From contig WAOD01000071.1 in NCBI GenBank assembly GCA_015521465.1, forward strand, positions 1 to 32,404: 32,404 bases of DNA, read 5' to 3'. This stretch comes from DHVE2 group archaeon. GTDB taxonomy: Archaea > Thermoplasmatota > Thermoplasmata > Thermoplasmatales > Aciduliprofundaceae. Positions 1 to 32,404 of this stretch are shown one piece after another (position 1 is the stretch's first letter; every line of letters begins with the position of its first letter). The translations under genes were made by a program, and so were the position numbers. The notes below the pieces were generated by a model, which saw nothing but the letters and a program-made list of their open reading frames with translations, was not told where the DNA came from and ran no database searches.

Positions 1-981
1 ATTGAGAAATACGGGTGGGGAGCGGGCAGCGACTGGAGCATCGCCGGATACACAGATTTGCAGGAAAAACTGCATAAGAAGATTGCTGAATTCAAAGAGA
101 CGGAAGCGGGACTTGCGTTCCAGACAGGATTTGCGACAAATGCCGGTACCCTCGCTAAGATAGTGGGCAAGGGCGATGTTGTGGTTAGCGATGAACTGAA
201 TCATGGAAGCATAATTGACGGAATCCGCCTTTCAAGAGCGGATAAGGTGATTTACAAGCACCTGGACATGGGGGATTTAGAAGCAAAACTGAAGGAGGTG
301 CACGACAAATACGAACACATTCTCGTAGTAACAGATGGTGTGTTCAGTATGGACGGCGACATAGCGCCAATGGACGAAATAGTAAAAATTGCGGACGAGT
401 ACGGCGCAATGACATATGTGGATGATTCCCACGGCGAAGGAGTTTTAGGAGAAGGGCGCGGGATAGGCCACCATTTTGGAGTGCAGAAGAAGATCGATTT
501 CCAGATGGGAACGTTCTCCAAGGCCCTCGGCTCAATGGGCGGTATGATTGCAGGAGAAGAGTACGCGATGGAATACATATATAACACTGCCCGCACTTGG
601 CTTTTAAGCGCAGCATATCCTCCAGCGGTTACCGCGGCGAATATTAAATCTCTGGAAATCGTCATGCAGGAAAAGGACCGCGTGCAGCGCCTATGGGACA
701 ATCGCAACTACTTCAAGAAAGGCTTAGAGGACTTGGGATTCGACACGTGGAAGAGCCAGACACCCATAGTGCCGGTAATGGTCCGAGACTCGAAGAAAGC
801 GAAGGAGCTGGCGCACAAATTGTTTGACGCAGGTGTATTTGCATTGCCAATAGTGTTCCCAATGGTGCCTCGCGGCTTAGAGAGAATAAGGAACCAGATA
901 AGCGCAGGCCACACCAAAGAAGACCTGGATTACGCGCTAAACGCCTACGAGAAGGCGGGTAAGGATCTGGGATTAATCTAA
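1..981 (+). CDS. PLP-dependent alpha-oxoamine synthase family (2-amino-3-ketobutyrate CoA ligase / AON synthase-like), 5' truncated
   Basis: The frame is open from base 1, so the gene starts outside the window; 326 residues are visible of the usual ~395. The family condenses an acyl-CoA with an amino acid (glycine C-acetyltransferase, 8-amino-7-oxononanoate synthase) or runs the cleavage in threonine breakdown. Seen: YGWGAGSDWSIAGYTDLQ, corresponding to the family's substrate-entry segment; DDSHGEGVLG (His codon 430-432), which stacks on or contacts PLP; and TFSKALGSMGG, with the Schiff-base lysine at codon 520-522. The C-terminal domain looks complete (PIVFPMVPRGLERIRNQIS). No threonine dehydrogenase or biotin gene is in view, so the substrate cannot be decided. 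Family assignment is firm, exact reaction open. A short T-run (989-994) follows the stop. Confidence 0.9.
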   Translation: MEKYGWGAGSDWSIAGYTDLQEKLHKKIAEFKETEAGLAFQTGFATNAGTLAKIVGKGDVVVSDELNHGSIIDGIRLSRADKVIYKHLDMGDLEAKLKEVHDKYEHILVVTDGVFSMDGDIAPMDEIVKIADEYGAMTYVDDSHGEGVLGEGRGIGHHFGVQKKIDFQMGTFSKALGSMGGMIAGEEYAMEYIYNTARTWLLSAAYPPAVTAANIKSLEIVMQEKDRVQRLWDNRNYFKKGLEDLGFDTWKSQTPIVPVMVRDSKKAKELAHKLFDAGVFALPIVFPMVPRGLERIRNQISAGHTKEDLDYALNAYEKAGKDLGLI

Positions 982-1003
982 TCCCTTCTTTTTTGTGATT
1001 TTT

Positions 1004-1534
1004 ATGGCAAAGAAAGGCGCAATTTACGAGCGGGAATTAAAAGGAATTCTTGCTGGTGAAGAAAAAACGATAAAAAAGATGTCGAAGGGAATGAGCGAAG
1101 AGGAGAGGGAAAATTATGAGAGCATGATTAAAAAACCGTTTCTGGTTTTACGCGCTGCCGGCTCATTTGGAATAGACCTTATTGCGATAAGGCAGGATTA
1201 TTCTTTTCCCATAGAAGTAAAATCATCTAAAGAAAAAACGTTGAGATTCACGCAAAATCGCGGGAGAGGACAGAAGCAGGCAGAGGACATAGTGAAAGAA
1301 TGCTCCCGCGCAGGGGTGATCGCTCTTTACGCTTACCGTCTTAAATCTTACCGGGGTGACCCGTGGAGAATTTTCACGTTGCCAATGGATTCGGGATTCG
1401 AAGGCTGGGCGAGGTACGTTTACGATATACTTCCTAAAATTTCCTTGACTCGGGATAGCAATTACATAATGCACTGGGAAGAAGGTATGCCGTTGAGCAG
1501 GTTCATATCATACCTAAATTACGAGGAAGAATAG
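1004..1534 (+). CDS. hjc: Holliday junction resolvase Hjc-like nuclease with an N-terminal insertion
   Basis: Archaeal Hjc cuts four-way DNA junctions during recombination and fork repair. Its PD-(D/E)XK-type residues are visible: E9 in YERELK, D58 in AGSFGIDLIAI and E71/K73 in PIEVKSS. In typical Hjc the first acidic residue and the Asp lie about 24 residues apart; here they are 49 apart because of a charged Lys/Glu-rich stretch at about residues 15-45. The C-terminus is also longer, giving 176 residues against roughly 120-140. The ATG at 1004 is chosen because MAKKGAIYERE matches the family start; an in-frame GTG at 995 would add three residues. The last 21 bases overlap the convergent antiporter gene. 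Confidence 0.82.
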   Translation: MAKKGAIYERELKGILAGEEKTIKKMSKGMSEEERENYESMIKKPFLVLRAAGSFGIDLIAIRQDYSFPIEVKSSKEKTLRFTQNRGRGQKQAEDIVKECSRAGVIALYAYRLKSYRGDPWRIFTLPMDSGFEGWARYVYDILPKISLTRDSNYIMHWEEGMPLSRFISYLNYEEE

Positions 1535-2509
1535 GAAGATTCCATAGGTTACCAAAAACGCAATACCTTCAATTTTAGATATCTTTTTTCTCATTGCAAA
1601 TACAAATACCATTAGGGTTAGTATTGCTAAAAAAGAAGAGGTTAGTAGGAGAGAACTTGCCTGTAATTTAATCGGTTTGATTAGCGCTGCGCTTCCAACC
1701 ACTATTAATGTGTTGAATATGTTGCTCCCAATTATATTGCCAACTGCAATACCGTGCTTTTTCTTTATTGTCGCTGACACGGTTGTTGCCAGTTCTGGCA
1801 GTGATGTGCCTACTGCTATTGCCGTTGCCGCGATAACTATCTCAGGAATGCCAAACATTCTGGAAATGTCCACTGCGGAATCCACCAATACGTTTGCACC
1901 CCACACTATGCCGAGTGCACCCAGTATTGTGTAAATTACTGAGAGAACCATACTTTTATCAGGATTGATTTCTTCCACTTCCTCTTTCCTTCCACGTATG
2001 TCGTTGAGATATATTATGTAGATAACAACAAACACTACACCCATCCACCATGTAACTTGATTAAATACGAAAACGAAGAAAAGAAGAAGTCCAGTAACCA
2101 GAGTGAGGGTTATTGCATCTCTCCTCACATATTTTGAAAGTGCAAGGGGCATGATTATGGCCGCTATTCCAAGAACCAGTCCTATGTTTGCAATGTTGCT
2201 TCCCACCGCGTTTCCCCAGGAAGTTTCCGGGTGTCCGTAGAAAGAAGCGATATCTGATACGGACATCTCTGGCAGTGAAGTGGCCAAAGCGACAATTGTC
2301 AGTCCTATTGTGTGTTCGCTCACCTTTAAATGTGCGGCAATACTTGATGCACCTTCAACAAAATAATCGCTTCCTGTGACCAAAAGATAAATACCTATCA
2401 CGAAGTTTAGTGCTAAAATCCCTGTATTTGATGAGTTTTGAATCATGATGTAGTACATAGGAAAAGATACGAAAACAATGACAATGAAAATAATGTCCTT
2501 CCCTCTCAT
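1514..2509 (-). CDS. CaCA-family sodium/calcium (cation/H+) exchanger
   Basis: A 331-residue integral membrane protein with the two alpha repeats that define calcium/cation antiporters. Repeat 1 has GLTIVALATSLPEMSVS followed by GNAVGSNIANIGLVLG. Repeat 2 has AIAVGTSLPELATTVSA followed by GNIIGSNIFNTL. The acidic residue in each SLPE motif is an ion ligand in this family. About ten hydrophobic segments surround a short charged middle loop (DIRGRKEEVEEINPDKS), the usual 5+5 inverted-repeat topology. It would exchange Na+ or H+ for Ca2+ at the cytoplasmic membrane; the ion pair cannot be told from sequence. The 3' end overlaps hjc by 21 bases on the opposite strand. Confidence 0.92.
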   Translation of the reverse strand: MRGKDIIFIVIVFVSFPMYYIMIQNSSNTGILALNFVIGIYLLVTGSDYFVEGASSIAAHLKVSEHTIGLTIVALATSLPEMSVSDIASFYGHPETSWGNAVGSNIANIGLVLGIAAIIMPLALSKYVRRDAITLTLVTGLLLFFVFVFNQVTWWMGVVFVVIYIIYLNDIRGRKEEVEEINPDKSMVLSVIYTILGALGIVWGANVLVDSAVDISRMFGIPEIVIAATAIAVGTSLPELATTVSATIKKKHGIAVGNIIGSNIFNTLIVVGSAALIKPIKLQASSLLLTSSFLAILTLMVFVFAMRKKISKIEGIAFLVTYGIFLFFLVI

Positions 2510-2608
2510 CCTTAGGTTATATGAAGCGATTATATTAATGTTGACTTCTTTTCATTATATTTTCGTCCTGTGCAAATAATCATTTGAATAAACTCAAACC
2601 ATAAACAG

Positions 2609-2616
2609 TTATATAC
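2609..2616 (+). promoter_or_regulatory. TATA box (BoxA) of DNA ligase gene
   Basis: TTATATAC lies with its centre about 25 bases before the ATG at 2637. At normal archaeal spacing this puts the transcript start at or very near the start codon, so the ligase mRNA is probably leaderless. No Shine-Dalgarno match precedes the ATG, which agrees. Confidence 0.75.
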
Positions 2617-2636
2617 TTACACACAATATTTGTAAC

Positions 2637-4412
2637 ATGCTTTACAGGGAGCTCGCGGAGACATACGAGAAGATAGAGGGAACAACCAAGCGTTTGGAAA
2701 TGACAGATTATCTGGTAGAACTTTTGAAGAAAACTCCCCATGATATAATTGACAAGGTTGTATATTTAACGCAGGGCAAGCTGTATCCTGATTTTGTGGG
2801 TGTGGAATTGGGGCTTGCGGAGAAACTTGCAGTTAAAGCGGTAGCCCTTGCTTCTGGCGTTTCGGAGAAAAAGGTTGTAGAATTGCTTTACAATTATGGA
2901 GATCTGGGTACTGTTTCCGAGGAATTGCTAAAGAAAAAGAGGCAAAAGAGTTTGTTTTCATTTAACACTGATGAGAAGTTGTCCGTGGAAAAGGTTTACG
3001 AAAATTTCGTAAAAATAGCCGGAACCGAAGGTTCTGGAAGTCAGGACAAAAAAATAAAGCTCCTTGTGGAGCTGTTCAATGTGGCTACACCCAGAGAAGC
3101 CAGGTATATAGCTCGTACTGTTGTTGGCAAACTGAGACTGGGCATAGCAGATATGACTATTTTAGACGCACTTGCCGCTGCTTTTGGAGATGGAAAGGAG
3201 CATAGAAAATACGTGGAGCGCGCTTACAATATCCACCCAGACCTTGGTTATATAGCGAAGGTGTTAGCGGCAGAGGGAGTAGAAGGGGTGATTAATATCC
3301 AGATTGAAGTGGGTGTGCCAATTCGCGCCATGCTTGCAGAGCGCTTGCCGTCTCTCGAAGAAATTCTTAAAAAAATGGGGGGCAGGGCAGCTTTTGAGTA
3401 CAAGTACGATGGAATGAGAATACAGGCGCATGTTACCAAAGATAAAACGGTGTTGTATTCACGGCGTCTGGAGAATCTAACTTCCCAGTTTCCCGATGTG
3501 ATCTCTGCAATAGGTGAGGCATTCAAGGGCGATAATGCAATTTTTGACGGAGAGGCTGTGCCCGTTGATGTTAATACTGGAGAATTGCTACCTTTTCAAA
3601 TGGTATCCCACCGTCGCGGGAGAAAGTACGGTATTGAAAAAATAATAGATGAGATTCCTGTTGTGCTCTTTCTTTTTGATGTTCTCTATCTAAATGGAGA
3701 GGATATGACTACCAAGCCATATTCTGTGCGCAGGAAAGCCCTGGAAGAGTGGATAACCGAAACTGACCGTGTAAAGTTTGCACATCGTATTGTGTCTGAT
3801 AATCTTGATGAGATACGGCTATTTTTTGATAAAGCAATAGCTGATGGTTGTGAAGGGCTTGTTGCCAAAAATATAGGTGATGAGAGTATATACCGTGCAG
3901 GTGCCAGGGAGTTTTTATGGATAAAGTACAAGAGGGATTACAGGATAGAGCTTATTGATACTCTGGACCTCGTGGTTGTGGGTGCATTTGCAGGCAAAGG
4001 TCGTAGAAAGGGCACTTACGGGGCTCTACTCATGGCTGCTTACAATCCTGATAAAGATAGTTTTGAGACCGTTTGCAAGCTCGGCTCCGGGTTCACCGAT
4101 GAGCAGCTTGCCGGTTTGCCAAGGATGTTCGAGGGACTTCTCCTCAAAGAAAGACACCCCCGGGTTTGGAGCGAGATAGAAGCTGATTACTGGTTCGTGC
4201 CCCGGATTGTTATGGAAGTGGTTGGTGCCGAGATAACACTTAGTCCCACTCACACGTGCGCCCGCGATGTTGTGGAGCATGGAAGCGGCCTGGCGATACG
4301 CTTTCCGAGATTCACCGGAAAATGGCGCGATGATAAGAGTCCTGAAGAGGCCACAACAACAAAAGAGCTTGTGGAAATGTATCGCTCTCAGGTAAAAAAA
4401 GTGGAAAAATAG
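2637..4412 (+). CDS. lig: ATP-dependent DNA ligase, archaeal LigI type
   Basis: A 591-residue replicative/repair ligase that seals nicks through an enzyme-AMP intermediate. The order is an N-terminal DNA-binding domain (about 1-220), an adenylation domain with motif I EYKYDGMR (AMP-accepting K256), motif III-like FDGEAVPVD, LFDVLYLNG and motif IV EGLVAKN, then motif V LWIKYKRDY and an OB domain ending in FPRFTGKWRDDKSPEEATT. The length is normal for archaeal Lig. TGTAAC directly before the ATG and a TATA box 25 bases upstream support a leaderless start. The gene diverges from the antiporter across 127 bases and ends one base from the convergent peptidase gene. Confidence 0.97.
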   Translation: MLYRELAETYEKIEGTTKRLEMTDYLVELLKKTPHDIIDKVVYLTQGKLYPDFVGVELGLAEKLAVKAVALASGVSEKKVVELLYNYGDLGTVSEELLKKKRQKSLFSFNTDEKLSVEKVYENFVKIAGTEGSGSQDKKIKLLVELFNVATPREARYIARTVVGKLRLGIADMTILDALAAAFGDGKEHRKYVERAYNIHPDLGYIAKVLAAEGVEGVINIQIEVGVPIRAMLAERLPSLEEILKKMGGRAAFEYKYDGMRIQAHVTKDKTVLYSRRLENLTSQFPDVISAIGEAFKGDNAIFDGEAVPVDVNTGELLPFQMVSHRRGRKYGIEKIIDEIPVVLFLFDVLYLNGEDMTTKPYSVRRKALEEWITETDRVKFAHRIVSDNLDEIRLFFDKAIADGCEGLVAKNIGDESIYRAGAREFLWIKYKRDYRIELIDTLDLVVVGAFAGKGRRKGTYGALLMAAYNPDKDSFETVCKLGSGFTDEQLAGLPRMFEGLLLKERHPRVWSEIEADYWFVPRIVMEVVGAEITLSPTHTCARDVVEHGSGLAIRFPRFTGKWRDDKSPEEATTTKELVEMYRSQVKKVEK

Positions 4413-4413
4413 A

Positions 4414-5421
4414 TTACCAGCTCAGATTCACCTCTCCTATTTTTTCAAAGGCGTGCTTGAGAAGGGAAATTGTATTTTCCAGATCTTTCTTGTCAATCAT
4501 CTCTACCCCTGAGTGCATGTACCTTTCAGGTATGGAAATTACTCCTGTTGCTATGCCGTCCCGGGCCAGCTGGATTATATCTGCGTCTGTTCCTGAATAC
4601 GATGGATTTGCTTCTATTTGGTAGGGTATATTTTTCTCTTTTGCAACTTTTAAGAAGTGCCTGTATAGTTTTGGGTGGGATACAGAGCCCACGCCTATAA
4701 CTGGCCCCTTTCCCAGTTCTATCGGCACGTCCTCCTTGCTCACATGGGGCATGGTTGCGTGGGTAACGTCCACAGCTATTCCCACATCGGGGTATATTCC
4801 GTAACTCGAGGTTCTCGCGCCCTTGAGACCTACTTCTTCCTGAACAGTGGCAACAAAGTATATGGTGGAATCCGACTCTATTTCTTCCATTAGCTTGATA
4901 ATGGTGTATACTCCTACTCTATCGTCTAATGAGTTTGCAACTATCCTTTTTTCCATTTCCATGTACATGGGTTCAAATGAGCCCACATCACCTATGCTAA
5001 CATGCTTCTCAGCTTCCTCTTTGCTATCCACTCCTATGTCCACCCTCAAGTCCTTGAACTCTACATTTTTTTTCTCCTTACCCAAGTGAGGGGGCTTCTC
5101 ACCAATAACACCGTAAATAAAACCGTTCTCCGTTTTTATTCTTACCACAGAGGATCTCAGGACGTTTGTGTGTACACCGCCTATTGGGGATATTAGCAGG
5201 TACCCGTCATCTGTAATCCCCTTTACCATGAACCCTATCTGGTCCATGTGTGCTGCTATCATTACTTTCCTCTTTCCTCCTTTTTTAACACCTATTACGT
5301 TTCCCAGTCTGTCCACTAAAACCTCGTCTGCGTGTTTCTCCATTTCTTCCCTGACTATTGCCCTTATATCGTCTTCAAATCCAGCAACTCCAAAAGCATT
5401 TACAATATCTTTAAGGTTCAT
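4414..5421 (-). CDS. M42-family metalloaminopeptidase (TET-like)
   Basis: 335 residues of a cytosolic di-zinc or di-cobalt aminopeptidase; family members form large tetrahedral assemblies that finish off peptides released by the proteasome. Visible ligands and catalytic residues are H58 and D60 in AAHMDQIGFMV, the NSLDDR segment (D166/D167), E195/E196 in VQEEVGLKGA, D218 in VDVTHA and a C-terminal His in ERYMHSGVEM. The family is sometimes annotated endoglucanase; the peptidase motifs argue against that. TATTAAAT about 29 bases upstream of the start (minus strand) could be its TATA box. It faces the ligase gene tail to tail with a one-base gap. Confidence 0.93.
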   Translation of the reverse strand: MNLKDIVNAFGVAGFEDDIRAIVREEMEKHADEVLVDRLGNVIGVKKGGKRKVMIAAHMDQIGFMVKGITDDGYLLISPIGGVHTNVLRSSVVRIKTENGFIYGVIGEKPPHLGKEKKNVEFKDLRVDIGVDSKEEAEKHVSIGDVGSFEPMYMEMEKRIVANSLDDRVGVYTIIKLMEEIESDSTIYFVATVQEEVGLKGARTSSYGIYPDVGIAVDVTHATMPHVSKEDVPIELGKGPVIGVGSVSHPKLYRHFLKVAKEKNIPYQIEANPSYSGTDADIIQLARDGIATGVISIPERYMHSGVEMIDKKDLENTISLLKHAFEKIGEVNLSW

Positions 5422-5495
5422 ACTACGGCATGGTCATGGTGAATTTAATATCTTTCATGTCATGATTCTGGAAATTTAAATATTTGCAAATTCAC

Positions 5496-6242
5496 TTATC
5501 TCCCTTTAATAAACTCATCAGGGCTTTTCCCTTCTTTTTTGGCCATTTTTTTAATCATTTTCCACGTACCGCTTCCGTACTGGGCTGCTTTCTTCTCTCT
5601 CTCTACAATTATCTCAGGAACCCCTAATTGACGGGCTGCCTCCCGCAGTACCCATTTTCTAATTCCTTTATGAATCTTGCATTCTTCGGGTATTCTTGAA
5701 GCAAGGCTCTGCATCTCTTCCATCAAGTATGGTGTGATAAGTGTTTTTTCGTACTTTTTTGCTATTTTTTGCTCTCTCGGAACGGTGTTTGTGAGTAATT
5801 TTTCCACATCCTTTTTCATCAACTCTGGTGCCTGAAGATACTTAGAGTACCCGCCGAATAGCTCGTCTGCACCCTGCCCGGTGCATATCACACTTTCCTC
5901 AGCGTTTTTAGTTACTATTAGAAGGGGCAATTCAAAGGATATTTCAACAGGGGTAATTTTTTCATCTAATTCCTTGAGTTCTTTTATGCCTTCCAATATC
6001 ATTTTTTCAGAGATTATTATCTTGGTAAAATCTATTCCCAAATTATTTGAAACTTTTTTTGCATTGTCCAAATCCTTGCTGCTTTCCATGCCTATGGTGT
6101 AGTATGATTTTATGCTGTTTCTGCACAGGTAAGCAATAATTGAGCTATCCAGCCCCCCAGAAAAAGATAGGGCAGAATTTTCAGGGCATTTTATCTTCCT
6201 AAGTATCTCTGCCAGTTCACCTGCGTATTCATCGCAGAACAT
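5496..6242 (-). CDS. stand-alone asparagine-synthetase-like PP-loop protein (no glutaminase domain)
   Basis: 248 residues that match only the synthetase half of asparagine synthetase B. The ATP-binding PP-loop is SFSGGLDSS (residues 26-34) and the second signature is CTGQGADELFGGY (120-132). The C-terminal part has KWVLREAARQLGVP and QYGSG. The N-terminal Ntn glutaminase domain is absent, as in a group of small archaeal relatives whose function is not established. An ATP-pyrophosphatase adenylating a carboxylate or carbonyl group is the likely chemistry; the substrate is unknown. ATG at 6242 overlaps the glyS stop by one base (TGATG) and has GAGGAG five bases upstream; GTG at 6245 is possible but too close to that site. 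It is the last gene of the CBS-glyS operon. Confidence 0.8.
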   Translation of the reverse strand: MFCDEYAGELAEILRKIKCPENSALSFSGGLDSSIIAYLCRNSIKSYYTIGMESSKDLDNAKKVSNNLGIDFTKIIISEKMILEGIKELKELDEKITPVEISFELPLLIVTKNAEESVICTGQGADELFGGYSKYLQAPELMKKDVEKLLTNTVPREQKIAKKYEKTLITPYLMEEMQSLASRIPEECKIHKGIRKWVLREAARQLGVPEIIVEREKKAAQYGSGTWKMIKKMAKKEGKSPDEFIKGR

Positions 6243-7927
6243 CACAACTCCTCAAACAAAATCTCTTCCGCTACGAGTTTTTTCAGTGTATCCTTCAGCT
6301 CATCTTTATTTATCCTCTTTTGTTTTGTGCTGTCCCTTTCTCTGATTGTCACGGTATTATCTTCTTTTGTCTGGTAATCTACGGTTATGCAGAAAGGAAC
6401 TCCTATTTCATCGGCACGGGCGTATCTCCTTCCTATGGAACCTGAATCATCGTAGTATCCGTTAATCCCTGCAGTTCGCAGCTCTTTCATAATATCTCTT
6501 GCAATGCTGTCCAAGCTGTCCTTTGCCATCAGCGGTAAAATACCGACTTTAATCGGTGCCAGGCGCGGGGGAAACCTTAGCACTTTGTATCCCGTATCTT
6601 GCCTCTCGTAGTAAGTATGCTCAATTATTGAATATATCAGCCGGTCTATTCCAAAAGAGGGCTCTATTACGTGTGGCAAGAACCTCTCGCCGGATACCTT
6701 TTTCTCAACGTCTATCACTTCGTATGCCTCTTCTGGCACATCGTACACGTGTCCGTCCAACTCTATTTTTAAGGTTCCATGAACGGAATTTTCTTCAAAC
6801 TCCATGGCCTCCATTGCTCTGGCTATTTTCATTGCGGCGGCTTTGTACCTCGGACCCAGTATTTCCATCCTTGGCACTATTTTGTTAATCCGTATCTTTC
6901 TTTCTTTTTCAAACTTTCTAAACGCGCGCATGTCCGCTCCTGAGCTTTCCATGTGCCTTTTAAGGTCGTAATCTCCTCTGTACGCGATTCCTATTACCTC
7001 TGTCCAGCCATTAGATATGAGAATCTCGCAGTCCCAGGTGTCTTTTGAGTAATGTGCAAGTTCCTCGCGGTGGTGCTGTCTGAACCTGATTTTGGATGTA
7101 TCAATACCAACGCTTTTCAAGAATGAAAGTATTTTTTGCATGTAATAAATGATGTATCCGTTTGCAAGGCCGGATTTGTAAGCTTCCTTTGCATTAATTT
7201 TTAATTCAAAGCCATCCCTTGTCAAAAGTGGAAGTTCAATGTCTTCAATTAATTCTTCGTTGAATTTCTCTTCAGGATCAACAAATAGTTCTATCTCTGC
7301 CATGTTGAATTCCCTCTGCCTGAGCACACCCTGGCGAGGTGATATTTCGTTTCTGTATGCTTTTCCAATCTGAGCCACGCCCATTGGTAATTTCTCTCTG
7401 TTTATGCGATACAGCGTTGGAAAATTGATGAAAATACCCTGGGCGGTCTCAGGCCTGAGAAAGCCTCTTTTATCCAGCCCGATGGTTGTGGAAAACATCA
7501 GGTGAAACTCTTCAACCTTTCCGAATTTTCCGTTGCAGTCAGGACATCGTACGTCATTTTCTTCTATTATTTTTTCTATTTCGTCGGGAGTTAACAAATC
7601 TGGATTGTCCACAAAATCCTTAATCAGTTCATCAACTCTGAATGCATGGCCGCATGAAATGCATCTCACCATGTAATCGGTGAATTTGTCCACATGCCCC
7701 GAAGCCTTGTAAACAGAGTCCGGCCCAATAGCCGGAGCGTCTATGAACAGCAAACCGTCAGAATAAACGAATTCTTCCAGCCAAATATCCAAAAGGTTCT
7801 TTTTCAAGAGGGCACCCACGGGTCCGTAGTCATAAAATCCAGAAACTCCGCCGTATATCTCGTATGCTCCCCAGTATATACCTCTCCTCTTGGTAATATC
7901 TGCGATTTTTCCGCGTATTTCTTTCAT
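6242..7927 (-). CDS. glyS: glycyl-tRNA synthetase (alpha2 type)
   Basis: 561 residues of the archaeal/eukaryotic dimeric class II enzyme that charges tRNA-Gly. Seen: N-terminal motif-1 area GGVSGFYDYGPVGALLKKN; Cys pairs RCISCGH and RCPDCNG that could bind zinc; RGFLRPETAQGIFINF; motif 2 IGKAYRNEISPRQGVLRQ; motif 3 EPSFGIDRLIYSIIE; and a C-terminal anticodon-binding domain beginning near APIKVGILPL. The start overlaps the CBS gene by four bases (ATGA) and the end overlaps the AsnB-like gene, so the three are probably co-translated. Length and motifs are complete. Confidence 0.97.
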   Translation of the reverse strand: MKEIRGKIADITKRRGIYWGAYEIYGGVSGFYDYGPVGALLKKNLLDIWLEEFVYSDGLLFIDAPAIGPDSVYKASGHVDKFTDYMVRCISCGHAFRVDELIKDFVDNPDLLTPDEIEKIIEENDVRCPDCNGKFGKVEEFHLMFSTTIGLDKRGFLRPETAQGIFINFPTLYRINREKLPMGVAQIGKAYRNEISPRQGVLRQREFNMAEIELFVDPEEKFNEELIEDIELPLLTRDGFELKINAKEAYKSGLANGYIIYYMQKILSFLKSVGIDTSKIRFRQHHREELAHYSKDTWDCEILISNGWTEVIGIAYRGDYDLKRHMESSGADMRAFRKFEKERKIRINKIVPRMEILGPRYKAAAMKIARAMEAMEFEENSVHGTLKIELDGHVYDVPEEAYEVIDVEKKVSGERFLPHVIEPSFGIDRLIYSIIEHTYYERQDTGYKVLRFPPRLAPIKVGILPLMAKDSLDSIARDIMKELRTAGINGYYDDSGSIGRRYARADEIGVPFCITVDYQTKEDNTVTIRERDSTKQKRINKDELKDTLKKLVAEEILFEEL

Positions 7928-8778
7928 TCCTCCACACCTGCCAGAGATGCAACAACATCCATGTCGTATATCATGGCTTTTAGATTGTCGTGCAGATCCC
8001 TAACGGGCAACTGGGAGAAATTGTTTCTTTTCATTATTTTTGCTGCCTCCCAAATGGGTGTTTTTGAGAACACCGTTGTTGGATTTTTAATCATAACCTC
8101 TTCCACTGGGATTTTTGGAAGTTCAACTTTCTCCACCATGTAAAACAGCTTCATGACGTTTCGTATCCCTTCCCAGTTCCAAGCGTCCTCGTCATCTCCC
8201 AAACCCAGTTCTGACATAGCTACTTTCTTGTCCACAGATGCTTTGTCAAACAGGTCTCTTTCCGTTACGATGCCTATCAAGTTTCCATCATCATTAACCA
8301 CTGGATACGCCGGAATTGCTGTTAATGTTATTGCTTTCAATACCACAGGTAACGGTGTGTATTTGTGCATGGGAAAGCATGGCTTTGTTACAAGTTCCTC
8401 TACAGGAGTGCTAATTCTCTTCTTTATTACCTCTGAGAGAAAATCCTGGGGGGTGAGTATTCCAACAACGTAATTGTTTTCGTCTATTACTACTATGTGC
8501 CTTCTGTTGTATCTCATCATAACCCTTGCAGCGTATTCTATGGAGTCATCCTCTTTTACCACTGGAACATCTCTCCGGGTAAGCATGGCGAGCTGCTCCT
8601 CATCTGGATTTTCAAAAATGTCTCTGCGGGAAACCATGCCTATGAGCTTACCCTCTTTATCCACCACTGGCATTCCCGTTATGTTGTTCTTCACGAGTTT
8701 TATTAGCACGTCCCTCCGCGTGGCCGGTGCAACAATGGTAATGGGATTGGGAGACATTATGTCACTAACTGTTTCCAT
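7924..8778 (-). CDS. protein of four CBS domains
   Basis: 284 residues made of two Bateman modules: four CBS motifs starting at VSDIMSPNPITI, LTRRDVPVVKEDD, PVEELVTKPCFPM and PVEEVMIKNPTTV, each followed by a valine-rich strand such as GMPVVDKEGKLIGMVSRRD. CBS pairs bind adenine nucleotides or S-adenosyl compounds and act as energy or metabolite sensors; no attached enzyme domain is present. ATG at 8778 is preferred because AGGTG lies eight bases upstream; the in-frame GTG at 8787 sits inside that site. It heads the operon CBS-glyS-AsnB-like, so it might tune or report on translation capacity, which is inference from position only. Confidence 0.88.
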   Translation of the reverse strand: METVSDIMSPNPITIVAPATRRDVLIKLVKNNITGMPVVDKEGKLIGMVSRRDIFENPDEEQLAMLTRRDVPVVKEDDSIEYAARVMMRYNRRHIVVIDENNYVVGILTPQDFLSEVIKKRISTPVEELVTKPCFPMHKYTPLPVVLKAITLTAIPAYPVVNDDGNLIGIVTERDLFDKASVDKKVAMSELGLGDDEDAWNWEGIRNVMKLFYMVEKVELPKIPVEEVMIKNPTTVFSKTPIWEAAKIMKRNNFSQLPVRDLHDNLKAMIYDMDVVASLAGVEE

Positions 8779-8812
8779 ATAAATCACACCTGTTAACGAA
8801 AAAAAGAAAAGG

Positions 8813-8820
8813 TATATAAT
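8813..8820 (-). promoter_or_regulatory. TATA box of the CBS-glyS operon
   Basis: On the minus strand this reads TTATATAC. Its centre is about 38 bases before the ATG at 8778, leaving a leader of roughly a dozen bases that holds the AGGTG ribosome site. It lies only eight bases beyond the stop codon of the upstream surface-protein gene, so the operon has its own start. Confidence 0.7.
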
Positions 8821-8828
8821 TCTTGTGC

Positions 8829-11411
8829 TTACAACTCCAAGCTATCATCGTCGTCAAATTCTCTTTCTTCTGGGGGCGTTTTATTTTTTTCAGATATTTT
8901 TATATCTTCAGTTTTTCTTTCTTCAACGTTTCCATCGGGGGAATACGGCTTAGGTGCACCTTTCTTCTTTTTCTTGAATGGATTTTTCATGGGTGCAGCA
9001 AGCTTCTCCTCGTGCTTCTTTTCCCTCTTCTCTTTCTTATCCTCTTCTTTTTCCTCTGTTTCTCCACCTTTTTTATCTCTCACTAAAATTATTAGGGCAA
9101 CTATTCCTATGGCTATTGCAACGAGCACAAGTATCAGGTTAATTAGTGAAAGCATTGGCATTCCGCTAATATCCTGCATGGCCCATGAGCCTTTCTCAAC
9201 GTTAATTGACAGCACGTTGTCCGTGCTCCAGTGGTTGTCCCCGTCGGAGACCCATATATGCAGAAGATAGCCGCCCTTTAATTCTTTGGGTATGCTCAAT
9301 GAAATAACTCCGCTGAACTCATTTTCGTTGATGACCTTCTCCCAGTGGTAGTTTGTGTTCATTATCTCCCAGTGAAGTACTATTACGTGAGGCACAAAAT
9401 TTCCGTACTTTGTGATATTGTATGCTATTTTTATAGATTGCCCTGGCTCGTAAACCTTGCTTTGATATTTTGAGTTGGAGAGTATGTGGGTGTTCAGGAA
9501 ATATCCTTCAAATTTGTTTATTGTTATGGAGTTTTCGGCGTAGTAACTTCCGTCAATTGCCTCTGCAATTATGATGTACGACGTGGAACCATCGTTTGGT
9601 ACGGTGAACTGAAAACTGTTTAGAGAGGCGTTCATTCTCATAATCAATCCGTGATCCCCTATCACTTTGTACGTGAGGGAATTAGGATGCATAACGTTGC
9701 TTCTGAACTCAGAGTATATTGTAATAACCTCCCCCGGCTTGAAGAAGTAGTCCTGGGAAGAGCTCAGGTATATGTAGCCATAATATACTTTTACCGTCCT
9801 ATAAGTGCTTATGGTCTTGCCAGTAGAGAAATGTGCGCTGACACTTATTTCTATTTTTCCAGAGTAGTTATCCGGTAATCTGTAGCTTATTTCATTGCCT
9901 TTTATGTGCTCGTAATACATAACATTTCCGAACGGGGATGATGTGATTTTAACATCGTAGCTCAGGACACTAACGCCGCTGGGGTACACAGGGTGAAGCA
10001 TCACATTAATTCTGTCTCCAGCAAGGTAAAAGTCCCTGTCCGTGCTTATCTGGAGCTTAAGTGCAGGTTCTACCATTAAGGGTTCTCCATTTTCTGAGGA
10101 GAGTATTGATGTATAATTCTCGTGGTTTATGGAAACCTTGCTTTTTATTAATATGTACGAACCCATTTCTACATTAGGAACGTTCCATAGCAACTGTGAT
10201 TTTCCGCTATCGTCGGTATATCCACAACTGGTGTAATTCTTGTACCATATAACCTGCCAGTGCTTTGTTATTGTTATGTTTACGTAATCCACATGCACGT
10301 GTCCAAGGGGGGAGTATATTCCATCGTTTGAATCGTGGGCGTAGGTGTTTATGCTCAAAACAACTCTCTTGCCAGGTGAAATGGAGCCATCTATCTTGTT
10401 TATATTCATATCCGCAGACAGAACTCCCGTGTAAAAGTATATGTCCTTTTCTGCGTGGTGATTGCCGGTGCTGTTATCGTTCTCGTACACTATTTTCAGG
10501 TAGTACTCGTTGTTTGGCATTATGTGTACATTCGGGTTATTTCCCATGGTGTAAAAATTTAGTTTTTCCGTTGTAAATTCCGTGCCTTTTCCCGCATACG
10601 GCCCGAAGGACGCAGATTGATTGTATGCGTCAACTATCCACCATTTGTAACTTGCATCTTTCAGCAGTGTGTGTGATTTCATCCAGTATATTGATACGTA
10701 TGCCTTAATCTTTTCAGATAACAGATAAACTCCGTACTCACCTTTATCTATGTCTGCGGATATTGCTATGCTCTGTACGCTAAAATGCACGCTTTGAATG
10801 TGTTTTGAGCCATTGTAAAGGTTCAGGTAGTAGCTTCCATCACCTATGTTCAGGGTTATGTTGAACACGGCGACTCCGTCACTGTCCGTTTTAACGTTCA
10901 TATGCCCATCTGGAGGATAAATCAACTTACCAGTGCCGTTTGTTATGTTTACATAATATGTTTTATTGTTTTCACCGCTTAAATGCACCCAGAGGATCTC
11001 ACCACCAAAATATGTGTATGTGCCCGTGTACTCACTTTTTTCCAGTTCAAGTCCTGCTCTAACTATAACATATTTTTGGGCAACAACGGTGTTTCCCTTT
11101 TCAAGCTCAATTATGTGTGCTCCCGGACCCAGACGGTTCCCGTTATTGTTGTTTCCGTTTACAGTGATATTTATCTCTGCATATCCTGTGTCGTTAGTTA
11201 TTATAGGCTTATCAATATCCGCACCATCAACTAAGATGCGGTAGTATGTGTTTGCATCTCCGTAGATTTTCGCGTAAATACTTTCACCAACCACGTAAAC
11301 GCTTTTATCCGTGGTGAACGTGACTCCCGCTCTCGTGTTTGCCCCGTGCACGGAGGATGCAAAACCACCAAGCACAACAATCATAGCGACAATTATTATC
11401 CATGTTCTCAT
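8829..11411 (-). CDS. large surface protein with repeated Ig/MG2-like domains, C-terminal membrane anchor and charged tail
   Basis: 860 residues. An N-terminal signal peptide (WIIIVAMIVVLGGFASSVHG) precedes a long beta-rich ectodomain. At least five segments begin with the same pattern, an acidic/aromatic strand followed by a G-x-hydrophobic turn: TDKSVYVVGESIYAKI, TDRDFYLAGDRINVML, SQDYFFKPGEVITIYS, SKYQSKVYEPGQSIKIA and SGSISPGK-like. This resembles the MG2/Ig-like modules of alpha-2-macroglobulin-type and other cell-surface proteins. Many N-x-S/T sites suggest glycosylation. One transmembrane helix (about 752-777) is followed by a cytosolic tail of some 80 residues, Lys/Glu-rich then ending in a DDDD-SLEL acidic tip. 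ATG at 11411 has GGTG six bases upstream. The function is not recognisable; a structural or adhesive envelope protein is plausible. Confidence 0.75.
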   Translation of the reverse strand: MRTWIIIVAMIVVLGGFASSVHGANTRAGVTFTTDKSVYVVGESIYAKIYGDANTYYRILVDGADIDKPIITNDTGYAEINITVNGNNNNGNRLGPGAHIIELEKGNTVVAQKYVIVRAGLELEKSEYTGTYTYFGGEILWVHLSGENNKTYYVNITNGTGKLIYPPDGHMNVKTDSDGVAVFNITLNIGDGSYYLNLYNGSKHIQSVHFSVQSIAISADIDKGEYGVYLLSEKIKAYVSIYWMKSHTLLKDASYKWWIVDAYNQSASFGPYAGKGTEFTTEKLNFYTMGNNPNVHIMPNNEYYLKIVYENDNSTGNHHAEKDIYFYTGVLSADMNINKIDGSISPGKRVVLSINTYAHDSNDGIYSPLGHVHVDYVNITITKHWQVIWYKNYTSCGYTDDSGKSQLLWNVPNVEMGSYILIKSKVSINHENYTSILSSENGEPLMVEPALKLQISTDRDFYLAGDRINVMLHPVYPSGVSVLSYDVKITSSPFGNVMYYEHIKGNEISYRLPDNYSGKIEISVSAHFSTGKTISTYRTVKVYYGYIYLSSSQDYFFKPGEVITIYSEFRSNVMHPNSLTYKVIGDHGLIMRMNASLNSFQFTVPNDGSTSYIIIAEAIDGSYYAENSITINKFEGYFLNTHILSNSKYQSKVYEPGQSIKIAYNITKYGNFVPHVIVLHWEIMNTNYHWEKVINENEFSGVISLSIPKELKGGYLLHIWVSDGDNHWSTDNVLSINVEKGSWAMQDISGMPMLSLINLILVLVAIAIGIVALIILVRDKKGGETEEKEEDKKEKREKKHEEKLAAPMKNPFKKKKKGAPKPYSPDGNVEERKTEDIKISEKNKTPPEEREFDDDDSLEL

Positions 11412-11429
11412 TTCAATCACCGAGAATGG

Positions 11430-11439
11430 TATTTAAATA
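11430..11439 (-). promoter_or_regulatory. TATA box of surface-protein gene
   Basis: Palindromic TATTTAAATA centred 24 bases before the ATG at 11411, so transcription would begin at or just before the start codon. Confidence 0.55.
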
Positions 11440-11504
11440 CGGACATTTAAGATTTTTGGTACAATAATAAATAAGAAATGAACACGGTTAAAAATGTAAA
11501 AATT

Positions 11505-12068
11505 TCACCACGGAACATCTTTGTATCCCAGCTTGTAAGCAGCTATGTTCACGCCCCTGTGTATAAGAGGAGTTAGGACAAATACCGTCAGCACGGGGAC
11601 AGTTTTCCAGAAATGCTCCAGGAACCAGGCTGGGAAGAATAGGAAAATGAATAACCAGGAAATAATCACGAACATGAGCTGGTCTAACAGGAACGCGCGC
11701 CCACCGCTGTCAATTCCCAATCTCCTTTTTATAAATGACCCCGTGGAATCGCCCAGCATTGATGAAAATGACATGGTTATTAGAAGAAGTAGCGCAGAAA
11801 TCCAATCTTTTGAGAAATACGGAAACCATGTGTTTGGGAGAAAGTAAGCAAGGTAATTTTGAACCAATCCAATGATAACGCCAAGTAGTGAGCCACCTAT
11901 GAATCCTCTCCACGTCTTGCTTTTTCCAAGTATTCTCTTGCCATCAACGAAATTTTTTCCAAAATCTATGGGGGTGCCGCCTCCAAATATTACAGCGCCG
12001 GGATTGGGCAGGTAAATGGGAAGCATTAGCCAGAGTGTAGCTATTATTTCCTCAAGAATACCACTCAT
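11505..12068 (-). CDS. carS: CDP-archaeol synthase CarS
   Basis: 187 residues, the usual length. CarS activates 2,3-di-O-geranylgeranylglyceryl phosphate with CTP to make CDP-archaeol, the branch point to polar archaeal membrane lipids. The protein has about five hydrophobic helices and the family motifs: YLPNPGAVIFGGGTPIDFG near the N-terminus, GKSKTWRGFIGG (about 48-59), and GDSTGSFIKRRLGIDSGG followed by LLDQLMFV. AATATTAT on the minus strand lies about 29 bases before the start, suggesting a leaderless message; GGGAGG touches the ATG and is too close to act as a normal ribosome site. The 84-base gap to the surface protein shows no terminator hairpin. Confidence 0.95.
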   Translation of the reverse strand: MSGILEEIIATLWLMLPIYLPNPGAVIFGGGTPIDFGKNFVDGKRILGKSKTWRGFIGGSLLGVIIGLVQNYLAYFLPNTWFPYFSKDWISALLLLITMSFSSMLGDSTGSFIKRRLGIDSGGRAFLLDQLMFVIISWLFIFLFFPAWFLEHFWKTVPVLTVFVLTPLIHRGVNIAAYKLGYKDVPW

Positions 12069-12251
12069 CCTCCCTGCATCGCATTTTTCAAGATAATATT
12101 TTGCATTGGTGCTTTTGTATTATCAATTGCTTCTTTTTATTGCTCTCAATCACTTTAATTTTTTGTATTTATTTTAAATTTGGTACAATATAATTTCATA
12201 AATCAAAAGATTTTTACTCAATAGTGCGATTTACCCTAATCGGTGAGAAAC

Positions 12252-14114
12252 ATGCCCATGAGATATTTAAGGGAAAAATTATCAGATGAGCAATTCAAAA
12301 AATTGGAAAAATTGAAAAACGATGAACTGATGTGTTTTTTGGAGAAGTACATAGCTGTTTGCTCTCCATCATCGGTTTTCGTTGTTACCGATTCTGAAGA
12401 AGACGCGCTCTACGTGAGGAACAAGGCAATAATTGAGAGGGAAGAGAAGCTTCTTACCATGCCCGGCCACACGGTGCACTTTGATAATTACTATGACCAG
12501 GCTAGGGACAAGGAGCACACTTATGTTTTAACAGAAGATGGAAAAAAGTTACCTTACATAAAAACCATGGACAGGGAGAAGGGATTGCGAGAAATACACG
12601 AGATACTGCTTGATATCATGGAAGGAAAGGAGATGTACATCCTGTTCTTCTCTCTCGGGCCAAAGGATTCTCCATTTATGCTTCCTGCTGTTCAGATAAC
12701 CGATTCTCCTTACGTTGCCCACAGCGAATTAATGCTTTATCGCAGGGCTTATGATGAGTTTGTCAAAAATCCTGATATGGAGTTTCTTAAGTTCGTGCAT
12801 GCTGAGGGTAAACTGGACGAGAGGAGAACGAGTAAAAATTTGGATAAAAGACGCATTATGATTGATTTGGAAGATAATATAGCCTTTGCGGTTAACACGC
12901 AGTATGCGGGTAATACAATTGGTCTTAAAAAACCAGCTTTCAGGTTGACAATAAACAAAGCTCTCAAAGAAGGTTGGTTGAGCGAGCACATGTTTTTGAT
13001 GGGTGTGAACGGTCCCGATGGCAGGGTCTCTTATTTCACAGGTGCTTTTCCTTCCATGTGCGGAAAAACTTCAACATGTATGGTTGTTGGTGAGAGGTTG
13101 GTAGGGGATGACCTTTCATTCATAAGGGATATTGATGGAGAGGCAAGGGCAGTTAACGTCGAGTACGGTATTTTTGGCATAATTCAGGGTGTTAACAAGA
13201 AGGATGACCCTTACATATGGGAAGTATTGCACTCCCCTTACGAGATAATTTTCTCCAATGTGCTGGTTCACGAGGGCAAGCCATACTGGAACGATATGGG
13301 CGAGGAAATTCCCTGCGAGGGAGAGAACCACAGGGGGAAGTGGTGGTGTGGAAAGAAGGACGAGGATGGAAACGAGATACCTCCTAGTCATAAGAATGCA
13401 AGGTTCACTGCGAGATTAAAGTATTTTCCAAATCTGGATGCCGAAGCTCTTGACGCCAAGAACGGTGTTAAACTTGCAGGCATAATTTACGGTGGCCGAG
13501 ACTCTGATACTTGGCCCCCTGTTTGTGAGGCGTTTAACTGGGAGCACGGAGTTGTGATGAAAGGTGCGTCCATAGAATCAGAAACCACGGCGGCCACTCT
13601 TGGTAAGGAGGGTGTGAGAAAATACAACGTTATGTCAATACTTGATTTTCTTTCGGTGCATATCGGTGATTACCTTGATAATTATCTCAAATTCGGAAAG
13701 CAGCTCAGGAGTCATCCGAAGATTTTTGCGGTGAATTATTTCCTGCGAGACAAGGACGGAAACTGGCTAAATTCCAAGCTGGACAAGAAGATATGGCTCA
13801 AGTGGATGGATTTGAGGGTTCATGGCGAGGCAGGGACCATTGAGACGCCGATCGGGTATCTTCCAAAGTACGAAGACCTTGCACGCCTGTTCAAAGAGGT
13901 GTTTAACAAAGAATATACAAAGGAGGATTACGAGAAGCAGTTTACCATACGTGTTCCGGAGCTTTTGAGCAAGATAGGTAGAATAAGAAAGATATACTGG
14001 GACATGGGAGACGTGCCTGAAGAAGTTTTCAGGGAATTGGACGCGGAGGAAAAGCGGCTTTTAGATGCCCGGAAAAAGCACGGGGATTACATCTCTCCAT
14101 ACTCTTTCTACTGA
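12252..14114 (+). CDS. pckG: phosphoenolpyruvate carboxykinase (GTP)
   Basis: 620 residues of the GTP-dependent enzyme, which interconverts oxaloacetate and PEP (gluconeogenesis, or anaplerosis in reverse). The diagnostic P-loop with active-site cysteine is AFPSMCGKTSTCM; the metal/substrate segment is GDDLSFI; KGASIESETTAATLG and DYLDNYLKFG are typical of the family in archaea. ATG at 12252 is chosen because GGTGA lies six bases upstream (the in-frame GTG at 12243 is part of that site); ATG at 12258 is also possible. The 174 bases upstream, shared with divergent carS, are very A/T-rich and give no single convincing TATA box. A T8 run follows the stop. Confidence 0.96.
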   Translation: MPMRYLREKLSDEQFKKLEKLKNDELMCFLEKYIAVCSPSSVFVVTDSEEDALYVRNKAIIEREEKLLTMPGHTVHFDNYYDQARDKEHTYVLTEDGKKLPYIKTMDREKGLREIHEILLDIMEGKEMYILFFSLGPKDSPFMLPAVQITDSPYVAHSELMLYRRAYDEFVKNPDMEFLKFVHAEGKLDERRTSKNLDKRRIMIDLEDNIAFAVNTQYAGNTIGLKKPAFRLTINKALKEGWLSEHMFLMGVNGPDGRVSYFTGAFPSMCGKTSTCMVVGERLVGDDLSFIRDIDGEARAVNVEYGIFGIIQGVNKKDDPYIWEVLHSPYEIIFSNVLVHEGKPYWNDMGEEIPCEGENHRGKWWCGKKDEDGNEIPPSHKNARFTARLKYFPNLDAEALDAKNGVKLAGIIYGGRDSDTWPPVCEAFNWEHGVVMKGASIESETTAATLGKEGVRKYNVMSILDFLSVHIGDYLDNYLKFGKQLRSHPKIFAVNYFLRDKDGNWLNSKLDKKIWLKWMDLRVHGEAGTIETPIGYLPKYEDLARLFKEVFNKEYTKEDYEKQFTIRVPELLSKIGRIRKIYWDMGDVPEEVFRELDAEEKRLLDARKKHGDYISPYSFY

Positions 14115-14115
14115 G

Positions 14116-14123
14116 TTTTTTTT
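14116..14123 (+). terminator. T-run terminator after pckG
   Basis: Eight consecutive T directly after the stop codon, with further T-rich sequence to about 14140. Archaeal termination commonly uses such tracts without a hairpin. Confidence 0.5.
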
Positions 14124-14163
14124 GGATATTTTTGTTATTTGCATAGTGGTTCAAATCCAACCA

Positions 14164-14171
14164 TTAAATAC
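14164..14171 (+). promoter_or_regulatory. TATA box of the broken H-NOX-like gene
   Basis: TTAAATAC lies about 25 bases before the ATG at 14192. That ATG begins MLGLLFNH, the expected N-terminus of an H-NOX-like protein, so the box supports 14192 as the original leaderless start. Confidence 0.5.
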
Positions 14172-14191
14172 AGTTATTTCCTTTTATTTTT

Positions 14192-14723
14192 ATGTTAGGT
14201 CTATTGTTTAACCATGGTTGTTGAGTCTGTCAGGAAAAAGAAAGGCACTTCTGGTGTGGAAAGTTTGAGAAGGAATATGGTTCTGAGTTAAAATTTTTGA
14301 ATCAAAAGCAATACGATGACGAATATTTTTTAAAGTTGATAAATGCTGCGATGATTTATGGGAATAACCTTCCGGGAAAATTTTAAGAGAGAGCTTGCCA
14401 GGGTTATTTTTAATATAATTGTGGGTATATTTAGTGTAATAATTAGGCGTTATCCTGATGCTTTTTCTCTCCTTTCAAATATAGAAAAGATTCACGGGTC
14501 AATAGCAATGATGCAGGATAAAAAGCGGATTAGTTTTATCGTGCGTGATGCTGATGCCAAGTATGTTAGGTTGATATATGACTCGCCAACAAAGCTTGAT
14601 TTCTTTTTTGACCAGTTTATTTTAGAAACCGCAAAATACTACGGCGAGAGTGTGAAAAGAGAATACTTATCCAGGATGAGCGAGGGCGCTAAAAGTACGT
14701 TGGTTTCGGTATGGCTCTCGTAA
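14192..14723 (+). pseudogene. frameshifted H-NOX / heme-NO-binding-like gene
   Basis: No single frame covers the gene, but consecutive pieces join into a ~175-residue H-NOX-like protein, the family's length. The pieces are MLGLLFNH (from ATG 14192), MVVESVRKKKGTSGVES (14214 on, other frame), then GSELKFLNQKQYDDEYFLKL (back in the first frame, to 14386), then an intact 121-codon frame from 14358 to 14723. The last part holds RRYPDAFSLL, NIEKIHGSI, whose His sits where H-NOX has the proximal heme ligand, and YDSPT in place of the YxSxR heme-propionate motif, so the Arg is lost. Breaks must fall within 14199-14221, 14225-14288 and 14355-14383. It could be decayed, or translated only from 14358 as a short remnant; sequencing error is possible. 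Recognition is by eye from pattern, without alignment software. Confidence 0.6.
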
Positions 14724-14744
14724 ATGGGTAATTTGTGCGTATAT

Positions 14745-14752
14745 TTTATATA
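14745..14752 (+). promoter_or_regulatory. TATA box of the FN3/Kelch secreted-protein gene
   Basis: TTTATATA about 38 bases before the ATG at 14787. The implied leader of roughly 12 bases contains the ribosome site AAGGTG, six bases from the ATG. Confidence 0.7.
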
Positions 14753-14786
14753 CTCAAAATTAATAGCTTAGTAGAAGGTGTTTCAA

Positions 14787-17700
14787 ATGTTATCATGGGT
14801 GGGTACTAAATGGGCTGTTGTGCTCTTGCTGGGTGTGATGGTGTCTTCTGGAGTTTATATGGGATTTTCACATAATGAGCAGTTCTCGCAGAGGTCACAG
14901 GCAAAGGTGCTGTTTGACTTTACAAAGGATGAGGATGCGGGGAATGCGGACTGGCGCATAGATGGTGCGTATTCTTCTTTTGCACATGCCCTTAAAAATG
15001 CAGGTTTTTCCGTGGGGGAGATAGGCACTGGTCACGGTACCATAACTTCTCAGGAACTTCAGGGTTGCAAGGTCCTTATAATCCCTGAGCCTCAGGACAA
15101 GTTCACCAGTTCTGAACGAAGTGCAATTTTGAATTTTGTGAGCAATGGTGGCAGTTTGATTTATATTGCAGATCACCCCGGCTCGGATAGGAATCACAAT
15201 GGGTATTCCTCGTGGAAGATATGGAATAATAATTTGAATTTTGATTCTGTATTTGGTATAACTCTCCTTTCCACAGAATCAGGAAAGAACGGACACAAGA
15301 TAACCGATATTGAAAATGTTCCTGTTTTGACGGACGGGGTAAGTGCTTTTGGAATGTGGGAAGGCGCCACGATGAGTGTTAGTGGCAATGCGAAGGCTGT
15401 GGCATATCAGAACATTGGGGGTGTGAATTACGCTGTGATGGCCTATACATATTACGGTTCAGGCAAGGTAATTGTATTCGGTGATTCTTCAACCTTTGAT
15501 GACGGAACTCCAGATAGCGCGAATCACCACGATAACGTGTACGATGGCTGGTCCAAGTACAACGATGCTACTCTGGGTATTGACATGGTAAGGTGGGCAT
15601 CACAGAGCTCAAGCAATTCTTCCTCCAACGTGCTTGGAGCACCTCAGAATTTAGCTGCAGTTAGCGGAAATGGTTATGTCAAGCTTACGTGGAACTCTCC
15701 TGCCACTGGCAATGCTACCTGGCACTATGCAACCAACACGTCTTTTGATGGTGGCTACGGTGAGGCTATGGCGTGGGATGGACATTATATTTACATATTA
15801 AGGCAGAAGGATAGTAAATCGACACCTATGTTTTATAGGTACGACCCGCAAACCGGTACATGGACAGATTTGAGTTCAGGATTGCCAAATGTGCCCTTTG
15901 AAAACGGGGTGGCCATGGCTTATGATTACCACGGGCACATTTACGTGCTCACTGGCGGCTCTTACCGGAGCAATGGCGACCGTGTGTATTTCTATATGTA
16001 CACAATTTCTTCAAACACGTGGACCCGGCTTGCAGATGCCCCCCATGTTGAAGGTCCGGGGGATGCCATAGTTTATTCTGGTTATGACCATATGATTTAC
16101 GCTTTTCTTGGTCGCGCACATTATATTGGCTCATATAATCCTGGATCTTACAGCATATTTGCGAGGTACGATCCCTCTACGGACACTTGGGAAAAACTGT
16201 CTTTTCCGTCATGGTGGCCTGATGAAGGTACAGATGATGGTGCATCACTTGCCTGGACTGGGGGGAGATACATATACGGGCTTGAGGGTGAGTTTTACGA
16301 GAATTCACCACTCCGGGGTTTTGCACGTTACGATATTGTAACAAATAAGTGGGTAAAGATGCAGGATATCCCCGATCCCGAAGGAGTGGGGGATGGTGGC
16401 TCATTGATATGGCTTGGACATTACTATCCCTCTTTATCCAACGTTATTTTTGCTTTGGGTGGTAATGGATGCAATGAAACTCCTGGATACTATTTCTTTG
16501 AATACAATATCCCAACAAATACATGGATTCACCTTCCGGATATTCCTTACCCTGTGGGTGATTTTGTAGGAAATAGATTGGGTTATGCGGATGGAAAAAT
16601 ATTTTACTGGCAAGGTACACCAAACACGTGGAATGGGGGCGGAAAAAGAATTTATTATTACCCTGTGCCAGTCAGTTCTGGTAGCAATGTGAGTGAGTAT
16701 CGCATATATCGTGGAACAAGTAGTGAGGGAGAAACATACCTTGCGGAGGTAAACGGCACATCATTATCGTATACAGACCGCTCTGTAACTAATGGCGTAA
16801 CTTATTATTACTACGTGACTGCTGTAAATTCAGCCGGAGAAAGCGATAAAAGTAACGAAGTTTCTGCCACGCCTCATAAGAGTATGGCTCAGAAACTGAT
16901 TCTATTTGTGGACGATGATGGGGGCAAGAGTTACAGCAATTATGTTCAGGAAGCCATAAGTGATTCTGGATATTCTTTCGACACTTGGGATGTTAATGCT
17001 AAGGGCTATCCCTCTTTCTCTGATTTCCAGAACTATCGGGTGGTTGTATGGACAACTGGCTCTATGTGGAGAGACGTGCTTAATTCGGAGGAGCAAAGTG
17101 CTCTGGAAAAGTACCTGAACGATGGGGGCAAACTGTACATTAGCTCTCAGGATCTCCTCTGGGACTTGAACGATGGCAATGATGGAAACATAAACAACAA
17201 TTTTGTGAGTAATTATTTAGGGGTTTCCGGGGTGAAGAATGATCAGGATTATAAGAATGTATATGGAGTAAGCAATGACCCAATAACGTCCTCTTTCTCC
17301 AAGATAATCCTTAAGTTCCCGTTCACCAATTACGCTGATGAAATAACCCCGGGGTACGGGAGCGGAATTTTCACCGATGCTAACGGTAATTATGTTGCAT
17401 CTCGCTACGATTCAGGTACTTTCAGAACGGTTTTCACGGCATTTCCTTTCGAGGCAGTGGAACTTGAAAACAGCGATACCGGCGCAGAACTTATGAAGAG
17501 CATTATTACTTGGCTTCTCAATGGAAGCGCTTCCGATAATAACGTTTCAGTTCCGGGTGCTCCACTTGACCTGAGGGCGACAGGCGGTAATGGCGAAGTG
17601 CACTTGGAGTGGAATCCTCCTGACGAGAACGGAGGTTCTGTAATAACAGGGTATCGTATATATCGTGGTACCAATAGCGGGGGAGAAACATACCTTGAGG

Positions 17701-18503
17701 AGGTAAACGGCTCTGCATTATCGTATACTGATCGCTCTGTAACCAATGGAGTAACCTATTATTACTATGTGACCGCTGTGAATTCAGCCGGAGAAAGCGA
17801 GAAGAGTAACGAAGCAAATGCAACACCCAGCGCAACCATGGGGCTTTTGTCCAACAAGATACTGTTTGTGGACGATGACGATGGTAGTATTTACAGCGAG
17901 TATGTGGAAGATGCTCTCAACAATTCTTACATAAAGAGTAGATTTGAGGTTTATGAGTGGGATGTGTACCAGATTGGAAGAACACCCACTTATAAAGAGC
18001 TGGAAGAATACGGCATAGTGGTTTGGAGCACTGGTTATGCGTATAAGGACACTTTGACTGAAGATGACCAGGATAACTTGATTAAGTACCTTAACGCTGG
18101 CGGAAGGTTGTATTTGACATCACAGGATTTCCTCTGGGAAGTTTCTGATGGATATGATGGTGGGGTGTACAATAATTTTGTAAATGATTACCTGGGAGTT
18201 ATCGGTGTGACCAACGATGTGGGCTACAACAAGGTTTACGGGGTTAGTGGTGATCCGATAACAGGAAACCTTGCACCTGTTCCTTTGCAGTATCCTTTCC
18301 ACAACTACGATGATAGAATACAGATAGCAAGCGGTGCCCACGCGATATTCAAGGATAGCAAGGGCTATGCAGTTGGAGACAGATACTCTTCCGGGAATTT
18401 CAGGGTGGTATTCACAGCGTTTTCATTTGAGGCTATTGACAAGTACGATTCGGAGAACGGAATAATGGTAATGAATCACATCATCTCATGGCTTGCGAGT
18501 TAA
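14787..18503 (+). CDS. secreted multidomain protein: GATase-like domains, FN3 domains and an inserted Kelch propeller
   Basis: 1238 residues, beginning with a signal/anchor helix (WAVVLLLGVMVSSGVYMGF). Domains: (1) GATase/DUF4350-like fold, about 35-275 (ILNFVSNGGSLIYIADH); (2) first half of an FN3 domain from about 284 (APQNLAAVSGNGYVKLTWNS); (3) Kelch-like repeats, about 309-632, each ending in a D/N-x-W strand (YDPQTGTWTDL, SSNTWTRL, YDPSTDTWEKL, VTNKWVKM, IPTNTWIHL); (4) second half of the same FN3 (EYRIYRGT...YYYYVTAVNSAGES), about 636-695; (5) ILFVDDDGG GATase-like domain, about 703-910; (6) intact FN3, about 925-1014; (7) second ILFVDDDDG domain to the end. No catalytic triad is evident. 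Probably an extracellular or wall-associated binding protein; function unknown. Start ATG 14787 has AAGGTG upstream. Confidence 0.85.
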   Translation: MLSWVGTKWAVVLLLGVMVSSGVYMGFSHNEQFSQRSQAKVLFDFTKDEDAGNADWRIDGAYSSFAHALKNAGFSVGEIGTGHGTITSQELQGCKVLIIPEPQDKFTSSERSAILNFVSNGGSLIYIADHPGSDRNHNGYSSWKIWNNNLNFDSVFGITLLSTESGKNGHKITDIENVPVLTDGVSAFGMWEGATMSVSGNAKAVAYQNIGGVNYAVMAYTYYGSGKVIVFGDSSTFDDGTPDSANHHDNVYDGWSKYNDATLGIDMVRWASQSSSNSSSNVLGAPQNLAAVSGNGYVKLTWNSPATGNATWHYATNTSFDGGYGEAMAWDGHYIYILRQKDSKSTPMFYRYDPQTGTWTDLSSGLPNVPFENGVAMAYDYHGHIYVLTGGSYRSNGDRVYFYMYTISSNTWTRLADAPHVEGPGDAIVYSGYDHMIYAFLGRAHYIGSYNPGSYSIFARYDPSTDTWEKLSFPSWWPDEGTDDGASLAWTGGRYIYGLEGEFYENSPLRGFARYDIVTNKWVKMQDIPDPEGVGDGGSLIWLGHYYPSLSNVIFALGGNGCNETPGYYFFEYNIPTNTWIHLPDIPYPVGDFVGNRLGYADGKIFYWQGTPNTWNGGGKRIYYYPVPVSSGSNVSEYRIYRGTSSEGETYLAEVNGTSLSYTDRSVTNGVTYYYYVTAVNSAGESDKSNEVSATPHKSMAQKLILFVDDDGGKSYSNYVQEAISDSGYSFDTWDVNAKGYPSFSDFQNYRVVVWTTGSMWRDVLNSEEQSALEKYLNDGGKLYISSQDLLWDLNDGNDGNINNNFVSNYLGVSGVKNDQDYKNVYGVSNDPITSSFSKIILKFPFTNYADEITPGYGSGIFTDANGNYVASRYDSGTFRTVFTAFPFEAVELENSDTGAELMKSIITWLLNGSASDNNVSVPGAPLDLRATGGNGEVHLEWNPPDENGGSVITGYRIYRGTNSGGETYLEEVNGSALSYTDRSVTNGVTYYYYVTAVNSAGESEKSNEANATPSATMGLLSNKILFVDDDDGSIYSEYVEDALNNSYIKSRFEVYEWDVYQIGRTPTYKELEEYGIVVWSTGYAYKDTLTEDDQDNLIKYLNAGGRLYLTSQDFLWEVSDGYDGGVYNNFVNDYLGVIGVTNDVGYNKVYGVSGDPITGNLAPVPLQYPFHNYDDRIQIASGAHAIFKDSKGYAVGDRYSSGNFRVVFTAFSFEAIDKYDSENGIMVMNHIISWLAS
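16698..16859 (+). repeat. FN3 coding repeat, copy A
   Basis: Codes for the C-terminal half of the interrupted FN3 domain. By hand count it differs from copy B (17652-17813) at about 20 of 162 bases, mostly third codon positions, with no indels, so the two halves were duplicated or gene-converted. Confidence 0.85.
17652..17813 (+). repeat. FN3 coding repeat, copy B
   Basis: Copy of 16698-16859 within the uninterrupted FN3 domain of the same gene. The amino acid stretch NGVTYYYYVTAVNSAGES is identical in both. Confidence 0.85.
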
Positions 18504-18519
18504 GTGGAGTGGTTTCAGC

Positions 18520-19197
18520 ATGCCATCTCGGCTGATAACGACGGCTGTCGTGGCGGTTATTGTGACTGCAGGAATAGCCGCCTACTTTTCCATTTCTTTT
18601 TCACCATCTTCAAGCTCCAGCGCGCTATCTATTTCCAGTTACAAAGTAATACCCGGTGCAGATGCGCCCATCATGAAGTTGAAATTCTCTCATTCTCTAA
18701 AAAAATTCGCCACCGTGCTGTTAAAAGATTCTGATTATAATACTGTGGGCAGGTGGGAACCGCACCCATATCCCGCAGAAAAGGTGGATATATCCAGCAT
18801 AAATCCTCCTAATTTGATCGGCACTTATTATGTTGTTGTGAAATACGGAGATGAAGATGTTCTCAATACCTCATTGATTTTCAACATACCTGTTTTAAAT
18901 GTAACATCCGTTCATGTCGAAAAAGCTACCAAGGACACCGATGTTTTTCTTGAGTATATTAATCTTACTATGATTGTAGATGGCCATGCACCTTATTACT
19001 ATAATCATTTTTACTGGAAGATTGGCACTACACGGGGCGTGGAGAAAGTATCCATCAATTACTTTGATACGGGAATGCCAAGAACATTGCACATAAATAT
19101 TGGACGGCATTTTAATTCAGGAACTTATACACTAACTGTTTATTTTGATTATTCTGGCTCCTCTACCGAGGTGGTTGAAAAGGAAATAACCATTTAG
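18520..19197 (+). CDS. small secreted or membrane-anchored beta-rich protein, unknown function
   Basis: 225 residues from the ATG at 18520. An N-terminal hydrophobic helix (LITTAVVAVIVTAGIAAYFSI) is followed by a Ser-rich linker and then two apparent beta-sandwich-like parts (for example NLIGTYYVVVKYGDEDVL and SGTYTLTVYFDYSGSSTEVVEK). Several N-x-S/T sites fit a protein outside the membrane. It follows the large secreted gene by 16 bases and shares its strand, so the two are probably co-transcribed and may work together on the cell surface. No family is recognised. An upstream in-frame TTG at 18493 is an unlikely start. The stop codon abuts the stop codon of the convergent Lrp gene. Confidence 0.7.
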   Translation: MPSRLITTAVVAVIVTAGIAAYFSISFSPSSSSSALSISSYKVIPGADAPIMKLKFSHSLKKFATVLLKDSDYNTVGRWEPHPYPAEKVDISSINPPNLIGTYYVVVKYGDEDVLNTSLIFNIPVLNVTSVHVEKATKDTDVFLEYINLTMIVDGHAPYYYNHFYWKIGTTRGVEKVSINYFDTGMPRTLHINIGRHFNSGTYTLTVYFDYSGSSTEVVEKEITI

Positions 19198-19620
19198 TCA
19201 TTTCACCCTTTCCATTATTATTGCCGGGCACAGATCCCTGACTCCTCTAACCTTGCCCACTTTTTTAGACAAAAACTCAAAAAGTGCCTCTCCGTTTTCG
19301 CTCCACACCTCGCACATTATCATGTGATCTCCCGAAGATGTGGCAACCCACTTTACTTCTTCAAACTCCGCTATTTTTCTTGCCGCTTCCAAAAGGTATT
19401 TGGGCTCAACATCCAGTCCCAGTATCGTTACTGTTTTATATCCTAATTTTTCAGGATCCACCTCTATTGTAAATTTTTTAATGACTCCTTCTTTTTCTAA
19501 TTCGTTTATTCTTTTTCTTATTGTTGCCTCTGTTAAATTCATTTTTTTAGCTATTTCTGTGTAAGGTGTTCTTGAATTTTGAAGTAATATCTCAATTATT
19601 TTTCTGTCTTTATCGTCCAT
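19198..19620 (-). CDS. Lrp/AsnC-family transcriptional regulator
   Basis: 140 residues, the normal length. The N-terminal helix-turn-helix is MDDKDRKIIEILLQNSRTPY...IAKKMNLTEATIRKRINELEKEGVI. The C-terminal RAM effector domain (KTVTILGLDVEPKYLLEAARKIAEFEEVKWV) ends in a strand that helps form dimers and octamers. Such proteins often regulate the neighbouring divergent gene and themselves; here that neighbour is the flavin reductase heading the oxygen-defence cluster. TTTATTAA about 31 bases upstream on the minus strand could be its TATA box, giving a nearly leaderless mRNA. Effector unknown. Confidence 0.93.
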   Translation of the reverse strand: MDDKDRKIIEILLQNSRTPYTEIAKKMNLTEATIRKRINELEKEGVIKKFTIEVDPEKLGYKTVTILGLDVEPKYLLEAARKIAEFEEVKWVATSSGDHMIMCEVWSENGEALFEFLSKKVGKVRGVRDLCPAIIMERVK

Positions 19621-19655
19621 TAATCAAAGGTAATACAGCATGTTTAATAAAGTTT

Positions 19656-19706
19656 TTCGAAAAGATTATTTGCAAAATTCGAACTAAAAATTTATATATG
19701 TCGAAC
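19656..19706. promoter_or_regulatory. three phased TTCGAA-type sites in the divergent lrp / flavin reductase promoter
   Basis: TTCGAA at 19656-19661 and 19678-19683 and the near match GTCGAA (in TGTCGAACA) at 19700-19705 have centres exactly 22 bp apart (19658.5, 19680.5, 19702.5). The third site adjoins the flavin reductase TATA box, and the first lies just upstream of the likely lrp TATA box. The spacing of about two helical turns puts all three on one DNA face, as expected for a multimeric regulator such as Lrp. Binding by the neighbouring Lrp is inference. Confidence 0.5.
19691..19698 (+). promoter_or_regulatory. TATA box of the flavin reductase gene
   Basis: TTTATATA centred 27 bases before the ATG at 19722; no ribosome site precedes that ATG, so the message is probably leaderless. 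This argues against the in-frame ATG at 19698, which lies in the box itself. Confidence 0.75.
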
Positions 19707-19721
19707 ATATTACCTGTGTTG

Positions 19722-20240
19722 ATGGGAAGTGTAAAAGATGTATTGCACAGCATAAATTACGGTATGTATGTTGTTTCCTCTAAAAAAGGAGATAAAATAA
19801 ACGGACAGGTGGTAAATACTGTATTTCAGATAACACCTGTGCCGGTAACCATTGCCACAAGTATAAATAAAGATAACTTAACTCATGAGTTTATAAATTC
19901 AAGCGGAGTGTTTACAGTATCTATTTTGTCAAAGGATGCTCCTTTCAAGCTAATAGGCCTTTTTGGCTTTCGCTCAGGTCGGGATGTTGATAAGTTTTCT
20001 CAGGTTGATTATGGTATTGGGGATAATGGTGCTCCGTATTTGAGAGAACACGCTGTAGCTTATCTTGAGGCAAAGGTAATCAAAAAAGAGGAATTGTTTA
20101 CCCACACTATTTTCATCGGGGAGGTAATTGGTGGGAAAATGCTCACTGGGGGGGAACCAATGACTTATGATTATTATCATAATGATATTAAGGGGAAAAC
20201 ACCCAAAAATGCAGCCACTTATTCAGGGGGTGGTTTGTGA
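19722..20240 (+). CDS. FMN-binding flavin reductase-like protein (Hrb-type)
   Basis: 172 residues of the split-barrel flavin reductase fold. The sequence pattern INYGMYVVSSKKGDKINGQ, NTVFQITPVPVTIA, HEFINSSGVFTVSILS, GLFGFRSGRDVDKF and THTIFIGEV...GEPMTYDYYH matches, from memory of the family, the flavin reductase half of high-molecular-weight rubredoxin (Hrb) of Moorella and relatives, where NADH reduces FMN and passes electrons to the fused rubredoxin and then FprA. Here the rubredoxin is a separate gene 110 bases downstream, followed by FprA, so the same electron route is likely with split components. ATG 19722 is chosen from the TATA box position and because the family match begins there. 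Confidence 0.85.
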   Translation: MGSVKDVLHSINYGMYVVSSKKGDKINGQVVNTVFQITPVPVTIATSINKDNLTHEFINSSGVFTVSILSKDAPFKLIGLFGFRSGRDVDKFSQVDYGIGDNGAPYLREHAVAYLEAKVIKKEELFTHTIFIGEVIGGKMLTGGEPMTYDYYHNDIKGKTPKNAATYSGGGL

Positions 20241-20269
20241 TGTTTGCTGGAATTTTCATTTTTAGGTTG

Positions 20270-20277
20270 TTTATATC
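20270..20277 (+). promoter_or_regulatory. TATA box before rubredoxin
   Basis: TTTATATC lies about 77 bases before the rubredoxin ATG, giving an untranslated leader of around 50 bases. The leader contains an imperfect inverted repeat (GGAAATC at 20290-20296 and GATTTTCC at 20303-20310), a possible operator or small hairpin. This would allow the rubredoxin-to-peroxiredoxin genes to be driven separately from the flavin reductase. Confidence 0.5.
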
Positions 20278-20350
20278 TTATGATTGTGGGGAAATCGATG
20301 GGGATTTTCCTTTGATAACATGTGAAACTGTGTTAAAAGGAGGTGTTTAA

Positions 20351-20512
20351 ATGAAGTATAGGTGTACAATATGTGGGTATATATATGACCCTGAAGTCGG
20401 AGATCCGGACAGCGAGATTCCTGCTGGCACACCATTTGAGGATCTTCCAGAGGAATGGGTTTGTCCCGTGTGCGGAGCTTCGAAGGATCTCTTTGAGCCG
20501 GTGGAGGATTGA
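20351..20512 (+). CDS. rubredoxin
   Basis: 53 residues with the two iron-binding knuckles CTICGY (C5, C8) and CPVCGA (C38, C41) and the conserved aromatic residues YRC and EEWVCP. Rubredoxin is a one-electron carrier; it feeds FprA-type oxidases, rubrerythrin and superoxide reductase, all encoded just downstream. The start has an excellent ribosome site, AGGAGGTG, seven bases from the ATG. The stop is two bases before the FprA start codon, so the two are translationally coupled. Confidence 0.97.
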
Positions 20513-20514
20513 AA

Positions 20515-21699
20515 ATGATAAGAAAAATAGCGGATGGAGTTTACAACGTAGGAGCGATAGACTGGGAACGGACGCTCTTCGATGAAATAGTCTCTACGCC
20601 ACAGGGAACCAGTTACAACTCGTATTTGGTGGAAGGCAATGAAAAAACCGCATTGATTGATACAGTAGAACCGGAGAAGGTGGAGCAACTTTTGGCGAAC
20701 CTGGAAGAATTGAATGTGAAAAAAATTGATTACATCGTTTCCAACCATGCTGAGCAGGACCATTCCGGAGCGATACCTGTTCTACTTGAGAAATATCCCG
20801 GTGCAAAGGTTGTTACAAATGCAAAGTGCAAAGGGTTCGAGATGGATCTTCTTCCTCTTGAGGATGAGGATTTCATCGTAATCAAAGAAGGAGATACTCT
20901 TGATCTCGGAGGAAAAACGCTGAAGTTCATAATGACTCCGTGGGTTCACTGGCCTGAAACAATGACCACATTCTTGGTGGAAGATAAAATTGCGTTCACC
21001 TGCGACTTCTTCGGGTCGCACGCGGCTACAACGCATGCTTTTGCGGAGCAGTACGATAGGATATATCATGAGGCTAAGAGATATTACGCGGAAATCATGA
21101 TGCCATTCAGGCAGATAATAACGAGGAACATAAAGAAAATAGAAGAATTGGGGCCGAGGATAATCGCTCCGAGCCACGGACCCGCTTACAAAGAGCCCAA
21201 ATACATAATTGATGCATACAAAGAGTGGATATCCGAGAAGACGAAGAACGAAGTCCTAATTCTATACGTGTCCATGCACGGAAGCACAAAGAAAATGGTT
21301 GACGCTTTAGTGGATTACTTGGGTGAAGAGGGTGTGGAAGTGAAGGTTCGAGATCTTATACACTCAGACATGGGCGAAATAGCGATAGATTTAGTTGATG
21401 TTACCACTTTGGTTTTAGCGACTCCAACCATGCTCGCTGGGCCGCACCCCAATGCGGTTTATGCGGCGTACATTGCCAATGCGCTGAAGCCGAAGGTGAA
21501 AATTGTGGGGATCATGGGCTCCTACGGCTGGGGTGGAAGAACAGTGGACATACTGAAGAGCAATCTCGGCGCGTTGAAGGTGGAGCTTCTTGAGCCTCTG
21601 TTAATAAAGGGGATACCCAAGGAAGAGGATTATGAGAAGATAAAAAAATTCGCAAAGACAATCGCGGAGAAGCACCGTGAGATAGGGGTGATGAAATGA
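20515..21699 (+). CDS. fprA: A-type diiron flavoprotein (FprA / rubredoxin:oxygen oxidoreductase)
   Basis: 394 residues: an N-terminal metallo-beta-lactamase-like diiron domain and a C-terminal flavodoxin domain from about 245 (VLILYVSMHGSTKKM). All iron ligands of the family are present: H78, E80, D82 and H83 in NHAEQDH, H145 in WVHWPE, D164 in TCDFFGS and H221 in PSHGPAY. The enzyme reduces O2 to water, or NO to N2O, without releasing radicals. In methanogens the donor is coenzyme F420; here the coupled rubredoxin gene argues for rubredoxin. ATG 20515 has GGAGG seven bases upstream. It overlaps the next gene by four bases. Confidence 0.96.
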   Translation: MIRKIADGVYNVGAIDWERTLFDEIVSTPQGTSYNSYLVEGNEKTALIDTVEPEKVEQLLANLEELNVKKIDYIVSNHAEQDHSGAIPVLLEKYPGAKVVTNAKCKGFEMDLLPLEDEDFIVIKEGDTLDLGGKTLKFIMTPWVHWPETMTTFLVEDKIAFTCDFFGSHAATTHAFAEQYDRIYHEAKRYYAEIMMPFRQIITRNIKKIEELGPRIIAPSHGPAYKEPKYIIDAYKEWISEKTKNEVLILYVSMHGSTKKMVDALVDYLGEEGVEVKVRDLIHSDMGEIAIDLVDVTTLVLATPTMLAGPHPNAVYAAYIANALKPKVKIVGIMGSYGWGGRTVDILKSNLGALKVELLEPLLIKGIPKEEDYEKIKKFAKTIAEKHREIGVMK

Positions 21700-22169
21700 A
21701 GCCTGGAGATGAGGCGGTGGATTTTTGTCTTCCGGATTACGAGGGCAAGGAGCACTGCCTGCACGATTTCCGGGGAAAATGGATCGTTCTTTACTTCTAC
21801 CCCAAGGACAACACATCCGGCTGCACGAGAGAGGCGAAGGAATTCACGGAGATGAAGGATAAGTTCGAAAAATTAAACGCAGTGATAATAGGGGTAAGCA
21901 AAGATTCACCCAAGAGCCATGCTAAGTTTATAGAAAAGCACGGTTTAAAAATACTGCTTTTGAGCGATGAGAACCACGAAATATTAGAGAAGTACGGTGC
22001 CTGGGGTAAGAAGAAAAGTTACGGAAAGGAATACTTCGGGACTATAAGGAGCACCTTTCTTATCGATCCCGAGGGAAAAATCGTGCACGTTTGGCCAAAG
22101 GTTCGGGTGAGCGGGCATGTTGAGAAAGTTCTGAAAAAACTTGAGGAGGTGATTGAGAATGGATATTGA
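21696..22169 (+). CDS. PrxQ/BCP-type peroxiredoxin without the usual resolving cysteine
   Basis: 157 residues, normal for PrxQ. The peroxidatic cysteine is C43 in NTSGCTREAKEF. Bacterial BCP often has the resolving cysteine five residues later; here that position is Lys48. The only other cysteines are C11 and C21 near the N-terminus, so it either works as a one-Cys enzyme reduced by an external partner or uses one of those unusual positions. It removes H2O2 and organic peroxides in the cytosol. ATGA overlap with fprA indicates co-translation. Confidence 0.93.
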   Translation: MKPGDEAVDFCLPDYEGKEHCLHDFRGKWIVLYFYPKDNTSGCTREAKEFTEMKDKFEKLNAVIIGVSKDSPKSHAKFIEKHGLKILLLSDENHEILEKYGAWGKKKSYGKEYFGTIRSTFLIDPEGKIVHVWPKVRVSGHVEKVLKKLEEVIENGY

Positions 22170-22647
22170 AAAATACAATCTGAAAACGTTGCTTCTTGCA
22201 GCTATAAAAAGTGAGATAGATAGCAAGAAATTGTACGAAGATTTGGCGGGGCGAGTTAAGAACATGATGTTCAAGGACCGCCTTCTGTTTTTAGCGAACG
22301 AGGAGGAGAAGCACAGGGCATATCTGGAAGCGCTTTACAGGAAAAAGTTTCCTAATGAGGAATTGGTGGTTCCGGAGCACACGCCGGTGCCTCTGCCTGG
22401 AGTGGATGGAAGCGAGGATAGATTACTAAGCGAGATCATCGAAGATGCCATGAAAGCGGAACTGGCGGCAAAGGATTTCTACGAAAGCATGAAGGATTTG
22501 CTTCATGACGATGAGAACAAGAAGATGCTTCAAATCCTGGCGAATATGGAGCTGGGTCACTATGATTTGCTTGCCAGGGAGCTTGAAAATCTGAAAAATT
22601 TTGAAGATTATGATACATACTGGCCTATGATGCATGCAGGGCCATAA
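22159..22647 (+). CDS. rubrerythrin-like ferritin-fold protein lacking the rubredoxin domain
   Basis: 162 residues predicted as a four-helix bundle. Two half-repeats carry diiron motifs: AIKSEIDSKKLYEDL with NEEEKHRAYLEAL, and DAMKAELAAKDFYESM with NMELGHYDLL (E...ExxH twice). There are no Cys-x-x-Cys pairs, so it must take electrons from a separate rubredoxin such as the one at the head of the operon. Peroxide reduction or iron handling is the likely role. ATG 22159 has GGAGGTG upstream and overlaps the preceding gene by 11 bases. Confidence 0.88.
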   Translation: MDIEKYNLKTLLLAAIKSEIDSKKLYEDLAGRVKNMMFKDRLLFLANEEEKHRAYLEALYRKKFPNEELVVPEHTPVPLPGVDGSEDRLLSEIIEDAMKAELAAKDFYESMKDLLHDDENKKMLQILANMELGHYDLLARELENLKNFEDYDTYWPMMHAGP

Positions 22648-22657
22648 GGTGAAAAAT

Positions 22658-22849
22658 ATGAAAGGAAAAGCAATCTTAATAAAAATAATAGACTTTGAGA
22701 GCGATTTAGAGTTTGTAAATAAAAGTGATGAATTTGAGGCAGATGCAGTGTATGCAGAGCCTATTGATTTGGAGGAGCTTTGTGATATAATATCTGGATT
22801 GATAGAAGATTCGGAAATGAAATTGGCTAAAAAGAAGGTGAAAAAATGA
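22658..22849 (+). CDS. 63-residue protein of unknown function within the oxygen-defence operon
   Basis: The start at ATG 22658 has AAGGTG upstream, and the stop overlaps the rubrerythrin start by four bases (ATGA), so it is very probably translated. The sequence starts with a beta-like strand ([10 protein letters not shown]), then an acidic middle ([21 protein letters not shown], shown here as its two parts [10 protein letters not shown] and [11 protein letters not shown]) and a basic end (KLAKKKVKK). A single cysteine lies in the acidic helix. No family recognised. Position suggests a helper of rubrerythrin or the diiron proteins; that is inference. Confidence 0.75.
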
Positions 22850-23352
22850 GAAAGATGGTTGAGAAAAGTTTGGAAGAAGCGTTTGCGGGCGAGAGCATGG
22901 CGCATATGAAATACACAATATTTGCAGAAGTGGCGGAGAAGGAGGGAAAGAAGAATATTGCACGATTATTCAGGGCGATAGCGTACGCGGAATTCGTTCA
23001 TGCGAAGAATCACGCTAGGAATTTAGGTTACATAAAGAGCACGGAGGAGAATCTAAAGACTGCAATAGGCGGAGAAACATTTGAAGTTGAGGATATGTAT
23101 CCTGCGTATCTTGAGCTAGCAAAGTACTTTGAAGAGAAAGGCGCAGAGCGCTCGTTCCACTACGCAATAGAGGCAGAGAAAATTCACGCAGAGCTATACA
23201 GCGAGGCAAAGAAAAAAGCCGAAAATAACGAAGATATAGAAGAGGAAGACATCTACATATGCCCTGTGTGCGGATACACATATATGGGTGAGGAGCCGCC
23301 GGAGAAGTGTCCGGTTTGCGGAGCTCCTCGCGAAAAATTTGAGAAGTTCTAA
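22846..23352 (+). CDS. rbr: rubrerythrin
   Basis: 168 residues. The N-terminal four-helix diiron domain has the ligand pattern [27 protein letters not shown], ...[14 protein letters not shown] and [12 protein letters not shown]-terminal rubredoxin-like domain holds CPVCGY and [11 protein letters not shown]. Rubrerythrin reduces H2O2 to water with electrons from rubredoxin/NAD(P)H. Its length is slightly under the ~190 of classical rubrerythrins, typical of archaeal forms. It overlaps the small upstream gene (ATGA) and is 12 bases from ferritin. Confidence 0.96.
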
Positions 23353-23364
23353 GGAGGTGAAAAA

Positions 23365-23880
23365 ATGATAGATAAGGAAATAGAAGAAGCGATAAACAAA
23401 CAGATAAATGAAGAACTCTACTCGTCGTACCTGTATCTTTCGATGTCGGCGTACTTTGAAAACATAGGATTAAGAGGTTTCGCCAACTGGATGTACGTGC
23501 AGTACCAGGAGGAGAAGGATCACGCTATGAAGTTCTACCGGTATTTAATTGAGCGAGGGGGCCGTGTAAAGCTCTACGCTATTAACGAACCGCCTCACGA
23601 ATGGGACTCGCCATTGCACGCTTTTGAAGAGACTCTAAAGCATGAAAAGCACATAACCCAGTGCATAAACGAGCTTGTTGATTTGGCGGAGAAAAAGAAG
23701 GACAGGGCGACTTTTAATTTGCTCCAGTGGTATGTTGATGAGCAGGTTGAAGAGGAGGCAAATGACGAGGAAATTATACAGATGCTGAAGATGATCGGTA
23801 ACCAGGGGCATGGCTTGCTCATGCTGGATCGTGAGCTTGCCACGAGAACTTACACTCCCCTTGTGAATGAAGGAACATAA
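23365..23880 (+). CDS. ftn: ferritin (FTN type, non-heme)
   Basis: 171 residues of a cage-forming iron-storage protein. The ferroxidase ligands are visible in NEELYSSYLYLSM and YQEEKDHAMKF (ExxH), with further Glu in HAFEETLKHE and EQVEEEANDEE. Storing Fe(III) limits Fenton reactions, matching the peroxide-removing neighbours. A strong AAGGAGGTGA ribosome site lies five bases before the ATG. No heme-binding Met typical of bacterioferritin was identified at the dimer interface. Confidence 0.96.
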   Translation: MIDKEIEEAINKQINEELYSSYLYLSMSAYFENIGLRGFANWMYVQYQEEKDHAMKFYRYLIERGGRVKLYAINEPPHEWDSPLHAFEETLKHEKHITQCINELVDLAEKKKDRATFNLLQWYVDEQVEEEANDEEIIQMLKMIGNQGHGLLMLDRELATRTYTPLVNEGT

Positions 23881-23896
23881 AAGGAGGTGATTAAAA

Positions 23897-24244
23897 ATGT
23901 TGAGTGAAACCATAAAGAGTGGAGACTGGAAAGGAGAGAAGCACGTGCCTGTGATAGAGTACAGAAAGGACGGAGAGATGATAGAGGTGGAAGTGGCCGT
24001 GGGCAAAGAAGTGCCGCATCCGAACACGCCAGAGCATCACATAGCGTGGATTGAACTGTATTTCAAGCCAGAGGACGGACAATTCCCAATTTTAATAGGC
24101 AGGGTGGATTTCAGCAATCACAGCGAGCCACTAACAGAGCCCAGAGCAAAGTTCTATTTCAAAGCTGGAAAGAAAGGAAAATTGATGGCGCTTAGTTACT
24201 GCAACATACACGGGCTCTGGCAGAACGAAGTTGACATGGAGTGA
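23897..24244 (+). CDS. sor: superoxide reductase (neelaredoxin type)
   Basis: 115 residues with only the catalytic iron centre (1Fe-SOR). Ligands are in the expected places: E14 and H16 in GEKHVP, H41 and H47 in PHPNTPEHHIAWIE, and C102 and H105 in SYCNIHGLW. The reaction is reduction of superoxide to H2O2 without making O2, with rubredoxin as usual donor. The N-terminal desulforedoxin domain of desulfoferrodoxins is absent. A strong ribosome site AAGGAGGTGA precedes the start. Confidence 0.97.
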   Translation: MLSETIKSGDWKGEKHVPVIEYRKDGEMIEVEVAVGKEVPHPNTPEHHIAWIELYFKPEDGQFPILIGRVDFSNHSEPLTEPRAKFYFKAGKKGKLMALSYCNIHGLWQNEVDME

Positions 24245-24249
24245 AAATA

Positions 24250-24756
24250 ATGAAGGCAGTGTACATAGACAAAAAGAGCTATCAAATAGGAGGAATTCTT
24301 CTTCTTATTTTGGGTATTATAGGCATGATTATCCCGGAATTTGCCACGGGCATGATACTGGTGATGTTGGCAGCGCTTCTGATATTGGGCGGAATAATGT
24401 TCTTCATAGCAGGGTTCAAAGGTGGCTGGTTAAACTATTTGCTTGGGATATTGCTTTTGATAGTGGGTATACTGATGCTGGTATATCCCTCAGCGACTCT
24501 ATCAACAATGACATTCATTCTGGGCGCATGGTTTATACTTATGGGAATCATTGAATCCGTGTTTGCGTTTGCAGTCAAGTCAGAGTACAGTGGCTGGTGG
24601 TCTCCCTTGGTTACTGGCATACTCTCTTTCATACTCGGTATCCTGGTATTCGCTGGATGGCCGGGCAATTCTACTTGGATAATTGGCCTGTTCGTGGCAA
24701 TAGAACTGTTCTTTGATGGAATAATGCTCCTCGTGCTAAGTGCTTACGGGGAGTAA
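24250..24756 (+). CDS. HdeD-like (DUF308) membrane protein
   Basis: 168 residues with six hydrophobic helices arranged as three similar pairs, e.g. [40 protein letters not shown] and [17 protein letters not shown]. The recurring LGI-x-G-x-hydrophobic-P pattern is typical of HdeD/DUF308 proteins, linked to acid resistance in enterobacteria but of unknown biochemical role. It sits five bases after superoxide reductase and before the last peroxiredoxin, so it belongs to the oxygen-defence operon. ATG 24250 has GGAG upstream; GTG at 24241 would overlap the sor stop. Confidence 0.8.
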
Positions 24757-24797
24757 GAAAAAATAAAATAGAATTTGAAAAAAAGGAGGTGAAAAAA

Positions 24798-25439
24798 ATG
24801 GTAGTAATAGGAGAGAAGTTTCCGGAAGTGGAAGTAAATACGACGCACGGACGAATGAAATTGCCCGACCAATTTGCGGGCAAGTGGTTTGTTTTATTCT
24901 CGCATCCGGCGGATTTCACGCCAGTGTGCACGACAGAGTTCTATGCAATGCAGAAAAGACTGGAAAAGTTCAAAGAGCTGGGTGTTGAAGTGATCGGACT
25001 GAGCGTGGACCAGGTCTTCTCGCATCTGAAATGGATGGAATGGATTAAGGACAATCTCAACGAGGAGATACAGTTCCCCGTTATAGCGGACGACCGCGGA
25101 GACCTTGCAGAGATGCTTGGCATGATTCCCACTGGTTCCACGCAGACTGCCAGGGCAGTGTTCATTGTCGATCCCAAGGGCACCATTAGAGCAATCGTGT
25201 ATTATCCCGCAGAGCTTGGCCGCGATTGGGATGAGATTCTGCGGGCAGTGAAGGGTCTGCAGGTAAGCGATGCAAATGGCGTGGCTATGCCGCATAAGTG
25301 GCCTGATAACGAATTAATTAAAGATCGTGTCATCGTGCCCCCAGCTGGAAGCGTGGATGCAATAAAGGACAGAGAAGAGAGAAAGAAGAAGGGTGAGATT
25401 GAGTGCTACGACTGGTGGCTCTGCCACAGGTCTCTCTAA
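24798..25439 (+). CDS. peroxiredoxin, archaeal Prx6/AhpC-TSA type
   Basis: 213 residues. Peroxidatic C44 lies in [14 protein letters not shown]203 and C209 in CYDWWLC have the same six-residue spacing as the C-terminal cysteine pair of Aeropyrum thiol peroxidase, so a two- or three-cysteine cycle is likely. The long C-terminal domain ([21 protein letters not shown]) places it in the decameric Prx6-like group. It removes H2O2 and alkyl peroxides. The start is set by AAGGAGGTGA upstream. It ends the oxygen-defence operon. Confidence 0.96.
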
Positions 25440-25442
25440 ATC

Positions 25443-25451
25443 TTTTTTTTT
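25443..25451 (+). terminator. T-run terminator of the oxygen-defence operon
   Basis: Nine T beginning three bases after the peroxiredoxin stop, in the 35-base gap before the convergent PhoU-like gene. It probably ends the operon transcript. Confidence 0.55.
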
Positions 25452-25474
25452 GATTTCTGTATTTATTTGAAGAA

Positions 25475-26461
25475 TCATATTAGGTGATTGATAACGTATT
25501 CTGAAAGGTCAGCGCAGTAATCTCCCGTTCTCCGTATGCTATCCGCTATGTATCCTACATGCAAGGATATCTCGCTGTTTTCGCTTAGCACCTCTCTGCT
25601 AATTTCTTTGCATTTTTCTTCAAGATTTGCCACCATTTCAATGATATCGTTTGCGCTTTTTATGTCCTCTTCAAACAGTGCCTGTATGCTTTTGTTGAAG
25701 ATGCTCATTGACATCTCGCTTGCATATATTATTGGTGATTGTATATCTTTTTTCAGTTCTTTTTTGGGGATGTTTTTTGCAATTCTAACGGCGTGGTCTC
25801 CTATGCGCTCTATGACTTTGCTAATCATGGCGTAAGTTACAGCCATGTTAACGGATATCCCCATTTTCTTGGCAAGTAATGTATCCATAAGCACCATGTT
25901 TTGCTGTCTCATCACAAGCCAGTGCAGCCTATCAACATCCTCATCCCTTTTTATAATATCCTTTACTATACCGTATTCTCTATACATGAGGGCTCTCATT
26001 GCATCCATGTGCATTCCTTTAACTATGACGTGCATTCTTTTGATTGTGGTTGTGAATGGCATTTCCGTAGGATCTATAAGGTCCTTTACCACTATTACAT
26101 TGTCCCCTTCCTCTACAACTTCCTGTCCTATTGCCAACTTGGTAAATTTTCTCACGGCAGCCCTCACGAAAAATGGAATTTCTTTATTTGATGTGAGCCG
26201 TATGGTGGAGTACCCTGATATGTACGCACCCACCAGCAGTCTGAAGAGAAAATAAGAATCTTCTATTTTATCTATGTTTATTTCCTTTATTTTTCCTTCT
26301 TTTTTACCTGAAATATTGTTGGTTATTAACAGAGTTCCATCTGGCTGTGTTATCACTCCAAGCGAGTCGTTCTTTTTTATACCCATGTTTTTGACCCACT
26401 CTTTTGGAAGGGAAATCACGTATGACGAGCCTCCTGTCATCTGTACTTTTCTAATTTCCAT
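25475..26461 (-). CDS. phoU: phosphate uptake regulator: AbrB/SpoVT-like domain fused to PhoU
   Basis: 328 residues. The first ~50 (EIRKVQMTGGSSYVISLPKEWVKNMGIKKND) look like an AbrB/SpoVT swapped-hairpin DNA-binding domain. The rest has PhoU helical repeats with the family metal-binding-like motif IERIGDHAVRIAKN (about 210-225) and DSIRRTGDYCADLSEYV at the end. Such archaeal fusions are thought to link phosphate signalling to transcription. It diverges from pstS across 180 bases, fitting a regulator of that operon. ATG 26461 is set by GGAGGTG six bases upstream; the in-frame GTGs at 26476 and 26470 fall at that site. Confidence 0.9.
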   Translation of the reverse strand: MEIRKVQMTGGSSYVISLPKEWVKNMGIKKNDSLGVITQPDGTLLITNNISGKKEGKIKEINIDKIEDSYFLFRLLVGAYISGYSTIRLTSNKEIPFFVRAAVRKFTKLAIGQEVVEEGDNVIVVKDLIDPTEMPFTTTIKRMHVIVKGMHMDAMRALMYREYGIVKDIIKRDEDVDRLHWLVMRQQNMVLMDTLLAKKMGISVNMAVTYAMISKVIERIGDHAVRIAKNIPKKELKKDIQSPIIYASEMSMSIFNKSIQALFEEDIKSANDIIEMVANLEEKCKEISREVLSENSEISLHVGYIADSIRRTGDYCADLSEYVINHLI

Positions 26462-26546
26462 TATTAACACCTCCACAACAAACCAAATTTTTCCATTATC
26501 TGCTAAATCTCAATAACAATTTAATGTTTTCCATCTCAAAAAATCT

Positions 26547-26578
26547 TTCTATATGGTTCTATTGTTTTACTATGTACT
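26547..26578 (+). promoter_or_regulatory. three tandem 10-11 bp repeats upstream of pstS
   Basis: TTCTATATGG, TTCTATTGTTT and TACTATGTACT run head to tail; the shared CTAT cores begin at 26549, 26559 and 26570. The one-turn spacing resembles the design of bacterial Pho boxes, although the sequence differs. The array ends 21 bases before the pstS TATA box, suggesting an activator or repressor site. Confidence 0.4.
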
Positions 26579-26599
26579 TATATATTTTATGTCGGAAAG

Positions 26600-26607
26600 A
26601 TATATAT
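26600..26607 (+). promoter_or_regulatory. TATA box of the pst operon
   Basis: ATATATAT centred about 38 bases before the pstS ATG, giving a short leader that includes the GAGGTGA ribosome site (26630-26636). A second A/T-rich match at 26579-26586 is less well placed. Confidence 0.55.
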
Positions 26608-26641
26608 TTGTAATATCAATTGCGAGCTTGAGGTGAAACTC

Positions 26642-27745
26642 ATGAGAACATCACGAAATGTATTGAGAGTTGTAATTGCTCTGCTAATTGTGGTGTTTCT
26701 TGCAGTGGTATTCATGTGGCCTCATGGTGCGGGAACCACTACAATAAGAACCACAGGAGCAACTTTTCCTCAATATCAAGTACAGAAATGGATTACAGTA
26801 TATCAGAAAAATCATACTGGTGTAAAAATAGAGTACGAAGGTGGAGGTTCCGGGCACGGGCAGGAAACTTTTCTTCAGGGTTTGACTCAGATTGGAAGAA
26901 GCGATCCTCCTGTTACCAGATATATTTGGAATAAGTTTGTAAGTACAGGTGATCAGCCTTTACAGTTTCCTGAGATTGTGGGTGCTGTTGTTGTGTCTTA
27001 CAACCTTCTTGGTATATCACATCTTAATTTGAGTCAGGATGCACTTGCTGGAATATTTATGGGTTCTATTGAGTACTGGGATAACTATCGCATAGCGAGG
27101 GATAATCCAGGAATTCATCTGCCTCATCAGAAGATAATAGTGGTTCACAGAAGTGATGCAAGTGGCACCACGGACATATTCACAACATACTTGAGCCTAA
27201 TAAACAGAACATGGGCAAAAGAGGTTGGTAGCGGTAAATCGGTTAACTGGCCTACTGACAAGATGGGTAGGGGTCTGGCAGGTAACGGAAATCCAGGTGT
27301 GGTTGCTATTTTAAAGCAGACAGGTTACAGTATATGCTACACCGAGTTATCCTATGCGATTAACGAAAAATTACCCACAGTTGCCCTGGAAAACAGGGAC
27401 GGAAATTTTGTGGAACCGACGGAAAAAACAATACGCGCTGCAGTGTCCAAGGTGAGTTCTGAAATACCTCCTTCAAATGAGGGGTACAGGGAGAATATCA
27501 GCCAGCTGCTAAACGCACCTGGAAGCGAGTCATATCCAATAGTGGCATTCACCCATCTTTTAGTGTGGAAAAACATAAATGGAAAGCACTACACAAAAGA
27601 GGAGGCAATAGCTATAAAAGAATTTCTGAAGTGGATTCTCACTGATGGACAGAATCCGGAGAACCTCACACCGGGGTATGTGGGATTGCCACGTAACGTT
27701 GCTGAAATAGGTCTTCGTGCAGTATCTCAGATTGAGGTGCCGTGA
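26642..27745 (+). CDS. pstS: phosphate ABC transporter substrate-binding protein PstS
   Basis: 367 residues. An N-terminal hydrophobic helix (VVIALLIVVFLAVVFMW) anchors it outside the membrane; there is no lipobox cysteine. Phosphate-binding loops are recognisable: TGATFP near the N-terminus, EGGGSGHG, IGRSDPP, and HRSDASGTTDIF. It delivers phosphate to PstCA. ATG 26642 follows GAGGTGA by five bases. First gene of pstS-pstC-pstA-pstB-phoU, which is on the strand opposite the AbrB-PhoU regulator. Confidence 0.95.
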   Translation: MRTSRNVLRVVIALLIVVFLAVVFMWPHGAGTTTIRTTGATFPQYQVQKWITVYQKNHTGVKIEYEGGGSGHGQETFLQGLTQIGRSDPPVTRYIWNKFVSTGDQPLQFPEIVGAVVVSYNLLGISHLNLSQDALAGIFMGSIEYWDNYRIARDNPGIHLPHQKIIVVHRSDASGTTDIFTTYLSLINRTWAKEVGSGKSVNWPTDKMGRGLAGNGNPGVVAILKQTGYSICYTELSYAINEKLPTVALENRDGNFVEPTEKTIRAAVSKVSSEIPPSNEGYRENISQLLNAPGSESYPIVAFTHLLVWKNINGKHYTKEEAIAIKEFLKWILTDGQNPENLTPGYVGLPRNVAEIGLRAVSQIEVP

Positions 27746-27764
27746 TTTATTTAGAGGTGAATTT

Positions 27765-28703
27765 ATGAGCACCCTGAAAAAATTTGGAAGATTCGACAGG
27801 TTTGATTTCCTTACTTATCCGGCTGTGTTGTTTGTTTTTCTTTTATTTACCTGGATGCTTGCGGTTTACGTGACCAGTTCCATTCCTGCATTTCAGAGGG
27901 AAGGGTGGAACGTTTATTTTACCAATGTGTGGAACGCATCGGAATGCCCTGATAAGGAATATTACGGTATACTTGCGGCTATATGGGGTAGTCTTTACAC
28001 ATCTACCATAGCACTTCTGGTGGCACTTCCGCTTTCAATATCTTATTCTATTTTTGTTGTGGATTACGCGCCTAAGAGGTTAAAAGGTATCCTGGAAATA
28101 ACCTCAGATATCATGGCAGGGCTTCCCACCATTATTTATGGAATATGGGGTGCCTTTTTTCTTGTACCTTTCCTTAAAGAGTGGGTTATGATGCCCGTTT
28201 ATAATTACTTGTCTTTTATACCTATTTTTTCTCAGAAACCTGTTTCTGGTTTCAGCTTTTTTTCAGCAGGTGTTTTGCTCGGAATAATGATAACCCCATT
28301 TGTTTCCGCTGTGGTACGGGAGGCATATACTACAATACCGCACACGTACAGGGAAGCAGCTTATTCTCTTGGCTTAACGAGATACGAGGCCACGAAAATA
28401 TTAATTGGATATGTAAAACCAGCCATGATATCCGGAACAATTCTTGGGTTTGGCAGGGCCATTGGGGAGACAGTTGCGGTAAGTCTCGTTGTTGGAAATG
28501 CATTTAACCTGAGTGCGGACCCTTTCTCACCGGGATATACAATTTCCTCATTGATTGCAACACAGTACGGCAACTCTTTTATTTACACACATATGACATC
28601 CGTGCTGTACGCAGCAGGTCTTTTCCTTTTTTTGGTGGGACTTTTTATAACTCTCCTTGGAATGTACGTTCTCCGGAGGTGGAAAAAGAATGTATCAATT
28701 TGA
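27765..28703 (+). CDS. pstC: phosphate ABC transporter permease PstC
   Basis: 312 residues with six membrane helices and a large outside loop after the first. The inner-membrane transporter signature is EAAYSLGLTRYEATKILI followed by FGRAIGETVAVSLVVGN, the EAA loop that meets PstB and the segment typical of PstC. The start ATG 27765 has GAGGTGA upstream. It overlaps pstA by 14 bases. Confidence 0.95.
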   Translation: MSTLKKFGRFDRFDFLTYPAVLFVFLLFTWMLAVYVTSSIPAFQREGWNVYFTNVWNASECPDKEYYGILAAIWGSLYTSTIALLVALPLSISYSIFVVDYAPKRLKGILEITSDIMAGLPTIIYGIWGAFFLVPFLKEWVMMPVYNYLSFIPIFSQKPVSGFSFFSAGVLLGIMITPFVSAVVREAYTTIPHTYREAAYSLGLTRYEATKILIGYVKPAMISGTILGFGRAIGETVAVSLVVGNAFNLSADPFSPGYTISSLIATQYGNSFIYTHMTSVLYAAGLFLFLVGLFITLLGMYVLRRWKKNVSI

Positions 28704-29523
28704 TATGCGCAGGATTAAGGAGTATTCTTTTTTAGGGGTGATATCCCTCTTGTCTTTCTTTATGATATTTCCCCTGTTTCACATCATATTTACCGTATTT
28801 GTAGATGGAATAGGTACTCTTGTTAGTACCGGGCCCGTATTTATTACTGGCACGCTCGATGATGGGGGAATAGGTCCTGCTATACTGGGGACACTCATTC
28901 TTTCATTTTTTGCATCTCTGATAGGTATTCCCATTGCCTTTGCAGTTGGGGTTTATGCCTACGAGTACCCGTATAGTGTAATTGGCAAGGCTACCACAGC
29001 ACTTTTGGAAATAACACAGGAGTTTCCCACAATACTCGTGGGATTATTCGTTACCCAGATCCTTGTTTTGCCCATGGGTACTTATTCTGCAATCGCCGGT
29101 GCTTTTGCGCTGGCAATAATTTTAATGCCTTATGTGGCTGTGTATACAAAAGAAGCAATGAGTCAGATTCCGTTCTCTTTCAGGGAGGCGGCTTTTAGCT
29201 TGGGTGTTACGAAAGTGAAAACTGTTTTTTTGATAATAGCCCCAATTGCAAAGAGAGGAATATTGACCGGTTTGCTCATATCCGTTGCGAAGGTTGCTGG
29301 AGAAACAGCACCCTTACTTTTCACCGCGGGAGGCCTTTACCAAACTTATCCAGATAGTTTGACTCAGCCAGTTGGGGCGATTCCGCTCCTCATATACACC
29401 CTTGTTCAGAGTCCCAGTCCCGCCGATCACGCCATGGCATGGGGTGCATCTCTTGTTCTTTTGCTGATATTTCTGGCAGCATTTATTCCTCTCAGGTTGA
29501 GCATAAAGGAGGTGAGAATGTGA
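28690..29523 (+). CDS. pstA: phosphate ABC transporter permease PstA
   Basis: 277 residues and six membrane helices. The EAA-loop signature is [19 protein letters not shown] with [14 protein letters not shown], characteristic of PstA. ATG 28690 is chosen because GGAGGTG lies eight bases upstream, inside the end of pstC; the longer frame from 28657 would delete that site. Its stop overlaps the pstB start codon. Confidence 0.95.
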
Positions 29524-30290
29524 GTGAGAGTGAATACGCCATTGAAGTTGAGAATTTGAATATATACTATGGAAATAACCATGTTATAAAGAGTATAAAT
29601 CTAAAGATACCTCAGAAAACGGTATTTGCGATTATGGGTCCGTCAGGTTGTGGCAAATCCACCATGTTGCGTAGCTTTAACAGACTTTTGGATTTGAACA
29701 AGAATGTACGAGTGAACGGCTCGGTGCACCTGTTTGGAAGGGATATATACACAGGGGATATGGATTCAGTAGAAGTACGCAGGGAAGTAGGAATGGTGTT
29801 TCAGTATCCTAACCCGTTTCCGCACCTTAGTATTTACAATAACATAGCTCTGGGTTTGAAGATGAATAAACTTGTAAAGAGTGATAAGGAGTTGGATGAG
29901 AGAATAGAATGGGCATTAAAGAAGGCGGGGCTCTGGGAGGAGGTAAAGCACAGATTAAACGATTATCCCTCCGGGCTAAGCGGGGGGCAGAGGCAGAGAT
30001 TAGTTATTGCAAGAGTAATAGCAATGAAGCCAAAGGTTATAATGATGGATGAACCCACAGCTAATATTGACCCTGTAGGTAGCAAGAAAATTGAAGATTT
30101 GATTTTTGAGCTTAAGAAGGATTATACAATTGTACTTGTAACGCACAATCCCGCCCAGGCTGCACGGGTGAGCGATTATGTTGCGTTTATTTATTTGGGG
30201 GAGCTCGTGGAAGCAGGAGAGACCGGAAAAATTTTCACAGCTCCCGAGTCCAAGCTAACTGAGAAATACCTCACTGGAAAACTGGTTTAG
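29520..30290 (+). CDS. pstB: phosphate ABC transporter ATPase PstB
   Basis: 256 residues with a GTG start that overlaps the pstA stop (ATGTGAG), preceded by AGGAGGTG. The upstream reading frame from 29439 is not used because it would begin far inside pstA. Walker A is GPSGCGKST, the signature LSGGQRQRL, and Walker [14 protein letters not shown], followed by the H-loop VTHNPAQA. It powers phosphate import through PstCA. Confidence 0.96.
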
Positions 30291-30299
30291 GTGGTTTAA

Positions 30300-30950
30300 A
30301 TGAAGGAGAGATTTGATAAGGATTTGAATAAGCTGAAATCTGAAGTGGAAAGCATGGCAGAGCTTGCGCTCTCCATGCTGGTGGATTCCGTGGAATCTCT
30401 GAAAACTTTAGATGTGAAAATGGCGGGGGATGTAATATCCCGGAAGGACAGTCTTGCAGATATGGATGAATCCATAGAGGAGGAGGCTCTTAGAATGGTT
30501 GCGATTTACCAGCCAATGGCAAAGGACCTTAGAACAATTGCGGCGGTTTTGAAGATGATTACCTATCTGTACAGGATTGGGAGATACGGGAAGGACATAG
30601 CTGGCATGGTTAAATCCCTTGAAGGGAAAAGGCACATTGCAAAGCTGGTGGAAATACCATACATGGCAAACAGAGTGGCAGACATGGTTAGAGATGCAAT
30701 AACAGCATTCAAAACTGAGGATATTTCACTCCTTAATGATTTTGAAGAGCGAGACGATAAGCTGGATAGCCTTAGATACTCAATATTTAGAGAGTGTCTC
30801 ACGTATATGATGGAAGATCCTCGCAATATAACCCAGTGTTCCTACTACATAATGATTGCAAAATATCTGGAGCGATGTGGCGATAACGCTTGTAAAATGG
30901 CGGAAAAAATACATTTCATGGTTACGGGTGAGCGCATAGAAATAAAATAA
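30300..30950 (+). CDS. phoU: PhoU protein, stand-alone
   Basis: 216 residues forming the usual two three-helix repeats, with partially conserved motifs: YRIGRYGKDIAGM in the first repeat and LERCGDNACKMAEKI in the second. The Cys in the latter replaces a position more often Ile or Val. It has no DNA-binding domain, unlike the divergent AbrB-PhoU, and probably signals from or restrains the Pst transporter. It is nine bases after pstB and ends the operon. Confidence 0.93.
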   Translation: MKERFDKDLNKLKSEVESMAELALSMLVDSVESLKTLDVKMAGDVISRKDSLADMDESIEEEALRMVAIYQPMAKDLRTIAAVLKMITYLYRIGRYGKDIAGMVKSLEGKRHIAKLVEIPYMANRVADMVRDAITAFKTEDISLLNDFEERDDKLDSLRYSIFRECLTYMMEDPRNITQCSYYIMIAKYLERCGDNACKMAEKIHFMVTGERIEIK

Positions 30951-30991
30951 ACGTGTAACTGTTTATAATTATGTGGTTATAATGTTGTTAT

Positions 30992-31029
30992 CTTTTTGCT
31001 GTTTTTCCTTTTTCACTTTTTTTGTTTTT
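30992..31029 (+). terminator. T-rich terminator region after phoU
   Basis: Five T-runs of 5-7 bases within 38 bases, starting about 40 bases after the phoU stop. It is the likely end of the pst transcript. No convincing gene lies between 30951 and 31094; a 68-codon open frame there (30973-31179) has low-complexity Phe-rich content and overlaps the recombinase remnant. Confidence 0.45.
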
Positions 31030-31094
31030 AAAACTTCTGAGATTAGCAGGGAGAGAATTGCGAGGCAAAAAACAACTGCAGAGCCTGTAAATAA

Positions 31095-31334
31095 ATATAT
31101 GTACGCCTCGTTTTTAGATATTTTCATGCTCATGCTGCGAGGCACTGGCGCGCAATTAAATGGATTAATGAAGGCATAGACCTAGACGCAGTAAGGATTT
31201 TATTAGGACATAAAAGCATCAAATCAACCCAAATATACGTTAGAAAAAGGCCAATAGAAAAAATATACGAGCAAGTAGAAAAAAAAGATAACGCATTCGG
31301 ACCCTATAATTATAATCAGAAGGTGATAAAGTGA
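31095..31334 (+). pseudogene. C-terminal fragment of a tyrosine recombinase / integrase
   Basis: An open frame of 79 codons with no start codon. It reads HAARHWRAIKWINEGIDLDA then VRILLGHKSIKSTQIYVR, which carries the second active-site Arg in HxxRH (codon 31140-31142), the LLGH motif and the nucleophile Tyr in QIYV (31236-31238). The first active-site Arg, the beta-hairpin Lys and the N-terminal domain are missing; a stop codon (31092-31094) closes the frame upstream and neighbouring frames do not continue the match. A relic of an integrated element, not a working integrase. No tRNA gene is next to it. Confidence 0.75.
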
Positions 31335-31567
31335 AAAAACCAAAATTTGAAAAAAAAGAAGTACTCGGTTCCAAGTGGACCCATGAATTTACCCAGCGGG
31401 CCAGGAGGGAATTAAAGAAGGTTGTTCAAATCTTGGCCCAGTGGGGTGTACCTGAAGAAGTAAGAGAAGAACGAGCCAAAGAAATATATCACCTTTTGAG
31501 GGAAGAGGGTTACACCGGCGAGCCATCCCCAACTGTTGTTTTAGCAGCTTTGGAGGGAGAGCTATGA
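31331..31567 (+). CDS. small basic protein of unknown function, mobile-element context
   Basis: 78 residues from a GTG that overlaps the recombinase stop (GTGA); GGTGA lies a few bases upstream. The N-terminal third is Lys-rich (KKPKFEKKEVLGSKWTHEF); the rest is predicted helical (RRELKKVVQILAQWGVPEEV...AKEIYHLLREEGY). No family recognised. The overlap suggests the two were co-translated before the integrase decayed, as in plasmid or viral gene strings. Confidence 0.55.
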   Translation: MKKPKFEKKEVLGSKWTHEFTQRARRELKKVVQILAQWGVPEEVREERAKEIYHLLREEGYTGEPSPTVVLAALEGEL

Positions 31568-31585
31568 ATACGGAGGTGGAAGGCA

Positions 31586-31837
31586 ATGACATCTGAGGAC
31601 CTGCATGCACTTTTTGAGGCAGAGCCTGACATGGATTACTACAAGCGCAGGAGCGAGGTACACTTTGGCAAAAAAGCGATCTCACGGGAGATATACATCC
31701 GTGGAGATGAGTACGTTGAAGAAGAAGGGAGCTATCTGAGAATTGCGGTGGAAGAGGGATACGTGTACCTTGCTCGTGACATGGTCAAGCGACTCGCCCA
31801 GATGGTCCGCGGAGGTGACTCCATCTTTGACTACTGA
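31586..31837 (+). CDS. small acidic protein of unknown function
   Basis: 83 residues. ATG 31586 is preceded by GGAGGTGGAAGGCA, giving ribosome-site matches at slightly long spacing. The sequence (LFEAEPDMDYYKRRSEVHFG...REIYIRGDEYVEEEGSYLRI) appears to mix helix and strand; no family recognised. It lies 18 bases after the basic protein and may share its transcript. It is probably part of the same element. Confidence 0.55.
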   Translation: MTSEDLHALFEAEPDMDYYKRRSEVHFGKKAISREIYIRGDEYVEEEGSYLRIAVEEGYVYLARDMVKRLAQMVRGGDSIFDY

Positions 31838-32016
31838 GGTATTTAAACCCCCCCTTTTTAGATTTACAACCAGAGTTAGTATTATTCTTATCTTTCTTTC
31901 AAAAAATAGATTGATTAATTATCAATCAATTCTTTCAAAATATACATATACTATATCATACCCAGACACACATGTTTATTTTATTCAAAAACTTAAAATA
32001 AAATGGGGGTGGGCAA
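31838..32016. other. A/T-rich gap with inverted and direct repeats
   Basis: 179 bases without a gene. It holds a C7 and T5 run (31851-31859), two copies of TTCTTTCAAAA (31894-31904 and 31930-31940) and, between them, an inverted repeat GATTGAT/ATCAATC (31909-31915 and 31921-31927, five-base loop). This could be an operator for the following DNA-binding protein or part of a replication or partition site. Confidence 0.45.
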
Positions 32017-32404
32017 GTGGGTCGTAAGAGAAAGAAGAACGGGACACACCTAACCGCATATATTTCCCAAGACATAAATGCAAGGTTCGAGGAGAAAATA
32101 AGGAAGATGGGATTAAACAAGTCCGATGCAATAGAGTATCTTGTACGCTCATCTCTTGATGGAAAAGACGAATTTTTAAGAGTTGCAGGAGAATATGAGA
32201 AGTTAAAAAAAGAATACAAAACCCTGCATGATGAAAAGGCACGCCTTGAGAAAGAGAACGAGAAGCTTCAGAAGAAGATCGAGAGGCTGGAGAAGGAGAA
32301 CGAGGAGCTCAAGGCAAAGTGGAAGGGACAGACTACGCTCAAGAAATACGATCAGAAGAGCATGGAAATCAAAGCGATAGCGGAGCGGCTCATTGAGCAC
32401 ATAG
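32017..32404 (+). CDS. ribbon-helix-helix-like DNA-binding protein with coiled coil, 3' truncated
   Basis: At least 129 residues, running off the window. GTG start at 32017 with GGGGTG six bases upstream. After a basic N-terminus (GRKRKKNG) comes THLTAYISQDINARFEEKI and KMGLNKSDAIEYLVRSSL, with the strand-helix-helix pattern of RHH (Arc/CopG-like) proteins. From about residue 60 there is a long Lys/Glu heptad region (LEKENEKLQKKIERLEKENE), a predicted coiled coil. This architecture is common among plasmid and viral repressors or partition proteins of archaea. Operator candidates lie in the gap just upstream. Function not proven. Confidence 0.65.
   Translation, partial: MGRKRKKNGTHLTAYISQDINARFEEKIRKMGLNKSDAIEYLVRSSLDGKDEFLRVAGEYEKLKKEYKTLHDEKARLEKENEKLQKKIERLEKENEELKAKWKGQTTLKKYDQKSMEIKAIAERLIEHI

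Follow-up and report, generated by a model that had tools for sequence, protein, structure and literature searches.

The stretch at positions 14192 to 14723 of the window (the whole 32,404-nucleotide stretch of DNA analyzed here, part of a deep-sea-vent archaeon's 1.51-Mb genome of 108 contigs [G000], a single MAG) is very probably a pseudogene, the broken form of a gene for a stand-alone H-NOX protein specific to this lineage. Its frame is broken relative to an intact ortholog, and the constraint on it is relaxed. The ortholog, of 177 codons, lies on contig C37 of the closest sister genome (G015), at the same position between the genes for GTP-dependent phosphoenolpyruvate carboxykinase (PEPCK) and a large surface protein, within a 17-kb syntenic block of 89.4% nucleotide identity. 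The related contigs carry the names of DHVE2-group archaea, a clade within Thermoplasmatota that includes Aciduliprofundum. In bacteria and animals, from which H-NOX domains have mainly been described, this fold serves as a sensor of nitric oxide. Our literature search found no paper pairing H-NOX with Thermoplasmat-. The frames in window positions 14100 to 14780 were read directly, and the features are as follows.

12243 to 14114, + strand: PEPCK gene, upstream neighbor, same in the sister genome; clean 623-codon frame (named from sequence)
14165 to 14172, + strand: TTAAATAC, TATA-box-like element about 20 to 27 bases 5' of the ATG, also in the sister genome; putative promoter element of the H-NOX gene
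14192 to 14723, + strand: stand-alone H-NOX (HNOB) pseudogene, intact counterpart of 177 codons (Pfam HNOB matches; base-level alignment to contig C37 of G015)
14192 to 14212, + strand: N-terminal piece MLGLLFN, intact; the frame meets TGA after MLGLLFNHGC, ten codons (frame reading)
14212 to 14213, + strand: frame change 1, an extra C relative to the sister (alignment to the sister ortholog)
14214 to 14271, + strand: second piece, in the +1 frame, VVESVRKKKGTSGVESLRR (frame reading, alignment to the sister)
14271 to 14272, + strand: frame change 2, a G fewer than in the sister, GGG to GG (alignment to the sister ortholog)
14272 to 14354, + strand: third piece, back in the first frame, EYGSELKFLNQKQYDDEYFLKLINAAM (frame reading, alignment to the sister)
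14354 to 14360, + strand: frame change 3, a gap of three bases after 14354 and an additional base near 14360, net -2 (alignment to the sister)
14358 to 14723, + strand: open 121-codon frame from the ATG at 14358 to the TAA at 14721 to 14723, encoding the remainder of the distal subdomain and all of the proximal one, with the His (NIEKIHGSI) and YDSPT (frame list, HNOB match)
14778 to 18503, + strand: large surface protein with kelch/FN3-like repeats, downstream neighbor, same in the sister genome; clean 1241-codon frame (named from sequence)

An earlier note on this DNA had read the locus as pieces in alternating frames, from MLGLLFNH onward, that are joined by three frame changes. Direct frame reading recovered all of the pieces, and base-level alignment to the intact sister ortholog resolved four indels with three net frame changes, which the windows given in the note bracket or adjoin. 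The sister locus carries the intact syntenic ortholog, not a 121-codon frame with unrelated upstream sequence.

The presence of an H-NOX-like gene in an archaeon, as the note had proposed, was borne out by both profile and structure comparisons. The joined protein matched Pfam HNOB (PF07700) from profile position 2 to 160 with 45.9 bits (E = 7.2e-12), above the curated cutoff of 25.5 bits, as did the open 121-amino-acid tail alone (27.6 bits; E = 3.2e-6). All eight intact relatives matched HNOB at an E value of ≤0.01 (best, 1.6e-19), and a profile built from them matched the Shewanella H-NOX structure 2kii over its full length (E = 7.6e-19). The histidine of NIEKIHGSI (His102), which had been assigned to the proximal heme-ligand position, aligns with the heme ligand His103 of 2kii; the same column holds Gly in the H103G entry 2kil. 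An AlphaFold model of the intact sister protein had a pLDDT of 92.2 and a pTM of 0.86, and all of its Foldseek matches to solved structures at an E value of ≤0.001 were H-NOX domains (best TM-scores, 0.80 to 0.85). The model thus predicts an H-NOX fold with high confidence. An NCBIfam search with the window protein found no family, and an Rfam search over the window locus found no RNA element. When the window's own genome was scanned with the HNOB profile, neither the broken copy nor an intact paralog came up, although a protein query found both, so low counts from profiles alone do not amount to absence. HNOB matches of about 255 to 297 amino acids across the order were discarded as false positives, as they resemble (by eye) translation initiation factor aIF2-alpha.

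The heme-contact motifs are altered throughout the genus. His102, Tyr130, and Ser132 are invariant in the ten intact genus copies, and the Arg of YxSxR is replaced by Thr or Asn in every one of them (followed by Lys in nine). The earlier note had reported YDSP without the Arg. The residue is indeed replaced, by Thr, in the window, but since Arg is absent from all ten intact copies across the DHVE2 clade, its loss there was inherited and is not a sign of decay. The Pro aligned with Shewanella oneidensis (So) Pro116 is likewise missing from all ten. The first hinge Gly is present in one copy of ten and the second, whose position was placed by a numbering offset from PMC7108781, in two; no copy has both. 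The roles of this Pro in heme bending and of the glycines as hinges were assigned from the H-NOX literature and numbering offsets (PMC7108781, PMC8738867). The Zn ligands are also absent from the ten copies, in which the positions of So C139, C164, and C172 hold D, K/R/M/T, and T, respectively. Three canonical Thermoplasmatota copies (L065, L066, and L067) keep the YxSxR Arg, the Pro, and both hinge glycines; these HNOB copies come from three other genomes of the phylum, MAGs that are possibly contaminated. The genus copies group as a single clade in the protein tree (99/99), separate from the three canonical copies, with long branches limiting its rooting against them.

ALAD, porphobilinogen deaminase (PBGD), and cytochrome bd were each found in none of the 18 family genomes, compared to 10 to 11 positives among 14 control genomes. 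These results suggest that the family genomes lack de novo tetrapyrrole synthesis, in which case heme would be scavenged or something else would be bound. A heme-synthase-like radical SAM match fell below the curated cutoff; given how long it is and that it occurs in anaerobic archaea, it is probably the lipid enzyme Gms (PMC11186832) and not AhbD. The absence of ALAD failed to tell variant H-NOX from canonical H-NOX, as ALAD was not detected either in those genomes of the phylum whose copies carry the canonical YxSxR motif. Because these genomes share the lack and heme may be scavenged, the missing ALAD and PBGD do not prove that the proteins are heme free.

The intact DHVE2 copies could nevertheless be heme-free pseudo-H-NOX proteins that bind another ligand, a possible though rather unlikely reading that is compatible with a pseudogene in the window. 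The replaced Arg, the missing Pro, and the never-complete pair of hinge glycines all point that way, as do the three markers not found in the family genomes and the heme-free precedent of the soluble guanylate cyclase (sGC) alpha H-NOX (PMC8196705). The invariance of His102, Tyr130, and Ser132 argues against it, as does the possibility of scavenging heme. Canonical copies also occur in genomes without detectable ALAD, so missing synthesis is not peculiar to the variant. Somewhat more doubtful is the proposal that the genus clade has changed its cofactor or ligand, retaining the His while losing the Arg, the Pro, at least one hinge glycine, and the Zn site in genomes with no detectable tetrapyrrole synthesis. 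If true, these archaea would use the clade to sense something else than NO bound to heme. The earlier note's NO/O2 sensor stands as an H-NOX family member, but NO/O2 sensing itself is only putative, with no partner gene recognized and no heme-synthesis marker found; the DHVE2 proteins may act as sensors of some kind.

Substitution patterns at the broken locus indicate relaxed constraint. Compared with the sister, dN/dS was 0.26 for the assembled pieces of the broken copy and 0.40 for its tail, against 0.01 to 0.15 for eleven neighboring genes, 0.13 for the intact H-NOX paralog pair, and 0.08 for another intact ortholog pair. The ratio of nonsynonymous (N) to synonymous (S) differences in the broken copy departed from that in the pooled neighbors (P = 7e-5) and in PEPCK (P = 2e-4) but, compared to the short intact paralog pair, not significantly for the whole gene (P = 0.23) and only for the first 60 tail codons (P = 0.012), all by post hoc Fisher tests with substitutions counted over both branches and the 60-codon cut picked by eye. 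The first 60 tail codons hold 17 N to 6 S differences, which is near neutral, versus 2 N and 6 S in the little-changed last 60. This last part could be read as remaining constraint, a point against a pseudogene; the identity between the two genomes runs on from the tail end past the stop into the TATA-like, promoter-like element of the next gene.

It is very unlikely that the living organism has an intact gene and that the indels arose as artifacts of sequencing or assembly. The genome is one MAG in 108 contigs, analyzed here from its assembly, the second change falls in a homopolymer (GGG versus GG), and individual indels could still be errors. Against this, four indels fall within 150 bases while the long flanking frames are clean, and amino acid changes are concentrated on the broken copy, with a protein tree branch of 0.11 compared to 0.034 for its sister (0.030 and 0.027 in the intact paralog pair) and a dN/dS above those of the neighbors. 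Of the sites that differ between the window and the sister, 10 have the sister residue as the more common one among relatives, 4 have the window residue, and 7 are ties. Since substitutions are also raised on the broken branch, we favor decay over a few miscalled bases.

Slightly less probable still is a functional 121-amino-acid protein that starts at the ATG at 14358 and keeps the ligand-side subdomain with the His and YxS: its frame is open, exceeds the HNOB cutoff alone, and ends in 60 little-changed codons, but its first half is close to neutral, it would, according to the model, lack the N-terminal helix and the one that follows in the distal subdomain (most of that subdomain), and a short form occurs in no relative, all ten intact copies being full length. 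The earlier note had listed this shortened product beside a recently lost sensor and assembly errors. What we observed is a broken gene whose syntenic ortholog in the sister is intact; the family itself has not been lost.

The H-NOX family is present in seven of the eight genus genomes, with three copies in G015. The window's genome keeps one intact, constrained paralog on contig C47 beside the broken copy and therefore still has the family. A third paralog is absent from its SAHH locus (L086, contig C84), where about 180 bases correspond to about 690 in G015 (L034, 10101 to 10791). The best explanation is that G000 is not losing the family but reducing it from as many as three copies, and the breakage of one copy suggests that at least one paralog is dispensable. 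No H-NOX-like frame followed PEPCK in the five other genus genomes with readable sequence there, G011, G014, G012, G013, and G010 (about 280 and 440 bases were read in G012 and G013, respectively), and the position after PEPCK appears specific to the G000/G015 pair.

An adjacent partner gene (histidine kinase, cyclase, or chemoreceptor [MCP]) is frequent for H-NOX, without strictly defining it. We recognized no such gene beside any of the H-NOX copies, whose neighbors were named by eye from sequence and include PEPCK and the surface protein, radical SAM and ileS, SAHH, and an SRP RNA/FtsZ region. At L037, 2383 to 2695, the G012 copy lies next to the gene for the archaeal SRP RNA (194.6 bits against Rfam RF01857), and a long open frame over this RNA gene in G012 and G014 was set aside as spurious. 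In the window, positions 19566 to 25439, 5 to 11 kb downstream of the broken copy, hold genes for flavin reductase, flavodiiron protein, peroxiredoxins, rubrerythrin, and ferritin-like and superoxide-reductase-type (desulfoferrodoxin domain) proteins. This is an anaerobe's oxygen- and peroxide-defense set. Within it, the flavodiiron and PrxQ-like genes at 20509 to 22166 show a synonymous divergence from the sister of 1.4 to 2.9, compared to 0.23 to 0.56 in the preceding genes, as if the stretch had been exchanged by recombination.

The intact protein would function as a two-subdomain H-NOX fold, with the distal helices on one side and the proximal subdomain on the other of a ligand that is most simply scavenged heme on His102. 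A conformational change would then be passed to a partner protein, with the ligand, partner, and output all presumed by analogy. At the G000 locus, on this reading, the indels cut translation short after about 10 codons, and the rest of the frame is drifting. The genus offers a vent-archaeal family in which the heme-ligand His never varies, the propionate motif is consistently altered, and no partner gene was recognized, a defined set for testing whether the fold works without the usual heme contacts.

Among known systems, V4R/TRAPPC3-type domains and archaeal MetOD1 have a distantly related fold; TRAPPC3 (6aq3), the nearest non-H-NOX fold in Foldseek, matched the sister model far more weakly than H-NOX domains did (TM-score, 0.46). 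The H-NOX of Vibrio cholerae is a heme-free redox sensor that works through Zn-bound cysteines (PMC7108781). It shares the fold and sets a precedent for function without heme, but none of its Zn-binding cysteines are conserved in the DHVE2 copies. The sGC alpha-subunit H-NOX, a heme-free pseudo-H-NOX (PMC8196705), also combines the fold with a partly missing heme signature; unlike the DHVE2 copies, the human alpha protein lacks the ligand His and is fused to a cyclase. Compared with Shewanella oneidensis SO2144 (PDB 2kii/4u9b), the DHVE2 copies have Thr or Asn for the Arg, lack the Zn ligands (Cys/His), the heme-bending Pro, and, in each case, one or both hinge glycines, and have no recognized kinase or cyclase neighbor, and the window copy is frameshifted. 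The two nonetheless share a full-length profile match, the fold (TM-score, 0.83 to 0.85), the ligand histidine (His103 corresponding to His102), YxS, and a single-domain architecture.
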